Assembly: GCA_902565595.1 (NCBI GenBank)
Contig: CACFFD010000005.1
Span: 1-59,248, forward strand
Origin: Actinomycetota bacterium
GTDB lineage: Bacteria > Actinomycetota > Acidimicrobiia > Acidimicrobiales > UBA8592
DNA length: 59,248 nt
Direction: 5' to 3'
Below the pieces are notes generated by a model. The model was not told the origin of the DNA and did no database searches. It worked only from the letters and a program-made list of their open reading frames with translations. Positions 1 through 59,248 of the stretch are shown piece by piece. Position numbers and translations under genes: made by a program. Each line of letters opens with the position of its first letter. Position 1 is the stretch's first letter.

Positions 1-996
1 AGCCAAGCAGCAGGGGCCGCTGACACAATGGTTTCAAAATTAGGGCTCACTGGTCTCCAATTCATAAACGTTGCTAACGGCTGTGCTACTGGAGGGTCCG
101 CTCTCTTTTCTGCCTACAACTCCATTGCGTCTGGAGCTTTCGATCTCGGAATCGCAGTAGGGTATGACAAACATGAGAGAGGTGCGTTTAGGGTAAACAC
201 CCGTTCACATGGACTTGGAGACTGGTATGGGAAACAAGGACTCGCACTAACCACCCAATTCTTCGGGATGAAGATCAACCGGTATATGGAAAAGTACGAT
301 ATAAGCCATAATACTCTTGCAAAAATCTCTGCGAAGGCTTTCCGCAACGCAGAACACAACCCAAATGCATGGAGAAGACAACCTTTCAGCGAAGAACAGA
401 TACTTGAATCAGACATGCTTAGCTATCCTCTGACAAAATTCATGTTCTGCTCTCCGGCCGAAGGTGGAGTAGCTCTCATCCTTGCTCGAGCAGATCAAGC
501 ACACAAATATACGGACACTCCTGTTTATCTCAACGCTGCTGTCGTTCGCAGTCGCAGGTGGGGTTCATTTGAAGTAATGGCACCATGGATCGCCCTTGAT
601 GATGCTGCTGGTCCTACTGTTGACACTTCAAAGGCCGCCTTCGAAATGGCAGGAATAGGCCCCGAAGATATTGATGTCGCCCAATTGCAAGATACAGAGG
701 CAGGCGCTGAAATCATGCACATGGCTGAGAATGGATTTTGCGAACATGGTGAGCAAGAGAGAATGATCCAGCAGGGCGAAACAGAAATCGGTGGAAAGCT
801 TCCTGTGAACACCGATGGCGGATGCTTAGCTAATGGAGAACCAGTCGGCGCTTCAGGATTACGGCAGGTATATGAAAATGTTCTCCAGCTCCGAGGAGCT
901 GCTGGAAAGCGTCAGGTCCCAAATGACCCTAATGTGGCATACACGCACGTATACGGTGCTCCGGGAATAAGCGGAGTAACCATACTCAGCAAATAA
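1..996 (+). CDS. Thiolase family protein (SCP-x/lipid-transfer type), 5' end outside window
   Basis: The reading frame is open from base 1, so the gene begins upstream and only its C-terminal 331 codons are visible. The motif NVANGCATGGSAL carries the nucleophilic Cys (codon 82-84) of thiolases. The C-terminus has the thiolase-type glycine-rich segment NGEPVGASG, in which the usual catalytic His of GHP is Glu. The internal HDCF-type motif reads LQDTE. These changes are seen in actinobacterial lipid-transfer-like thiolases, so the protein may carry out a non-canonical thiolase or retro-Claisen reaction on lipid or steroid side-chain CoA esters (inference). It converges with a three-gene minus-strand operon. 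Confidence 0.85.
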   Translation, partial: SQAAGAADTMVSKLGLTGLQFINVANGCATGGSALFSAYNSIASGAFDLGIAVGYDKHERGAFRVNTRSHGLGDWYGKQGLALTTQFFGMKINRYMEKYDISHNTLAKISAKAFRNAEHNPNAWRRQPFSEEQILESDMLSYPLTKFMFCSPAEGGVALILARADQAHKYTDTPVYLNAAVVRSRRWGSFEVMAPWIALDDAAGPTVDTSKAAFEMAGIGPEDIDVAQLQDTEAGAEIMHMAENGFCEHGEQERMIQQGETEIGGKLPVNTDGGCLANGEPVGASGLRQVYENVLQLRGAAGKRQVPNDPNVAYTHVYGAPGISGVTILSK

Positions 997-1025
997 AGAC
1001 TATTAGCCAAGCTATTTCCTTCGTT

Positions 1026-1463
1026 CTATTCGGCTTTCCAAACAAGACGTCCGCCCATTCCCATTCCTTTCAGGATCACTGCCTTTGAAGGAATGATCGA
1101 CATGAAAGCTACATCAGGGGATTCTGTTGGGCCACCAGGCGCAAAAGCATTTAAGTCATAGTCAAAAACGCCTTCCCAGAGTCGCTGTTTCGTTTCTAGG
1201 TCTGTAAACAATTCTGCATGTCCCCAAATAATCAAGCTATCAAAGTTCGTCTCAGGGCTTACTTGCCAATGGCATGACACAATTGGGGACGTCTGTATAT
1301 TCTTGGCTTTGACTGAATCAACGCCAACCATAGTCCAGAGAGTCTGCTGTTCCCAGCAAGGATGCACAGGAGTTACATAAGGTGTACCTGACGGGCTAAT
1401 GGTTCCGATATGCGCCCACTCGCCCAACTTTTGGGATTCGTCGATCACCTCTTGGAGATTCAT
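1026..1463 (-). CDS. Pyridoxamine 5'-phosphate oxidase-like / FDOR split-barrel protein
   Basis: A 145-residue protein of the PNPOx-like split beta-barrel superfamily, which binds FMN, F420 or haem. The N-terminal strand-loop pattern (HIGTISPSGTPYVTPVHP, residues about 18-35) and the later LIIWGHAELFTD segment are typical. It is the last gene of a minus-strand operon after a luciferase-like oxidoreductase and a thiolase-like protein, so a redox step on the same substrate is plausible. The cofactor cannot be assigned from sequence alone. The ATG at 1463 is the only good start; no clear ribosome-binding site is visible. Confidence 0.75.
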   Translation of the reverse strand: MNLQEVIDESQKLGEWAHIGTISPSGTPYVTPVHPCWEQQTLWTMVGVDSVKAKNIQTSPIVSCHWQVSPETNFDSLIIWGHAELFTDLETKQRLWEGVFDYDLNAFAPGGPTESPDVAFMSIIPSKAVILKGMGMGGRLVWKAE

Positions 1464-1507
1464 ATCAACACAATAGCTCTAAAACTCATTCTTTTCTTAA
1501 AGCTTGA

Positions 1508-2989
1508 TCAAGCCACCAAACTGATCGATCCGTCTGAATCAATATCTGCAGAACGCCCAATGTACTCCTGTTGCATCATTTCAGCCATGAGCATTTGGTC
1601 ATCTGTCGTCGTTAGTGCCCTTCTTCCATCACTCATGAGAGATGAAATTAGTGCAGTCTCAGGCCCTTCACGATTATGCATGACTGTATAAGCTTCGATA
1701 GTTGCTGGCCCCTTTGGAGTTTCATCGACTTCTCTTAAAGGGTTTTCATCTATTTCTAACTGCACATTGACTCTTCTAAACGGCTTTGAAGGAGGAGAAG
1801 AGCCGTAAATTCCGCATGCCTGTTTTGTGGCATAACCACCGTTTGCATGAACATAACCCATTTCGCCCGTTTCACGAATGGCATCTATTGTGCTTGCGAT
1901 TGCATGAATCACATAGCTATTCATTGGGCCTCCGAAAAATGGGAGGCCGCCTGTCGTTGTAACAATTCGATCGGAAGAAATCCCAAGTTCAGTCATAATC
2001 AACTGAACACAGGAAGGAAAGCAAGAATACAAGTCCATGTGACCTACTTCATCGACGGAAAGTCCCGCTAGTTCAAAACAACGGTTACCTGTAATCCTCA
2101 TGGCTGGCGATTCATGAAAACTGTCTCTTTGAGAGAACAAATATGATGCATTGCCGTCGGTCGCTACATGAGGGAAGACCCACCTATCTCGGCTAATGCC
2201 AAGCAATTGGGCTTTCTCCACGGAGCACACAATTATCGCTCCGCCATAATCAACAAAGGAATTTGCATTCATGGATTTCGTGTATGGGTACCCAACCATA
2301 CGATTCGTCGGGCTTGGCGTTTTGATCTCCTCTGCTGTCATTGGAGATCTCACCCATGCAAATGGATTAGCAACGGCAACCTTATTAAACCCTTCCCACA
2401 AATCTGCTATGCGGTCCCGATGCTCTTGGTGGGTTTCCCCCAAAGAGAACCGAATTGCAGATTCAAATAAGGCATATATCTGCGTGGGCATATAAAACCC
2501 GTTAGATCGTTCATGCTCTGAGGACATGGGGACATTCTCACCAAAAGGAGTTGCGGGTTCTAACTCTTTTTCGCTTCCGGATCTTGGGAGTTCAAGACCG
2601 AGCTTTTTGAGTTTGTTCTTGCTATAAACTGCTTCTCCTCCGGTAATGACTGCAATATCAATCTGGTTTGCCGATATCAGTTCGCAAACTTCGCTGACAC
2701 ATGCCTGAGGCATGTTTCCACCCATTGCAGTTAAAAAGGTTCGTGCTTCAGGTGATCCAATAGATTCCAAAATTAACCGACCAGGATCTGGGTACCTCCA
2801 CATGCCCCCAATGACAAGCATTTGATCTATCGAATTCAATAATGATGGGCAGCCGGCGTCATCGGCAGCTAAACGGACAGCTTCTTCCATCAAGCGATAT
2901 TGCTCAAGTGCGGCCGTAACATCACCGAGCTGCTGTTTGTATTGACCTACTCCAACGATTACGGGGAGTCGCTTGTCCAATTTTTCCAT
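1508..2989 (-). CDS. Long thiolase-like acetyl-CoA acetyltransferase
   Basis: At 493 residues it is longer than classical thiolases (about 390-400) and matches the actinobacterial long thiolase-like family with an additional C-terminal OB-like part. The N-terminus (LPVIVGVGQYKQ) and the mid-protein GGNMPQACVSEV segment, with a possible nucleophilic Cys, are thiolase-like. Near the C-terminus HANGGYATKQACGIYGS takes the place of the usual glycine/His/Cys catalytic segment; Gln stands where related proteins have His. It starts 2 bp after the stop of the upstream LLM oxidoreductase, so the two are co-transcribed. Likely role: carbon-carbon cleavage or formation on acyl-CoA in lipid catabolism; the exact reaction is unknown. 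Confidence 0.75.
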   Translation of the reverse strand: MEKLDKRLPVIVGVGQYKQQLGDVTAALEQYRLMEEAVRLAADDAGCPSLLNSIDQMLVIGGMWRYPDPGRLILESIGSPEARTFLTAMGGNMPQACVSEVCELISANQIDIAVITGGEAVYSKNKLKKLGLELPRSGSEKELEPATPFGENVPMSSEHERSNGFYMPTQIYALFESAIRFSLGETHQEHRDRIADLWEGFNKVAVANPFAWVRSPMTAEEIKTPSPTNRMVGYPYTKSMNANSFVDYGGAIIVCSVEKAQLLGISRDRWVFPHVATDGNASYLFSQRDSFHESPAMRITGNRCFELAGLSVDEVGHMDLYSCFPSCVQLIMTELGISSDRIVTTTGGLPFFGGPMNSYVIHAIASTIDAIRETGEMGYVHANGGYATKQACGIYGSSPPSKPFRRVNVQLEIDENPLREVDETPKGPATIEAYTVMHNREGPETALISSLMSDGRRALTTTDDQMLMAEMMQQEYIGRSADIDSDGSISLVA

Positions 2990-2991
2990 CG

Positions 2992-4014
2992 TTAACTCAC
3001 TAGATCATGCACGAAACGGACAAGATCCACTCCTCCCGAAATTAGCATGGTATCAACAACAGATTCTTCCCACATCGCGAGTTCATCCTTGATTTTTTCT
3101 GGTGGGCCGAGAAGTGAAATAGCCTCTACCATGGATGTTGGAACTGCTGCTATCGCATCTTTCTTGTTCCCTTCAAGGTAGAAATCTTGAATCTTTTCGC
3201 ATTCTGCTTCGAAACCCATTCTCGCAAATACGTCGTAATGGAAATTTTGACCTTTCGCCCCCATCCCTCCAGCATAGAGAGCGATCATCGGACGCAAGAA
3301 ATCTGCACATGTCTCTACATCTTCTCCTGGAATTACTGTGACAGTGCAGGCCACTTCAAAATCTCCCCACCCATGTCTTCCAGCTGTATCAAAGCCGTTC
3401 TGAAGGGCATTCTTATAGAAGTCATTGTCTTTCGGAGCAAAGAAAAGCGGCAACCAACCATCGCAAATCTCTGCAGAAAGAGCAACATTCTTAGGCCCTT
3501 CAGCCGCTAGGTATATAGGAATTTCATTTCGCAACGGATGAACGGTTGACTTAAGCGGTTTTCCAAGTCCAGTCCCATCTGGGAAAGGCATCGAATAGTG
3601 CTTTCCTTGAAATTCAACGGGTTCTTTTCGAGCAACAATAGAGCGGACGATCTCAACAAATTCTCGTGTTCGAGCCAAAGGACGAGGGTAGGGCTGGCCA
3701 TACCACCCTTCAACAACCTGAGGGCCAGAAGCTCCAAGCCCGAGAATAAATCTCCCGCCGCTTAGATGATCCATTGTGATTGCAGCCATCGCCGTTGCGG
3801 CCGGAGTTCTTGCCGACATTTGCATGATCGCAGTGCCGAGCTTGACATTCTTTGTATTAGCTCCCCACCAGGCCAAAGGACTTAAGGCATCTGACCCATA
3901 CGCTTCTGCTGTCCAAATATGTTCAAACCCGAGTTTGTCACACTCGGCGACGACCTTTTCAACTCCTTCTGGAGGGCCCGCACTCCAATATCCAGTGTTA
4001 TAACCTAGTTTCAC
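2992..4014 (-). CDS. LLM-class F420-type oxidoreductase
   Basis: A TIM-barrel luciferase-like monooxygenase family protein of about 340 residues. It shows the usual N-terminal pattern of strand, GFEHIWTAEAYGSDA, then LGTAIMQMSARTPAATAM and LSGGRFILGLGASGPQVVEGWYG, the signature of actinobacterial F420-dependent members. The frame is open to a TTG at 4026, but a GGAGG lies 5 nt before the GTG at 4014, so the GTG is preferred. It is first in the minus-strand operon with the long thiolase and the PNPOx-like protein. Hydride transfer with F420H2 is inferred from the family; FMN use cannot be excluded. Confidence 0.85.
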   Translation of the reverse strand: MKLGYNTGYWSAGPPEGVEKVVAECDKLGFEHIWTAEAYGSDALSPLAWWGANTKNVKLGTAIMQMSARTPAATAMAAITMDHLSGGRFILGLGASGPQVVEGWYGQPYPRPLARTREFVEIVRSIVARKEPVEFQGKHYSMPFPDGTGLGKPLKSTVHPLRNEIPIYLAAEGPKNVALSAEICDGWLPLFFAPKDNDFYKNALQNGFDTAGRHGWGDFEVACTVTVIPGEDVETCADFLRPMIALYAGGMGAKGQNFHYDVFARMGFEAECEKIQDFYLEGNKKDAIAAVPTSMVEAISLLGPPEKIKDELAMWEESVVDTMLISGGVDLVRFVHDLVS

Positions 4015-4142
4015 ATCTACCTCCAAAGTCTGATAGCAAATCTATCTACAGCAATTGATCTTAAAGCTTTCCTAGACTATCAAGGTCCACGATAGGTAAA
4101 ACAATCGTATTACTGCTAAACAGCATTAAAGGAAGGATTGAT

Positions 4143-4622
4143 ATGGCTGATAACAATGACCCATATTCTGAGATTGCTATGCTGGTCCACAGATACGCAG
4201 ATGCTGTCGTTCATCGGAATGGCGAACAGTGGTCTTCTACATGGACTGAGGACGCAGTTTGGGATCTTGGAGGTGGAAGGCTCGTTGAAGGGCTGGATGC
4301 AATAAAGGAACTCTGGTACGGGGCTATGCAGGGTTTTGAAGCAACTATTCAAACTGTCCTCAATGGCGGTGTAGAAATTGATTCGTCTGGCGATACCGCT
4401 ACCGGTCGGTGGTATATCCAAGAACAAGTAGTTCGCTCAAATGGAGATAGAGGTATCCTTATGGCCCACTATGACGACGAGTACGAACGAACGGCTGAAG
4501 GCTGGAAGTTCAGCAGAAGATTCCTGCAACCGCATTATGCTGGCCCCCATGATCTATCCGCAGAGTTCTTATGCTCTGCCGAGAAGTTGAAAGAAAGAAA
4601 CGTAGAAGGAGTAGACGTATGA
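4143..4622 (+). CDS. SnoaL-like / NTF2-fold protein
   Basis: A 159-residue protein with the NTF2-like cone fold pattern: an N-terminal helix (EIAMLVHRYADAVVHRNGEQW), a WTEDAVWDLGG strand, and a C-terminal strand ending in a GWKFSRRFLQPHY motif. Such proteins are small cyclases, hydratases, dehydratases or ring-hydroxylase accessory-like proteins; no specific reaction can be named. GGAAGG precedes the ATG by 6 nt. It is the first gene of a five-gene plus-strand operon, and its TGA overlaps the next ATG (ATGA). Confidence 0.7.
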   Translation: MADNNDPYSEIAMLVHRYADAVVHRNGEQWSSTWTEDAVWDLGGGRLVEGLDAIKELWYGAMQGFEATIQTVLNGGVEIDSSGDTATGRWYIQEQVVRSNGDRGILMAHYDDEYERTAEGWKFSRRFLQPHYAGPHDLSAEFLCSAEKLKERNVEGVDV

Positions 4623-5650
4623 AAGTAGATGGCGGATTAGGAATGGGGTTTTCTCCAAATATCGCTGAAATCGCCCGCGAAGCAAAATCTCAAGAAGATC
4701 GAGGGTATGACGGAATCTGGACAGCGGAAACAAGCCACGACCCGTTTCTTCCATTAGCGATAGCTGCAGAACATACGGAAAAGTTGGAAATCGGAACAGC
4801 GATAGCGGTAGCTTTCGCCCGAAACCCGATGGTGCTCGCAAACATCGGCTGGGACCTTCAAGCGTTAAGCAATGGAAGGTTCAATCTTGGCCTTGGAAGC
4901 CAAATTAAGCCACACATTACAAAACGTTTCAGCATGGAATGGTCTAAGCCAGCCGCAAGGATGCGTGAAATGATTTCAGCGATGCACGCTATCTGGGATT
5001 CATGGCTTAATGGAACAAAGCTCGACTTCAGAGGTGACTTTTACACTCATACACTTATGACCCCATTCTTTGCCCCTAATAAGGCAGACTTGGATGGCTT
5101 CGGACCTCCAAAAGTCTATTTAGCTGCAGTGGGCGGGCTTATGACTCAGGTAGCTGGCGAAGTATGTGATGGCATTATCTGCCATGGCTTCACAACCGAA
5201 AAATACCTACGCGAGGTAACAATTCCCAATATCGAAGAGGGAAGAAAGAGGGCCGGAAAGTCGTTGGATGACTTTTCCATCTCAGGCCCTTTCTTCGTTG
5301 TAACCGGCCAGAACGAAGAGCAAATGCAGAATGCTGAAACTGCTACTCGCCAGCAAATCGCTTTCTATGCGTCAACTCCTGCATATCGGGGAGTTCTTGA
5401 TATTCATGGATGGGGAGGCCTGCAGGAAGAACTAAACCAACTCTCGAAGCAAGGCGAGTGGGTAAAGATGGGCACTCTCATCGACGATGAGATACTAAAT
5501 ACATTCGCAGTAGTGGCAGAACCTGACAAAGTCGCCCCAGAGTTGGAAAGAAGATACGGGGACGTAATTGACCGATTAAGCTTCTACGCGCCAGGGCAAG
5601 CGAATCCTGAACAATGGCGCGAAGTCATGGAAGCCCTAAAGAGCATCTAG
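4619..5650 (+). CDS. LLM-class F420-type oxidoreductase (TIGR03617-like)
   Basis: A 343-residue luciferase-like TIM-barrel protein: DRGYDGIWTAETSHDPFLP, IGTAIAVAFARNPMVLA and LSNGRFNLGLGSQIKPHI are the characteristic strands of the family. The open frame extends 16 codons upstream, but the ATG at 4619 overlaps the preceding TGA as ATGA and has GAAGGAG about 8 nt upstream, so this start is chosen. Its position between a SnoaL-like gene and a kinase-like gene suggests catabolism of a lipid or isoprenoid-like compound (inference). It probably uses F420. Confidence 0.85.
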   Translation: MKVDGGLGMGFSPNIAEIAREAKSQEDRGYDGIWTAETSHDPFLPLAIAAEHTEKLEIGTAIAVAFARNPMVLANIGWDLQALSNGRFNLGLGSQIKPHITKRFSMEWSKPAARMREMISAMHAIWDSWLNGTKLDFRGDFYTHTLMTPFFAPNKADLDGFGPPKVYLAAVGGLMTQVAGEVCDGIICHGFTTEKYLREVTIPNIEEGRKRAGKSLDDFSISGPFFVVTGQNEEQMQNAETATRQQIAFYASTPAYRGVLDIHGWGGLQEELNQLSKQGEWVKMGTLIDDEILNTFAVVAEPDKVAPELERRYGDVIDRLSFYAPGQANPEQWREVMEALKSI

Positions 5651-5679
5651 CCTTTTCTTTTGACTACATACTTCCACCT

Positions 5680-6753
5680 ATGATCCCATCAACGGTCAGC
5701 GATATTTCCCCCGCCTGGCTTAACACAGTCCTGCCCAAAGAATTCGGAGAAATAGTACAAATTGATTGGGTAGATGTAGGCGAAGGTGTTGGAATCTTAG
5801 GAGAAGTAAGCCGCCTCGTTCTGACATATGGGCAAGGGCATACTGGCCCGAAAACCCTTATCGCTAAATGCCAGTCCCATGCTCAAGAGAACATCTCTCT
5901 GTGCGTGTCTATGGGGTACTACTCCCGTGAAGTTAACTTCTACAATCAATGCCAAGACAATTTCCCTATTCCGACACCTCGTAGTTTCTTCTCAGACATC
6001 CATGAGGATGGAACTCCATTTACAATCTTGCTTGAAGAGATATCGAATGCAGGCGTGATGGATCAAACGTCCGGAGCTGGAATACAAGAAACAGCATCCG
6101 TCTTTTCACTACTTGCAAAACTGCATGCACACTATTGGGAAACAGAGGAACTATACGCACTCGATTGGCTTCCTCCTATGAATAATGAGATGTACAAAAC
6201 ATCTCAGACTTTAGCCAAAACCCTTATAGATAAGTTCAAGGCTCAGTGGTCTATGAGAGTTGATACAGAAACTTTGGAAGCAATTGAGGAATTCATCCCA
6301 AGATATCCTGAATTTCTCGATTGGGCTGTGAGTTGTGGAAACCAAACTTTTATCCATAATGACGCCCGGTGCGAGAACTATATGTTCGAACAAGATGGCT
6401 CGATCACTATGATTGACTTCCAATATTGCACACGCTTCTGGGGTGCTTGGGATATTTCTAATTGGTTAAGTGCTTCTATGAAGATTGAAGATAGAAAAAA
6501 ATACGGGCATGAACTCGTAAATCATTACCACAACGAGTTAGTTGACAATGGTGTGGAGAGTTATTCGCTCGATCAATGCTGGCATGACTTGAAGGCAAGT
6601 CTGGCGGTCCAGTCGTACAATCAAATAATCGATAATGATCTTGACTATTCTAATGAGCGTGGACAGCGACTTTTGGAGAAATGTATCCTTAGGACATTTT
6701 CGGCAGCATCAGACTATGAAGTCGCATCATTTCTCAAAGGGGTAAATTTATAA
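5680..6753 (+). CDS. CHK/APH-like small-molecule kinase
   Basis: About 357 residues of the aminoglycoside phosphotransferase/choline-kinase-like fold, closest to the CHK (ecdysteroid-kinase-like) group. Visible elements are an ATP-site Lys in KTLIAKCQSHAQEN, the hinge region LLEEISNAGV, the catalytic loop FIHNDARCENYMF (HxDxRxxN) and the metal-binding DFQ that follows. The open frame reaches back to 5614, inside the previous gene; the ATG at 5680 is preferred because the protein family pattern begins there, although no clear ribosome-binding site precedes it. The stop overlaps the ATG of surE (TAATG). Substrate unknown; neighbours suggest a hydroxylated lipid or CoA-bound intermediate. Confidence 0.75.
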   Translation: MIPSTVSDISPAWLNTVLPKEFGEIVQIDWVDVGEGVGILGEVSRLVLTYGQGHTGPKTLIAKCQSHAQENISLCVSMGYYSREVNFYNQCQDNFPIPTPRSFFSDIHEDGTPFTILLEEISNAGVMDQTSGAGIQETASVFSLLAKLHAHYWETEELYALDWLPPMNNEMYKTSQTLAKTLIDKFKAQWSMRVDTETLEAIEEFIPRYPEFLDWAVSCGNQTFIHNDARCENYMFEQDGSITMIDFQYCTRFWGAWDISNWLSASMKIEDRKKYGHELVNHYHNELVDNGVESYSLDQCWHDLKASLAVQSYNQIIDNDLDYSNERGQRLLEKCILRTFSAASDYEVASFLKGVNL

Positions 6754-7529
6754 TGGCAAGAATTGTCCTTACGAACGACGACGGTGTCGGCTCTTCTGGG
6801 ATCCATGCTCTAGCAATAGCTCTGGATAATGAGGGCCACGACATTGCTGTGGTTGCTCCTTCAGGAGAAAGGTCCGGTTGGGGTGCCGGTGTCGGAACCC
6901 TCGATGACGGTGCGGAATTTGCAGTTAAGCAATACAAAATCTCAGGTAACGAGCACATTGAAGCATGGGGGCTAGATGGCCCACCGGCCTTCTGTGTCTT
7001 GTCTGCAATGCTTGGGAGATTTGGTGAACCGCCGGAATTAGTCATCTCGGGAAGCAATGACGGAGCAAATTGCGGTCGAGGGATCCTTCATTCCGGAACC
7101 GTCGGCGCAGCAATGATCGCCCAAAATTTTGGCATCTCAGGTATCGCTGTTAGTCAGAAAAGGGATGGGAAGCCCATGTTATGGGAAACGAGCGGCGCAG
7201 TTACAGTAGCCGCTGTTCGCCAGATTCTTGAGCTTCCCCGGAAAACCGTGTGGAATATCAATATTCCAAATGAACGGATTGACTCGTTGCGGGGAGTTCG
7301 CTGGGGAAGGATTGCTGCTTTCGGAACGACAAAAACATCTCTTGAGGAAACTCGACCTGGGATCCTTCGAATAAAAGTTACCCCAAGAGACGTTGAATTG
7401 AGCCCCGATACAGATACCGCTTTGGTTGATGCGGGGTATGTCTCAGTAACTGGACTGATAGGGTTTCGAACTGATGGAGTGGAAACTCCAAATATTGTTA
7501 CTTCTTTGGAAGAATCTATACTCTCGTAA
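6753..7529 (+). CDS. surE: SurE-type 5'/3'-nucleotidase
   Basis: A 258-residue survival protein E family phosphatase. The metal-binding LTNDDG (residues 6-11), the APSGERSGWG segment and the SGSNDGANCGRGILHSGTVGAA block (split across the active site, with Asn and Ser/Thr ligands) are all present. SurE removes phosphate from nucleoside monophosphates and other phosphomonoesters. It is translationally coupled to the upstream kinase-like gene by TAATG, with AAAGGGG about 10 nt before the start. The coupling of a small-molecule kinase and a phosphatase inside a catabolic operon is unusual and may point to a phosphorylated intermediate rather than a nucleotide role. Confidence 0.9.
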   Translation: MARIVLTNDDGVGSSGIHALAIALDNEGHDIAVVAPSGERSGWGAGVGTLDDGAEFAVKQYKISGNEHIEAWGLDGPPAFCVLSAMLGRFGEPPELVISGSNDGANCGRGILHSGTVGAAMIAQNFGISGIAVSQKRDGKPMLWETSGAVTVAAVRQILELPRKTVWNINIPNERIDSLRGVRWGRIAAFGTTKTSLEETRPGILRIKVTPRDVELSPDTDTALVDAGYVSVTGLIGFRTDGVETPNIVTSLEESILS

Positions 7530-7546
7530 GGCAGGAAGGGAGAACT

Positions 7547-8695
7547 ATGGAACGAACTATTTTTGAATCAGAGCATCACTTGTTCCGAGAGTCGTTCAGA
7601 CAATTTGTTGATAAGGAAATAGTTCCGAACAATCAGGCTTGGGAAGAGAAAGGTATCGTCGATCGTTCGCTGTTTGAGATTGCCGGATCGAACGGCTTTT
7701 TGGGTGTTGATATTCCCCAAGAATTCGGAGGAGGCGGGATCGCAGATTACCGCTTTAATCAAATCATGCAAGAGGAATTTGATATGGCTGGGGTTGCTGC
7801 AGCAGCTTCTGGGTTGGGGTTACATAATGACATATGTATCCCTTATTTCTTAGAATTCTGCTCTGAGGAACAACGGGCACGGTGGCTACCGGGATTGACG
7901 AGCGGTCAATACATCACTGCCATAGCTATGTCAGAGCCAGGAACAGGTTCCGATTTGGCATCTATCGCGACTACAGCAACTAAGGATGGGGACTCTTTTG
8001 TATTAAATGGTGCTAAAACTTTCATTTCGAATGGAATTATTAGTGATCTGGTGATTGTGGCGGCAAAAACAAATCCTGAAGCTGGGCATAGAGGAGTTTC
8101 GCTACTAGTTGTTGAAAGGGGCATGGAAGGCTTTGAACGAGGGCGCAACCTTGACAAAGTTGGGAGACACAGCCAGGACACCGCGGAGCTTTTCTTTACA
8201 GATGTTCGGGTTCCGGCTGAAAACCTTTTAGGAGAAGAGAATAAGGGGTTCTACTATATGATGTTCAACCTTCCTCAAGAAAGGCTGAACATCGCCATCT
8301 CAGCAGTCGCGGGAACACAATACGCGTTTGATCTGACTCTGGAGTATGTGAAGGAACGGCAGGCGTTTGGACAACCAATTGGGAGTTTTCAGAATACACG
8401 TTTCAAGATGGCTGAGATTGCTACTGAACTAGAGCTTGCTTGGGCGTTCATTGATAAATGCGTACTTGCCCATAACCTCAAAAACCTCACTGCAGATGAA
8501 GCAGCTATGGCTAAATGGTGGGCAACTGAGCTTCAGAAGCGAGCAATCGACCAATGCCTTCAATTCTTTGGAGGGTACGGATATATGGAGGAGTACCCAA
8601 TTTCACGTCTATGGCGCGACGGAAGAGTGCAAAGCATTTACGGTGGAACAACAGAAATTATGAAAGAAATAGTGGGAAGAGGACTTGGGCTTTAA
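7547..8695 (+). CDS. Long-chain-type acyl-CoA dehydrogenase
   Basis: A 382-residue FAD acyl-CoA dehydrogenase. The FAD-binding AMSEPGTGSDLASI motif is present. The C-terminal IYGGTTEIMKEI has Gly where medium-chain enzymes carry the catalytic Glu, and the Glu lies instead in LPQERL, as in the LCAD and isovaleryl-CoA dehydrogenase types; helix sequences (LEYVKERQAFGQPIG) also resemble LCAD. It starts 17 bp after surE with GGAAGGGAGA as ribosome-binding site and ends the plus-strand operon, converging on an SDR gene 3 bp away. With the nearby APH-like kinases it could act like ACAD10/11 or LvaC on 4-phosphoacyl-CoA; this is inference. Confidence 0.92.
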   Translation: MERTIFESEHHLFRESFRQFVDKEIVPNNQAWEEKGIVDRSLFEIAGSNGFLGVDIPQEFGGGGIADYRFNQIMQEEFDMAGVAAAASGLGLHNDICIPYFLEFCSEEQRARWLPGLTSGQYITAIAMSEPGTGSDLASIATTATKDGDSFVLNGAKTFISNGIISDLVIVAAKTNPEAGHRGVSLLVVERGMEGFERGRNLDKVGRHSQDTAELFFTDVRVPAENLLGEENKGFYYMMFNLPQERLNIAISAVAGTQYAFDLTLEYVKERQAFGQPIGSFQNTRFKMAEIATELELAWAFIDKCVLAHNLKNLTADEAAMAKWWATELQKRAIDQCLQFFGGYGYMEEYPISRLWRDGRVQSIYGGTTEIMKEIVGRGLGL

Positions 8696-8698
8696 GGC

Positions 8699-9541
8699 CT
8701 ACTCTGTGAAGAAGCCCCCATCTGGGTGCAAAATCTCACCTGTGAAGTAACTAGATTCATCGCTACACAGAAATAGTGCTGCGTTAGCAATTTCAATGGG
8801 CTCGCCCCTCCGCCCAAGAGGGATCATTGCGTTAAACGCAGCAGTTTCGATCTCATCCATAAAATCAATAATTGCTGTCATATGGGTGTTGATAAACCCT
8901 GGCCCTATCGAATTCACACGGATCCCTACTGGACCGAGCATCCGTGCTGCTTTCTTTGTCATCATCCAAACTCCAGCCTTTGAAGTTGTATAGGCCAACG
9001 GTCCAGCATCGGGATGTTTCGCTGCGATACTCGCAATTGTGACAATTGAACCCTTCGTTTCCGATTCAAGCATTCGTTCAACGCAAGCCTGCATCCCGAG
9101 TAAAGTGCCCTTAAGGTTCACGGCAAGGACTTTATCGAAATGCTCAGGGTCGCTTTCAACGAATTCCCAGCCTGGCCGGTCTAAATAGTCGGCTCGGTTA
9201 GCGACAACATTTTTAATGTCTGGTTCAATATCGCCAGAAACATAATTAGCATGGCTTATTCCAGCGGCTGTGACTAGGCAATCTAGGCCCCCAAATTTAT
9301 CGATAGCTAAATTTGCCATCCTCTCATTGTCCGCTCCACTTGTCACGTCTACGCGGATCGGTATTGATTGGCCACCGGAATCAATAATCATTTGTGAAGT
9401 TTCTTCCGCTTTATCTTCTTGGATATCTGCAACAACTACTGACGCGCCCTCTTTTGCGAATAGCACAGCAGTTGCCCTACCGATGCCATTTCCGCCGCCC
9501 GTTATCACTCCGACTTTGTTCGCTAAACGACCCTCTTCCAT
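8699..9541 (-). CDS. Short-chain dehydrogenase/reductase
   Basis: A 280-residue classical SDR with the NAD(P)-binding TGGGNGIG, an acidic VVADIQ after strand 2 that favours NAD(H), the NLKG segment and the catalytic YTTSKAG (Tyr-x3-Lys). A C-terminal HPDGGFFTE matches the usual family end. Between strands 4 and 5 there is a longer loop (around DIKNVVANRADYLDRPG) than in typical members, as in actinobacterial mycofactocin-like or steroid SDRs. The frame is open to a GTG at 9553, but GGAGG lies 5 nt upstream of the ATG at 9541, which is therefore chosen. Substrate is unknown. Confidence 0.85.
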   Translation of the reverse strand: MEEGRLANKVGVITGGGNGIGRATAVLFAKEGASVVVADIQEDKAEETSQMIIDSGGQSIPIRVDVTSGADNERMANLAIDKFGGLDCLVTAAGISHANYVSGDIEPDIKNVVANRADYLDRPGWEFVESDPEHFDKVLAVNLKGTLLGMQACVERMLESETKGSIVTIASIAAKHPDAGPLAYTTSKAGVWMMTKKAARMLGPVGIRVNSIGPGFINTHMTAIIDFMDEIETAAFNAMIPLGRRGEPIEIANAALFLCSDESSYFTGEILHPDGGFFTE

Positions 9542-9682
9542 ATAATCCTCCACTCACTATGGCTCCTTCCATTAGATCAAAGAAGCTATTTATAAACAAA
9601 ACGAGCAACTGCTTCAACGATGAACAATGGCTCAATAAAAAACATTCTTTGGATTGCAGCTAACTGAGACTATGGTTTTTCT

Positions 9683-10723
9683 ATGGCTACCAAAAAAATC
9701 ATCACCGTCCTAGAGCCTTCAGATGAATACACGCATGAACCTGACGAGGCTAGCAACTATAACGAGTCAATGTACTTCAATACGTTTGATATCGAAAAGG
9801 AAATCGGCGGTTGGTTCCGTCTTGGAAACCGAATCAATGAAGGGTACGCGGAAATGTCAATTTGCGTTTACTTACCGAATGGCCAGGTCGGATTTATGTT
9901 TGACCGGCCCCAAATTGCTGATAATGACTCTATGAAAGCCGGAGGCTTATCAATAGAAGTTGTGGAACCTTTCGAAACCCTCCAGTTATCTTACTCTGGG
10001 AAAGTTTGCCTTCTTAATGACCCTAAAGAGATGGCCAACCCGAGGCAAGCGTTCAAAGAAAATCCAATAGTTGATTGCAATATTGACCTTGACTGGACTG
10101 GAATGTCTCCCATGTATGGCGGCAAGCCTATGTATGAGGATGGTTCTGAAATAGAGACAAATGCTGAAGGGAGCTTTGCGAAAGCACATTACGAACAGCA
10201 CGGGAGAATGGAAGGCGCAATAACAGTCAGCGATAACATACTTGAGATTTCCGGTTTGGGACTCCGAGATAAATCATGGGGAGCTCGTTACTGGCAATCA
10301 ATCAGTTGGTATAGATGGCTTCCTATGGTCTTTTCACCAGACTTTGCCATGATGCTTTCCATCGTCAGCCCAGATAGCAGTGGAGAGAAAGTTCGGAGGG
10401 CCGGGATGGTTCTCGAAGGAGACGAGTACAAATTAATCGAAGATTGTAATATCGAGACCACTTGGGATAAATCTGATTACCAAACTGGAATGAAATGCTG
10501 GGCAAGAACAAGCGAAGGTAAAGAGTATGAAATCGAGGGAGAAGTAATTTCGCTAATTCCGCTTCGTAACAGAAGAAAGACTCCAGACGGTGAGAATCTC
10601 TTAACCCGAATCACTGAAGCCATGACAAAATACCGTTGTAATGGCGAAGTAGGAATAGGGATGAGCGAATATCTAGATCAAATAGAGAACGGTCGCCCTA
10701 CAGGAAGAGACTTCGGTGGGTAA
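9683..10723 (+). CDS. DUF7064/DUF7065-type lipocalin-like (AttH/CrtC-fold) protein
   Basis: A 346-residue soluble protein with no signal peptide. It carries the pattern of the actinobacterial/proteobacterial family of two lipocalin-like domains related to AttH and hydroxyneurosporene synthase: GWFRLGNRINEGYAEMSI near residue 43 and the late LGLRDKSWGARYWQSISWYRW (split here as the GLRDKSWG and YWQ elements). Its function is not known; this family is often found next to APH-like kinase genes, as here, where the kinase begins 8 bp before its stop. The arrangement suggests a binding or isomerising role on the same hydrophobic substrate (inference). Confidence 0.6.
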   Translation: MATKKIITVLEPSDEYTHEPDEASNYNESMYFNTFDIEKEIGGWFRLGNRINEGYAEMSICVYLPNGQVGFMFDRPQIADNDSMKAGGLSIEVVEPFETLQLSYSGKVCLLNDPKEMANPRQAFKENPIVDCNIDLDWTGMSPMYGGKPMYEDGSEIETNAEGSFAKAHYEQHGRMEGAITVSDNILEISGLGLRDKSWGARYWQSISWYRWLPMVFSPDFAMMLSIVSPDSSGEKVRRAGMVLEGDEYKLIEDCNIETTWDKSDYQTGMKCWARTSEGKEYEIEGEVISLIPLRNRRKTPDGENLLTRITEAMTKYRCNGEVGIGMSEYLDQIENGRPTGRDFGG

Positions 10724-11720
10724 TAAGGATGATTCTCTAGAATCTTTTTTGATCAGAACGCTTTCTGAATCTCTAGGGGTAGTTGCTGTGAGTAATCTTG
10801 TTCGCCTGACGGGAGGCGCGAACAGGGAAACATGGAGTTTCGATGGAGAAGATACTGAAGGAAACACTTCAGAACTGATCCTTCAGGTAGATCGTGAAGG
10901 GCTCGACCGCCTCATTGGGACCTGTTCAAGGGAAGCTCAGATTGTAAAAAAAGCTGGCGAATGGAACGTCCCAGTACCCACAGTCATTGCAAGTTCAGAT
11001 ATACCCAATGCGCTAGGCCGGAGCTTTACCATCACTCGTAGAATCGAGGGAGAAACCATTGCAAGGAAGATCCTTCGAGATCAAGAGTGGGAAACAGCCC
11101 GTTTGAAACTTGTTACAGACTGCGCAGCAGCCCTTGGAGCGATTCACTCTATCCCGTTGGAAGAACTGGGTGGAATTGAACTGGTTAAGGACACTGATTC
11201 TTTAACCTCCCTCGTAGATATCTACGATGCCCTGTCCGACCCGCATCCAACCTTTGACTTGGCAATCCGATGGCTCGAAGCTAATCGGCCCGAATCCCTC
11301 GGACCCTGCCTAGTCCATGGCGACTTTAGATTGGGGAATCTCCTCATCGGTAAAGATGGGCTGCGTGCTGTCCTTGATTGGGAGATAGCTCATATCGGGG
11401 ATCCAGCAGCGGATCTAGGATGGATGTGTGTACGGGCTTGGCGTTTCGGAGGGAAAGGGAAAGTAGCTGGAATTGGTAGGTATACGAATTTTCTCGATGA
11501 CTACGAGACGAGAAGCGGCACTCGAGTTCCGCTAGAAACACTTCAATGGTGGGAAATCTTTGGAACCCTTCGCTGGGGCATCATTTGCCTGCAAATGGGA
11601 GGGGATTTTCGGGCAGGGCGAACTTCATCAATCGAAATAGCTACGATCGGACGACGGGTCGCGGAAAATGAATACGACCTGCTCTCCTCCCTTAAGGAAC
11701 AACTATATGAGCTTGCATGA
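10716..11720 (+). CDS. APH-family kinase, LvaA/ACAD10-11 kinase-like
   Basis: About 334 residues with the aminoglycoside phosphotransferase fold. The N-terminal nucleotide-binding loop is LTGGANRETWSF, the catalytic loop LVHGDFRLGN, and the metal site VLDWEIAHIGDPAADLGW. This combination (HGDFRxxN plus DWE) is typical of the kinase domains of ACAD10/11 and of LvaA, which phosphorylate 4-hydroxyacyl-CoA esters. It starts at a GTG overlapping the previous gene by 8 bp, with GGAAGAG upstream, and overlaps the following DUF6285 gene by 14 bp. LvaA needs the small partner LvaB; the next gene looks like that partner. The substrate assignment is inference. Confidence 0.82.
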   Translation: MGNKDDSLESFLIRTLSESLGVVAVSNLVRLTGGANRETWSFDGEDTEGNTSELILQVDREGLDRLIGTCSREAQIVKKAGEWNVPVPTVIASSDIPNALGRSFTITRRIEGETIARKILRDQEWETARLKLVTDCAAALGAIHSIPLEELGGIELVKDTDSLTSLVDIYDALSDPHPTFDLAIRWLEANRPESLGPCLVHGDFRLGNLLIGKDGLRAVLDWEIAHIGDPAADLGWMCVRAWRFGGKGKVAGIGRYTNFLDDYETRSGTRVPLETLQWWEIFGTLRWGIICLQMGGDFRAGRTSSIEIATIGRRVAENEYDLLSSLKEQLYELA

Positions 11721-12105
11721 AAAAATGGATATGGCGCTACCCCCTAGAGGAGACACTCCCTATGATGCCCCATCAGCTCATCAACTCATCGAAGCGGTAA
11801 ATCTTCTTATCTCTGAAGAACTAGGCGGAGAAAACTCTCCAACTCAAAAATGGAAACTTCGAATAGCATCCAATGCATTAGGAATAGCCTCTAGAGAAGT
11901 CCAAAATATTCAGGAAGACCGTAGAACTCTGAGAAGCATTCTCGATAGTTTGCAAATGGAAAGCGAAAAGGACCTGTCGGAAGCTATACGAAATGGGGCA
12001 TTTGACGACAGGCTCGAAGATATTCACGCCAACTTAGTCCAAGTAGTTAACAAAAAACTTCTTGTCGCTAACCCTTCATACTTCATTGACAGAAACGATT
12101 CATAG
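11707..12105 (+). CDS. DUF6285 protein, probable kinase partner (LvaB-like)
   Basis: A 132-residue helical protein; the pattern DAPSAHQLIEAVNLLISEEL followed by KLRIASNALGIASREVQ fits the DUF6285 family found directly after APH-type acyl-CoA kinases. In Pseudomonas putida a protein of this kind (LvaB) is required for activity of the 4-hydroxyacyl-CoA kinase LvaA. The ATG at 11707 lies within the kinase gene and overlaps its end by 14 bp; an upstream in-frame start at 11668 is deeper inside the kinase and less likely. AAGGAAC precedes the start. The domain assignment is by pattern only. Confidence 0.65.
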   Translation: MSLHEKMDMALPPRGDTPYDAPSAHQLIEAVNLLISEELGGENSPTQKWKLRIASNALGIASREVQNIQEDRRTLRSILDSLQMESEKDLSEAIRNGAFDDRLEDIHANLVQVVNKKLLVANPSYFIDRNDS

Positions 12106-12185
12106 GCCAACTGAGGAGGAAGATAAACGCTTCCGAGAAGGCATAGCTACACTAAAGTACGATCCGAAGAAAGAAGTAGCTATCG

Positions 12186-13469
12186 ATGGCTGATATAGCA
12201 GTTATAGGCGCAGGTTACGTTGGTTTGACAACAGGTACTTGTTTAGCCCACCTAGGCCACAACGTCACTATCGCCGATGTCGACGAAGAAAAAGTCCAAA
12301 AACTTTCCGGAGGGGAGATTCCCATCTTTGAACCGGGGCTATCGGAGCTACTGTCCGAGGGCATCGAGAACCGGAACTTAAAATTCGTTGTAGGGGCAGT
12401 AAATGCAAGCCAAAATGCGGCGTTTCATTTTCTATGCCTCCCAACGCCTCCGAATCCGGACGGGTCAACGAATATGGAGTACTTCAGTTCCGTTATCGAA
12501 GAGATCAAAGCGGTTCTTCCAACAAATTCAGTAATCGTGAACAAATCCACAGTTCCAGTCGGAACCACCTCACAACTCAAAAAGCAGATTCAAAGAACGG
12601 ATGTGGAGATAGTGTCTAATCCAGAATTTCTAAGTGAAGGTAATGCCGTACGAGATTTTTTGCACCCATCCCGAATAGTAATTGGAGCGGAGTCACAAGA
12701 AGCAGCTAGCAAAGTTGCTGCGCTCTTCAGCGACATTGACGCCCCCAACCAGATCACCGGAACCGAATCAGCTGAGCTCATCAAACATACTGCTAATGCC
12801 TTCTTAGCAATGAAATTAACTTTCATAAATGAAATCGCAACTCTTTGCGAACTCGTTGGAGCTAACGTGCTCGATGTCGCAGAAGGGATCGGATACGATC
12901 CCAGAATCGGTTCCACTTATCTTCGGCCAGGACCTGGCTGGGGGGGATCTTGTTTTCCCAAAGACAGCGCTTCGCTCCTACAAACGGCGAATAAAGCTGG
13001 GTTCGATTTCGAATTGCTTGAAAAAGCAATCACATTGAATCAGGAACACCTCAAACGGACAGCTGAAAAAGTCATCCACGCTCTACCTCAAGGAAAAGGA
13101 GTTGAGAAAAGCAAAATAGCTGCACTTGGCCTTACCTTCAAAGCAGGAACTGACGATCTCAGATCTTCTCCTTCTCTGGCTGTCATTGACCATCTCTTAA
13201 ACCTGAAAGCTCACGTCTCGGCATATGACCCTATGGTAAATCTTCCCATTGAGAATATGGATAACCTCGAAATTTCTTCCACCGCTTATGACGCTGTAAA
13301 TAATGCCGATGCTCTCATCATTTTGACAGAATGGCAGGAATTTGCTGACTTAAATTATGAACGAATTTATGAAGCCATGTCCCATCCCGTTGTTATAGAC
13401 GCTAGAAACGTTCTGAACCCCCAAGAACTTGAGCAACTAGGATTCCAATACATTGGCCTAGGGCAATAA
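12186..13469 (+). CDS. ugd: UDP-glucose/GDP-mannose dehydrogenase family protein, probable UDP-glucose 6-dehydrogenase
   Basis: A 427-residue NAD-dependent sugar-nucleotide dehydrogenase that oxidises the C6 alcohol of UDP-glucose (or a related UDP sugar) to the uronate. The N-terminal Rossmann motif GAGYVGLTTG is at residues 7-16; FLCLPTPPNPDGS follows strand 4. The catalytic Cys is in GPGWGGSCFPKD (about residue 256), and the C-terminal domain has FKAGTDDLRSSPS. Length and motifs are those of UGD. It stands alone, 80 bp after the DUF6285 gene and 75 bp before the ABC importer, and is likely to serve cell-surface polysaccharide synthesis. Exact sugar specificity cannot be read from sequence. 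Confidence 0.88.
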   Translation: MADIAVIGAGYVGLTTGTCLAHLGHNVTIADVDEEKVQKLSGGEIPIFEPGLSELLSEGIENRNLKFVVGAVNASQNAAFHFLCLPTPPNPDGSTNMEYFSSVIEEIKAVLPTNSVIVNKSTVPVGTTSQLKKQIQRTDVEIVSNPEFLSEGNAVRDFLHPSRIVIGAESQEAASKVAALFSDIDAPNQITGTESAELIKHTANAFLAMKLTFINEIATLCELVGANVLDVAEGIGYDPRIGSTYLRPGPGWGGSCFPKDSASLLQTANKAGFDFELLEKAITLNQEHLKRTAEKVIHALPQGKGVEKSKIAALGLTFKAGTDDLRSSPSLAVIDHLLNLKAHVSAYDPMVNLPIENMDNLEISSTAYDAVNNADALIILTEWQEFADLNYERIYEAMSHPVVIDARNVLNPQELEQLGFQYIGLGQ

Positions 13470-13544
13470 CTAGTCGTAGTTTAGAATGCCCTCCTCCAAA
13501 AGACCCTTTATTCGCTTCTCCATAAGCAGCGAGGACCTAACCCC

Positions 13545-15620
13545 ATGACCACTATTCTTCTCTTTGCTCTCATAGGGATCGGAATAGGCGGATTCTATGG
13601 CCTCCTAGCGAGCGGGATTGTTATCGGCCATAAAGGCTCTGGTCTCATAAATTTAGACCAAGGAGCATTGGCGATGTATCCCGCATACACATACGTGACA
13701 ATGCGCGAAACAGGCGACATATATTTTCCTTGGGTCGACTTTATTCCAGGGCCGATCGATATCCCCTACGAACTAAGTATCGCATCGTCTGGAGTGGGTA
13801 AATTCCCAGCATTTTTAGCGGCGATGTTCATGTCGGTCCTTCTTGGCATAGCTGTGCAAACCCTCGTTTTCGGGCCTCTTCGGAATAAACCCCCGATTTC
13901 AAAAATCATAGGTTCCTTGGGAGCTCTCTTCTATCTAACATCCGTAGCTTTCTATCAATTCGGTGGGAAAAATCGAACAGTCGACGGTATTCTTCCGGGG
14001 GGCTCATGGAAGAACCCATTCGGGCTGGGTGGACAGCTAACATACGAGCGCATCACCCTAGTTCTTATTGCTCTTGCGGTCGGAGGGGCATTAGCCGCCT
14101 ACTATCGGTTCACCCAAACAGGGCTAGCTACTAGAGCCATTGAGGACTCTGAATCAGGCGCAACATTATTAGGGTATTCAATAAAGAAAATAGCAACTAC
14201 CAATTGGCTTCTCTCAACAGTCATTACTGGGTTTGCCGGGATTCTAGCTCTTGACCTAGTTTCCCTTTCGCCTAACCGCTACACGTTATTTGTGATACCA
14301 GCCCTTGGAGCAGCGCTATTTGGGAATCTCACATCACCCTGGCTAGCTACTGTCGGAGGGGTACTCTTGGGAGTCTTTCAAACAGCTGCAGCTGGACTAA
14401 CACTAAAGATGTGGTGGCCGGAATGGATCCCCTCAGAAGGTCTCCGCCACGCAATCCCTCTTCTTATGATCATCATTTTCCAGTACACCCGTGGACATAA
14501 GTTACCTGTCAGAGGCAGCCGGTTCGCCGAGCCGCAACCAACAGCATCTTCTGGAAAGAACCTGCCTTGGCAAATCGCCTTAATAGGAGCGGTTGTCCTA
14601 TGGGTCTTAATAAGTGGATCACCCTTGACGCAAGGAAAATTACTTACCAGTATCATCGCCGCGATATTGATGATGTCCTCAGTGATAATCATCGGATACC
14701 TAGGCCAACTCTCTTTAGCTAACCTTACTTTCGCTGGAGTCGCTGGATATCTCTCTACCCGTCTAGCAGCATCAGGGGAAAGCTATGGATTCAGCCCCTT
14801 TATTCTCGATGGACCCGGATTCCCAGCTCCCATAGCAATGCTTTTTGGAGTCGCAGTAGCAGTGATAGTAGGTCTTCTGATAGCCGTACCTGCGATCCGT
14901 ATTCGGGGGTTGCAGTTAGCGGTCGTTACGTTAGCCGGTGCAGTAGCAGCAAACGAGCTCCTGATGGCAAATGAACCCCTTATGGGGAAAGGCGCAAGGT
15001 CAAATTTGTCTGTCCCACCTCCAAACTGGTTTGGAATCGACGTTACTGTTGATCCATCAGTCAGTAGAGATCGAAGCACACTAATTATCTTCTGCAGCAT
15101 TTGGCTCGTGCTGATTGTCTTGGCTGTTATAGGAATTCGCAGAGGAACTATTGGGAGAAATTTCCTTGCTGTCCGCTCAAATGAACGAGCAGCCGCCGCC
15201 TACGGCGTAGATGTGTCCGGTATGAAACTACTAGGATTCGGTATTGGCTCAGCTATAGCAGGTATCGCGGGTGTGCTTACCGCCTATCAGCACACCATTC
15301 TGCAGATTACAAGCTGGGATGCCCTCGCCGGAATCACGAACGTTACGCTACTTTTCCTTGGAGGCGTCGCTCACTTAGGAGGAGCATTACTCGGTTCAGT
15401 GATCAGCCCAGGAGGGCTTCTATCTACAACTTCAAGTGAAGGGCAAATACTTAGGAACGCTGGCGCCGGCGCGCTCATGATTGCGGTAGCGATATTTAGA
15501 CCCGATGGGTTAGTTTCTCTCCTCACAATAGTCAAGGAACGTTTTTCCATTGGATTTAATTTCGCAAAGAAATCCTTGTCACATATAATTTCCACGTCGA
15601 GTAGAGGAAATACTGTCTAA
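13545..15620 (+). CDS. Fused LivH-LivM branched-chain-type ABC permease (copy 1)
   Basis: A 691-residue integral membrane protein that joins both permease subunits of a HAAT-family importer. The N-terminal half is LivH-like (GFYGLLASGIVIGHKGSGLINLDQGALAMY split over residues about 15-45), and the LivM-like half starts near residue 370 with IIGYLGQLSLANLTFAGVAG, followed by PAIRIRGLQLAVVTLAGA and the cytoplasmic coupling segment RSNERAAAAYGVDVSGMK. It ends in TAATG overlapping an acyl-CoA synthetase gene. A second fused permease lies at 20041, so one binding protein and one ATPase pair may serve two channels. Confidence 0.93.
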   Translation: MTTILLFALIGIGIGGFYGLLASGIVIGHKGSGLINLDQGALAMYPAYTYVTMRETGDIYFPWVDFIPGPIDIPYELSIASSGVGKFPAFLAAMFMSVLLGIAVQTLVFGPLRNKPPISKIIGSLGALFYLTSVAFYQFGGKNRTVDGILPGGSWKNPFGLGGQLTYERITLVLIALAVGGALAAYYRFTQTGLATRAIEDSESGATLLGYSIKKIATTNWLLSTVITGFAGILALDLVSLSPNRYTLFVIPALGAALFGNLTSPWLATVGGVLLGVFQTAAAGLTLKMWWPEWIPSEGLRHAIPLLMIIIFQYTRGHKLPVRGSRFAEPQPTASSGKNLPWQIALIGAVVLWVLISGSPLTQGKLLTSIIAAILMMSSVIIIGYLGQLSLANLTFAGVAGYLSTRLAASGESYGFSPFILDGPGFPAPIAMLFGVAVAVIVGLLIAVPAIRIRGLQLAVVTLAGAVAANELLMANEPLMGKGARSNLSVPPPNWFGIDVTVDPSVSRDRSTLIIFCSIWLVLIVLAVIGIRRGTIGRNFLAVRSNERAAAAYGVDVSGMKLLGFGIGSAIAGIAGVLTAYQHTILQITSWDALAGITNVTLLFLGGVAHLGGALLGSVISPGGLLSTTSSEGQILRNAGAGALMIAVAIFRPDGLVSLLTIVKERFSIGFNFAKKSLSHIISTSSRGNTV

Positions 15621-17155
15621 TGCCACAATTCGCAAATGAAAAGGTAAAGCATTCACCTAATGCCATTGCCCTAGCCGACCCGAATCACTCCTACACATGG
15701 GTGGAAACAAACGAGATACTTAATCGATGCGCTAATAATATTCTCGAAAGCGACCTAGGAGAGAAACGCAGAGTTGCCGTTTTCGCAGAAAATGCAGGCG
15801 AAACCGCATTCGCTCATCTTGGAGCGCTTCTGGGTGGAGCTTCTTCAGTTCCAGTCAACTTCCATCTCACTGCAGAAGAAGCCGCCTACATTCTGGAAGA
15901 TTCCGAAGCGCAAATTCTATTCGTAGGCCCACATACGCTTGAACGCGGACTAGAAGCAGCACGACAAGCAGGCGTCCAGAAGGTCATTGGTTGGAAATGC
16001 GAAGCTAACGAGGATCTTGTCGATTGGACCAATTGGCTTCAAGAGGGAAACCCAGAAAATCCGCCCGACGAAATCAAGCCACTCCCTAATCTTCTATATA
16101 CCTCTGGTACGACCGGAAGGCCAAAAGGAACCGAACTCCCTCCAACCATGTTCGCAGGTGGGAATTCAATAACCCAACATATTGAAGGCCTCAAGTTAAG
16201 TGCTTTTGCTGAATACGGAACCCATCTGGTGGTTGGTCCCATGTATCACACCGGACCTTTGTCAGGGATGCGTCTTCTCACACTCGGGATACCTTCTGTC
16301 GTCTTGGGGCGATTCGACGCCGAGAAAACACTAGCTGCGATAGATCAACATAAGACAGAAACGGCAGTGATGGTTCCAACCCACTTTGTTCGCTTGTTAG
16401 CTCTTCCAGATGAAATAAAGCAGAAATACGATGTGTCCTCCATGCGACTGGCCGCTCATACCGGAGCGAAATGTCCCGTTGATGTTATGCGATCAATGAT
16501 TGAATGGTGGGGCCCGATTTTTCGCGACGCCTATGGAGCTAGCGAAGTAGGAACCGTCTGTGCCATTACTAGTGAAGAATGGCTCAAACATGAAGGATCT
16601 GTCGGGAGAACAATTCCTCCTTTTTCAGCTGAGGTACTCGATGAAGATTTCAACGTTTTACCGCCAAACACTGAAGGAAGACTATTTTTCCGAGATGCTA
16701 CAGGCAGAGGAATTATCTACCCTAACGACCCTGAAAAAACAGCTTCGGCAAATCCGGAACCTGGACTCTTCACCCTTGGAGAGATCGGCTACATCGACGA
16801 TGATGGCTATGTCTTTATTACAGACAGGTTTAGCGACATGGTCGTTTCCGGAGGAGTCAATATTTATCCGGCAGAAGCAGAACAGATCCTAATCGAGCAT
16901 CCTGATGTCTCAGATGTCGCTTGCATCGGAATACCTCATCCCGATCTGGGAGAAGAACTAAAAGCGTTAATAATTCCAACAAATTCAGATACACCCCCTG
17001 ATATAGGTGAGCTTTCAGAATGGTTACGAGAGAGACTAACTCACTATAAGTGCCCACGAAGTTACGAACTCGTCGGAAGGTTACTCAGGAACACAATGGG
17101 AAAGATCAACAAAAGAAAATTGCGGGATGCCTATATCGGTGGCACATTGGATTAA
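15620..17155 (+). CDS. AMP-forming acyl-CoA synthetase
   Basis: A 511-residue ANL-superfamily ligase that activates a carboxylic acid through an acyl-adenylate and then joins it to CoA. The P-loop-like YTSGTTGRPKG lies near residue 160, DAYGASEVGT (A5) near 308, the TLGEIGYIDDDGYVFITDR hinge region (A7/A8) near 388, and the catalytic C-terminal Lys is in GKINKRKL. It overlaps the fused permease gene by one base, which ties substrate activation to import. This implies that the transporter imports an organic acid rather than, or as well as, amino acids. Chain-length or aromatic specificity is not evident. Confidence 0.9.
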   Translation: MPQFANEKVKHSPNAIALADPNHSYTWVETNEILNRCANNILESDLGEKRRVAVFAENAGETAFAHLGALLGGASSVPVNFHLTAEEAAYILEDSEAQILFVGPHTLERGLEAARQAGVQKVIGWKCEANEDLVDWTNWLQEGNPENPPDEIKPLPNLLYTSGTTGRPKGTELPPTMFAGGNSITQHIEGLKLSAFAEYGTHLVVGPMYHTGPLSGMRLLTLGIPSVVLGRFDAEKTLAAIDQHKTETAVMVPTHFVRLLALPDEIKQKYDVSSMRLAAHTGAKCPVDVMRSMIEWWGPIFRDAYGASEVGTVCAITSEEWLKHEGSVGRTIPPFSAEVLDEDFNVLPPNTEGRLFFRDATGRGIIYPNDPEKTASANPEPGLFTLGEIGYIDDDGYVFITDRFSDMVVSGGVNIYPAEAEQILIEHPDVSDVACIGIPHPDLGEELKALIIPTNSDTPPDIGELSEWLRERLTHYKCPRSYELVGRLLRNTMGKINKRKLRDAYIGGTLD

Positions 17156-17203
17156 ATAGCGGCTACTTGTTGGCCGCTCCATGATCGATGAAAGCGAAAT
17201 AGC

Positions 17204-18025
17204 GTGTCTACACAAAACGTCCTGATTGATAACCCTTGCGAGATGGTTCGCCGCTTTACGTTAAATCGGCCTGAAAAGCGTAATGCGCTCAATGACGGTA
17301 TCCGCAAAGAACTCTTTGATGGGTTGAGAGAGGGAGATCGTGACCGTTCAATCTCAGTCATGATTGTTCGAGGCGCTGGTGAAGCCTTTTCTGCGGGATA
17401 CGATCTCGCGCAGCCAAATAGGGACGTTGAAAGATCCATTGCTAAAACAGACGGATGGTGGTCGAGACATGTTGTTAATAACTGGTTTGAGATATGGGAC
17501 ATGTCAACGCCAGTTATTGCTCAAGTCCATGGGTGGTGCCTAGCTGGAGGATCTGAGCTTGCCAACGCCTGTGACCTTATCTACGTAGCAGAAGACGCAA
17601 GAATTGGATACCCGCCAGTTCGGCTCATGTCCCCGCCCGACATGCAATGGCAAACCTGGATGATGGGACTTCGGAGAGGGATGGAGGCGCTTCTCACCGG
17701 AGATCATATGTCCGGGATCGAAGCAGTGCAGTCGGGGATGGCAAATCGGGCTTTCCCAGAAAAGAAGTTGGATGCTGAGGTTTTGAAGATCGCAGAACGA
17801 ATAACAAAAATTCCCCTTGATCTACTTGCCCTTAATAAAAGATCTGCCCATCGAGCAATGGAAGCAGCAGGAATACGCAATGGAATCCGGTCAACAGCGG
17901 ATATTCAAGCACTTGGATTCCATCAACCATCTTCTAAGGAATACATGGAAAAACTAGGGTCGCGTGACCTGAAAGAAAGCCTTAGCGAGCGCGATCGAAC
18001 TTTTAACGACTACCGAGAAACCTAG
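17204..18025 (+). CDS. Enoyl-CoA hydratase/isomerase (crotonase) family protein
   Basis: A 273-residue crotonase-fold protein that starts at a GTG. The oxyanion-hole motifs AFSAGYDLA and VHGWCLAGGSELANACD are present; the latter keeps the first crotonase Glu. The second catalytic Glu, normally in FGxPE, is absent: the segment reads IGYPPVRLMSPPD. It is therefore unlikely to be an ordinary hydratase and may act as an isomerase, a hydrolase or on an unusual substrate. It follows the acyl-CoA synthetase by 49 bp in the importer cluster, so it probably handles the imported acid after CoA activation. Confidence 0.85.
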   Translation: MSTQNVLIDNPCEMVRRFTLNRPEKRNALNDGIRKELFDGLREGDRDRSISVMIVRGAGEAFSAGYDLAQPNRDVERSIAKTDGWWSRHVVNNWFEIWDMSTPVIAQVHGWCLAGGSELANACDLIYVAEDARIGYPPVRLMSPPDMQWQTWMMGLRRGMEALLTGDHMSGIEAVQSGMANRAFPEKKLDAEVLKIAERITKIPLDLLALNKRSAHRAMEAAGIRNGIRSTADIQALGFHQPSSKEYMEKLGSRDLKESLSERDRTFNDYRET

Positions 18026-18147
18026 AAAAAGGCGAATTTGACAAAATCATTACAATTCACGCGAAGCCTTTGTTTCCTAGGTAAAAGTCGATTAGATTGC
18101 TAATGCTCTATGCGTTGTGGCACTCGTCACATGATAGAGTTCTAAAC

Positions 18148-18163
18148 CTAACGAAAACGTTAG
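18148..18163. promoter_or_regulatory. Inverted repeat in the livK leader
   Basis: CTAACG and CGTTAG flank an AAAA loop, 25 bp before the livK start and just upstream of its strong ribosome-binding site (AGGAGGGGGAGG). It lies in the 162-bp gap that separates livK from the crotonase gene. It may be an operator or a small leader hairpin that allows the binding protein to be expressed separately from the upstream genes. No convincing -10/-35 pair could be assigned. Confidence 0.35.
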
Positions 18164-18187
18164 AAACTATTAGGAGGGGGAGGACCC

Positions 18188-19768
18188 TTGAGAAATAGCA
18201 AACTATTGAAATTGCTTGCACTCATCTTCGCATTTTCTCTCATTGCAGCAGCTTGCGGTGACGATGACGATGATGGTGGAAGTAGCAGTAGCTCTGACAA
18301 CAGTAGCGTAAGTGAGGAATCATCTGAAGATGATGCATCCTCATCTGAAGCGGCTGAAGAGGAAGAAAGCCACTCTGATGATGATGGCCATGATCACTCT
18401 GACGAAGAAGCTCCTGCCGAAGAAGAAGCTCCTGCTGAAGAAGAAGCTCCTGCTGAAGAAGCCTCTGGCGACTTTAGCGATGCAGTTAACGGTGATGGAG
18501 CCGAAATGCTTGAAGCTCTGATTGATAACCCACCTGGACCAGCTAACGAAGATTTGGATCCAGTCGTTATCACCATGTCAAACATCGAAGGAACCCCAGT
18601 AGGGTCATTCCCTGAAATTCGTGAAGGTGCCGCAGCAGCAGCTCAAGCATTCAACGAAAACTATGGTGGAATGAACGGTCGGCCAATCGACTTCCAACCA
18701 TGCGTACATGGTCTGGACCCAGCCGAAGCCACCAACTGTGCAAACGACATAGCTGACGAAGCACCTACCTTGCATATCCAAGGTATTGACTTCTTCAACC
18801 CACTCCAGTGGCCAACACTTGTTGCAGCTGGCGTACCTGTCATGCAAACAGTTCCGATCTTCGTATCTGACTTCAACACCCCAGGTCTAATCTCGACCGA
18901 AGGTGGTTGTGTATCCGCATTCCCAACAGGTATGCAGTACATGGCTGAAGTTGTAGAGGCTGATCCTTTGATCATTCTCTATGCAAACAGTGCCCCAGGT
19001 ATTGAGTGCTACAACGACACTGAAGCCCGACCAGCCCAACAGCTAGTTGACGAAGGCAAGCTCACCTCATTCGTAGGTGTTGAAGATGCTTCTGGTGACC
19101 CAACTGACAACGAAGCCGTTGTTCAGCGAATCATCGAAGAAGCAGCTAAGGGTGACAACCCTGGTGTCTTCTTCGGTCTTCAAGCTTCAGACTGTGCTGA
19201 ACTCGTAGCTGGTATGGTTGCCGCTGGATACGACGGTGTTATTGTTTCTTCTGCTTCATGTAAGGATGACTCTGTGCTATCACAGCCATTCTCACATGGC
19301 ATGATCATCTCTGGTGAAGAAGAAATTTATACACCAAACGAAGGTATCGAACTTAGCGCTTATCAAACCAAGTACAACCCTTGGAGAGATGCTAACCAAG
19401 ATGCCTACGGCCCAGATGCACCTAAGTCACAATTCATGAACGTTGCTCACGACGTAATGGTTACCGCAATCATTACCATGATGCGTTTCGAAAATGAAGG
19501 CGGAGACGTCGATGACAATGCTGCACTTATTGAATACCTCGCCGGCCAGGATAACTGGAACCGTGCTGGACGTTCAAAGCCAATGGACTGTACAACTAAC
19601 AGTTCTGAATTCGTATCCGTATGTAAGAAGGACGCTGGATATTACGTCTGGAACGGATATGACAACGGTGGATGGTCATATGGACCTCTAGGAACTGAAA
19701 TCCTAGATGCTACTGACCTTCTCCTCCGTATGGCAGAAGGACCAAATGCTCGACCTGCTGCAGGTTAA
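18188..19768 (+). CDS. livK: Branched-chain-type ABC importer substrate-binding lipoprotein
   Basis: A 526-residue periplasmic-binding-protein type I lipoprotein. A hydrophobic signal peptide ends in the lipobox IAAAC, with Cys23 the lipidation site. A long acidic, low-complexity linker follows (residues about 24-95), including the His-bearing stretch HSDDDGHDHSDEE and three EEAPAE repeats, before the binding domain that starts near PVVITMSNIEGTPVG. The start is TTG, preceded by a strong AGGAGGGGGAGG. Codon use here is more uniform than in the neighbours, as expected for a highly expressed gene. It delivers the substrate to the fused permeases on either side. Confidence 0.93.
   Translation: MRNSKLLKLLALIFAFSLIAAACGDDDDDGGSSSSSDNSSVSEESSEDDASSSEAAEEEESHSDDDGHDHSDEEAPAEEEAPAEEEAPAEEASGDFSDAVNGDGAEMLEALIDNPPGPANEDLDPVVITMSNIEGTPVGSFPEIREGAAAAAQAFNENYGGMNGRPIDFQPCVHGLDPAEATNCANDIADEAPTLHIQGIDFFNPLQWPTLVAAGVPVMQTVPIFVSDFNTPGLISTEGGCVSAFPTGMQYMAEVVEADPLIILYANSAPGIECYNDTEARPAQQLVDEGKLTSFVGVEDASGDPTDNEAVVQRIIEEAAKGDNPGVFFGLQASDCAELVAGMVAAGYDGVIVSSASCKDDSVLSQPFSHGMIISGEEEIYTPNEGIELSAYQTKYNPWRDANQDAYGPDAPKSQFMNVAHDVMVTAIITMMRFENEGGDVDDNAALIEYLAGQDNWNRAGRSKPMDCTTNSSEFVSVCKKDAGYYVWNGYDNGGWSYGPLGTEILDATDLLLRMAEGPNARPAAG
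18404..18457 (+). repeat. Three in-frame 18-bp repeats (EEAPAE) in the livK linker
   Basis: Three consecutive 18-bp units beginning at 18404, 18422 and 18440 each encode Glu-Glu-Ala-Pro-Ala-Glu; units two and three are identical, and unit one differs by one base (GCC for GCT). They extend the acidic linker between the lipid anchor and the binding domain. Such a tandem repeat can change length by slippage. Confidence 0.9.
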
Positions 19769-19810
19769 GCAAGAAGTATAAGCAATAAATCATATTGCTA
19801 ACTACGTAAA

Positions 19811-19854
19811 AGTAGCGGCGGCGCAACTCAGGTTGCGCCGCCGTTACTCGTTTT
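19811..19854 (+). terminator. Strong hairpin terminator after livK
   Basis: A 17-bp stem (19811-19827 with 19832-19848, one G-T wobble) encloses a TCAG loop, and the 3' arm is followed by CGTTTT. The stem core is GGCGGCGCAAC. It stands 43 bp after the livK stop and should end most transcription there, giving high livK dose relative to the downstream permease and ATPase genes. The T run is short. Confidence 0.8.
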
Positions 19855-20040
19855 CAAGAATATGCGGCTGAAATCCTATCTAGTAGAAATTTCCAAAAGG
19901 TTCGATAATCAAGATTTTAAGAAGAATACCTTCTCATCTGCTTGTCTCTGATAAAGACTTGTTATATTTAGAGTTGCAAAGATTAGACTTTTTCGTCTAT
20001 AAATGCAGAGTTGCGTGAAAATTGAGGGGGCACACACAAC

Positions 20041-22203
20041 ATGAACCAATTTCTCATAGCTCTAATCGGAGGGGTAGGCACTGGCGCTCTCTATGCCATG
20101 CTGGGAACTGGGTTAGTTGTTGCATTCCGCGGTTCAGGGGTAATCAACCTCGGGCATGGTGCAGTTGCAGGATACGCAGCGTATGTCTTCAATGAACTGC
20201 GAACATCTGGAGATCTCTATCTTCCTTGGTTCGATATCATTCCGGAGTGGGGATTCCTAAGGACACTTCGTATAAATAACATCCCAACCCGTATTCATGT
20301 GTTCGATTTCGAAATGTACATCGGGAAACCACCCTTAATTCCAACTCTTCTTCTCTCCCTTGCAGTTTCGGTTCTGCTTGGGCTGATGATGCATTTCTTG
20401 GTTTTCCGTCCACTGCGTAATGCTCCAATCCTTGGAAAAGTAATCGGCTCAGTAGGAGTCCTGCTCTACCTTGATTCCGTTATCGCTGTAAACTTCGGAG
20501 GGCAGAACAGAAGTAGCTCCGGATTCTGGATCTTTAAACCAGATATGGAACCCGTAAAGAACTTCCTTGGCCTTGGCGGTACTATCCCGCGTGCAAATTT
20601 CTCAATGCTCTATGCCGCACTCGTAATGGGTCTGTTCGTCTTCTGCCTTTACCGGTACACACGATTTGGAATCGCTACACGAGCAGCCGATGAGAACGAA
20701 AAAGGTGCCGCACTCCTCGGATATTCGCCCCAGCTCATTGCGGGGATCAACTGGGTGCTCTCATCTGTGCTCGCAGGGCTGGCAGGGATTGTATTCCTTC
20801 ACAAAACCCAGCCTTCGCTATACGCAACATTAGTCGTTGGCGCACTCGGGGCAGCCCTGTTCGGAAAATTAACCTCTATACCCATGACCGTACTCGGTGG
20901 TGTCATAATTGGTATGATGTCTGGCGGCGGAGTTCAGCTAGCTAACAACAGCTGGTGGCCAGACTGGCTCGAAATTGAAGGCGTACGAACCTTCATGCCT
21001 CTTCTCGTAATTATCCTCGTCCTATATTTCCAGGGGGACAAGCTCCCTATTCGAGGAAGTATCAGCGTAGGCAGACAACCACATGCCCCTGCAAGTAACA
21101 ATGTTACAATCGGGGCAATTTTTGCCGTTGGGTTTGCACTTATCCTTTCAAATGTCTTCGTCTCGAAATGGGAAGCTGTCCTTACAACGAGTATCTTGGC
21201 TACATTATTCATGTTCAGCCTCACAGTAATCGTGGGCTACCTAGGACAAATCTCTCTCGCACAGTTCAGCATTGCGGGATTTGCAGCATTTATGATGATC
21301 CGTTTTGTCGGTGACGGCACACTTCAAAGACCCGACGACTACTACGTCATAACCGGAGTAAATATGCCGACGATCTTAGGATTCGTCTGCGCTATCGCGG
21401 CTGGAACACTTCTCGGTCTCCTTATCGGCCTACCCGCCTTACGTATTCGCGGTGTCCAGCTAGCCGTAGTCACAATGTCATCAGTCCTCGCAATTGAAGA
21501 ACTCTTAACAAAGAGCCGATCACTAATGGGCGAAGGAGCTGCCTCAATCCAACCCACACCATCAAACCCAAGCTGGTTTGGCCAATACATAGGTGGATTC
21601 AACAAGGAAACATTCAGAACCGACTATTGGAAATATAGTCTATTCCTGATAATCATTACAGCATTAGTTGGTGTAGCGGTTGTGAACCTCCGACGTGGCA
21701 ACACGGGAAGACGATTCTTAGCTATTCGCGCGAATGAGCGAGCCGCTGCAGCAGCCGGTATTAATGTGAAGAACGCAAAGATGCTCGGGTTCGGTATTTC
21801 ATCTGCAATCGCATCTATCGCGGGCATCATGCTCGCATACAAAATTCCCGCTGTCCAAGCTGAGAACTTTGCTATATTCAGCGGTCTCGGGTTATTAGCA
21901 TTCGTGTACCTCGGAGGAATCACCACAGGATATGGTGCCGTTGTAGGTGGCCTTTTGGTTGCCGGCGGCATGATGCCTGAATTCTTGGGAGTGCACTTCG
22001 GTGACGTAGAACGGGGAATGATTAACGCTGTAGGTGCTGTAGGTCTCATTCTGAACGCCATCGTAACTGGCGGTGAGGGTGTAGCCCTTTTACAGTCTGA
22101 CGCCTTAGGGAAAGGACCGTTAGCACTACTGCGCCGAAATCCGGATGATGACGATAATTCCGAAACTGATGAGGACAACGCGACTGAAGGAGCTTCGGTA
22201 TGA
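20041..22203 (+). CDS. Fused LivH-LivM branched-chain-type ABC permease (copy 2)
   Basis: A 720-residue integral membrane protein with the same two-permease architecture as the gene at 13545. The LivH-like half begins with LIGGVGTGALYAMLGTGL and INLGHGAVAGYAAYV; the LivM-like half has IVGYLGQISLAQFSIAGFAA near residue 400, then PALRIRGVQLAVVTMSS and RANERAAAAAGINVKNAK. An acidic tail (residues about 705-720) ends the protein. GAGGGGG lies 12 nt before the ATG. It overlaps livG as ATGA, so this copy is directly co-translated with the ATPases and is probably their main partner. Confidence 0.93.
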   Translation: MNQFLIALIGGVGTGALYAMLGTGLVVAFRGSGVINLGHGAVAGYAAYVFNELRTSGDLYLPWFDIIPEWGFLRTLRINNIPTRIHVFDFEMYIGKPPLIPTLLLSLAVSVLLGLMMHFLVFRPLRNAPILGKVIGSVGVLLYLDSVIAVNFGGQNRSSSGFWIFKPDMEPVKNFLGLGGTIPRANFSMLYAALVMGLFVFCLYRYTRFGIATRAADENEKGAALLGYSPQLIAGINWVLSSVLAGLAGIVFLHKTQPSLYATLVVGALGAALFGKLTSIPMTVLGGVIIGMMSGGGVQLANNSWWPDWLEIEGVRTFMPLLVIILVLYFQGDKLPIRGSISVGRQPHAPASNNVTIGAIFAVGFALILSNVFVSKWEAVLTTSILATLFMFSLTVIVGYLGQISLAQFSIAGFAAFMMIRFVGDGTLQRPDDYYVITGVNMPTILGFVCAIAAGTLLGLLIGLPALRIRGVQLAVVTMSSVLAIEELLTKSRSLMGEGAASIQPTPSNPSWFGQYIGGFNKETFRTDYWKYSLFLIIITALVGVAVVNLRRGNTGRRFLAIRANERAAAAAGINVKNAKMLGFGISSAIASIAGIMLAYKIPAVQAENFAIFSGLGLLAFVYLGGITTGYGAVVGGLLVAGGMMPEFLGVHFGDVERGMINAVGAVGLILNAIVTGGEGVALLQSDALGKGPLALLRRNPDDDDNSETDEDNATEGASV

Positions 22204-23027
22204 GCAATATTCTTGAAACGTCAGGATTAACTGTTACCTTTGGTGGGCTAAACGCGTGTGACAAGGTTGACCTCGCAGTCCCAGAAGGAAAGTTTGTCGG
22301 ACTTATAGGACCTAATGGTGCTGGAAAGACTACTTTTATTGATGCAATTACAGGCTATGTCCCCACTTCAGCAGGAAATGCTGTTTTCAGTGGTGAAGAT
22401 ATCGGTGAATTAAAGCCTCATGAAAGGGCACAGCGAGGTCTTGTAAGAACATTTCAGTCCTTAGAACTATTTGAGGATCTCTCAGTAAAAGATAACCTAC
22501 TTGTCGCTGGCTATGACACTAGGTGGTACAGTTTCCTCCTTGACATGATCTACATGCCTAGAAAAGATAAAGATGTTGAAGAGCAAATTGAATGGGCCCT
22601 TGAAATTATGGGCCTCAATGATGTAGCAGATGCGATGCCCAGCGACCTTAGTCACGGGCGGAGAAAACTAGTTGGTGTCGCAAGAGCATTAGCAGCATCT
22701 CCCAAGCTCATCTTGCTTGATGAGCCTGCTGCAGGCTTAGATACTGCCGAAAGCCAGATCCTTGGTGGCCATCTTAGAGAATTTCTTGACCATGACATGT
22801 CGGTATTCTTAATCGACCATGATATGGGATTAGTGCTAAGTGTCTGCGACTATATTTACGTTCTTGACTTCGGGAAAATCATAGCTGAAGGAACCCCCCA
22901 GGAGATCCGAGAAAGTGACACTGTGAAGAAAGCATATCTTGGTGAAGAAGCGGGAGAAATCCAAGCTCAAGCTGGTGAGCGCATGACGTATAACATCCAA
23001 GGCGACCAGGGAGGTCAAGATGACTGA
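22200..23027 (+). CDS. livG: Branched-chain-type ABC importer ATPase LivG
   Basis: A 275-residue cytoplasmic ABC ATPase. The Walker A motif GPNGAGKTT is near residue 37, a Q-loop lies in [12 protein letters not shown], the signature is [15 protein letters not shown], Walker [13 protein letters not shown], and the switch His is in FLIDHDMG. LivG-type features include the C-terminal extension ([15 protein letters not shown] then a KKAYLGEE segment). The start codon overlaps the permease stop and the end overlaps livF by 8 bp, so permease, LivG and LivF are made together. Confidence 0.95.
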
Positions 23028-23793
23028 TACCTCAGCAGCTGTTGAAACCCAGCAAAATAGTTCGGGCCACCTATTAGAAGTCTCAAATTTGTCGTCTGGA
23101 TATGGTGGCGTCGCCGTTATCCGAGATGTGAACTTGCACGTTGGCCCAGGTGAAGTGGTTGCCTTGCTAGGTCCCAACGGAGCCGGAAAAACGACGACTC
23201 TTTTAACTACTTCAGGGCTTCTCAAGCCACTAGAGGGCAGTATCGAAGTACTTGGAGCTCCTACAAATTTTGGAGCTCCACACCGAACAGCCAGACGTGG
23301 ACTAGCACATGTTCCTGAGGACCGCTCTTTATTCTTCGGATTAACTGTACAAGAAAATCTGCGCCTTGGTCTACGCGGAAAACGAAGTGATCAACAAGCT
23401 GGTTACGATGCTGCTCTTGAACTTCTTCCTGCCCTCCGCCCCTTAATGAATCGTAGGGCTGGGCTTCTATCAGGTGGAGAACAGCAAATGCTCGCCATGG
23501 CGAGGGCACTAGTTTCAGGTCCTAAGATGCTCTTAGTAGATGAAATGAGTCTCGGCCTTGCCCCAATCATCGTGGAAAGATTACTTCCCATCGTTCGAGA
23601 TATCGCCGATGAAACTGGAGCAGGCGTTCTCATCGTGGAACAACACGTACACCTTGCCCTTGAAGTAGCCGATCGAGGCTACGTCATGAGCCATGGGGAA
23701 ATCGTCCTTGAAGGAACTGCAGCAGACTTGATGGAACGCCGAGACTTGCTTGAAGCAAGCTACCTCGGTAGTGACATTGAGGAGGATCAATGA
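23020..23793 (+). CDS. livF: Branched-chain-type ABC importer ATPase LivF
   Basis: A 257-residue ABC ATPase, the second half of the LivG/LivF heterodimer. It has Walker [11 protein letters not shown], the LivF-typical [20 protein letters not shown] region, the signature [15 protein letters not shown], Walker [13 protein letters not shown] and the switch His in IVEQHVH. About 18 extra residues precede the first strand. It overlaps livG by 8 bp and the following membrane-protein gene by 4 bp (ATGA). Confidence 0.95.
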
Positions 23794-24728
23794 CGCTCCA
23801 ACAGCGACTACTTACAAATGTGAGAAACCCGTTTGTGCTGGCACACTTGGTCTTTGCAGGCATGTACTTTGTTTTTGTTATTGCTGGAGATTGGGCTAAA
23901 CGAGGAAAGGAAGGGAGCTTTGATGCTTTCAACTCACTTGGAGGAGCAGGATTCGGTATTCTTGGAGTTGCTGTCGGTGTAGCCCTATGCCTGCTCGCCT
24001 TAATGCGGCTTGCTGGATATTCAAAAGTTTTCCCTGGACTAGGAGTTGAACAACTTACTCTAGCTCTTGGCCTTTTTGCCACAGTCAATATCTTTGCTTT
24101 CGTTTTTGGGTGGCTACCTGTATTCCCTGTTAAAAAGGATCCTGCGGGAACAGGGTGGGCCCTTGTCGCCGCATACTGGCCTGCATCATTTATTCCACAA
24201 CTTGGTATTCTTACTGTTGCTCGGACGCGACCAAGCAAGGGCATTAAGCCACTTTCAATCGTAGACCGTACAGCCGTTTCCTTGCTTAGTCTTGTAGCCG
24301 CGGCTGGAGTAATCGCTTTCCCATTTATGACATGGATCAAAGCCGGTACTATAAAACTATCAACATATGATGGCCGAAACGAATGTAAAGAGCTCGGTGA
24401 GATCTGTACTGAAACGTTGGGTAAAGGAGCGTCAGGTCCTCGACTTGGCTATCTGCTCCTTATTATCGGAGCTGTCGTCGGTTTCGCTGCTCTAATGCGT
24501 TTACGGCCTAAAGGCCTAGCTGAACCCGGCCCAAATATGCTCCTTTCCCACTGCCTATTTGGTATGGGACTAACTGCCTTCCTAATACCATTAGCGATGA
24601 TTATCACAACAGCACAAGAAGATAGAGTCGAAGCAGGTATTGGCCTTTGGTTGAGTCTCGCAAGTGGTGCTCTAATGATTGCTGTAAGCCTCTACGAGAA
24701 TCACAGGAGAGGCGCCAAAGCAGCTTAA
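23790..24728 (+). CDS. Membrane protein of unknown function in the liv operon
   Basis: A 312-residue protein I do not recognise. It has about seven or eight hydrophobic segments (around residues 15-33, 50-72, 85-110, 125-145, 165-190, 222-240, 255-275 and 282-300) and a likely extracytoplasmic loop containing two Cys ([12 protein letters not shown], near residue 205). It overlaps livF as ATGA, so it is made with the importer. Possibilities are an accessory transporter subunit or a regulator of the fused permeases; no catalytic motif is visible. The stop is 19 bp from a convergent carboxyltransferase gene. Confidence 0.7.
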
Positions 24729-24747
24729 CCGCTAGTAAATTTTTCTA

Positions 24748-26574
24748 CTACCAGGTGTCAATCATTGGACGATTACCCCACTTCGTGGATTTTTCTATCC
24801 GTGCGGCCTTTAACCCTCTAACAATCCATCGACGAGAATCCGATGGATCAATCACATCATCAATCTCAAAATGGTCAGCCATACTGAGACCCTTACCAAC
24901 TTCATACATGCGATCTACAAGAGCCTGATAAGCAGCTTCTCTCTCTTCAGGATCTTCAATAGCTTCAAGTTCTTTTCTGTAACCTAACTTAACGGCACCC
25001 TCAAGCCCCATACCTCCAAATTCACCGGTAGGCCACGCGACAGTAAATAATGGAAACTTGAATCCTCCAGACGCCATGGCTTGCGCTCCCAACCCATAGG
25101 CCTTCCGAAGGACAATCGTGCAGGTTGGCGATGTCACTGATCTCGCCGTTACGAACATACGGCTGACGTGACGGACTAAACCTGTCTTTTCAGCCTCTGG
25201 CCCAACCATGAACCCCGGAGTATCACATAGACTTATTATCGGGAGGCCAAAGGCGTCACACAGTTGCATAAAACGTGAAGCTTTATCCGCAGCATCGCTA
25301 TCGATAGCTCCGCCAAGATGAGAAGGATTGTTCGCTATCACTCCAACTGGAATACCTTCAATTCTTGCTAACGATGTGATAATACCTAAACCAAAATCTT
25401 TCCGGATCTCCAGAACTGAGTCAGAATCAAACAGGATGTCGATAATTTCCCGCACTTCGTAAGCCCGCACCCGATTTTCCGGAACTAAATGTCGTAATTT
25501 TCTTTGATCTTCACACTCCCAGTCCGGAATCGATCCTTGGAAGTAACCGAGATACCGCTTCGCTACAGCCACAGCTTCTTCTTCGTCTTTCACAAGAATA
25601 TCGACTACACCGTTTTGAGTTTGAACATCAATAGGGCCGATGTCTGAAGGTTGATATACGCCAAGCCCACCTCCTTCAATCATTGCTGGCCCACCCATCC
25701 CAATATTTGAGTTCTCTGTTGCGATAATCACATCACAACAGCCAAGAATCGCTGCATTGCCTGCGAAACAGTATCCAGAATTAATACCTACAAGAGGAAC
25801 AATGCCAGAGAGGTCGGCCCAAAGGCCAAAAGCCAAGCAATCTAGTCCAGCTACCTGCATGCCATCGGTGTCACCGGGTCGTCCTCCCCCACCCTCAGTA
25901 AAGAAGATGACTGGTAGTTTCCAGCGTTTTGCTATTTCGAAAAGTCGATCCTTCTTTCGATGATTTTGACCACCTTGCGTTCCAGCTAGGACAGTGTAGT
26001 CATATGACATGACGACGCACTGGGCTTTTTCCTCAGAGAAAATACCGGCATTGACCTCCCCTATCCCTGCAATCATTCCATCCGCAGGGGTATTGAGAAT
26101 GAGGTCTTCGACAGTTCTTCTCTTTCGCTGAGGCGCAACAACGAGAGGACCATACTCAAGATAGGAGTCAATATTTAAAAGGTCAGCAATATTCTCTCGG
26201 GCTGTTCTCTGTTCACGGCGTCGACGTTTTGCTACAGCCTCAGGGCGTCTGTGGTCTAGCCCTATATCGTGACGTTCCTTAACTTCTGCGAGGTCATCAC
26301 GTATATGGTCAAGATCTATTTCGGATTCAGCTTCGTTACCAGCCTGTGAGATTTCCTTTGGTACCAGAGATAGGATTTCCTGCCCTTCGAGGACGGTTTC
26401 ACCGACTTCCACGAAGAGTTTTTCTATGGTTCCACTGATTGAGGTGGAGATTTCATGCTCCATTTTCATTGATTCAAGTATCGCTACTCGCTGGCCCTGA
26501 GCTACATCGTCTCCTATTTGAACATCAAGTAGAAGGACTGTTCCTTGCATCGGTGAGAATAACTGAGATGCCAT
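24748..26574 (-). CDS. Biotin-carrier/carboxyltransferase fusion (acyl-CoA carboxylase)
   Basis: A 608-residue protein. Residues 1-75 form a biotinyl domain with the biotinylation motif ESMKMEH (Lys37). Residues about 95-600 form a complete carboxyltransferase, with the N-domain segments YDYTVLAGTQGGQNHRKKDR and FFTEGGGGRPGD and the C-domain SHLGGAIDSDAADKASRF, DTPGFMVGPEAEKTG and GEFGGMGLEGAVKLGYR. Biotin-dependent carboxylases usually place the carrier with the biotin carboxylase, so a carrier at the N-terminus of the carboxyltransferase is uncommon. No biotin carboxylase is in the window. The substrate is probably acetyl-, propionyl- or a branched acyl-CoA. Confidence 0.9.
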   Translation of the reverse strand: MASQLFSPMQGTVLLLDVQIGDDVAQGQRVAILESMKMEHEISTSISGTIEKLFVEVGETVLEGQEILSLVPKEISQAGNEAESEIDLDHIRDDLAEVKERHDIGLDHRRPEAVAKRRRREQRTARENIADLLNIDSYLEYGPLVVAPQRKRRTVEDLILNTPADGMIAGIGEVNAGIFSEEKAQCVVMSYDYTVLAGTQGGQNHRKKDRLFEIAKRWKLPVIFFTEGGGGRPGDTDGMQVAGLDCLAFGLWADLSGIVPLVGINSGYCFAGNAAILGCCDVIIATENSNIGMGGPAMIEGGGLGVYQPSDIGPIDVQTQNGVVDILVKDEEEAVAVAKRYLGYFQGSIPDWECEDQRKLRHLVPENRVRAYEVREIIDILFDSDSVLEIRKDFGLGIITSLARIEGIPVGVIANNPSHLGGAIDSDAADKASRFMQLCDAFGLPIISLCDTPGFMVGPEAEKTGLVRHVSRMFVTARSVTSPTCTIVLRKAYGLGAQAMASGGFKFPLFTVAWPTGEFGGMGLEGAVKLGYRKELEAIEDPEEREAAYQALVDRMYEVGKGLSMADHFEIDDVIDPSDSRRWIVRGLKAARIEKSTKWGNRPMIDTW

Positions 26575-26588
26575 CGATACTGGTGAAT

Positions 26589-26981
26589 CTACTCTGAAGG
26601 GGGTGTAGGAAGTTGATCAGTGTAGGTAGGTAGATCGAAGTAGTCCCGCCATAAGGTAATTTCCCCGTCTTCGATCTCAAAAACGCCGGCGACTGGAACT
26701 TCAACCCACCCATGCGGCCATTTGAACCGATCAAGCCGTTCATTGAGTACTAACCCTTCTGATGACGTTTGCCGTAGTGTGATCCATTCAATTTCCGAAC
26801 AGCGTTCCATAACTGGGCGGAGGTACTCATGAATAACTTCTCTTCCGAAAACCTTTCCCATTGGGACGTTATCGTATTCGCAATTATCGCTTATCAGAGC
26901 AGTAGCTGCATCAAGATCTTTAGCGTTGATATGTTCCATAAACTGGTCAACAATTTCTTCTGACGTTGGGCTTTCTACCAT
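26589..26981 (-). CDS. Limonene-1,2-epoxide hydrolase-like (NTF2-fold) protein
   Basis: A 130-residue protein with the NTF2-like fold. NERLDRF and the later TLWRDYFD supply an Arg-x-Asp pair and a distant Asp, the arrangement of the Asp-Arg-Asp triad of limonene-1,2-epoxide hydrolases. Water attack on an epoxide is the family reaction; a ketosteroid-type function is the alternative. The ATG at 26981 overlaps the end of the nitroreductase gene by 7 bp; an in-frame start 27 bp further upstream is less likely. It is 14 bp before the carboxyltransferase fusion, suggesting one minus-strand operon. Confidence 0.72.
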   Translation of the reverse strand: MVESPTSEEIVDQFMEHINAKDLDAATALISDNCEYDNVPMGKVFGREVIHEYLRPVMERCSEIEWITLRQTSSEGLVLNERLDRFKWPHGWVEVPVAGVFEIEDGEITLWRDYFDLPTYTDQLPTPPSE

Positions 26982-27646
26982 GGCGCTTTCCCTTCCCACC
27001 TGTCCCAATGCAAAACCGTTTCGATAGGTGGACGTTTCGCTGGTTTAAAATCAGTTCCATGGGTATAGCCGCAAGTGATTAAGGCGCATTGGGTATAGCT
27101 TTCATAATCTATGCCGAGAATTTCTGCTGCTTGCTCTTCGAACATGAGATGGATTGTTGTCCAGGCTGTACCAAGACCCCTTTCTCTTGCAGCAATCATG
27201 AAACTCCAAGCTCCGGGAAGTATAGATCCCATCATTGAAGTCACCGCCATAGATGGGAGCCCCTCAAGCCTTCCGGGAAGGAGCGGAATCATCATGACGG
27301 GGGCTTTCTCAAAGTTCTCTGCCAAGTATTGGGCAGAACTAGCGACTCTATCTTGCTGCGCTAACCGTGACGGATCTTCTCCTTTATATGCTGTTTCTAC
27401 ATTTCCTTCCATTTGCACATACATCTCCCAACCTTGGCGATATAGGTCGGCCAGAGCAGAACGTTGGGCTTGATCAGTTATTACCATCCATTGCCATGAT
27501 TGAGAGTTCGAACCAGTTGGAGACTGTACCGCAGCTTCAAGACATTCGCGGATAATCTCTGGTTCAACTGGCCGATCGAAGTCGAGTCGTTTTCTAACTG
27601 CTCTTGTTGTCGAAAGCGCCTCATCTACGGTTAGGTTTAATTTCAT
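26975..27646 (-). CDS. Nitroreductase family oxidoreductase (paralogue 1)
   Basis: About 223 residues of the FMN nitroreductase-like fold. The FMN-site TTRAVRKRLDFDRP and SPTGSNSQSWQWMVI are near the N-terminus and RERGLGTAWTTIHL in the second half. The open frame runs 38 codons further upstream, but AAGGAG lies 7 nt before the ATG at 27646, where the protein family begins. It resembles the gene at 32351 (same ATTRAVRKRL-type start and GxGTAWTTxHL motif), so the window has two copies of this actinobacterial branch. Substrate unknown; reduction of nitro, enone or flavin-type compounds is typical. Confidence 0.87.
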   Translation of the reverse strand: MKLNLTVDEALSTTRAVRKRLDFDRPVEPEIIRECLEAAVQSPTGSNSQSWQWMVITDQAQRSALADLYRQGWEMYVQMEGNVETAYKGEDPSRLAQQDRVASSAQYLAENFEKAPVMMIPLLPGRLEGLPSMAVTSMMGSILPGAWSFMIAARERGLGTAWTTIHLMFEEQAAEILGIDYESYTQCALITCGYTHGTDFKPAKRPPIETVLHWDRWEGKAPW

Positions 27647-27675
27647 ATTCTTACTCCTTTGCGTGTATTTGAGTT

Positions 27676-28470
27676 TTATTCCTCTTCTAGACGCTGTTGG
27701 TATTGGTATGCTCTGTGAGTCCGACCCCCTGCAACAAGGATATTTCTTCCCGTTATCCATCTAGAAGCGGGGCTGGAGAGAAAAACAACAGTGTGTGCGA
27801 TGTCATCAGGGGTACCGAGGAATCCTAAAGGAATAGTTGCTGCGATTTCTTGTTCAGCGTCTGCTGCCCCAAGGACCTTATCGAAAGCTTCAGTAACAAC
27901 TGGTCCAGGAGATACCGCATTTACTCGTATCTTCGGAGCTAGCTCGATCGCTAGAGTCTCAGTCATATTTAGCATACCTGCTTTTGCTGCAGCATATGGG
28001 CCTGTGTATGGGGATCCTCTCATCCCCGCTCCAGAAGCGATATTAATAATACAGCCACCATCTTTCATTTTTTTCGCAGCTGCTTTTGCACCCTGGAATG
28101 CTGTAGTTAGATTGAGTTCTAGTTGACTGCGAAATATTTCATCTGGGGTATCAATCAGGGTTCGGGTATTTTTTTCATCTGAACCACCAACGTTATTTAC
28201 CCAGATGTCAATCTTTCCAAATCTTTCCATCGTCAAATCTGCGAGCTCTTGTGATTTATCACGAATATCAGATGCAAAAACTAAGGCTTCTTGGCCGCGT
28301 TCGGTTACTCCACGAGCTGTCTCTTCGAGATCATTCTCCCGCCGAGCGTTCAGAGCCACATCACAACCAGCAGCGGCAAGGCCCCATGCGATACCACGAC
28401 CAATACCTTGTCCTGAACCAGTAATAACAGCTACTTTCCCGTCTAATTTATATTGATCCATGAAGCTCAT
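27676..28470 (-). CDS. Short-chain dehydrogenase/reductase
   Basis: A 264-residue classical SDR. It shows the cofactor motif TGSGQGIG, the LNARREND segment after strand 2 (Arg-Arg, favouring NADP), the structural NNVG, and the catalytic YAAAKAG with the preceding Ser in INIASGAG. GGAGG precedes the ATG at 28470 by about 6 nt. It lies 29 bp upstream of the nitroreductase in the same direction, so the two probably form an operon with the epoxide-hydrolase-like gene and the carboxyltransferase fusion. Confidence 0.9.
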   Translation of the reverse strand: MSFMDQYKLDGKVAVITGSGQGIGRGIAWGLAAAGCDVALNARRENDLEETARGVTERGQEALVFASDIRDKSQELADLTMERFGKIDIWVNNVGGSDEKNTRTLIDTPDEIFRSQLELNLTTAFQGAKAAAKKMKDGGCIINIASGAGMRGSPYTGPYAAAKAGMLNMTETLAIELAPKIRVNAVSPGPVVTEAFDKVLGAADAEQEIAATIPLGFLGTPDDIAHTVVFLSSPASRWITGRNILVAGGRTHRAYQYQQRLEEE

Positions 28471-28591
28471 TTATGCCTCCTATATACCGCCTCTTGCACA
28501 TTACCTCAAAGTTATGAAGATGGCCTATGGAACCCAAGACAAATTCCTCTCAGCATGAGCCGAAATACGAAAGAGAAGCTACTGTCGTATC

Positions 28592-29458
28592 ATGAACCGT
28601 TTAAGTGGCAAAATCATTGTCGTTGTTGGAGGTGCAACCGGGTTCGGCTTAGCGTGCACGAAACGCTTTTCAGAAGAAGGAGCTACCGTAGTCATAGCTG
28701 GAAGAAGAGCTGATCTTGCCAATAGCGTAGCCAAAGAATTTGATGGGCTGGGTGTGCAATGGGATGTCACGGACTTCCAGCAAGGAGAGAATGTGGTCTC
28801 AGAGATCATGGCCAAATATGGAAAGATTGACGGTGCTATTAACTTTGCTGGGTATGACGATACAAGCTTGATAAGTGAAATGACTCCGGAGCACCTTGAG
28901 CCTATGGTTAATGTCCAATTTAATGGAGCAATCTATTTTCTTCGATATATGTGTAACGCAATGGTAAAAGGAGGAGGGGGATCAGCCATTCTTTGCTCAT
29001 CTCTCACGGCGCAGAGTCCTGCTATTGGACGAGTTGGGTATGCGGGATCGAAAGCAGGACTCGAATACGTAGCAAAAATAGCTGCTGTGGAATACGGGAA
29101 CGACCAGGTAAGAGTTAATTGTATTGCCCCGCATGTGATTGAAACTGACATGACTGCCGAAGCATTCACCGAGGAGAATCGACTTGCTATTGAAGCTGTA
29201 AGACTTCAAACTCCTGCAAAACGGATGGGTCACGTGGATGATGTTGCTAATTGTGCCTTGTACCTGGTAAGTGATGAATCAAATTACGTCAACGGGGAAA
29301 CAATACGTATTGATGGTGGGGCCCACACTCAAAAACTTCCCTCCGACTGGGATTATGCATTTCTCAGTATTGTGCGGCCAGACCTAGGTGAGCATCCCCG
29401 TGCGGCGATGCCCGAGTGGTATCAGGGAGAAATAGACCTGTCTGCGGAAGATGAATAA
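28592..29458 (+). CDS. Short-chain dehydrogenase/reductase
   Basis: A 288-residue SDR that differs from the previous one in the cofactor loop (VGGATGFGLA, in place of the usual TGxxxGIG) and has IAGRRADL after strand 2. The NFAG motif and the catalytic YAGSKAGLEYV (Tyr-x3-Lys) are present, and the C-terminus is about 35 residues longer than average with the tail DLGEHPRAAMPEWYQGE. It is transcribed away from the minus-strand cluster, with AGAGAAG before the ATG, and converges with the alpha/beta hydrolase gene 15 bp away. Confidence 0.87.
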   Translation: MNRLSGKIIVVVGGATGFGLACTKRFSEEGATVVIAGRRADLANSVAKEFDGLGVQWDVTDFQQGENVVSEIMAKYGKIDGAINFAGYDDTSLISEMTPEHLEPMVNVQFNGAIYFLRYMCNAMVKGGGGSAILCSSLTAQSPAIGRVGYAGSKAGLEYVAKIAAVEYGNDQVRVNCIAPHVIETDMTAEAFTEENRLAIEAVRLQTPAKRMGHVDDVANCALYLVSDESNYVNGETIRIDGGAHTQKLPSDWDYAFLSIVRPDLGEHPRAAMPEWYQGEIDLSAEDE

Positions 29459-29473
29459 CCTGCTCGTAGAAGG

Positions 29474-30337
29474 CTAGTCAATAACCGTATCTAGAAAGTC
29501 TATGACAGCTTTAGTAAAGATGTCATTCTTATCTCCAGCTACCATATGACCGGCGCCGCTGACATCGACGTAAGAAGCATTTGGAAATTCTTTGAGGAAT
29601 TCTGCAGCTTCAACTTCTGTTACTAGGTCGCTAAGCCGCCCCCTAACTAGAAGCATTGGAACCGCAATCGATAGACATAGTGAATTGAGGAACTCGGGGT
29701 CTTGCATTTCTACCCTTTGTTTAGCGTTGGAAGTCTCTAAAAATGCAGGGTCCCAGTGCCAGTACCATCTTCCATCACGTTTATGAAGGTTCTTCTTCAA
29801 CCCCTCCAAACCTGTTGGCATTTCACGCTCAGGGTTATATGCAGCTATTGCTTCTGCTGCTGCTTCTAAGGTTGCAAACCCTGTCTGAAGATGCTCCAAC
29901 ATGAACGACTTAACTCTTTCAGCGCCTGTCCGGTTCATGCGTGGAACGATGTCGACAAGAACCAAAGACCGGATCGATTTGGGGCGTAGGTTTCCCGCTA
30001 AGTACATACCCGCAAGCCCACCTAACGAAGCGCCTACTAGCACAGGGACTATCTCTTCCTCTCGAAGAATAAAGTCAATGTCTGCAGCAAAACCGTCAAG
30101 GCCATAGTGTTGGTTCGGAACCCAGCTAGATCTTCCATGGCCACGCAAATCTATTGAAATCGCCCACCAACCCTTTTTGGCGATCTCTGAAGCAGTCGAA
30201 CCCCATGAATGGCGTGTCTGTCCCCCACCGTGCAATAGCACAACAGAATCTTCACTCTTTTCACCCCAGAAGTCAGCTTCAATTTGGACACCCGAGGTTG
30301 TCTCGAAGCGCTTAGTTACGCATCTAACTGATTCCAT
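29474..30337 (-). CDS. Alpha/beta-fold hydrolase
   Basis: A 287-residue hydrolase with an oxyanion-hole VVLLHGGGQTRHSWG near residue 33, the nucleophile elbow VGASLGG (Ser about residue 103), the acid RGRLSDLV and the catalytic His in VSGAGHMVAGD. The N-terminal strand pair CVTKRFETTSGVQIEAD is typical. It follows the CoA-transferase gene by 24 bp in the same direction, so it could hydrolyse an ester, lactone or CoA-linked intermediate. The specific substrate cannot be read from the sequence. Confidence 0.87.
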   Translation of the reverse strand: MESVRCVTKRFETTSGVQIEADFWGEKSEDSVVLLHGGGQTRHSWGSTASEIAKKGWWAISIDLRGHGRSSWVPNQHYGLDGFAADIDFILREEEIVPVLVGASLGGLAGMYLAGNLRPKSIRSLVLVDIVPRMNRTGAERVKSFMLEHLQTGFATLEAAAEAIAAYNPEREMPTGLEGLKKNLHKRDGRWYWHWDPAFLETSNAKQRVEMQDPEFLNSLCLSIAVPMLLVRGRLSDLVTEVEAAEFLKEFPNASYVDVSGAGHMVAGDKNDIFTKAVIDFLDTVID

Positions 30338-30361
30338 TAGTTCTATCTTTCAAGGGGGTTC

Positions 30362-31540
30362 CTATACGACAATATTGGAGTTTCTCAGATTGCTAATTTC
30401 GTTAGGGTCAAAACCTACTTCAGAAAGAATTTCATCCGTATGCTCCCCGTAAGCTGGTGCGGCGCTTGGCTCAACTTTTTTTTCAGCTGAGAAACTAGCT
30501 CCCTGCCGCGGGACGCGCATCTTCCCAATTGTTGGGTGAGTTACTTCTATAACTGCCTCTCTAGCTACCACATGAGGATCGCTAGATACCTCACTTGGGT
30601 CGAGGACGGGCACTGCGGGAACATCAGCATCTAAACATCGCTCCAGTACTTCGTCACTTGTAAATTCAGAAACCATTTGTGCAAATGCTTCATACCAATT
30701 TGTAAAATTTTTACTCCTATTAGAAGCTGACGAGAAACGACTATCGTCAGCTAGATCTTGTCGATTCAATGCTTTACAAACAGCGTTCCACTGCTTATCG
30801 GTTCCAGCAGTTACTGAAACCCATCCATCTTCCGTTGCGAAAAGTTGATAGGAGCCCAAGAGATTGGGAAAGTGCAAAGCATCACTATCGAGAAGAGTTT
30901 CGTGCATCATTACATCTGGCCAGTTAAAGGCAATATTCGCTTCAAACATGGAGATTTCTACGTGCTGGCCTTCTTTTGTATCGTTTCTTCGAAACAATGC
31001 TGCTGTTATCGCCTGTGCGGTAGTTAAAGCAGCGACCTTATCAGCAACCATCCCGCGAATAAGCATCGGCTCATTATTCGTCTTTTGTGCGCCAGCCCAG
31101 CCTGACAACGCTTGGATTACGGGGTCATAAACAGGTCGTTCACTATATGGCCCAGAGGCCCCAAATCCTGATGAAGAGACGTAAATTAACTCAGGAAGTG
31201 TATTGTGAACCTCTACATAGGAGAACCCTAAGCGATCCACCGCCCCTGGTCGAAAACCTTGAATAAAGACATCCGCATCCTTCAATAATCTCCAAAGCAC
31301 TTGTTTCCCGTCTTCAGTCATGAGATCAATACCTATGGAACGTTTGCCCGCATTTGCATTTGCGAACCAACCGGATATGCCGTTCTTGCGACTGCCATAC
31401 ATCCGGAGGTCATCTCCACCCGTCGTATTTTCGACCTTGACGATCTCTGCCCCCTGTGTTCCTAACAGATACGTAGCTCCAGGTACAGCGATCATTTGAC
31501 CAAGTTCTACAATCTTTATTCCCTCTAAAGGACCAGCCAT
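30362..31540 (-). CDS. CaiB/BaiF-type class III CoA-transferase
   Basis: A 392-residue family III CoA-transferase. The N-terminal pattern (LEGIKIVELGQMIAVPGATYLL), ANAGKRSIGIDL and FRPGAVDRLGF are diagnostic, and the catalytic Asp that forms the acyl anhydride is Asp167 in GMVADKVA. It transfers CoA between carboxylic acids without ATP; candidates include carnitine-like, bile-acid or 2-methylacyl substrates, and alpha-methylacyl-CoA racemase is a close relative. AAGGAG lies 4 nt before the ATG at 31540. It is the first gene of a two-gene minus-strand unit with the hydrolase. Confidence 0.9.
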   Translation of the reverse strand: MAGPLEGIKIVELGQMIAVPGATYLLGTQGAEIVKVENTTGGDDLRMYGSRKNGISGWFANANAGKRSIGIDLMTEDGKQVLWRLLKDADVFIQGFRPGAVDRLGFSYVEVHNTLPELIYVSSSGFGASGPYSERPVYDPVIQALSGWAGAQKTNNEPMLIRGMVADKVAALTTAQAITAALFRRNDTKEGQHVEISMFEANIAFNWPDVMMHETLLDSDALHFPNLLGSYQLFATEDGWVSVTAGTDKQWNAVCKALNRQDLADDSRFSSASNRSKNFTNWYEAFAQMVSEFTSDEVLERCLDADVPAVPVLDPSEVSSDPHVVAREAVIEVTHPTIGKMRVPRQGASFSAEKKVEPSAAPAYGEHTDEILSEVGFDPNEISNLRNSNIVV

Positions 31541-31730
31541 AATTCTCCTTATACCCTCGTCAATTTAGTTCTGATTGGGCTGTAACCTCAACTCTCTACT
31601 ACCTAAATAGGACTCTATGAGGAGAATGGGGTCAATGTTTGGTCTACCGATTTGGGTTAGAACAACCAGTTTGTATAAGGTTCGCTTCTAGCAGGAGCTC
31701 ACGCTTTCGTGAACATAGAGATTAGAAATC

Positions 31731-32261
31731 TCATCCATGGACGTAATGTGTTGGGTCCTTATCTGGATCTGCGGTTCTATTTACAGGACAATCATTGGCA
31801 ATATCGAGAACTGCTAAAAGCCTTCCCATCCCGAGACAAAAACCTATCAAAGCAAGAAGCTCAAGTATCTGCTGGTCTGTGAAGTTCTCTTTCACTTTTT
31901 CCCAATACTCCTCATCATCCTTTAGGGCTACGTGATCAAAGACAAAGCGTTCAGCCATTTCAGCAGCGAGCTTCTCTGGAACCGTGAAAGCCCCTATTTC
32001 TTCGTACTCAGATACCCGATGATATAGATCTTCTTCAAGTCCTTGCTGCATCGCCGATGCAGAGCGAGTATCCATTCATATATGGCACTCATTTATTTGT
32101 GCGATGCGCATGCGAGCGACCTCGCGCACACGAGTATCGAGAGAGATCTGTGTATAAAGCGCATTCCCTGCGATACCGATCCCTTTTGCAACATTTGTTT
32201 GTAACGCCCACATACGACTTCGTTCAAGACCTTCACCTTCGGGAATTGCGATACGTGCCAT
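31731..32261 (-). CDS. Candidate selenoprotein: AhpD/carboxymuconolactone decarboxylase-like, CxxU (in-frame TGA)
   Basis: Reads as one 176-residue protein if the TGA at 32078-32076 is selenocysteine 62. Residues 1-61 and 63-176 lie in the same frame and together make one alkylhydroperoxidase/CMD-like protein: RVREVARMRIAQINECHI, then the TGA, then MDTRSASAMQQGL. Relatives have the redox pair Cys-x-x-Cys exactly here (pattern AQINxCxxCxxxR), so the TGA replaces the second Cys and gives Cys59-His-Ile-Sec62. A 7-bp hairpin begins 13 nt after the TGA, as a bacterial SECIS should. The ATG at 32261 has GAGGAG upstream. AhpD-like proteins reduce peroxides or peroxiredoxin partners. Main alternative: a nonsense mutation in a pseudogene. 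If the TGA is read as a stop, only a 61-residue fragment would be made. Confidence 0.85.
32046..32062 (-). promoter_or_regulatory. Putative bacterial SECIS stem-loop
   Basis: On the coding (minus) strand the sequence after the TGA has 13 nt, then CTGCATC, GGC and GATGCAG: a perfect 7-bp stem with a GGC triloop. The loop lies 20 nt after the TGA and opens with G, which fits the known bacterial SECIS rules (a loop about 16-37 nt downstream of UGA with a G in the first two loop positions). It lies inside the coding region, as bacterial SECIS elements must. Confidence 0.75.
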
Positions 32262-32350
32262 GAGGTCTCCTCTCTAAACGGATTTTCTGATGAATACAGA
32301 CTAGGTTTAGCTTAGCCCATGACAGATTTTTGAGAAAGACAAACTGGCTT

Positions 32351-33019
32351 GTGACAGAATTTGATTTACAACAGGTAGACCACCTCCTGACAACTACACG
32401 TGCAGTAAGGAAACGCCTGAACTTGGAAAAGCCAGTTCCGAGAGAATTAATCCTTGATTGCGTCCGTGTCTCAACCCAGGCTCCCGCAGGTGGAAATTAT
32501 CAGAAATGGCGTTGGGTGATCGTCGATGATCCAGAGAAGAAAAGGGTGATAGCTGAGGCATACCGTGAGGCTTATGCCCCATACATCGATCAGCAGAAAG
32601 GGGCTGTAGCATCTAAGGCCCCTGAAAATTCGACAATTGGTAAGATCATCTCTTCAAGTGATTATTTAGCAGAAATACTTGAAAGGGTTCCTATCCTAGC
32701 TATTCCCTGCTCTCTCGGAAGTCCGGAAGATATGGAAGGAGGACTGGGAGGAGGTACCCAAGGGTGGTGGGGCTCCGTTCTACCTGCCGTTTGGAGTTAT
32801 ATGCTTGCGGCTCGCGCTAGAGGACTAGGAACTGCATGGACGACATTGCATCTGCGCTATGCGCGTCGCGTTGGTGAAGAACTCGGGATTCCTGAATCAG
32901 TAACGCAGCTGGCATGTATACCTACGGCCTATTACACAGGGGATGATTTTCGGCCTGGAACCAGAAAACCAGCAGAGAGTGTTACCTACTGGAATCATTG
33001 GAAAGATACTGAGATTTAA
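32351..33019 (+). CDS. Nitroreductase family oxidoreductase (paralogue 2)
   Basis: A 222-residue nitroreductase-like FMN protein: TTTRAVRKRLNLEKP (residues about 14-28), QAPAGGNYQKWRWVIV and AARARGLGTAWTTLHL match paralogue 1 at 26975. The open frame extends 7 codons to a TTG at 32330; the GTG at 32351 gives the same N-terminal length as the paralogue and is preferred. It is transcribed divergently from the selenoprotein gene, sharing a roughly 90-bp gap, so a common redox or peroxide-related function or regulation is possible (inference). The stop is 4 bp from a convergent chorismate-mutase gene. Confidence 0.85.
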   Translation: MTEFDLQQVDHLLTTTRAVRKRLNLEKPVPRELILDCVRVSTQAPAGGNYQKWRWVIVDDPEKKRVIAEAYREAYAPYIDQQKGAVASKAPENSTIGKIISSSDYLAEILERVPILAIPCSLGSPEDMEGGLGGGTQGWWGSVLPAVWSYMLAARARGLGTAWTTLHLRYARRVGEELGIPESVTQLACIPTAYYTGDDFRPGTRKPAESVTYWNHWKDTEI

Positions 33020-33023
33020 GTAT

Positions 33024-33308
33024 CTATGTCTCTTCAGCAGCGCGGACATGGTGACGGATTACCTCATCTACGATAAGGCGAAACACTTTCACGGAGAATT
33101 CTGGATCCATACCAACTTCTATGGCAATTTCATGCAGTCGCTCGATTTGCTGCGCTTCTCGTTCAGGGTCACCAGCAGGCATTCCTTGCTCTGCTTTCAG
33201 AATTCCAACAGCCTTGGTTATCTCAAATCGTTCAGCAAGTAAATGTATAAGTTTCTCATCGAGTTGATCTATCCGATTTCTATGCTCTAAAAGTATTTCT
33301 TTGCCCAT
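33024..33308 (-). CDS. Chorismate mutase type II (AroQ-like)
   Basis: A 94-residue all-helical protein of the AroQ fold: RNRIDQLDEKLIHLLAERFEITKAVGILK has the first-helix Arg and the following Lys-containing segment, and PEREAQQIERLHEIA matches helix 2 with the conserved Arg-Glu. It converts chorismate to prephenate in Phe/Tyr synthesis. AGGTGA lies 5 nt before the ATG at 33308; a GTG 9 bp upstream is the alternative. It stands alone among catabolic genes, away from any visible aromatic amino-acid operon. Confidence 0.87.
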   Translation of the reverse strand: MGKEILLEHRNRIDQLDEKLIHLLAERFEITKAVGILKAEQGMPAGDPEREAQQIERLHEIAIEVGMDPEFSVKVFRLIVDEVIRHHVRAAEET

Positions 33309-33487
33309 AAGACTCACCTATTTCTATAACTCGCTCAGTAATTTCATCAAAATCGCTCACTTTGAATCCTAGTCCACAGAAAACCCTCGTATGCCGGTAA
33401 TCCAAGTGTGAGAAATCAGCTTTTCGGAAACGAAGAAAGATACGGCCAAAAATGGCCGGCGATGGTTGATTATGAAAAACTACCTCC

Positions 33488-34399
33488 ATGATCCCTAAAG
33501 ATGAAACATTCAATGGAACTTGGCCTTTCCAGCCCCATTTCTGCGAAGCTGCTGGCTTTAGCCAACATTACGTAGATATCGGGGAAGGCGAGGTAATCAT
33601 CTGTCTACATGGTGAACCTACTTGGGGGTACCTTTATCGAAACATGATCCCACCCTTGGCTGAGAATAACAGGGTGATAGTTCCTGACCATATGGGCTTT
33701 GGAAAGAGTGAGACCCCCTTAGACCGTGAGTACACACTGAAGTCACACACTGAGAACTTGTCTGCGCTTATTGATGAGCTCACATTAGATCAGATTACTT
33801 TTGTTATGCAGGATTGGGGAGGCCCGATAGGCACAGCTTTCACAGTTCGGCATCCAGAGAAGGTCAAACGTCTTGTATATATGAATACCGTTGCTGGGTA
33901 TGGAGTCGTTTCTGAATCGGTAACGCCAATAAATCAGTCACCTTGGTTCAAATGGATAGGTGAAGGTCTTGAGTCCGGTCGGACTGAACAAGTATTGCGC
34001 AACGCAGGGTCAACTGTTTTATCTATTATGAAAATTATCGGATTCCAGAATTCAAGCGTTATTGATGATACTTGGATCGATGCATATAGCTCGCCATTTC
34101 CAAGCTATGAAAGTTCAATCGGCGCATATGAATTTCCTATTGATGCTTATCTTGGTCGAATAGTCGACTATGTTCTTGAGGGCGCTGAGGGAGTCCCAAA
34201 TCTGAAATCAAAACCAGCGATCCTTCTTGAAGGACTCGAAGATCGAGCTATTCCTCCGGATCGTGCAATAGAAGGTTTCCGCTCACTGTGGCCTGATGAG
34301 AAAATTATTGAGTTGGAAGGTGTTGGTCATTTCTGCCAAGAGGACGCTCCGGATCTTCTTGTTTCTTATATTCAAGAGTTTCTAAAGGTGAATCCATAA
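33488..34399 (+). CDS. Haloalkane dehalogenase-like alpha/beta hydrolase (HLD-I type)
   Basis: A 303-residue protein very close in motif content to DhlA-type haloalkane dehalogenases. It has CLHGEPTWGYLYR (oxyanion hole), PDHMGFGKSETPLDREYT, the nucleophile elbow FVMQDWGG with Asp and the halide-binding Trp, the acid in LEGLEDRAIPPD, and the base His in GVGHFCQED. The expected reaction is hydrolysis of a carbon-halogen bond to an alcohol plus halide. No ribosome-binding site is visible before the ATG at 33488. The gene ends in TAATG overlapping an 11-codon mini-frame before an acyl-CoA synthetase. Fluoroacetate or epoxide hydrolysis are alternatives. Confidence 0.85.
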   Translation: MIPKDETFNGTWPFQPHFCEAAGFSQHYVDIGEGEVIICLHGEPTWGYLYRNMIPPLAENNRVIVPDHMGFGKSETPLDREYTLKSHTENLSALIDELTLDQITFVMQDWGGPIGTAFTVRHPEKVKRLVYMNTVAGYGVVSESVTPINQSPWFKWIGEGLESGRTEQVLRNAGSTVLSIMKIIGFQNSSVIDDTWIDAYSSPFPSYESSIGAYEFPIDAYLGRIVDYVLEGAEGVPNLKSKPAILLEGLEDRAIPPDRAIEGFRSLWPDEKIIELEGVGHFCQEDAPDLLVSYIQEFLKVNP

Positions 34400-34438
34400 T
34401 GGAAATGCTGATGGACCTGAAGAAAATCAAGTGATCGT

Positions 34439-36148
34439 ATGACAAGAAATGAAAGCCAAAGCCTTTCACTTGCTGAAGAAGTTCGGGCGGAGCTTTGCGG
34501 TGAGGGCGGACAATGGGAAACAACTGTAGAAGATGTCCTAGGCCAACAGTTGCTGGTGTTTCGCAACCGGCATCGCAATATAGAAGAGATGTTTGACGGA
34601 TTTACAGATAAGTGGAGTGGACGAGAATGTCTGGTCTTAGGAGATACAAGGGTCACCTATGACCAGTTGCCGGACATGGTCAGAGGAGTTTCTCACCGAC
34701 TTGTTGAAGAACTCGGAGTTCGTTCCGGTGATCGGGTAGCAATACTTGCAGCTAACTCGCCAGAATGGGTAATTTCTTTTTTTGCAACTACCTTCATAGG
34801 TGCTATCGCTGTCGCTATTAACGGCTGGTGGACTGCAGCGGAAATAGATCATGCACTTCAACTCACGCAACCTAAAGTTTTAATAGGAGACAAACGTCGT
34901 CTTATGCGTGCTGACAATGTAGCTAGCGAAATAGCCATTATTGATATCGACGAAACTCCGGAATTTTTTACTTCTATTGGGACTATTGGGGAAAGCGAAG
35001 CTGAACAAAAGGTTCGTGAAGACGATCCTGCTCTCATCCTGTTTACTTCTGGAACTACCGGAAGAGCTAAAGGGGCTCTTCTTTCCCACAGAGGGCTTAT
35101 AGGGTTCGTCGACGGTACTTTACATAATGCCCAGGAAAAGACAATCATTGCGCTAAGACAACTAGGAATAGATCCATCCTCACTTCCTAGCCATCAGGAT
35201 GTGGTGCTTGCAACTTCTCCCCTTTTTCATGTATCTGGACTTCTCGCAGGGGTTTTAATGAACATGGCAAATGGGACGAAAATAGTATTTCGAAGCGGCC
35301 GCTTTGACCCAGAAGACGTTTTGAAGATAATCGAAACTGAGAAGGTCACGAATTGGACAGCAATTGGAGATATGGGGCCCAGAGTAATGTCTCACCCGAA
35401 ACTCCTTGAGTACGACACTTCAAGCCTCACAAGAATGAGCAGCGGGGGGGCTCATCTCTCTCAACATATGCGAAACAAGATTGAGGAGCATTTTCCTCAA
35501 GCAGCAGCATCAATTGGGCAAGGATACGGAAGTAGTGAATCCTGCGGTGTCGTTACCTCTATCGGAGGCCAAGAGTTCAAAGAAAATCCCTCGTCTGCTG
35601 GAAGAGCTTGTATGGGCTTTGACGTAGAAATCAGGGATGAAAACAACCAACCCCTTCCAAACGGGGAAGAAGGAGAGATCCATGTGAGGTCGGCCTACAC
35701 CATGTTGGAATATTGGGGTAACCCTGAGGCAACCAGAGAAACAATTAAGGCTGGGAGATGGCTTGCCATGGGAGACATTGGACGAGTCGAAAATGAACTG
35801 CTTTTTATCAATGCTCGTGCTCGTGACATGATTATTAGATCAGGTGAAAATATCTACCCTGTGGAAATAGAACATCGCTTAGAGGCACATTCAAGCGTTC
35901 TCGAAGCAGCAGTTGTTGGAGTGGACCATCAAGACAGAGGACAAGAAGTCAAAGCAATAGTCGTACTGGAAGGAGAGGAAAACGTAGACGCCAATATTTT
36001 ACGGGAGTGGTGCAGCGAGACACTTGCAGATTACAAGATACCTGTCATTTGGGAATGGAGAAACACCGCTCTTCCTCGGAATGCAAGCGGCAAGGTAGTT
36101 AAAAGAGCATTGACAGGAGATACGGAACTCAGTAACTACAAAGACTAA
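34439..36148 (+). CDS. AMP-forming acyl-CoA synthetase
   Basis: A 569-residue ANL ligase. TSGTTGRAKGALLS near residue 203 is the P-loop-like motif, GQGYGSSESCG is A5, MGDIGRVENELLFINAR is the hinge region, and the catalytic Lys is in NASGKVVKR at the C-terminus. The N-terminus carries about 50 extra residues compared with the gene at 15620. It lies 40 bp after the dehalogenase gene, so it could activate the acid formed after dehalogenation and oxidation. It converges with the molybdopterin oxidoreductase gene 16 bp away. Confidence 0.9.
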   Translation: MTRNESQSLSLAEEVRAELCGEGGQWETTVEDVLGQQLLVFRNRHRNIEEMFDGFTDKWSGRECLVLGDTRVTYDQLPDMVRGVSHRLVEELGVRSGDRVAILAANSPEWVISFFATTFIGAIAVAINGWWTAAEIDHALQLTQPKVLIGDKRRLMRADNVASEIAIIDIDETPEFFTSIGTIGESEAEQKVREDDPALILFTSGTTGRAKGALLSHRGLIGFVDGTLHNAQEKTIIALRQLGIDPSSLPSHQDVVLATSPLFHVSGLLAGVLMNMANGTKIVFRSGRFDPEDVLKIIETEKVTNWTAIGDMGPRVMSHPKLLEYDTSSLTRMSSGGAHLSQHMRNKIEEHFPQAAASIGQGYGSSESCGVVTSIGGQEFKENPSSAGRACMGFDVEIRDENNQPLPNGEEGEIHVRSAYTMLEYWGNPEATRETIKAGRWLAMGDIGRVENELLFINARARDMIIRSGENIYPVEIEHRLEAHSSVLEAAVVGVDHQDRGQEVKAIVVLEGEENVDANILREWCSETLADYKIPVIWEWRNTALPRNASGKVVKRALTGDTELSNYKD

Positions 36149-36164
36149 AATACTGTGGAACAAC

Positions 36165-38327
36165 TCATCCGGAGGTTTGTAATTCCTCTTCAGAAATCCG
36201 ACGAATTTGAACAGGAATAGCGCTCATAATTGGAAGTCCGGTTATTCGATCAAACCCATTGTCACTTGTTACTAGCCTATTTGTCGGGGTCCCTATGTCG
36301 CGAACTTTCTCATCAGTCAACGAAAGGCCTCCCCATGAATGAGACATAGCAACAACGCCACGTTTAATTCCAGGGTCACTCTCAGCTACGCCAACAACTG
36401 AAGCTCGGGGCGAAGAAATTTTCAATAAGTCGCCAGGTTCAGCACCGAAATTATCTAAATCCTCTGGGTGGACATATGCATAATTGGTGGTTGCCACATC
36501 AGCCAAACCGGGAAGTTCAGAACCAAGAGAATTCAATGCGTGCTTTAATCTCCTACCAACAAGCCTAAATGGGTATTTCTTATGGTCTATACCCTTAAAA
36601 ATCTCCAAACCTGTTCTTTCATTCTGCACTTCTAATAACTCTTCATAAACATCGGGGGGGCAAACAGCAAACCGGGCGTCACTGTCAGGATCGCCATCAA
36701 TTACGCGAATAGGTTTGTCGTGGATAACTCCACGATTTTTTCTCCATTCTGAGATAGGAAGCCTTGCATCAGCGTAAACATAGTCAATGACATCACCATC
36801 ACTAAGAGTTTCTTCTACTGGCAAATCGCCTCCCGGAAGCACAATTGGTGTTCCTCGTCTGGCAGCTAAACCCGCATAGACCTCCCACTCATTCAAAACA
36901 TCGTCACCGGATACGATGATTGGGTCAGTGTAATTTGTGTAGACTTCTGGGAACCGTCTATCCATCACATTGGGAACATCCGCACGCTCTAACTGAAGCC
37001 GAGGGGCAAACACGTAATCAGCTAGTTCAGCTGTTGCAGTCATACGATGGTCGATAACGACTAGCAACTCGAGATCTTCCATAGCTTCTAGAGTTTTCCT
37101 TTGATCAGGCCACGCCTGTATGGGATTTCCACCGGAAACGATTAAGGCGCGAACTTTTCCTTCCCCTTCCAAAAGGATTTCATCGTTCAAAGCATTGGTC
37201 ATCATTTCACCAGCGAGACCTCGCAACCCTCGAACTCGATGGGAAGCTCCCGGCGTAGGGTCACTCGGAGGGACTACCTGTGCGCGTCTTGTATCACCGG
37301 GAAATAACATATACGGGCTTTCCAGAGTCTCCCCTGAACGTAAAACTCTCCCACAGATGACATTTAGTGTTAAGGCTAAGGTTTCCATTAGCGTCCCATG
37401 CGGAGCCATATTTGGGCCGGTTCCAGAACCCGCAGTTCCCCTAGGCCCTGAAGCGAAAGTTTCCGCAGCTAGATGAATGTCAGCAGCCGCTACCTCGCAT
37501 CTCTGTGCGGCATAATCAGCTGTAAAAGGAGCAACAGACTTTCGAAGCAATTCCAGCTGATCCGATTCGACATACTCTTGACAGAATTCTTTGTCATGGA
37601 GTTCGCTGGTCAAAATGATATTCAAGATCGCGGCAAGTAGAGCCGGATCTTCTCCGGGTTTAACCTGAAGCCAAACATCTGCATGGTTAGCTAGTTCACT
37701 TTTTCGGGGATCAATAACAATAAGTTTCAAACCCCTATTCTTTGCTTCACGTAATTTCACAAAGGGGTCCGTTCCTTGTAGGCCACTAGCTGGGCCGTAG
37801 CTCGAAACAAGTGGGTTATAGCCAACAGCAAGAAGAACATCAGAATTGGAGAAATTCTGCCAGCCAGCTTCCCAAGAGCCAAGTCGAGATAAAGAACTCC
37901 TATGAGCAGGCTGATCGATGGTAAGGGACGTATAAAAAGATGGAGAGTCAAACCCCTTATGCCAAGCTGCACCTACAGCAACTCCTACGCTATTTTGGTA
38001 GGCGCCGGTACCAATATAGGTTGCTATAGATCTTGGGCCATGGTGTGAAACAATATGATCTATTTTCTCTGCTATTTCATCGAGGGCATCTGAGGAATTA
38101 ACGATGTCAAACGTTCCTTCAGGATTTTTCTTCAATGGAGAGCGGAGACGACTAGGGCTATGGTATTGATCTGCGAGTTGCCGGCCTTTGATACATGTAT
38201 AGCCACCAAAAAGAGGGTCACTTTTATCGCCACGAACTGCCACGATTCTTTTTTTATCTTCTATATCAACTTCCATCGGACAAGCGGCATGACAAATACG
38301 GCAGAAGGTTTTAGCGGTTTCAATCAT
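36165..38327 (-). CDS. Single-subunit molybdopterin oxidoreductase
   Basis: A 720-residue DMSO-reductase-superfamily enzyme. The N-terminal 4Fe-4S site is Cys9, Cys12, Cys16 and Cys45 (CRICHAAC, then YTCIKG). The Mo/W ligand position, by alignment with formate dehydrogenase-type enzymes, falls at SLTIDQP, with Asp138 the candidate ligand rather than Cys, Ser or Sec. The molybdopterin-binding pattern VVIDHRMTATAELADYVFAPRLQLER is in the middle, and the C-terminal barrel has YAYVHPEDLDNFGAEPGDLL. No signal peptide or electron-transfer subunit is visible, so it is probably cytoplasmic. Substrate is unknown. An acetylene-hydratase or hydroxylase-type reaction is possible. Confidence 0.88.
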   Translation of the reverse strand: MIETAKTFCRICHAACPMEVDIEDKKRIVAVRGDKSDPLFGGYTCIKGRQLADQYHSPSRLRSPLKKNPEGTFDIVNSSDALDEIAEKIDHIVSHHGPRSIATYIGTGAYQNSVGVAVGAAWHKGFDSPSFYTSLTIDQPAHRSSLSRLGSWEAGWQNFSNSDVLLAVGYNPLVSSYGPASGLQGTDPFVKLREAKNRGLKLIVIDPRKSELANHADVWLQVKPGEDPALLAAILNIILTSELHDKEFCQEYVESDQLELLRKSVAPFTADYAAQRCEVAAADIHLAAETFASGPRGTAGSGTGPNMAPHGTLMETLALTLNVICGRVLRSGETLESPYMLFPGDTRRAQVVPPSDPTPGASHRVRGLRGLAGEMMTNALNDEILLEGEGKVRALIVSGGNPIQAWPDQRKTLEAMEDLELLVVIDHRMTATAELADYVFAPRLQLERADVPNVMDRRFPEVYTNYTDPIIVSGDDVLNEWEVYAGLAARRGTPIVLPGGDLPVEETLSDGDVIDYVYADARLPISEWRKNRGVIHDKPIRVIDGDPDSDARFAVCPPDVYEELLEVQNERTGLEIFKGIDHKKYPFRLVGRRLKHALNSLGSELPGLADVATTNYAYVHPEDLDNFGAEPGDLLKISSPRASVVGVAESDPGIKRGVVAMSHSWGGLSLTDEKVRDIGTPTNRLVTSDNGFDRITGLPIMSAIPVQIRRISEEELQTSG

Positions 38328-38416
38328 TAGTCCAACTTACAGCATTAAAGGGGAAACAACAGAAGAGAAAATCTTCTAATTAAATACCACTGTAAAGTGG
38401 CAGATATTTCAAGAAC

Positions 38417-39277
38417 ATGAGATCGTTGAATATGACCTATGAATGTTTTGAAGTAACAGATGTTGGAAAAATTGCTCATGTCCAGATGAGTCGCGGAGAG
38501 AATTTAAACACCATGGTCCCTTCATTTTGGAAGGAATTACCTGAAATCATCAATTCCATAAGTGACGAAGGGAGAGCAAGGGCAATTGTTATCTCGTCTA
38601 CCGGGCGCCACTTTTGCGCTGGAATGGACCTTGCAGTGTTTACCGGAGGCAACCTCTCTGGAGAGGGGAAAACTGAACGGGGGCGGATGAACGCAAACAC
38701 TCGGAGCAGTGCGCTTCTTCTACAGGAAAGTTTCAACTGTCTAGAACGTGCCCGCATGCCAGTACTTGTTGCTATTCAAGGCGGTTGCGTAGGTGGAGCA
38801 GTAGACATGGTAACTGCCGCCGACATGCGATATGCAACTGCCGATGCGTGGTTTTGTATCCAAGAGATAAACATCGGCATGACCGCTGATGTAGGAACAC
38901 TTCAACGGCTTCCAAAGCTAGTTCCCGAAGGAGTAGTTCGTGAGCTTGCGTATACTGGCCGACGTATGTCAGCGCAAAGAGCATATGAGGTTGGATTAGT
39001 GAACCAGATTTTCGAGACACATGAAGAGCTTGTTGAAGGCGTCCTTGATATCGCAAATGAGATTGCTACAAAGTCCCCACTTGCTATTTGGGGAACAAAA
39101 GAGAGCGTGAACTACGCCCGAGACCATTCCGTCGCCGATAGCTTAAATTTCATTGCAACATGGCAAGCAGGGATGTTCCAGCCAAAGGATATGGCTGCGG
39201 CTTTCGAAGCTCAGGCAAATAGTGAAGATCCCGACTTCGATGATCTTCCTCCAATGAGAAAGGGCTTAGGCAGTTAG
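38417..39277 (+). CDS. Delta3,5-delta2,4-dienoyl-CoA isomerase (crotonase fold)
   Basis: A 286-residue crotonase-family protein. The three acidic catalytic residues of mammalian dienoyl-CoA isomerase are present at the right spacing: Asp130 (GGAVDM), Glu150 (CIQEI) and Asp158 (GMTADVG), 20 and 8 residues apart as in the rat enzyme. The motif HFCAGMDLAVF supplies the oxyanion hole and TLQRLPK follows the last acid. It moves double bonds during beta-oxidation of unsaturated acyl-CoA. An in-frame ATG at 38432 is an alternative start. The gene converges with methylsuccinyl-CoA dehydrogenase. Confidence 0.85.
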   Translation: MRSLNMTYECFEVTDVGKIAHVQMSRGENLNTMVPSFWKELPEIINSISDEGRARAIVISSTGRHFCAGMDLAVFTGGNLSGEGKTERGRMNANTRSSALLLQESFNCLERARMPVLVAIQGGCVGGAVDMVTAADMRYATADAWFCIQEINIGMTADVGTLQRLPKLVPEGVVRELAYTGRRMSAQRAYEVGLVNQIFETHEELVEGVLDIANEIATKSPLAIWGTKESVNYARDHSVADSLNFIATWQAGMFQPKDMAAAFEAQANSEDPDFDDLPPMRKGLGS

Positions 39278-39287
39278 TCGAAAAACT

Positions 39288-40856
39288 TTACTTTGAAAGC
39301 AACCTTCTGCCGATCAGTTTTAGACAAAGTGTTTCATCTGCGCCTTCGAAGATCGACAACACTCTTGCGTCAACAAACAGGCGACTAACCACGTACTCTT
39401 CGGCATAACCGAAACCACCATGGATTTGCATCGCTTCTCGTGTAACCCATTCGGCAGCCTTGCATGAGTACGCCTTAATCATCGCTGCTTCTAGAGCACC
39501 GTTTCCCATTGACATTTTTTCTGCTACATCATACGTGTACTGTCTGCATGCTTGGATAATCGCAGCCATTCTTCCAATCTTTACCTGAGTAAGCTCATAT
39601 GATCTAAGGGAGCTATTGAAGACAGTCCGCTCTTGGCTGTAGTTAACTGCTTCCTCATAAGCTCTCTGCATCACTCCAACCGCTCGGGCAGCAGTTTGAA
39701 GTCTGCCATTCTCAAATCCAGCCATTTGAAGGTAAAAGCCCTGCCCTTCCCCTTCAATGCCGCCAATAAGTGAATCTTCGGGAACAACCCAATCCTGAAA
39801 GGCAATTTCGAAACTATGCATGCCCCTATATCCCAACGTTGGAATAGCTTTCCCTTGCATCCTTCCGCCAGACTCCTGCTGGAAATCAAAGCTGTGGCCA
39901 TCAGCGCGCTCTTTCTCAACAACGAAGACACTTAGGCCTCTATGCCCTTGCGAAGTATCAGGATTTGTTCGTGCCAGCACCATTAAGAGATCAGCTCTGC
40001 CAGCAAAAGTACACCAAGTCTTTACACCATTGAGTTTCCAACCTCCACTTGGTTCAGGCCGGGCAGACATGGTTATCGACGCCACATCACTCCCGTGGTC
40101 TGGTTCCGTTACAGCAACAGCAGACATGAGCTCCCCTGCGGCAATTTTCGGAAGTAAGGACCGCTTCTGCTCTTCTGTCCCTCCGCGTTCGATAGCTCTG
40201 GCTAGAATCTCTGGCCTAGTAATGAGTGAGCCACCGATACTTAGTGAGGCTCGAGAAAGCTCCTCTGTCGCTATAACCATTCCGTACATGTCGTTAATAG
40301 CGCCGGATGCCGAACCTCCATATTCTTCAGGTATTGATAGTCCGAAGCAGCCAAGTTCCGATAGGCCATTAATAATCTCCTCTGGGACATCAAGGTCTTC
40401 GCGATGGACTTTTTCTGCATGATGCTCTATGTGTTCTTTTCCGAAGCGTCTAAATGTTTCTGCTACAAGTTCCAGTTCATCATTTAGATGAGATCTAGGG
40501 CGGTAGGAAGATACCTGAGAGTACTTTTGGGGGGTTCCGTGAGTAGAAACATAATTATTCAGATTCTCAAGTGCAGATTTCGATATCCCCCAAGTTTCTT
40601 CTCGGCCGAAAGACATGCCTGCTATTGAGCGGAGAGAATCTGCAAGAAATACCTCCACGATCTCTTTCTCTTCGTTTCCCTTGTCTGCGTAAGGCAGAAA
40701 ACTTTCAGCTATAGCGAGTGCTGAGTTTGCATGCGCCAAGTCATAAAGAAATACTTGGTGATCCTCTGGGTTGTCCTTGGACTTCAGGTAAGACAATCCA
40801 GAATCGACGATTTCTCTTGCGCTGATAATCGCTGCTTCAGCCCTGCTGAGACTCAT
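39288..40856 (-). CDS. mcd: Methylsuccinyl-CoA dehydrogenase-like acyl-CoA dehydrogenase
   Basis: A 522-residue acyl-CoA dehydrogenase with about 130 extra N-terminal residues. The length, the extension and the motifs SIGGSLITRPEILARA, VTEPDHGSDVAS, GVKTWCTFAGRADLL and LGYRGMHSFEIAF match (2S)-methylsuccinyl-CoA dehydrogenase of the ethylmalonyl-CoA pathway. The catalytic Glu lies in SIFEGADETLCLKLIGRRL at the C-terminus. It oxidises methylsuccinyl-CoA to mesaconyl-CoA. AGGAGG lies 7 nt before the ATG at 40856. No crotonyl-CoA carboxylase/reductase is in the window, so pathway membership is inferred from this gene. Confidence 0.85.
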   Translation of the reverse strand: MSLSRAEAAIISAREIVDSGLSYLKSKDNPEDHQVFLYDLAHANSALAIAESFLPYADKGNEEKEIVEVFLADSLRSIAGMSFGREETWGISKSALENLNNYVSTHGTPQKYSQVSSYRPRSHLNDELELVAETFRRFGKEHIEHHAEKVHREDLDVPEEIINGLSELGCFGLSIPEEYGGSASGAINDMYGMVIATEELSRASLSIGGSLITRPEILARAIERGGTEEQKRSLLPKIAAGELMSAVAVTEPDHGSDVASITMSARPEPSGGWKLNGVKTWCTFAGRADLLMVLARTNPDTSQGHRGLSVFVVEKERADGHSFDFQQESGGRMQGKAIPTLGYRGMHSFEIAFQDWVVPEDSLIGGIEGEGQGFYLQMAGFENGRLQTAARAVGVMQRAYEEAVNYSQERTVFNSSLRSYELTQVKIGRMAAIIQACRQYTYDVAEKMSMGNGALEAAMIKAYSCKAAEWVTREAMQIHGGFGYAEEYVVSRLFVDARVLSIFEGADETLCLKLIGRRLLSK

Positions 40857-40931
40857 TCTTTATCCTCCTGTGTATTCCAGCTCGATTGGTGTTTATCCAG
40901 TTTTACCACCCTAGAGCAAAATTAACTCTAC

Positions 40932-40948
40932 GATTCTGTATACGAATC
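40932..40948. promoter_or_regulatory. Short palindrome in a divergent promoter gap
   Basis: GATTC and GAATC flank TGTATAC in the 117-bp gap between the methylsuccinyl-CoA dehydrogenase gene (minus) and the LLM gene (plus). It could be a TetR-like operator for either gene. The arms are only 5 bp, so chance is a real alternative. Confidence 0.25.
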
Positions 40949-40973
40949 TCAAAGTTATAGCTATTTTGAAACT

Positions 40974-41834
40974 ATGAGCACAGAACTTGTCACTGCTGGA
41001 ATCCATCTTCCTCAAGCTGGCCCTGCAGCATCAGGTGAAGCCTTAACCCAAGTTGCTCAGCTTGCCGAGAAACTAGGTTTTTCAGACGTCTGGGTTAGTG
41101 ACCATCTGGTCATTCCATCAGGTGCCAAGTATCCCCCATCTGCATACATTTATGAACCATTGGCAGTAATGGCCTGGGTCGCAGCAAAAACAACAAAGAT
41201 TAAAATTGGTACGACAGTTATCGTCTTACCAATGAGAAACCCTGTAGTAATTGCAAAATCTCTAGCTTCGATTGACAAACTAAGTGGGGGCAGGGTCATA
41301 TTCGGGACAGCCGCAGGATGGCTAAAAGAAGAATTTGATGCGCTTGGAGTCCCTTTTGACGAAAGAGGACCAAGGACTGATGAAGCAATCGAGATGATTC
41401 AGCGCCTCTGGACGGACGACCACATAACCGCTTCTTACCCTGTGCATGGTGCAGATTTTGTGAACATTCGAGCAAAGCCTCAACCTGATGGAGAGATACC
41501 AATTTGGATAGGCGGACATGCAGATGTTGCCCTGAGAAGAGCATGCAGGGTAGGCAAAGGGTGGCATGGAGGCTTTCTCTCTATAGCAGATACGTCCGAT
41601 ACAGTTAATAGGTTGAAAGAATTCGGGCATAGTAACGAATTCGTTATCTCTATGAGAACCAATTGGGACCCGCTAGAGGATGACCCAGATAAGATCATGT
41701 CTGAAATTGAAGGTTACATTGAGGCCGGCGTGACGCATTTCGTTCCCGAACCAAGGCAAAGAGATCTGGAGAATTATAAGCGTTCGGTTGAGGTCCTTGC
41801 CGAGTTATTCAACCAAGCAGGGGTGAAATTGTAG
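40974..41834 (+). CDS. LLM-class F420-type oxidoreductase (TIGR03619-like)
   Basis: A 286-residue luciferase-like TIM-barrel protein. SDVWVSDHLVIP, IKIGTTVIVLPMRNPVVIAKSLASID and LSGGRVIFGTAAGWLKEEF are the family signature of the actinobacterial TIGR03619 group, and IPIWIGGHADVALRRA matches the C-terminal half. It probably takes hydride from F420H2. It is transcribed divergently from methylsuccinyl-CoA dehydrogenase; its ATG has no strong ribosome-binding site. Substrate is unknown. Confidence 0.87.
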   Translation: MSTELVTAGIHLPQAGPAASGEALTQVAQLAEKLGFSDVWVSDHLVIPSGAKYPPSAYIYEPLAVMAWVAAKTTKIKIGTTVIVLPMRNPVVIAKSLASIDKLSGGRVIFGTAAGWLKEEFDALGVPFDERGPRTDEAIEMIQRLWTDDHITASYPVHGADFVNIRAKPQPDGEIPIWIGGHADVALRRACRVGKGWHGGFLSIADTSDTVNRLKEFGHSNEFVISMRTNWDPLEDDPDKIMSEIEGYIEAGVTHFVPEPRQRDLENYKRSVEVLAELFNQAGVKL

Positions 41835-41851
41835 TTTTTATTGCCACCGGA

Positions 41852-42286
41852 TCATTGGTCTTGAGGGTCTCTGCTTAATAAAACTTTTTCACGTGTCGGA
41901 ACACGAATCCCCACATACCAGACACCTACCACCCCTACTGCCCCCACGAGGAACTGTATGCTCAGGCGGTTTATAGCAAACGCAATACTTAACGCTACCG
42001 CTAACGTCATCATCGTTATGGCTATGGCTTTCGCTCTCCTCGGCATGCCTAAACCAGACCGGAAATCGTGCACCATGACCCCAATAACAGGAAGATTGAG
42101 AATCCAACGCTCGAAACGGGGACTTGACCTCGCGAAACAGGAGGCCGCAAGAATCATAAAAACTGTAGTTGGAAGACCGGGTACGGCGATTCCTATTAAC
42201 CCCACAGCAGTAAAGATCATGCCAAAGAAAAGGAAAAAGTACTTCGTAGGTCCAGTTCTAACAGAACTTTGTGATTGTTTCCCCAC
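41852..42286 (-). CDS. DUF454/YbaN-family inner-membrane protein
   Basis: A 144-residue protein with about three hydrophobic segments (residues about 17-42, 88-106 and 108-128). The motif GIAVPGLPTTVFMILAASCFARSSPRFERW is the hallmark of DUF454, split here as GLPTTVF and CFARSSPRFERW. YbaN-type proteins are small inner-membrane proteins of unknown role. It converges with the LLM gene 17 bp away; nothing links it clearly to the catabolic neighbours. Confidence 0.87.
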   Translation of the reverse strand: MGKQSQSSVRTGPTKYFFLFFGMIFTAVGLIGIAVPGLPTTVFMILAASCFARSSPRFERWILNLPVIGVMVHDFRSGLGMPRRAKAIAITMMTLAVALSIAFAINRLSIQFLVGAVGVVGVWYVGIRVPTREKVLLSRDPQDQ

Positions 42287-42408
42287 TCTTTCCTTTCTCT
42301 CCCCGATAAAACGATAGCGTCGAACACAGCACAGGTGACAGAACCTCCTAATTCGTTGGTGCTGAAGTTAAAATTGAAGTTACGAAAAGAGACAATTAGG
42401 ATAATCAG

Positions 42409-43173
42409 ATGGCAACATTCCCAGCGATAGCTGAAATGATCGACCTTACGGGTAAGCGCGCATTAGTTACGGGCGGTGGCAAAGGTATAGGGGCCGCCAT
42501 ATCCAAGCGCCTTATAGAAGCAGGAGCTGAGGTGACTATTGCCGATATGGATCCTGATATACAAGAGATAGCAAATGAGCTTTCAGCTTCATTTGCCCTT
42601 TGTGATATTACTGATGCCGAACAACTAGGGGCAGCAGTCCGCCATGCAGCCAATGAATCTCATTTGGACATTTTGGTGAATAACGCAGGAATTTATCCAC
42701 CTACAGGTCCGATCGCAGAGGTAAGTGATGACTTTGTGACAAAAATGCTTGATCTCAACGTCCGTGCTCAATACAGCGCTTCCCGAGAAGCCGTAAATTA
42801 CATGAGTAGTGGAGGCTCAATCGTTAATATCTCTTCGATTGCAGCACTTCGGGGTGGGGCAAGTATCACTGCGTACAGCACATCAAAAGCAGCAGTCATT
42901 GGGTTAACTAAGGCCTTCGCAAATGAACTAGGTCCGAAAAAAATCAGAGTTAATGCTATAGCTCCTGGGATTATAGATACCGAGGGATTAGCTGAACAGG
43001 GTGCAGCCCTTAAAGAAGGCGGAATAGATGTTTACGCTGCGATAGCAGCTAACCCTCTTAAAATTTCAGGAGATCCGGACTACATAGCAAGAGCTACACT
43101 ATTCCTTGCTTCTGACCTAGCTGAATTTATTACTGGCCATTTGTTGGTCGTCGATGGTGGATCCACAGCGTAG
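42409..43173 (+). CDS. Short-chain dehydrogenase/reductase
   Basis: A 254-residue SDR with TGGGKGIGAAI, the acidic IADMDPD after strand 2 that favours NAD, NNAGIYPP, and the catalytic YSTSKAA. The C-terminus ends in LLVDG-like GHLLVVDGGSTA. AGGA lies 8 nt before the ATG. It is followed 10 bp later by a Rieske oxygenase and then a VOC protein, so it probably acts as a dihydrodiol or hydroxy-product dehydrogenase in a ring-oxidation pathway (inference). Confidence 0.9.
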   Translation: MATFPAIAEMIDLTGKRALVTGGGKGIGAAISKRLIEAGAEVTIADMDPDIQEIANELSASFALCDITDAEQLGAAVRHAANESHLDILVNNAGIYPPTGPIAEVSDDFVTKMLDLNVRAQYSASREAVNYMSSGGSIVNISSIAALRGGASITAYSTSKAAVIGLTKAFANELGPKKIRVNAIAPGIIDTEGLAEQGAALKEGGIDVYAAIAANPLKISGDPDYIARATLFLASDLAEFITGHLLVVDGGSTA

Positions 43174-43183
43174 GAACTGAGAA

Positions 43184-44452
43184 ATGGACTCTAAGACGAT
43201 CAATGAAATAAAAGAAAAGATCCATTACGAAGTTTCGCGTACTGCCCCTCCTGAAGGATTCCCGAAATTTCATGACATTCCAAAAGAGCGCTATACGTCT
43301 GATGAGTTTTATGAATTAGAGATGGAATATGTCTTTAACGATTCTTGGGTGATCGCTGGCCGCGTTGAAGAAATTCCGAACTCAGGAGATTACTTTACTT
43401 TTAAAAAACTTAAAGAACCAATGATTATTATCCGCGGTGCTGATGGTGTTATCCGTTGTTTTTATAACACCTGCCAACATCGTGGAGCTCCTGTAGTTAG
43501 AGAGGAAAAAGGATCTGACCGACGTCTCCGCTGCCAATACCATTCATGGACATATGACATAACAGATGGAGCACTCATAGCCTTACCCGACGAACGTGAT
43601 TTCGTTGACTTAGATCGGTCAACTCGGAATCTGCCAAGGGTAAGCTGCGATACTTTCGGGGGATTTATATTTGTTAACAAAAACCCCGAAGCTGCTCCTC
43701 TTCTTGATTACCTTGGTGATGCAGCCCAGATGCTTGAACCTCTGCATTGCGAAAATCTTCGCGAGGTATATCGTCAAAGCATTGTTGTGCCCTGCAACTG
43801 GAAAGTGACCGCAGAGGCTTTTCTCGAGGTCTACCATTTTAAACATATTCATTCAAATAAAGATGGCTGGGCTGTTTTGGATAACCGTCGTGCTGTTATG
43901 GGCTTATTTGATGGTGGACACAGCAGAATGACGACTGGCTATTCAGAACAGCATGTCAAACGGCAAGGGATGGATTCTTGGGATGATTGGAAGCCGCTTG
44001 ACAATGGCGACTTCGCTATTATCCAAACTGAAAATACAGATTTCTTAAACATGCTGGATTGCACGAGCACGGCAGTCAGCTATTTCCCCAACTACATTAT
44101 TCCTTTAGGGTCTTTCGGTTTCCCTGTTCTTCTTTTCTGGCCAATCGACAAAAGGAATACTTTATTGGAATGGTGGTATTACGCACCTAAAGACTGGGAA
44201 GGAGACGAGTTACCGACTCACTGGAAGATCCGCTCTGAGCAATTCGACCAGATAATGGATGAAGACAAGTACAACATGGCTCCGATGCAAGAATCACTAG
44301 AATCTCCAGCATTAACCGGAATCCCCATCAACTATCAGGAGCGAAGAATCTGGCATTTGCACGAGCAAATAGATGAAAAAATAGGAGAAGACCGAATCCC
44401 AGAACATCTGCGAGTTCAGAAGCTCCTCGCTCCTTACATAGAGAGCGCATAG
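43184..44452 (+). CDS. Rieske non-haem iron oxygenase, alpha (terminal oxygenase) subunit
   Basis: A 422-residue protein. The Rieske 2Fe-2S site is CQHRGAP and, 17 residues on, CQYHSWTYD (Cys-x-His plus Cys-x2-His). The catalytic domain has NWKVTAEAFLEVYHFKHIH, giving the two-His part of the mononuclear iron site and the acidic bridge residue Glu. Such enzymes add one or two oxygen atoms to aromatic, steroid or amine substrates with electrons from a separate reductase. No reductase, ferredoxin or beta subunit is in the window, so it may be a homotrimer that uses partners encoded elsewhere. It lies between an SDR and a VOC protein in one operon. Confidence 0.92.
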   Translation: MDSKTINEIKEKIHYEVSRTAPPEGFPKFHDIPKERYTSDEFYELEMEYVFNDSWVIAGRVEEIPNSGDYFTFKKLKEPMIIIRGADGVIRCFYNTCQHRGAPVVREEKGSDRRLRCQYHSWTYDITDGALIALPDERDFVDLDRSTRNLPRVSCDTFGGFIFVNKNPEAAPLLDYLGDAAQMLEPLHCENLREVYRQSIVVPCNWKVTAEAFLEVYHFKHIHSNKDGWAVLDNRRAVMGLFDGGHSRMTTGYSEQHVKRQGMDSWDDWKPLDNGDFAIIQTENTDFLNMLDCTSTAVSYFPNYIIPLGSFGFPVLLFWPIDKRNTLLEWWYYAPKDWEGDELPTHWKIRSEQFDQIMDEDKYNMAPMQESLESPALTGIPINYQERRIWHLHEQIDEKIGEDRIPEHLRVQKLLAPYIESA

Positions 44453-44459
44453 AGAAGCA

Positions 44460-44930
44460 ATGTTTAATTTCCAGGAAATCTTTCATATAGGGATCCGAGT
44501 TCCAAATCTCCAACTAGCTATGGATGAGTTGGGTGAATCTTTGGGAGTTACATGGGCCGAAGCAGTTGAGAATCCAGGTCAAAGCCTTTGGACTCCTGAA
44601 GAAGGTCAACAAGAGCTTCCGCTTAAATTTGTTTACTCATGTGAAGGCCCTCAACACTTAGAACTCTTAGAAGGCCCAGAGAATAGTATCTGGGACGGGA
44701 GAACCGATGCAGGAGTGCACCATGTAGGGGTCTGGGTGGACAGTGTTAAAGACGAAACTAACCGATTGCTTGAACTTGAGTGGACCCTACTGGCTTCTGC
44801 GCTAGCTCCTGAAGAAGGTTACGGAGGGATGACTTATCTTGCCCCACAAAATGGAACAATCGTAGAACTCGTTTCGTCGGCTATCCGACCACGATTTGAA
44901 CAGTGGTGGGCCGGAAACCCATTGTTTTAG
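44460..44930 (+). CDS. VOC-superfamily (glyoxalase/extradiol dioxygenase-like) protein
   Basis: A 156-residue protein with two beta-alpha-beta-beta-beta modules. IFHIGIRVPNLQLAMDEL opens the first, with a His ligand; LELLEGP and VHHVGVWVDSVK supply further metal-site residues (Glu, His), and NGTIVELVSS ends the second. This is the vicinal-oxygen-chelate fold; reactions range from isomerisation to ring cleavage. It lies 7 bp after the Rieske oxygenase gene, so a role in the same ring-oxidation route is plausible. It converges with an LLM gene 8 bp away. Confidence 0.82.
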   Translation: MFNFQEIFHIGIRVPNLQLAMDELGESLGVTWAEAVENPGQSLWTPEEGQQELPLKFVYSCEGPQHLELLEGPENSIWDGRTDAGVHHVGVWVDSVKDETNRLLELEWTLLASALAPEEGYGGMTYLAPQNGTIVELVSSAIRPRFEQWWAGNPLF

Positions 44931-44938
44931 AGTGAGCC

Positions 44939-45847
44939 CTAACCGAATAGCTCAAAGAGTTCATTAAATGCTTGAAATTGGCCTCCGCTGGTAGACGAGG
45001 GGACCAGTATCGGGGTTGTCAGCCCAGCCTCATACCAAGCTTCCAAGCCATCGAGCACTTCGGTATGGGAACCGAAAAGCGATACATCAGCCAACCATTG
45101 TTCAGTCATTAACGCTGGCAATTGTGCCCTATCACCTTCCGCAATGGCTTCCTCAATCGCCGCCATCTCTTTTGTGTAACCTGCTGCCTTCCAGTAGTTT
45201 CTATAATTCGGTAGTTGGACATACATTGTTAAAGTTCTTCGGTTAACTTCCATAGCTGCATCTCGGTCATTGGAAATACAGGTCGGGATCATCCCTCCTA
45301 TGAAAAAATCTTCTGGAATGGCATGCGCAGATCGCATCTGATCGATTGCCATTGGTAGAGCGCTACGAGCACCATTTGCTAGAACAACTCCATCAGCTAC
45401 CTCAGCTCCTAAGGCCATCATTCGATCTCTCATGGCCGCTAGAACTAGTGGAGGGAGGTCTCCTATACGTGAGGCCGCCTTGTACCCTTCCACAAAGGCG
45501 CGCATATCGCTTAACGGCTTTCCGGTAGAAACGCCGAGCTTCTTATTCATTGGAGCATGGCTTACCCCAACTCCGAATCGGAAACGCTTTCCTGAAATTT
45601 CATAGATGAAAGCGGCAGAAGCTGCAAAATCCTCGACATGGCGAGTATAAATGTTCACAATTGATGTTCCGAAAGGAATATTTTCTGTTTCTGTAGCTAT
45701 CCCATGGCATAACCCCACAGCATCACCGAAACTGGGACAGTAGATACCGGAAAATCCTTGTTTCTCAATCTCGGTAGCAAGGTCTAATGTTGCCCGCCGC
45801 CTACCTGGAACAGCAGCAAGGGAGACGGCAGGTAATGGTCTACTCAA
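44939..45847 (-). CDS. LLM-class F420-type oxidoreductase
   Basis: A 302-residue luciferase-like protein. QGFSGIYCPSFGDAVGL, PFGTSIVNIYTRHVEDFAASA and ISGKRFRFGVGVSHAPMNKKLG keep the barrel strands and the glycine-rich loop of the family. The sequence is more divergent than the other three LLM proteins in the window. The start overlaps the end of an acyl-CoA dehydrogenase gene by 8 bp, so the two are translationally coupled. Substrate is unknown. Confidence 0.82.
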   Translation of the reverse strand: MSRPLPAVSLAAVPGRRRATLDLATEIEKQGFSGIYCPSFGDAVGLCHGIATETENIPFGTSIVNIYTRHVEDFAASAAFIYEISGKRFRFGVGVSHAPMNKKLGVSTGKPLSDMRAFVEGYKAASRIGDLPPLVLAAMRDRMMALGAEVADGVVLANGARSALPMAIDQMRSAHAIPEDFFIGGMIPTCISNDRDAAMEVNRRTLTMYVQLPNYRNYWKAAGYTKEMAAIEEAIAEGDRAQLPALMTEQWLADVSLFGSHTEVLDGLEAWYEAGLTTPILVPSSTSGGQFQAFNELFELFG

Positions 45848-47090
45848 TACGCATTCCAGAGATGGCTCGGCTAATGACTAGTTGTTGTATTTGCTCTGTT
45901 CCTTCGAAAATGTCATGAATTTTTGCATCACGGTGCCAGCGCTCAACTGGGTATTCTCGGGTGTAGCCATATCCTCCGAGAATCTGAATAGCCCGTTCAG
46001 TTACCCATGTAGCTACGCGACCCGCCTTTAGTTTTGCCATCGACCCTTCAGCATTTTTAAATTTCCGCTGCTTACCAAGCCAAGCTGCACGCCAAATAAG
46101 CATCCGAGTTGCATCTATTTCTGTAGCCATATCGGCCAACATAAATGCTATAGCTTGATTTTGGATAATTGGTCGGCCAAAAGCATGTCTTTCTTTTGCG
46201 TATTCTAGGGAATACTCATAGGCAGCTCTGGCAACTCCAAGCGCTTGTGCTGCAACTGCCGGACGAGTAGCTTCGAAGGTTTGCATGGCAGCCTGCGCAT
46301 TCCCCTTTTTGCCGTCACGAACTCGAGCGAGTCGCTCATCTAGTTTTTCTTTGCCGCCTAGTAAGCAGCTGCCAGGAACCTTTACGTTCTCGAGAACTAC
46401 CTCTGCTGTATGGCTAGCTCGAATACCGTGTTTTTTGTACTTCTGGCCTTGGCTTAGCCCTGGTGTGTTTGGAGGAACAACGAAACTTGCATGCCCTTTT
46501 GATCCCAGGTCTGGATCTACAACGCCTATCACTACATGAATATCTGCAATACCTCCATTAGTAATCCAGGCTTTTGTGCCGTTGAGAGTCCATTCGTCCT
46601 TTGCCTCGTCATATTTTGCTGATAGACGGTACCCTCCTACATCAGATCCTGCGTCAGGTTCAGACGCGCAGAAGGCTCCGAGTTGGAGATTGTTTGCGTC
46701 CCCATAACACTGAGGCACCCATTCCATTACCTGTTCAGGTGTACCTGAGGATGCGATCCCTGCCGCAGCGAGGCCTGATCCCATGATTGCCATTCCAATG
46801 CCTGCGTCACCCCAGAAAAGCTCTTCAAGAGCCACACACATGGTAAGACCAGTCGGGTCGTTCCACATTGCTTCTGCCATGAATTCCCACCCATAAAGGC
46901 CTATTTGAGCAGCTTGCTCAACTATCGGATACGGAAACTCTTCTCGCTCATCCCACTCTTCGGCTGCTGGTCGTATAACTTCTTCCGCAAAACCATGAAC
47001 CCAATTTTGTATACCTAGCTGATCTTCATTTAATTCAAGGGAAAAATTTGCTGCTTGTTCTTCATTGGTCTCTTGTGATACTTCTGTCAT
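45840..47090 (-). CDS. Acyl-CoA dehydrogenase
   Basis: A 416-residue FAD acyl-CoA dehydrogenase. FCASEPDAGSDVGGYRL is the FAD/substrate motif, and the catalytic Glu is in the canonical IFEGTEQIQ, so it is of the medium/short-chain type. The open frame continues 29 codons upstream to 47177 with a basic, low-complexity stretch; the ATG at 47090 is preferred on family length, but no clear ribosome-binding site marks it. It overlaps the LLM gene by 8 bp. Confidence 0.92.
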   Translation of the reverse strand: MTEVSQETNEEQAANFSLELNEDQLGIQNWVHGFAEEVIRPAAEEWDEREEFPYPIVEQAAQIGLYGWEFMAEAMWNDPTGLTMCVALEELFWGDAGIGMAIMGSGLAAAGIASSGTPEQVMEWVPQCYGDANNLQLGAFCASEPDAGSDVGGYRLSAKYDEAKDEWTLNGTKAWITNGGIADIHVVIGVVDPDLGSKGHASFVVPPNTPGLSQGQKYKKHGIRASHTAEVVLENVKVPGSCLLGGKEKLDERLARVRDGKKGNAQAAMQTFEATRPAVAAQALGVARAAYEYSLEYAKERHAFGRPIIQNQAIAFMLADMATEIDATRMLIWRAAWLGKQRKFKNAEGSMAKLKAGRVATWVTERAIQILGGYGYTREYPVERWHRDAKIHDIFEGTEQIQQLVISRAISGMRIE

Positions 47091-47237
47091 TGCTGCCGCA
47101 TTCTTTATAAGGATTTTCTTCTCTGATATTAAATTAGCCTTTGGAACCTTTATTTCAAACTTAAAGAAATGTAACAAAAGTCACCTTTCTTTGTTTCTAA
47201 CATCACTCGCTCCTCAAACGCCATTAGCCTTATTTTG

Positions 47238-50200
47238 ATGACACAAGTAAAAGGGCTCCCCGAGCTTCCACCGATATACAACCCATCTGAGACTGAGCCG
47301 GTTGTTTCAGCGACTTGGGATCAGCAGAATGTGTTTCACGCTGATGCAAGTGAGTCCGAGGATCCCACCTACTCGATAGTGATACCACCTCCAAATGTTA
47401 CTGCAGCTCTTCACTTAGGTCATGCACTCAATAACACGCTTCAAGACGTGCTGGCCCGGTTTCATCGTATGAGAGGTAAGTCGACGCTATGGATGCCGGG
47501 AACGGACCATGCTGGAATTGCGACTCAGACTGTCGTTGAGAAGCGTCTGCTGACCCAAGGAACTAGCCGCCTTGAGATCGGTAGAGAAGAATTCGTGAAA
47601 GTCACGCAGGAATGGAAAGACGAATATGAGCAAATAATCATCAACCAGTTAATTTCCATGGGTGCTTCATGCGATTTTGATAGAACACGATTCACGATGG
47701 ATGAGATGTGTGCCACTGCAGTGAGACATGCGTTCTTCATTCTCTTTCAAGATGGTTTGATCTATAGAGGTAAACGATTGGTTAACTGGGATCCAGTTAC
47801 TAGAACAGCGTTAGCTGATGACGAAGTTGAAATGGAAGAAATTGAAGGACATATGTGGTACTTGAGGTACCCACTCGAAGACGGGTCAGGTCATGTTGTT
47901 GTCGCCACAACCCGACCTGAGACGATGTTGGGAGATACCGCAGTTGCAATCAACCCGAAGGACCCTAGAGCTGATGCATTAGTTGGGAAAAAAGTCATAC
48001 TCCCAATTGCTGATCGAGTCATACCCATAATTGCTGACGACTACGTAATTATGGAGGATGAAGAAAGCGACGATCCCAAAGCTAAGTTCGCGTCAGGGTT
48101 CTTAAAGGTCACTCCTGCTCATGATCCAAATGACTGGGATATAGGGCTTCGACATGGCCTGAATGTAATTAATATTCTTGGGCCCGATGGCAGTATCTCT
48201 GAAGAATACGGTTGGGATGATGCCTCTCCTACAGCTAAACAGTTTGTTGGACTATCGAGAGACGAAGCCAGAGTGGCAATAGTTGATTGGTTTGATGAAC
48301 ATGATCTTTTAGCCGAAGTCAGAGAGTACACCCACTCGGTAGGGCATTCTTATCGAAGTCATGCTCCGATAGAGCCATGGTTGAGCGATCAATGGTATGT
48401 TGCTGTTACAGATGACAGATTGAGAGGGTCTGCATTAAGAGCTCAACGGCCTGATCAAGTACCTGACTTACCGGACGGTGTCTCCGAACGTAGCTCATCA
48501 TCAGGCGATGGAGAACTTACTTTCTATCCCAATAGATATGCAAGAACGTATTACTCATGGCATGACGGAATACGTGACTGGTGTATCTCTCGTCAACTTT
48601 GGTGGGGCCATCAGATCCCCGTCTGGAGCCGTATTAGCGATACAGCAAATAGCCCAATTCCTTTAAACGAAATAGATCTTGACCAAGCTACTCCGGTTAA
48701 AAGCAACTGGGTTTCTTTAGGGGCGGCACACATGGTTCGGAGAATCAATGAATCAGAGATTGAAGAAGCTGTATGTGTCCCGCCAGAGACCACTCTTCAA
48801 AGAGTATCAAAAGGAGATAGCGCTATTTCTGAAACTGACTTGATAGATATGCTCGAAAAGGACGGATTCACACGAGATCCAGATGTTTTAGATACTTGGT
48901 TCTCTTCAGCCTTGTGGCCTATGTCAACGATGGGTTGGCCATGGCCTGAGGACTTTCCTGAGGCTGTCGGACTTTTGGAGAAATACAATCCGACCTCTGT
49001 ACTGTCAACTGCTAGAGAAATCATAACTCTCTGGGTAAGTAGAATGGTGATGTTCAATCGTTATTTCCTTGATGGGCAACTGCCATTTCTTGATGTTTTC
49101 ATACATGCAATGGTTCAAGATGGCCATGGACAGAAAATGTCCAAAAGCCTAGGGAACGGTGTAGACCCGCGAGATATTATCTTCACGCATGGTGCCGATG
49201 CAATGAGATTCACCTTAGTTCAGATGACAACGGACACTCAAGATGTTCGAATGCCTGTGGAGATGATCTGTCCACACAGCGGAGAAGCTTTCACCCCTGA
49301 ATTTGTTACAAGCCCTTCTGGGGCGATTGTTGCCGCTCCAGAACAAGTGTCCCCAACTGACCCTTCAAAAAAGATGGTTAGCGCTTATGGCGTAGCTGCA
49401 GGCAGTGTCTCTCCAAGTGAGCAAATGCCACTTGCAAGAAATTCATCTGGAAAATTCGATCTCGGTAGAAATTTTGCCAATAAGTTATGGAATGCTACAA
49501 GGTTTGCTCTAAAGAGAACAGATCACACATTATTTATTGAAAACCCTATAGATCTCAGCACTAGACCATTTGCGGATCAATGGATTGCTGCTCGTCTGGC
49601 ACAGACGATTTCAAAGCTTGAGCAGGCTATGGAGAACTACCAATTTAATGTCTACGCTGACACACTTTATGACTTCATTTGGCATGATGTGTGCGACCGA
49701 TATCTTGAGATAATCAAGCCATCAATTGACAAGGATCCTGAGCAACAAGCTGTTCTGACCTGCGTACTGGATGCGGTTCTTAGAGTTATGCACCCAGTAT
49801 GTCCTTTCATCACTGAGGCTCTCTGGCCACATGTAACACAAGCGCGTTGCGGAAAGGTAAGTGGTATCCAATTGGAGGATTCTGAACTTTTGGCTGCTGC
49901 CGATTGGCCTGTCGTAGACGAAATTCTAAACTCCTCAGAGACTCTAGAGCTATTTGACCGGTCTGCTGTTCTTGTAAATCTTATTCGTTCCGTTCGGGCC
50001 GAGCAGAATGTAGGGCCAAGGCAGCAAATAATGCTCTATGTTCCAGAACGGGCACAGGAACTTCTCTCAGATACTGGCGGGCTCGTTGAAGTCCTAGCTG
50101 GAATTGGAGAGATTAAACCGATCTCTGACTATTCCGATGAGATCACCAGCCCTTTGACATTTGAGGGTTCGGAAATCCTTGTTGCAGGCTTGCTTGATTC

Positions 50201-50405
50201 CGTTGATCTTCAGGCACAGCGAGACCGGCTAACCAAACTGATCGATGAGAAAACGAAACAAATTGAGGGGTTCGAATCTCGCTTAGCGAATCCTGGATAT
50301 TTAAACAATGCAAAAGCGGAGCTGGTCGATGAGACTCGATCGCTGCTAGAGAAGGCAAATGCCGACTTACTTGCAGCTCAAGCTTCTCTTGAAAAGCTTG
50401 AGTAG
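47238..50405 (+). CDS. valS: Valyl-tRNA synthetase
   Basis: Class I aminoacyl-tRNA synthetase that charges tRNA-Val. The HIGH motif is HLGH at residues 59-62 and the KMSKS motif at about 633-637. The editing domain keeps VVVATTRPETMLGDTA. It is 1055 residues, clearly longer than common ValRS (about 860-950). Extra segments lie between WWGHQIPVW and DPDVLDTWFSS, and after TTDTQDVRMPVE, where about 60 residues are added before FDLGRNFANKLWNATRF. This layout recalls planctomycete-type ValRS rather than the usual actinobacterial form. The ATG at 47238 is preferred to the adjacent TTG. Confidence 0.97.
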   Translation: MTQVKGLPELPPIYNPSETEPVVSATWDQQNVFHADASESEDPTYSIVIPPPNVTAALHLGHALNNTLQDVLARFHRMRGKSTLWMPGTDHAGIATQTVVEKRLLTQGTSRLEIGREEFVKVTQEWKDEYEQIIINQLISMGASCDFDRTRFTMDEMCATAVRHAFFILFQDGLIYRGKRLVNWDPVTRTALADDEVEMEEIEGHMWYLRYPLEDGSGHVVVATTRPETMLGDTAVAINPKDPRADALVGKKVILPIADRVIPIIADDYVIMEDEESDDPKAKFASGFLKVTPAHDPNDWDIGLRHGLNVINILGPDGSISEEYGWDDASPTAKQFVGLSRDEARVAIVDWFDEHDLLAEVREYTHSVGHSYRSHAPIEPWLSDQWYVAVTDDRLRGSALRAQRPDQVPDLPDGVSERSSSSGDGELTFYPNRYARTYYSWHDGIRDWCISRQLWWGHQIPVWSRISDTANSPIPLNEIDLDQATPVKSNWVSLGAAHMVRRINESEIEEAVCVPPETTLQRVSKGDSAISETDLIDMLEKDGFTRDPDVLDTWFSSALWPMSTMGWPWPEDFPEAVGLLEKYNPTSVLSTAREIITLWVSRMVMFNRYFLDGQLPFLDVFIHAMVQDGHGQKMSKSLGNGVDPRDIIFTHGADAMRFTLVQMTTDTQDVRMPVEMICPHSGEAFTPEFVTSPSGAIVAAPEQVSPTDPSKKMVSAYGVAAGSVSPSEQMPLARNSSGKFDLGRNFANKLWNATRFALKRTDHTLFIENPIDLSTRPFADQWIAARLAQTISKLEQAMENYQFNVYADTLYDFIWHDVCDRYLEIIKPSIDKDPEQQAVLTCVLDAVLRVMHPVCPFITEALWPHVTQARCGKVSGIQLEDSELLAAADWPVVDEILNSSETLELFDRSAVLVNLIRSVRAEQNVGPRQQIMLYVPERAQELLSDTGGLVEVLAGIGEIKPISDYSDEITSPLTFEGSEILVAGLLDSVDLQAQRDRLTKLIDEKTKQIEGFESRLANPGYLNNAKAELVDETRSLLEKANADLLAAQASLEKLE

Positions 50406-50407
50406 TT

Positions 50408-51439
50408 CTATGGATTTTCGCTATCTTCGGAATTAATCCAGACTGTCCTCTGTGGGAATGGCATCTCAATACCAGCCTCGTCGAATGCCTCTTTAATCCG
50501 GAGTCGAAGTTCTCTAGCAACTGCCCATTGTTCAGACGCATCGGTTTTTGCAATAAGCCGTAATGTGATCCCATCTGCGCCAAGATTCTGAACACCTAGA
50601 ACCGTGGGTTCTTCAATGATGTCTCCAGCTGTAAAGTCCTCATCTTCCCAAAGTCCTATAGCTACATCTTTGAGAACCTGCTGGGCTTTCCTCAAATCCG
50701 TATCATACGCAACGTCAATGTCCAACAAGGCCCTTCCCCATACTTGGGACCGGTTTCCAACACGAGCGATCTCTCCATTTGGTATGTACCAGATGCTTCC
50801 ATCCCCGTCACGAAGGATCGTGGTCCGAAGCGTGACGCGCTCAACCGTTCCTGAAACAAGACCTACGTCAATTGAATCTCCAACTCCATATTGATCTTCA
50901 ACAAGCATAAACATCCCTGAAAGGAAGTCTTTCACGACCGATTGTGCTCCAAAGCCGACTGCTACTCCGACGATACCGGCTCCAGCGATCAATGGCCCTA
51001 GATTTATTCCTAGCTCCCCGAGGATCATTAATACAGCGACGGTCCAAATTACAAGATTTGCGCCGCTAGAGAGAACTGAGGTGAGAGTTTCGGTCCTTGC
51101 TTTATTTCGCTCCTCTTGTTGTTCATCGACAAGTAACTTTCCAGCTTTTACCTTTTTAAGTTGCTCCAGTGCCCTGTTTTTTTTGTCGTCAGTAAGTTTC
51201 TCCCCAAAATGTCTCACTGCTCTCTTCATGATCCGGGAGACAATGAAGGCGGCTATAAAAACTATTATGATTTTCAAGGGTCGATCAACTGCCCAGCTAA
51301 CTATTGATGCGAGATTCTTATTATTCGATGCGTTGAAGACCCATTCACAAATTTGCCCTGGGTCGTTTCCGCAAGCATCTATAAGGCTATCGGAGTCGTT
51401 TTCAGCGTTTTGAAGAAAAGCTAGTAAGTGTGTGCTCAT
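50408..51439 (-). CDS. mscS: MscS-family mechanosensitive channel
   Basis: About 343 residues. A hydrophobic helix lies near residues 50-70, a charged linker follows, and two helices lie near 115-160, including the pore helix AGAGIVGVAVGFGAQSVVKDFLSG. The beta domain has YGVGDSIDVGLVSGTVERV and IWYIPNGEIARVGNRS, hallmarks of MscS. It opens on membrane tension to release solutes in osmotic downshift. The ATG at 51439 is chosen over the GTG 6 bp upstream. It converges with valS, the stops 2 bp apart. Confidence 0.92.
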   Translation of the reverse strand: MSTHLLAFLQNAENDSDSLIDACGNDPGQICEWVFNASNNKNLASIVSWAVDRPLKIIIVFIAAFIVSRIMKRAVRHFGEKLTDDKKNRALEQLKKVKAGKLLVDEQQEERNKARTETLTSVLSSGANLVIWTVAVLMILGELGINLGPLIAGAGIVGVAVGFGAQSVVKDFLSGMFMLVEDQYGVGDSIDVGLVSGTVERVTLRTTILRDGDGSIWYIPNGEIARVGNRSQVWGRALLDIDVAYDTDLRKAQQVLKDVAIGLWEDEDFTAGDIIEEPTVLGVQNLGADGITLRLIAKTDASEQWAVARELRLRIKEAFDEAGIEMPFPQRTVWINSEDSENP

Positions 51440-51517
51440 GCCCACAGAGTAGAGACTCTTCGCCTAAAGCTCAGTGATGGTCAAAGAAAAAACATCATAG
51501 ATAGATATTAGGAGTAT

Positions 51518-51531
51518 AAATATATATATTT
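51518..51531. promoter_or_regulatory. AT palindrome upstream of the mod locus
   Basis: AAATATATATATTT is a perfect 14-bp palindrome in a very AT-rich gap between mscS (minus) and the HTH-TOBE gene (plus), about 50 bp before the latter's start. It could be an operator for the adjacent molybdate-responsive regulator. A run of alternating TA can also arise by composition alone. Confidence 0.3.
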
Positions 51532-51580
51532 CACATATTTTTCTATATAATTCTATAAATACCATAGGAATAGGATTTAT

Positions 51581-51970
51581 ATGGCTACATATCGTATTGG
51601 CCAAGTAGCGTCTCTGCTTGCGGTAAGTGTAGATACCGTTCGGACATGGATAGATGAAGGTCGGATCGCTGCTACACGATCTGAAGGGGGACACAGAATT
51701 ATCGATGGGAAAGATCTTGCTGAATTTCTCCAGCAAACCGCCGACCTTGAGACAGAACATGGGGAGCGTATCTCGGCTCGAAATCGTTTCGTTGGTCTGG
51801 TGACACGAGTTGTTCAAGACAATGTCATGGCCCAAGTGGAAATACAAGCCGGCGGCCATCGCTTTGTATCACTTATCTCTTCCGAGGCAGCTAGTGAGAT
51901 GAATCTCGAACAGGGAGTTCTTGCCGCTGCAGTCGTCAAGTCAACAAATGTTGTCATAGAGCTTCCATAA
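51581..51970 (+). CDS. HTH (excisionase/MerR-like) plus TOBE molybdate-responsive regulator
   Basis: A 129-residue protein. Residues 1-50 carry a winged helix of the HTH_17/excisionase type (YRIGQVASLLAVSVDTVRTWIDEGRI), and residues about 65-128 a TOBE (molybdopterin/molybdate-binding) domain, with NRFVGLVTRVVQDNVMAQVEI. This two-domain, ModE-like layout fits a molybdate or molybdopterin sensor that controls the mod genes just downstream. AGGA lies 6 nt before the ATG, and the gap to modA is only 14 bp, so the regulator is probably in the mod operon. Confidence 0.85.
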   Translation: MATYRIGQVASLLAVSVDTVRTWIDEGRIAATRSEGGHRIIDGKDLAEFLQQTADLETEHGERISARNRFVGLVTRVVQDNVMAQVEIQAGGHRFVSLISSEAASEMNLEQGVLAAAVVKSTNVVIELP

Positions 51971-51984
51971 TTTGGCATCGTCAC

Positions 51985-52747
51985 ATGAATTCAAAGAATG
52001 CTAGAGGACGACTTCTACCTTCCGTAGGAGTGGTAATTGTTTTTCTTTTCTTGAGCTCCATAACGGGATGCGGTCAAGACGAAACAGACTTAAAAGTCAT
52101 GGCAGCCGCTTCTCTCTCTGATGCTTTTTTTAGAGATAGCAGAAGCCTTTGAAGCAGAAACCGGGCTCAAAATTTCAATTTACTCAGCGGGAAGTGCTAC
52201 TTTAGCCACGCAAATTACCGAAGGCGCTAATGCAGATGTTATAGCCCTAGCTAATGAGCAAACAATGGAGCGAATAGTTGTCTCCGAGCAAATAGCACCT
52301 GAATATCAAATTCAAATATTCGCCAGCAACCATCTGGTACTAGTTACTCCATTAGGAAACCCTGCATCTATACTCTCGTTCGCTGACACTTTGGGGAAAA
52401 AAATAGCTGTGTGCGCCCCAGTGGTCCCTTGTGGCTCTCTTTCCTATGCTTTTGCCGAACAGGAGGGCATCGAACTTAATCCGGCTTCAGTCGAACCGAA
52501 CGTTCGGTCTGTAAGAACAAAGGTCGAACTAGGTGAAGTAGATGCTGGCCTAATCTACAAAACCGACGTAACAGATGGAGTGGAAGTCATTGATGTACCT
52601 GAACTGGAATCCATTACAACTATGTATCCAATTGCTGTCCTAGAAGGTGCTGACTTAATAGCAATTGAGTTTGTGGATTTTGTACTTTCAGAAACTGGGC
52701 AGATAATTCTTGACCGTTACGGATTCGAAAGACCATATGAAAACTAG
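51985..52747 (+). pseudogene. modA: Molybdate-binding lipoprotein ModA, frameshifted
   Basis: Molybdate ABC importer binding protein interrupted by a +1 shift. The first frame starts at ATG 51985, with a signal peptide and lipobox (ITGC, Cys29), then KVMAAASLSDAF. At a run of seven T (52125-52131) the frame is lost; removing one T continues as LEIAEAFEAETGLKISIYSAGSATLATQ and on to the natural C-terminus at 52747. As sequenced, the upstream frame ends shortly after the shift. A homopolymer sequencing or assembly error, a real mutation, or slippage could each explain it. Confidence 0.85.
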
Positions 52748-53531
52748 AAAGCCGACCCTCATACCACCACCTATCGCTATATTCGGCACATTTGCGATTT
52801 TGCTTATTTTGGTTCCATTTATTGGATTGACACAACGAACTCCATGGAGTTCATTTCTTTCAATACTTGGCGAATCATCAGTTCGAAGCGCTATCTCCCT
52901 ATCGCTTATAGTTTCATCCGTATCGGCATTTATCTGTTTAATACTTGGACTGCCACTCGGATGGATCCTTGCTCGGTCACAGAGCCCTTGGATGAGACTC
53001 TTGAGGGCGATAGTGCTCTTGCCGATGGTGCTTCCTCCAGTAGCTGGAGGAACCGCTCTTCTCTTCGCATTAGGGCGACGTGGTTTCGTTGGCCAAAAAC
53101 TAGATGAATGGTTTGGTATAACACTTCCCTTCACAACAACTGGAGCGATCCTTGCGGCAACTTTTGTTTCACTGCCATTTTTTGTTCTTGCAATCGAGAC
53201 ATCAATAAACGATCTCAATCGCGACTTTGAGGAAAGCGCTATGAGTCTAGGTTCAAGTCCCACTCGTACTTTCTTTTCTGTAACTGTCCCACTGATCAGA
53301 ACAGGTCTCATTACTGGATTGACGCTTTCATGGGCCCGCGCTTTGGGAGAATTCGGGGCAACGATCACATTTGCTGGCGACAACCCTGGCCGGACCAGAA
53401 CTCTCCCTTTGGAACTTTTCATTGCTCTAGAGAGTGATCCCAATCGAGCAATGGTAATTGGAATGATTATGATAATCATCTCACTCAGCGTTCTTATCAC
53501 CCTCAGGGGAAGATGGATAGGTCAAAAATGA
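52737..53531 (+). CDS. modB: Molybdate ABC transporter permease ModB
   Basis: A 264-residue inner-membrane permease with about six hydrophobic segments. The coupling motif is ALGEFGATITFAGDNPGRTRTLPLEL (ModB-type EAA loop, split here as GEFGATITFAG and TRTLPLEL). The frame reaches back to 52710, but the ATG at 52737 starts the normal N-terminus and overlaps modA by 11 bp. It overlaps modC as ATGA. The gene is intact, in contrast to modA and modC. Confidence 0.92.
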   Translation: MKTRKPTLIPPPIAIFGTFAILLILVPFIGLTQRTPWSSFLSILGESSVRSAISLSLIVSSVSAFICLILGLPLGWILARSQSPWMRLLRAIVLLPMVLPPVAGGTALLFALGRRGFVGQKLDEWFGITLPFTTTGAILAATFVSLPFFVLAIETSINDLNRDFEESAMSLGSSPTRTFFSVTVPLIRTGLITGLTLSWARALGEFGATITFAGDNPGRTRTLPLELFIALESDPNRAMVIGMIMIIISLSVLITLRGRWIGQK

Positions 53532-54584
53532 GCGCTCTAAAACTAGATGGACAATCAGTCCTAGGCTCTACCCCACTCGAATACAGTTTCCAAGTGGAGG
53601 AGGGCGAGCATTTAGTAGTGATAGGACAAAATGGGGCAGGGAAATCCGCACTTCTTCGTATTCTCGCTGGTCTTTTACCGTTGACTAAAGGAACTCTTTC
53701 CATAGATAAGCAAATAGTGGATTCACCGGAGGAAAATATTTTTCTTCCACCTTATAAAAGGCCTACGGTTCTCCAATTGCAAACCGGCGCAGTCTTTCCA
53801 CACCTCAACGTAATGAAAAATATCGCCTACCCACTTCGCCAGATGAAAATCGAATCTAAGAAGATCAGAAAAGCTATTGAAGAAACTCTCGAGCGGTTCC
53901 AACTCTCTGAGATAAGAAACCGCCTGCCCCCACACTCTTTCAGGAGGTCAGTTATCTAGGGTTGCGCTCGCTAGATCTATTGCAGCTAACCCCAGAATTC
54001 TTTTACTTGATGAACCTACTTCTTCAATCGACATCGAAGCTTCATCATGGATAGATGAATTCTTAAAAGGCCTTCAAACAACACTTATCCTTGTATCCCA
54101 CGATCCCGTCGAAGCACTTGTAATCGGACAAAGGATACTAGTCGTAGATAACGGAAGAATTATCCAGAAAGGAACGCCTGCTGATGTTTCGACGCAACCA
54201 GCAAACTCATGGGTAGCGAAATTTCTCAACTTGAACATACTCACAGCTAGCGCAAGTGGGTTCGAAGCAAAAATTGATGGGGGCGGATCACTTCGACTTG
54301 CAGAGAAGTGGAACGAAAGAGTGAATATTAGTTTCCCATCCTCTGCGATCTCGCTCTACACAAATCCTCCTGATGGATCACCTAGAAATGTGTGGGAAGT
54401 GACAGTTAAAACCCTTCACTCAGATGGTGAAATAGTCCGAGTGGGAATAGCAGGTCCGTTCGAAGCGACTGCAATCATCACACAAGAGTCATTGCATCAC
54501 CTTGATTTACGCCTTGGGACAAATTGTTGGGCGACAATAAAGGCAAATGAAATTAATGTCACCCCTAAAGGAAGTTTGGGCTAA
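53528..54584 (+). pseudogene. modC: Molybdate ABC transporter ATPase ModC, frameshifted
   Basis: ABC ATPase for molybdate uptake, broken by a +1 shift near 53934-53940. The first part (from the ATG at 53528, overlapping modB as ATGA) has Walker A GQNGAGKSA and a Q-loop in VLQLQTGAVFPHL, and ends just after PPHSFRRSVI in the wrong frame. Removing one base near the TTT at 53938-53940 restores the signature SGGQLSRVALARSIAAN, Walker B RILLLDEPTS, the switch VSHDPVEAL and a C-terminal TOBE-like domain to 54584. Error or decay cannot be told apart here. Confidence 0.85.
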
Positions 54585-54593
54585 AAAGAAGAC

Positions 54594-55076
54594 ATGGAAG
54601 ATTTCGCTACAGCCGACCTACTTGATCAGTTCCCTGAGAGCGAAGTCCTTTTGCCAGGCCTCTCTGCCTTTGGAGGAAAGCCAAGTTTTTATGGACAAGT
54701 TGAAACAGTTACTGCACCTGAAGATAACTCATTTGTTCGCAAGGCGTTAGAAAAATCTGGGAAAAACAGAGTTCTTGTCGTTGACGGTGGAGGATCTTCA
54801 CTTTGCGCCCTTCTCGGGGATCAACTTGCTCAATTAGCTGTTGATAACGGATGGGCTGCAGCTATCGTCCATGGTTACATTCGGGACTCACAGGTAATAG
54901 CCGGTATCCCTATCGGAGTTAGAGCACTAGGAACAACCCCTAGACGAAGCATTAAAGAAGACAAAGGCTGCATTGGAGAGCCAGTTCATTTCTTAGGAGT
55001 CGTAATAAAATCGGGCTCTTGGATCTATGCGGACTCTGACGGGGTCGTCGTTTCTAAGTCGAATCTACTTCTTTAG
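54594..55076 (+). CDS. RraA-family protein (ribonuclease E regulator/aldolase-like)
   Basis: A 160-residue protein of the RraA/HMG-aldolase family. ATADLLDQFPES opens the fold, GDQLAQLAVDNGWAAAIVHGYIRD supplies the conserved Gly-Asp and Arg-Asp pair (20 residues apart), and the C-terminal SGSWIYADSDGVVV is typical. Family members either bind RNase E or act as 4-hydroxy-4-methyl-2-oxoglutarate aldolases; both the GD and RD residues are present, so the aldolase reaction is possible. It starts 9 bp after modC, probably in the same transcript. Confidence 0.85.
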   Translation: MEDFATADLLDQFPESEVLLPGLSAFGGKPSFYGQVETVTAPEDNSFVRKALEKSGKNRVLVVDGGGSSLCALLGDQLAQLAVDNGWAAAIVHGYIRDSQVIAGIPIGVRALGTTPRRSIKEDKGCIGEPVHFLGVVIKSGSWIYADSDGVVVSKSNLLL

Positions 55077-55106
55077 AAAATTTCTTCAAAAATATTTCAA
55101 TAACTA

Positions 55107-55136
55107 TTGACATAGGTGTAGTTACAAGGGTGTAAT
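55107..55136 (+). promoter_or_regulatory. Candidate promoter of the nrd operon with direct repeats
   Basis: TTGACA at 55107-55112 and TGTAAT at 55131-55136 are 18 bp apart, 145 bp before the nrdA start. Two near-identical decamers, GGTGTAGTTA (55115) and GGTGTAATTA (55129), lie 14 bp apart across the spacer and -10, with TGTA/TACA symmetry. This may be a regulator site for ribonucleotide reductase expression. The repeats do not match the NrdR box clearly. Confidence 0.5.
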
Positions 55137-55149
55137 TAGAGTCTGGCAA

Positions 55150-55165
55150 GTTTCTTAAAAGAAAC
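55150..55165. promoter_or_regulatory. Inverted repeat in the nrdA leader
   Basis: GTTTCTT and AAGAAAC are separated by two A bases in the region expected to be just downstream of the transcription start. It could be a dyad operator or a weak leader hairpin. The two-base loop argues for a DNA-binding dyad rather than an RNA hairpin. Confidence 0.35.
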
Positions 55166-55281
55166 AACGAAGCCAGAACTGAGGCCACCAAGCAACCAGA
55201 GAATTTGTTGCAGGTGTCTCAAGAATCAGAACCCGAAGAAATTCTGGGTTGAAGCTGGGGGATATTGAGGAGAAGAATTCA

Positions 55282-57795
55282 GTGGCACTTTCTGAACCAT
55301 CTGTAGATACTGAGAACGAGAGCAAAGCAGAACGAACCATAACCGAGGTTCCTGACCCTATGGACAGCCCCCCAAGCCTCGCTTCCACCGTTGACGGGAT
55401 TGAATCGAACCTCAGCATGCGTGTGAAGAAACGCAACGGTGACCTGGAGGAAGTGGACGTAAATAAAATTGTAAATGCGGTAGCACGGTGCGCTGAAGGC
55501 CTACCTGGAGTCGACCCAATGCGAGTTGCCACAAGAACTATCTCTGCTCTCGCAGATGGTGCTACAACACGCGAGTTGGATGAGCTATCAATACGTACCG
55601 CTGCGGGACTCATTGTCGAAGAACCTCGTTATTCCCGTTTAGCTGGACGTCTTCTCGCCACCTACATAGATAAAGAGGTTAGAAATCAAAATATTCCATG
55701 GTTTACAGAATCCGTCTCCCGCGGTCATGAACTAGGAGTAATTGGAGATAGCGCTCTGGCTTTCGTATTGGAGCACGCATCGACACTCAATGCTGCTATT
55801 GATTCAAGCAGAGACCAGAACTTTGAATTCTTCGGATTACGGACCGTCTATGACAGATATTTACTTCGTCACCCCGAAACAAGGGAAGTTATTGAAACTC
55901 CTCAGTACTTTTTCCTTCGAGTAGCGTGCGGGCTTTCACAAAACGTTGAAGAAGCAGTTGGATTCTATGACCTTATGTCTTCCTTGGCTTACCTTCCTTC
56001 TAGCCCTACCCTCTTCAACTCTGGAACTACCCACCAACAATTATCGAGTTGCTATCTCCTCGATTCACCTGAGGACTCGTTGGAAGGCATTTACAAGAGA
56101 TACACAGACATCGCTCAACTTTCGAAATTTGCCGGCGGTATCGGAGTTGCTTGGCATCGAATTCGAAGTCAAGGAAGTCTGATACAAGGAACAAATGGGC
56201 TATCTAATGGAATTGTTCCGTGGCTGAAAACGCTTGATAGCTCAGTCGCAGCGGTAAACCAAGGAGGAAGAAGAAAAGGAGCTGCATGCATCTATCTAGA
56301 AACATGGCACGATGACATCGAAGACTTTCTAGAGCTAAGAGATAACACGGGTGACCATGCTCGTCGAACCCATAATCTCAACATCGCAAATTGGATCCCT
56401 GATCTATTTATGACCAGAGTAGAGAATGACTGGCAATGGAGCCTTTTCGACCCTAAGAAAGTCCCTCACCTCACTGACTTGTTCGGAGAGGAATTCGAGA
56501 AAGCCTACATCGAAGCAGAAGAAGCTGGACTATTCGAACAGCAAGTTTCCGCCCGTGATCTCTATACAAAAATGATGCGGACCCTTGCCCAAACCGGTAA
56601 TGGATGGATGACTTTCAAAGATGCCTCGAACCTCAAATGTAACCAAACCGGTAATCAAGCTAAGGCCAATAACAAAGAGGAAATAGCAAGAGTTGTCCAC
56701 CTTTCGAATTTGTGTACCGAAATCATCGAGGTAACAAATCAATCTGAAACGGCTGTATGTAACCTCGGGTCTGTAAACCTCGGGTCTTTCGTAACCAAAG
56801 ATGAAGAAATTGGTTTTGATTTCGAAAAACTTGGGGAAACCGTTCGTCAGGTGGTTCCGTTTCTCGATCGGGTTATTGACATCAATTTTTACCCGATAGG
56901 TGAAGCTAGCACATCAAATAATCAATGGCGACCTGTTGGGCTTGGACTTATGGGACTCCAGGATGTGTTCTTCAAAATGGGTGTAGCTTTTGACTCAGAA
57001 CAGGCGAGAGAAATATCGAAAAGGATAAGTGAAGAGATTTACTTCAATGCTCTTTGGGCCTCATCTGAACTAGCGGAAGCAAATGGCCCGCACGACACCT
57101 TCGCTTTGACCAGAGCGGCAAAAGGTGACCTTCAATTTGATTTATGGGGTGTCGAACCCACCGACCCTGAAAGGTGGCAAACACTTCGAGATCGAGTAGG
57201 GAAACATGGATTACGCAACTCTCTAATGATTGCTATTGCCCCAACAGCAACAATCGCCTCTATAGCTGGCTGCTACGAGTGCATAGAGCCGCAGGTTTCT
57301 AACTTGTTTAAACGAGAAACCTTGTCCGGAGAGTTCATGCAAATCAATAAATATCTCGTCAAGGAACTTCAAAGCAGAGGACTATGGGATGAAGAAATGC
57401 GCAAAGACCTCATAGTCAACGAAGGATCAGTCCAAGATGTAGATCGGATACCTAATGACCTTAAGGAAATATACAGGACAGCTTGGGAAATACCGATGAA
57501 ATCCCTGATAGAGATGGCAGCTGATCGAGGAGCTTACATTGATCAAAGCCAATCTTTGAATCTATTTATGGAATCTCCAACAATCGGCAAACTGAGTTCG
57601 ATGTACATGTACGCATGGAAACAAGGATTAAAAACTACGTACTATCTCCGGTCGAGACCTGCGACAAGGATCAATCAAACGACAGTAAGTACAAATCCGG
57701 AAACTCCACCAGATGGAGAAGCACAAGGATTCAAAGACGCAGAAGCGCTCGCTTGTTCCCTGGAGAACCCCGAGCACTGCGAAGCCTGCGAATAG
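55282..57795 (+). CDS. nrdA: Ribonucleoside-diphosphate reductase alpha subunit (class I)
   Basis: An 837-residue catalytic subunit that reduces NDPs to dNDPs. An ATP-cone (allosteric activity site) lies at residues about 44-135 (MRVKKRNGDLEEVDVNKIV). The active-site Cys residues are in LSSCYLLD, NLCTEI (thiyl radical) and AVCNLGSVNL; PTATIASIAGCYECIEPQ is a family hallmark, and the C-terminal HCEACE holds the Cys pair that shuttles reducing equivalents. The frame opens at a TTG (55249); the GTG at 55282 has GAGGAG about 9 nt upstream and is chosen. It is in an operon with nrdB, 18 bp downstream. Confidence 0.95.
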   Translation: MALSEPSVDTENESKAERTITEVPDPMDSPPSLASTVDGIESNLSMRVKKRNGDLEEVDVNKIVNAVARCAEGLPGVDPMRVATRTISALADGATTRELDELSIRTAAGLIVEEPRYSRLAGRLLATYIDKEVRNQNIPWFTESVSRGHELGVIGDSALAFVLEHASTLNAAIDSSRDQNFEFFGLRTVYDRYLLRHPETREVIETPQYFFLRVACGLSQNVEEAVGFYDLMSSLAYLPSSPTLFNSGTTHQQLSSCYLLDSPEDSLEGIYKRYTDIAQLSKFAGGIGVAWHRIRSQGSLIQGTNGLSNGIVPWLKTLDSSVAAVNQGGRRKGAACIYLETWHDDIEDFLELRDNTGDHARRTHNLNIANWIPDLFMTRVENDWQWSLFDPKKVPHLTDLFGEEFEKAYIEAEEAGLFEQQVSARDLYTKMMRTLAQTGNGWMTFKDASNLKCNQTGNQAKANNKEEIARVVHLSNLCTEIIEVTNQSETAVCNLGSVNLGSFVTKDEEIGFDFEKLGETVRQVVPFLDRVIDINFYPIGEASTSNNQWRPVGLGLMGLQDVFFKMGVAFDSEQAREISKRISEEIYFNALWASSELAEANGPHDTFALTRAAKGDLQFDLWGVEPTDPERWQTLRDRVGKHGLRNSLMIAIAPTATIASIAGCYECIEPQVSNLFKRETLSGEFMQINKYLVKELQSRGLWDEEMRKDLIVNEGSVQDVDRIPNDLKEIYRTAWEIPMKSLIEMAADRGAYIDQSQSLNLFMESPTIGKLSSMYMYAWKQGLKTTYYLRSRPATRINQTTVSTNPETPPDGEAQGFKDAEALACSLENPEHCEACE

Positions 57796-57813
57796 ATTAG
57801 AAAGGAAAGACTC

Positions 57814-58908
57814 TTGGCCCTAACAGAAGACAACGCTGTCCCGATCATACCTGAATCAGAAGTTACGAATACAGTAGAAGAGTCTGCCCAGCCCGTATCC
57901 ACAAGGCCGGATAATATTCTTGACCCCGGGTTTAACCTCACTCTTCGACCTATGAAATACCCGCAGTTCTTTGAAATGTATAAAGATGCCATCAAAAACA
58001 CATGGACCGTTGATGAAATAGACTTCTCAGATGACTTGGTAGATCTAAGGAAGATGCTTCCAGCTGAAAAACACCTCATCAACCGCCTTGTAGCATTTTT
58101 CGCAACTGGAGATTCAATTGTCGCCAATAATCTCGTCCTTAACCTCTACCGACATATAAACGCTCCGGAAGCACGGATGTATTTAAGCAGACAGCTCTAT
58201 GAAGAAGCGCTCCATGTTCAGTTCTACCTAACCTTGCTTGATAATTACATTCCTGATTTAAAAGAGAGAGAACAGGCATTCGCAGCTATCGAGAATATTC
58301 CATCCATTAAGCAGAAAGGCGACTTTTGCTTCAAGTGGATGGGAACAATGAAAAACCTTGAAGAAGTACGATCCGAAGAAGAACAACGTACTTTTCTTCT
58401 AAATCTCATTTGTTTTGCTGCCTGTATCGAAGGCCTATTCTTCTTTGCAGCATTTGCATACGTTTATTTCTTACGAAGCAAAGGCCTACTAAACGGTCTC
58501 GCTGCTGGAACGAATTGGGTTTTCAGAGATGAAAGCTGCCATATGAATTTTGCCTTCGAAGTAGTGAGCACGGCCCGAAAGCAACAACCGGAACTATGGA
58601 CACCTGAACTTATGGAAGACATCCGAAATATGCTCCAAGAAGCTGTCGAATGTGAGATGAAGTTCGCAGAAGATGTTTTAGGTGGCGGAGTTAATGGTAT
58701 GAGCCTCAAAGACACAAGAGAATATCTACAATTCGTCGCTGATCAGCGGCTAATGCAACTTGGACTTGAACCTATATACCGGTCAAAAAATCCATTTGAC
58801 TTCATGGCTCTCCAAGATGTTCAAGAACTAACTAACTTCTTCGAAAAAACTGTTACTTCATATCAAGTAGGCGTCGAAGGAGATGTTACTTTCGACGAAG
58901 ATTTCTAA
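57814..58908 (+). CDS. nrdB: Ribonucleoside-diphosphate reductase beta subunit (class I)
   Basis: A 364-residue R2 protein that generates and stores the radical. Metal ligands are at FFATGDSIVANN (Asp), YEEALHVQFYL (Glu and His), ACIEGLFF (Glu) and FRDESCHMNF (Glu and His). The radical Tyr site, four residues after the His of EALH, is Tyr, so it appears to be a Tyr-radical type, not the Phe-type class Ic. The start is TTG with AAAGGAAAG upstream, 18 bp after nrdA. A strong hairpin 29 bp after the stop ends the operon. Confidence 0.95.
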   Translation: MALTEDNAVPIIPESEVTNTVEESAQPVSTRPDNILDPGFNLTLRPMKYPQFFEMYKDAIKNTWTVDEIDFSDDLVDLRKMLPAEKHLINRLVAFFATGDSIVANNLVLNLYRHINAPEARMYLSRQLYEEALHVQFYLTLLDNYIPDLKEREQAFAAIENIPSIKQKGDFCFKWMGTMKNLEEVRSEEEQRTFLLNLICFAACIEGLFFFAAFAYVYFLRSKGLLNGLAAGTNWVFRDESCHMNFAFEVVSTARKQQPELWTPELMEDIRNMLQEAVECEMKFAEDVLGGGVNGMSLKDTREYLQFVADQRLMQLGLEPIYRSKNPFDFMALQDVQELTNFFEKTVTSYQVGVEGDVTFDEDF

Positions 58909-58936
58909 AAGATCTCCAGTCCCCCAACTGGATCAA

Positions 58937-58967
58937 CCAAGCCCGGCGCCTCAGGCGCCGGGCTTGG
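58937..58967. terminator. Hairpin terminator between nrdB and meaB
   Basis: A perfect 14-bp stem (CCAAGCCCGGCGCC with its complement) encloses a TCA loop, between the convergent stops of nrdB and meaB. It is perfectly symmetric, so it can serve both strands. No long T run follows on the plus strand. Confidence 0.75.
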
Positions 58968-58981
58968 GTATTGATAGCTTG

Positions 58982-59248
58982 CTACTCTATGTCATTAAAT
59001 GCAGACAAAACCCTATCTGCCGCATTAAAGGGAGTCATAGAACCATCGCTTACGTACTGTTCCAAATTTCCTATAGTGGTAGCTATCTTTGGGTCTTCAC
59101 GTAGCCGGTGGATAAGACGGTCTTCAATCAAAGCCCACATCCACTTTACTTTTTGATCTGAACGACGTGATTCCCAGTCGCCACCAGCAATCATTAGATC
59201 GCGATGTTCAGAAATTTTTTTCCAAACCCCTTCCACCCCTTGACCAGT
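58982..59248 (-). CDS. meaB: MeaB/ArgK-type GTPase, C-terminal end (partial)
   Basis: The frame is open to the end of the window, so the start lies beyond base 59248; 88 codons are visible. TGQGVEGVWKKISEHRDLM, SRRSDQKVKWMWALIEDRL and the tail DGSMTPFNAADRVLSAF match the C-terminal helices of MeaB, the GTPase that loads and protects adenosylcobalamin-dependent methylmalonyl-CoA (or ethylmalonyl-CoA) mutase. The GTPase domain is outside the window. Its presence agrees with the carboxylase and methylsuccinyl-CoA dehydrogenase genes found earlier. Confidence 0.8.
   Translation of the reverse strand, partial: TGQGVEGVWKKISEHRDLMIAGGDWESRRSDQKVKWMWALIEDRLIHRLREDPKIATTIGNLEQYVSDGSMTPFNAADRVLSAFNDIE

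Follow-up and report, generated by a model that had tools for sequence, protein, structure and literature searches.

The window, which is the whole stretch of 59,248 nucleotides that was analysed, comes from an actinobacterial MAG of 1.46 Mb that is 63% complete. Its minus strand carries a gene with one in-frame TGA, lying between a divergent nitroreductase-family gene and a CoA-transferase gene. The features of the locus are listed here by position.

30362..31540, minus strand: CoA-transferase family III gene, downstream of the selenoprotein gene; a conserved neighbour in the genus
31731..32261, minus strand: predicted CMD/AhpD-fold selenoprotein gene, 176 amino acids with selenocysteine (Sec) as residue 62; length and frame are kept in 18 orthologues
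31733-31731, minus strand: terminal stop TGA
32046..32062, minus strand: predicted SECIS hairpin within the coding sequence, 6-bp stem CUGCAU/AUGCAG, loop CGGCG, 19 nt past the UGA
32064..32066, minus strand: Arg66, at the position of AhpD His137 and PA0269 His55; Arg in 41 of 41 sequences of alignment A3
32076..32078, minus strand: UGA codon, predicted selenocysteine U62, second position of the C-x-x-U pair; UGA in every orthologue, a Cys codon in distant homologues
32085..32087, minus strand: Cys59, predicted resolving thiol paired with U62 in CxxU; invariant in alignments A1 and A3
32121..32123, minus strand: Glu47, equivalent to AhpD Glu118 and PA0269 Glu36 (PMC3141380), at the AhpD spacing of 12 residues ahead of Cys59; does not vary in A3
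32261, minus strand: ATG start
32266..32272, minus strand: likely ribosome-binding site (AGGAG-like) upstream of the ATG, predicted from the sequence
32330..33019, plus strand: gene of the nitroreductase family, arranged head-to-head with the selenoprotein gene; it matches BluB and iodotyrosine deiodinase weakly, and its listed start is TTG
33488-34399: hydrolase resembling haloalkane dehalogenases, with the motifs HGEPTW and QDWGG; its place two genes away from the selenoprotein gene is conserved

As the initial annotation had proposed, a single gene is split here by one in-frame TGA, with both parts in the same frame; its coordinates, frame and residues were exact. The frame has 176 residues and the TGA is codon 62, where it takes the place of the second Cys of a CxxC motif (C59-H-I-U62) and aligns with Cys in distant homologues. 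When the TGA is read through, the product matches the Pfam CMD family PF02627 above cut-off (33.3 bits against 23), and the UGA falls within the matched stretch, residues 33-78. All 41 relatives match PF02627 at E ≤ 0.001. A scan of the window showed that 31731-32261 is the only long frame with a single internal TGA lying wholly in otherwise unannotated DNA. The near-identical loci belong to Acidimicrobiaceae/Acidimicrobiales MAGs, for which a marine origin is suggested by the isolate names.

The UGA is conserved. Eighteen of the 20 genomes in the GTDB family bear an orthologue (74-99% identity), and all 18 have TGA at codon 62, in agreement with the earlier argument that a chance stop at this codon is improbable. 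In a second genome collection, 19 orthologous loci were found, all with TGA; two of them, at 67-69% identity, belong to a clade further away. The other disruptions that had been named as a refutation were seen in none of the orthologues. Neither TGC nor TGT occurs at codon 62 in the sister genomes, and Cys at this position is confined to less closely related sequences. Judged from these alignments, the UGA at codon 62 is coding and is conserved.

The genome also carries much of the machinery expected for Sec insertion. SelA (370 bits), SelB (294 bits) and a tRNA-Sec (68.7 bits) with a UCA anticodon are all present in the source MAG, on one contig (C1). Thus, of the four genes that had been proposed as a check, selA, selB and selC are found in the same genome; a search for selD gave no hit in this MAG (G000, 63% complete) and hits above cut-off in 11 of the 20 family genomes, the near-identical G012 among them. 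The SelD proteins of relatives (L067, L071, L075) are predicted selenoproteins themselves, with a UGA within the motif HGAGUGCK.

Three other readings of the UGA have to be weighed. Viewed alone, one UGA in one MAG contig might be a nonsense mutation in a pseudogene or a miscalled TGC/TGT. Independent assemblies however share the UGA within an intact frame, not only in the 18 orthologues but also in two further paralogue groups; frame and length continue past it, and synonymous sites vary on both sides while the protein is kept. These observations refute a pseudogene or sequencing error, which is left with a negligible likelihood. In the window an ATG follows the UGA immediately (TGA ATG), as it would if translation stopped and re-initiated to make two polypeptides. 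In relatives codon 63 is CTT, CTA, CTG, ATT or CAG, so the re-initiation start is not conserved; in addition, the CxxC centre would be divided between the two products, and the Cys homologues are continuous. Two separate products are therefore very improbable. An open frame would also result if UGA encoded another amino acid genome-wide, but TGA ends 6 of the 33 window genes checked, and the window scan found no second long frame interrupted by TGA in otherwise unannotated DNA. The residue aligned with the UGA is Cys rather than Trp or Gly, and SelA, SelB and tRNA-Sec are present, which together make a change of genetic code extremely remote. A selenoprotein is the preferred reading, and by these comparisons the gene almost certainly encodes a genuine one.

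A hairpin 19 nt past the UGA has the properties of a bacterial SECIS. Of 170 degenerate positions in 20 orthologues, just six codons show no synonymous variation, and these are contiguous and lie within codons 67-73; the mean synonymous difference in the rest of the gene is 0.53-0.57. Numbered from the U of the UGA, the stem pairs C17-G33 to U22-A28 and closes a CGGCG pentaloop. In an alignment of 24 Sec forms, four of the six stem pairs have changed on both sides and 96.5% of cells pair. The covariation score, 0.399, was reached by none of 500 shuffles (0.172 for shuffled alignments) and also exceeds that of every slid version, and RNAalifold predicts the identical helix unprompted. By the model given in a 2026 review (PMC13188914), a bacterial SECIS has a stem of 4-16 bp, a loop of 3-9 nt, an MFE ≤ -7.5 and a G within the first two loop positions, and lies 16-37 nt from the UGA; the window hairpin has 6 bp, loop CGGCG with G second, a 19-nt distance and -8.8 kcal/mol. 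Folding of the single 51-nt sequence from the UGA showed no stability excess over dinucleotide shuffles (z 0.33); the evidence for the structure is therefore comparative.

The comparison with Cys forms is the most direct. Stem pairing is 97.6% in 41 distinct Sec forms as against 35.4% in 16 Cys forms from within the family, a contrast uncorrected for relatedness. The Sec forms hold 5.9 of 6 pairs where 3.2 are expected under a synonymous-codon null, whereas the Cys forms hold 2.1 where 1.7 are expected. All 41 Sec forms have a loop of the form N-G-[G/U]-N-N, in six different sequences, each with G second followed by G or U. One Cys form (L112) and one Sec form (L116) encode nearly the same peptide, RAASAM.QGL, and only the Sec form has the hairpin letters. 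Together these point to selection on the RNA itself: the hairpin is, as far as the aligned sequences tell, maintained as a SECIS only where the UGA is present.

The two states have exchanged repeatedly. On a 67-row tree the Sec/Cys state needs six changes, at least five of them forced by supported branches; on this tree Sec and Cys appear to interchange at least 5-6 times. SelA co-occurrence was recounted on verified Sec and Cys forms only, after four matches with a terminal TGA had been reassigned to Cys. Of the 19 Sec-form genomes 18 have a SelA match, as do 8 of the 14 Cys-form genomes (Fisher p 0.026, uncorrected for relatedness); the one Sec-form genome that gave no SelA match, G210, is a 630-contig MAG. 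Candidates G228, G182, G087 contig 13 and G143 were rejected as TGA-holding forms, since they are Cys proteins in which TGA serves as the terminal stop, as were L148-L150 from elsewhere in the phylum, also Cys proteins ending in TGA. A scan of viral contigs found no relatives of the gene.

Two further CxxU paralogue groups occur in the genus, a type 2 with CPIU (~40-45% identical) and a type 3 with HDCxTU (~30%). The type 2 gene (L098-L106) is found in many genus members beside a FadD-like ligase and an SDR; it was not found in the source MAG, which is incomplete. The source genome does carry a type 3 copy, L163 (G000:C13:16600-17400). Type 3 (HDC-Y/H-T-U; L163, L019, L028-L030) has a covarying hairpin of its own, UCUAGC-AGUU-GCUAGA or UCUGGC-AGUU-GCCAGA. 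Two more cysteines, C142 and C158, never vary within Sec types 1 and 2 but do so in the wider family; they may have an extra redox or structural role.

The fold of the protein was modelled by AlphaFold from 41 sequences with a pLDDT of 87.2, superseding a model from 15 close sequences (pLDDT 73.6) that was poor around the active site. The model matches PA0269, Atu0492, other AhpD-like proteins and Bmp8; against the PA0269 chains the TM score is 0.63-0.83 depending on normalisation. E47, R50, N57, C59, C/U62, R66, G146 and R147 are among the residues invariant in all 41 sequences. In M. tuberculosis AhpD the counterparts of E47, C59 and U62 are Glu118, Cys130 and Cys133; where AhpD has His137, this protein has Arg66. 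Across the AhpD-like structures compared in PMC3141380, the two Cys and the His are invariant and were rated the most essential residues. Of the features of an AhpD-like peroxidase, the redox pair (as CxxU) is present, and so is the relay Glu (Glu47), 12 residues ahead of the first Cys. The relay His four residues past the second Cys is absent, with Arg in 41 of 41 sequences. The label "AhpD-like" given by the initial annotation thus holds for the fold, the CxxU pair and the Glu and not for the proton-relay His. As its residues indicate, the subgroup keeps the fold and redox pair and lacks one defining feature of AhpD-like peroxidases.

Neighbours in the genus are the divergent nitroreductase, which is conserved, the haloalkane-dehalogenase-like hydrolase, an acyl-CoA ligase, the CoA-transferase and an SDR. 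These suggest catabolism of an organic acid or a halogenated compound; the matches of the neighbouring genes are below curated cut-offs, and the block is not common to the more distant Sec forms. No ahpC was found among the nearest neighbours that were examined. The selenoprotein gene, in the gene order of the Acidimicrobiales MAGs, also occurs in L089 (NYXO01000043.1), a record titled Euryarchaeota archaeon that is likely mislabelled or mis-binned.

Taken together, a CMD/AhpD-fold selenoprotein with a Sec62 redox centre is the overall explanation, to which we assign a probability of about 95%. By established bacterial biology, SelA would make Sec-tRNA(UCA) from selenophosphate, and SelB carrying this tRNA would bind the hairpin and insert Sec. 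By analogy with AhpD, the redox centre would consist of two residues, Sec62 as attacking selenol and Cys59 as resolving thiol; it might reduce peroxide or another electrophile, speculatively a halogenated or quinone-like metabolite, and would be re-reduced by a cellular dithiol system. Since an invariant Arg takes the place of the relay His, the protein is best described as a redox enzyme that uses Sec as its nucleophile, and very probably is one; AhpD-type peroxidase activity is plausible only.

Two more specific functions can be set against this general one. The protein might work as a true AhpD-type peroxidase or as an adaptor that recycles AhpC. The fold and the E / CxxC arrangement are those of PA0269 and other AhpD-like proteins, Sec suits peroxide reduction, and PA0269 itself reduces H2O2 weakly (PMC3141380), but the relay His that is invariant in those structures is replaced by an invariant Arg, and the nearest neighbours examined include no ahpC. 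This function is possible and on balance somewhat doubtful, and peroxide as the physiological substrate is held equally tentatively. Alternatively Sec62 could attack a halogenated metabolite, as in a reductive dehalogenase, by comparison with the CMD-fold debrominase Bmp8. Bmp8 (6ohi/6ohj) is among both the profile and the fold matches and also lacks the relay His in the profile alignment, and the conserved neighbours include the hydrolase with HGEPTW and QDWGG and the nitroreductase that weakly matches iodotyrosine deiodinase. Against it, identity to Bmp8 is only ~15%, and the neighbours, their matches below curated cut-offs, are absent around more distant Sec forms; a dehalogenase is quite improbable. 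A broader proposal is a distinct CMD subfamily in which Sec and Cys interchange, with Sec in Acidimicrobiales, and in which the relay His was traded for Arg in favour of non-peroxide selenol chemistry, for example removing halogens reductively from marine metabolites; it is unlikely. The general reading as a Sec-nucleophile redox enzyme is the one retained here.

In an entire genus of marine actinobacteria, ordinary annotation will split or truncate this gene, which falls outside every curated NCBIfam model. Since Sec and Cys forms coexist in one bacterial order, with the SECIS solely in Sec forms, the family provides a clean natural system for Sec/Cys exchange, and it is suited to testing what selenium adds without the usual catalytic histidine. 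The results support selenium use by marine Acidimicrobiales; in the open literature searched, no report of selenoproteins was found for this group or for Acidimicrobiia.

Among curated models, no NCBIfam selenoprotein model reaches its cut-off for this protein. The closest, NF053654 (GroundWater_YciW (seleno)protein), matches 41 of 41 family members, but the window protein scores 41.4 bits against a cut-off of 310, over residues 32-141 only, and is not a member. Among known structures, PA0269 and Atu0492 share the fold (TM up to 0.83) and the CxxC pair, and in PA0269 the Glu is also 12 residues upstream; they carry Cys where the family has Sec, and His where it has the invariant Arg. Bmp8 shares the fold and CxxC and, in the profile alignment, also has no His at the relay position, but it is a Cys-only protein from another organism and pathway. 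The closest precedents are selenoproteins from marine metagenomes, mentioned in the initial annotation and confirmed in two studies: CMD domain-containing selenoproteins from the Sargasso Sea in 2005 (PMC1088965) and AhpD-like 1 and 2 selenoproteins from the Global Ocean Sampling in 2008 (PMC2398784). CxxU AhpD-like/CMD selenoproteins also appear in the 2026 review (PMC13188914). Like the present gene, the Sargasso and Global Ocean Sampling proteins have CxxU, a COG2128 or PF02627 domain, a marine origin and a downstream SECIS; the comparison is by description rather than alignment, and the descriptions consulted do not assign them to Acidimicrobiales. The type is thus not new: selenoproteins of the CxxU AhpD-like/CMD kind have been on record since 2005-2008, and the gene described here is a further member, in marine Acidimicrobiales.
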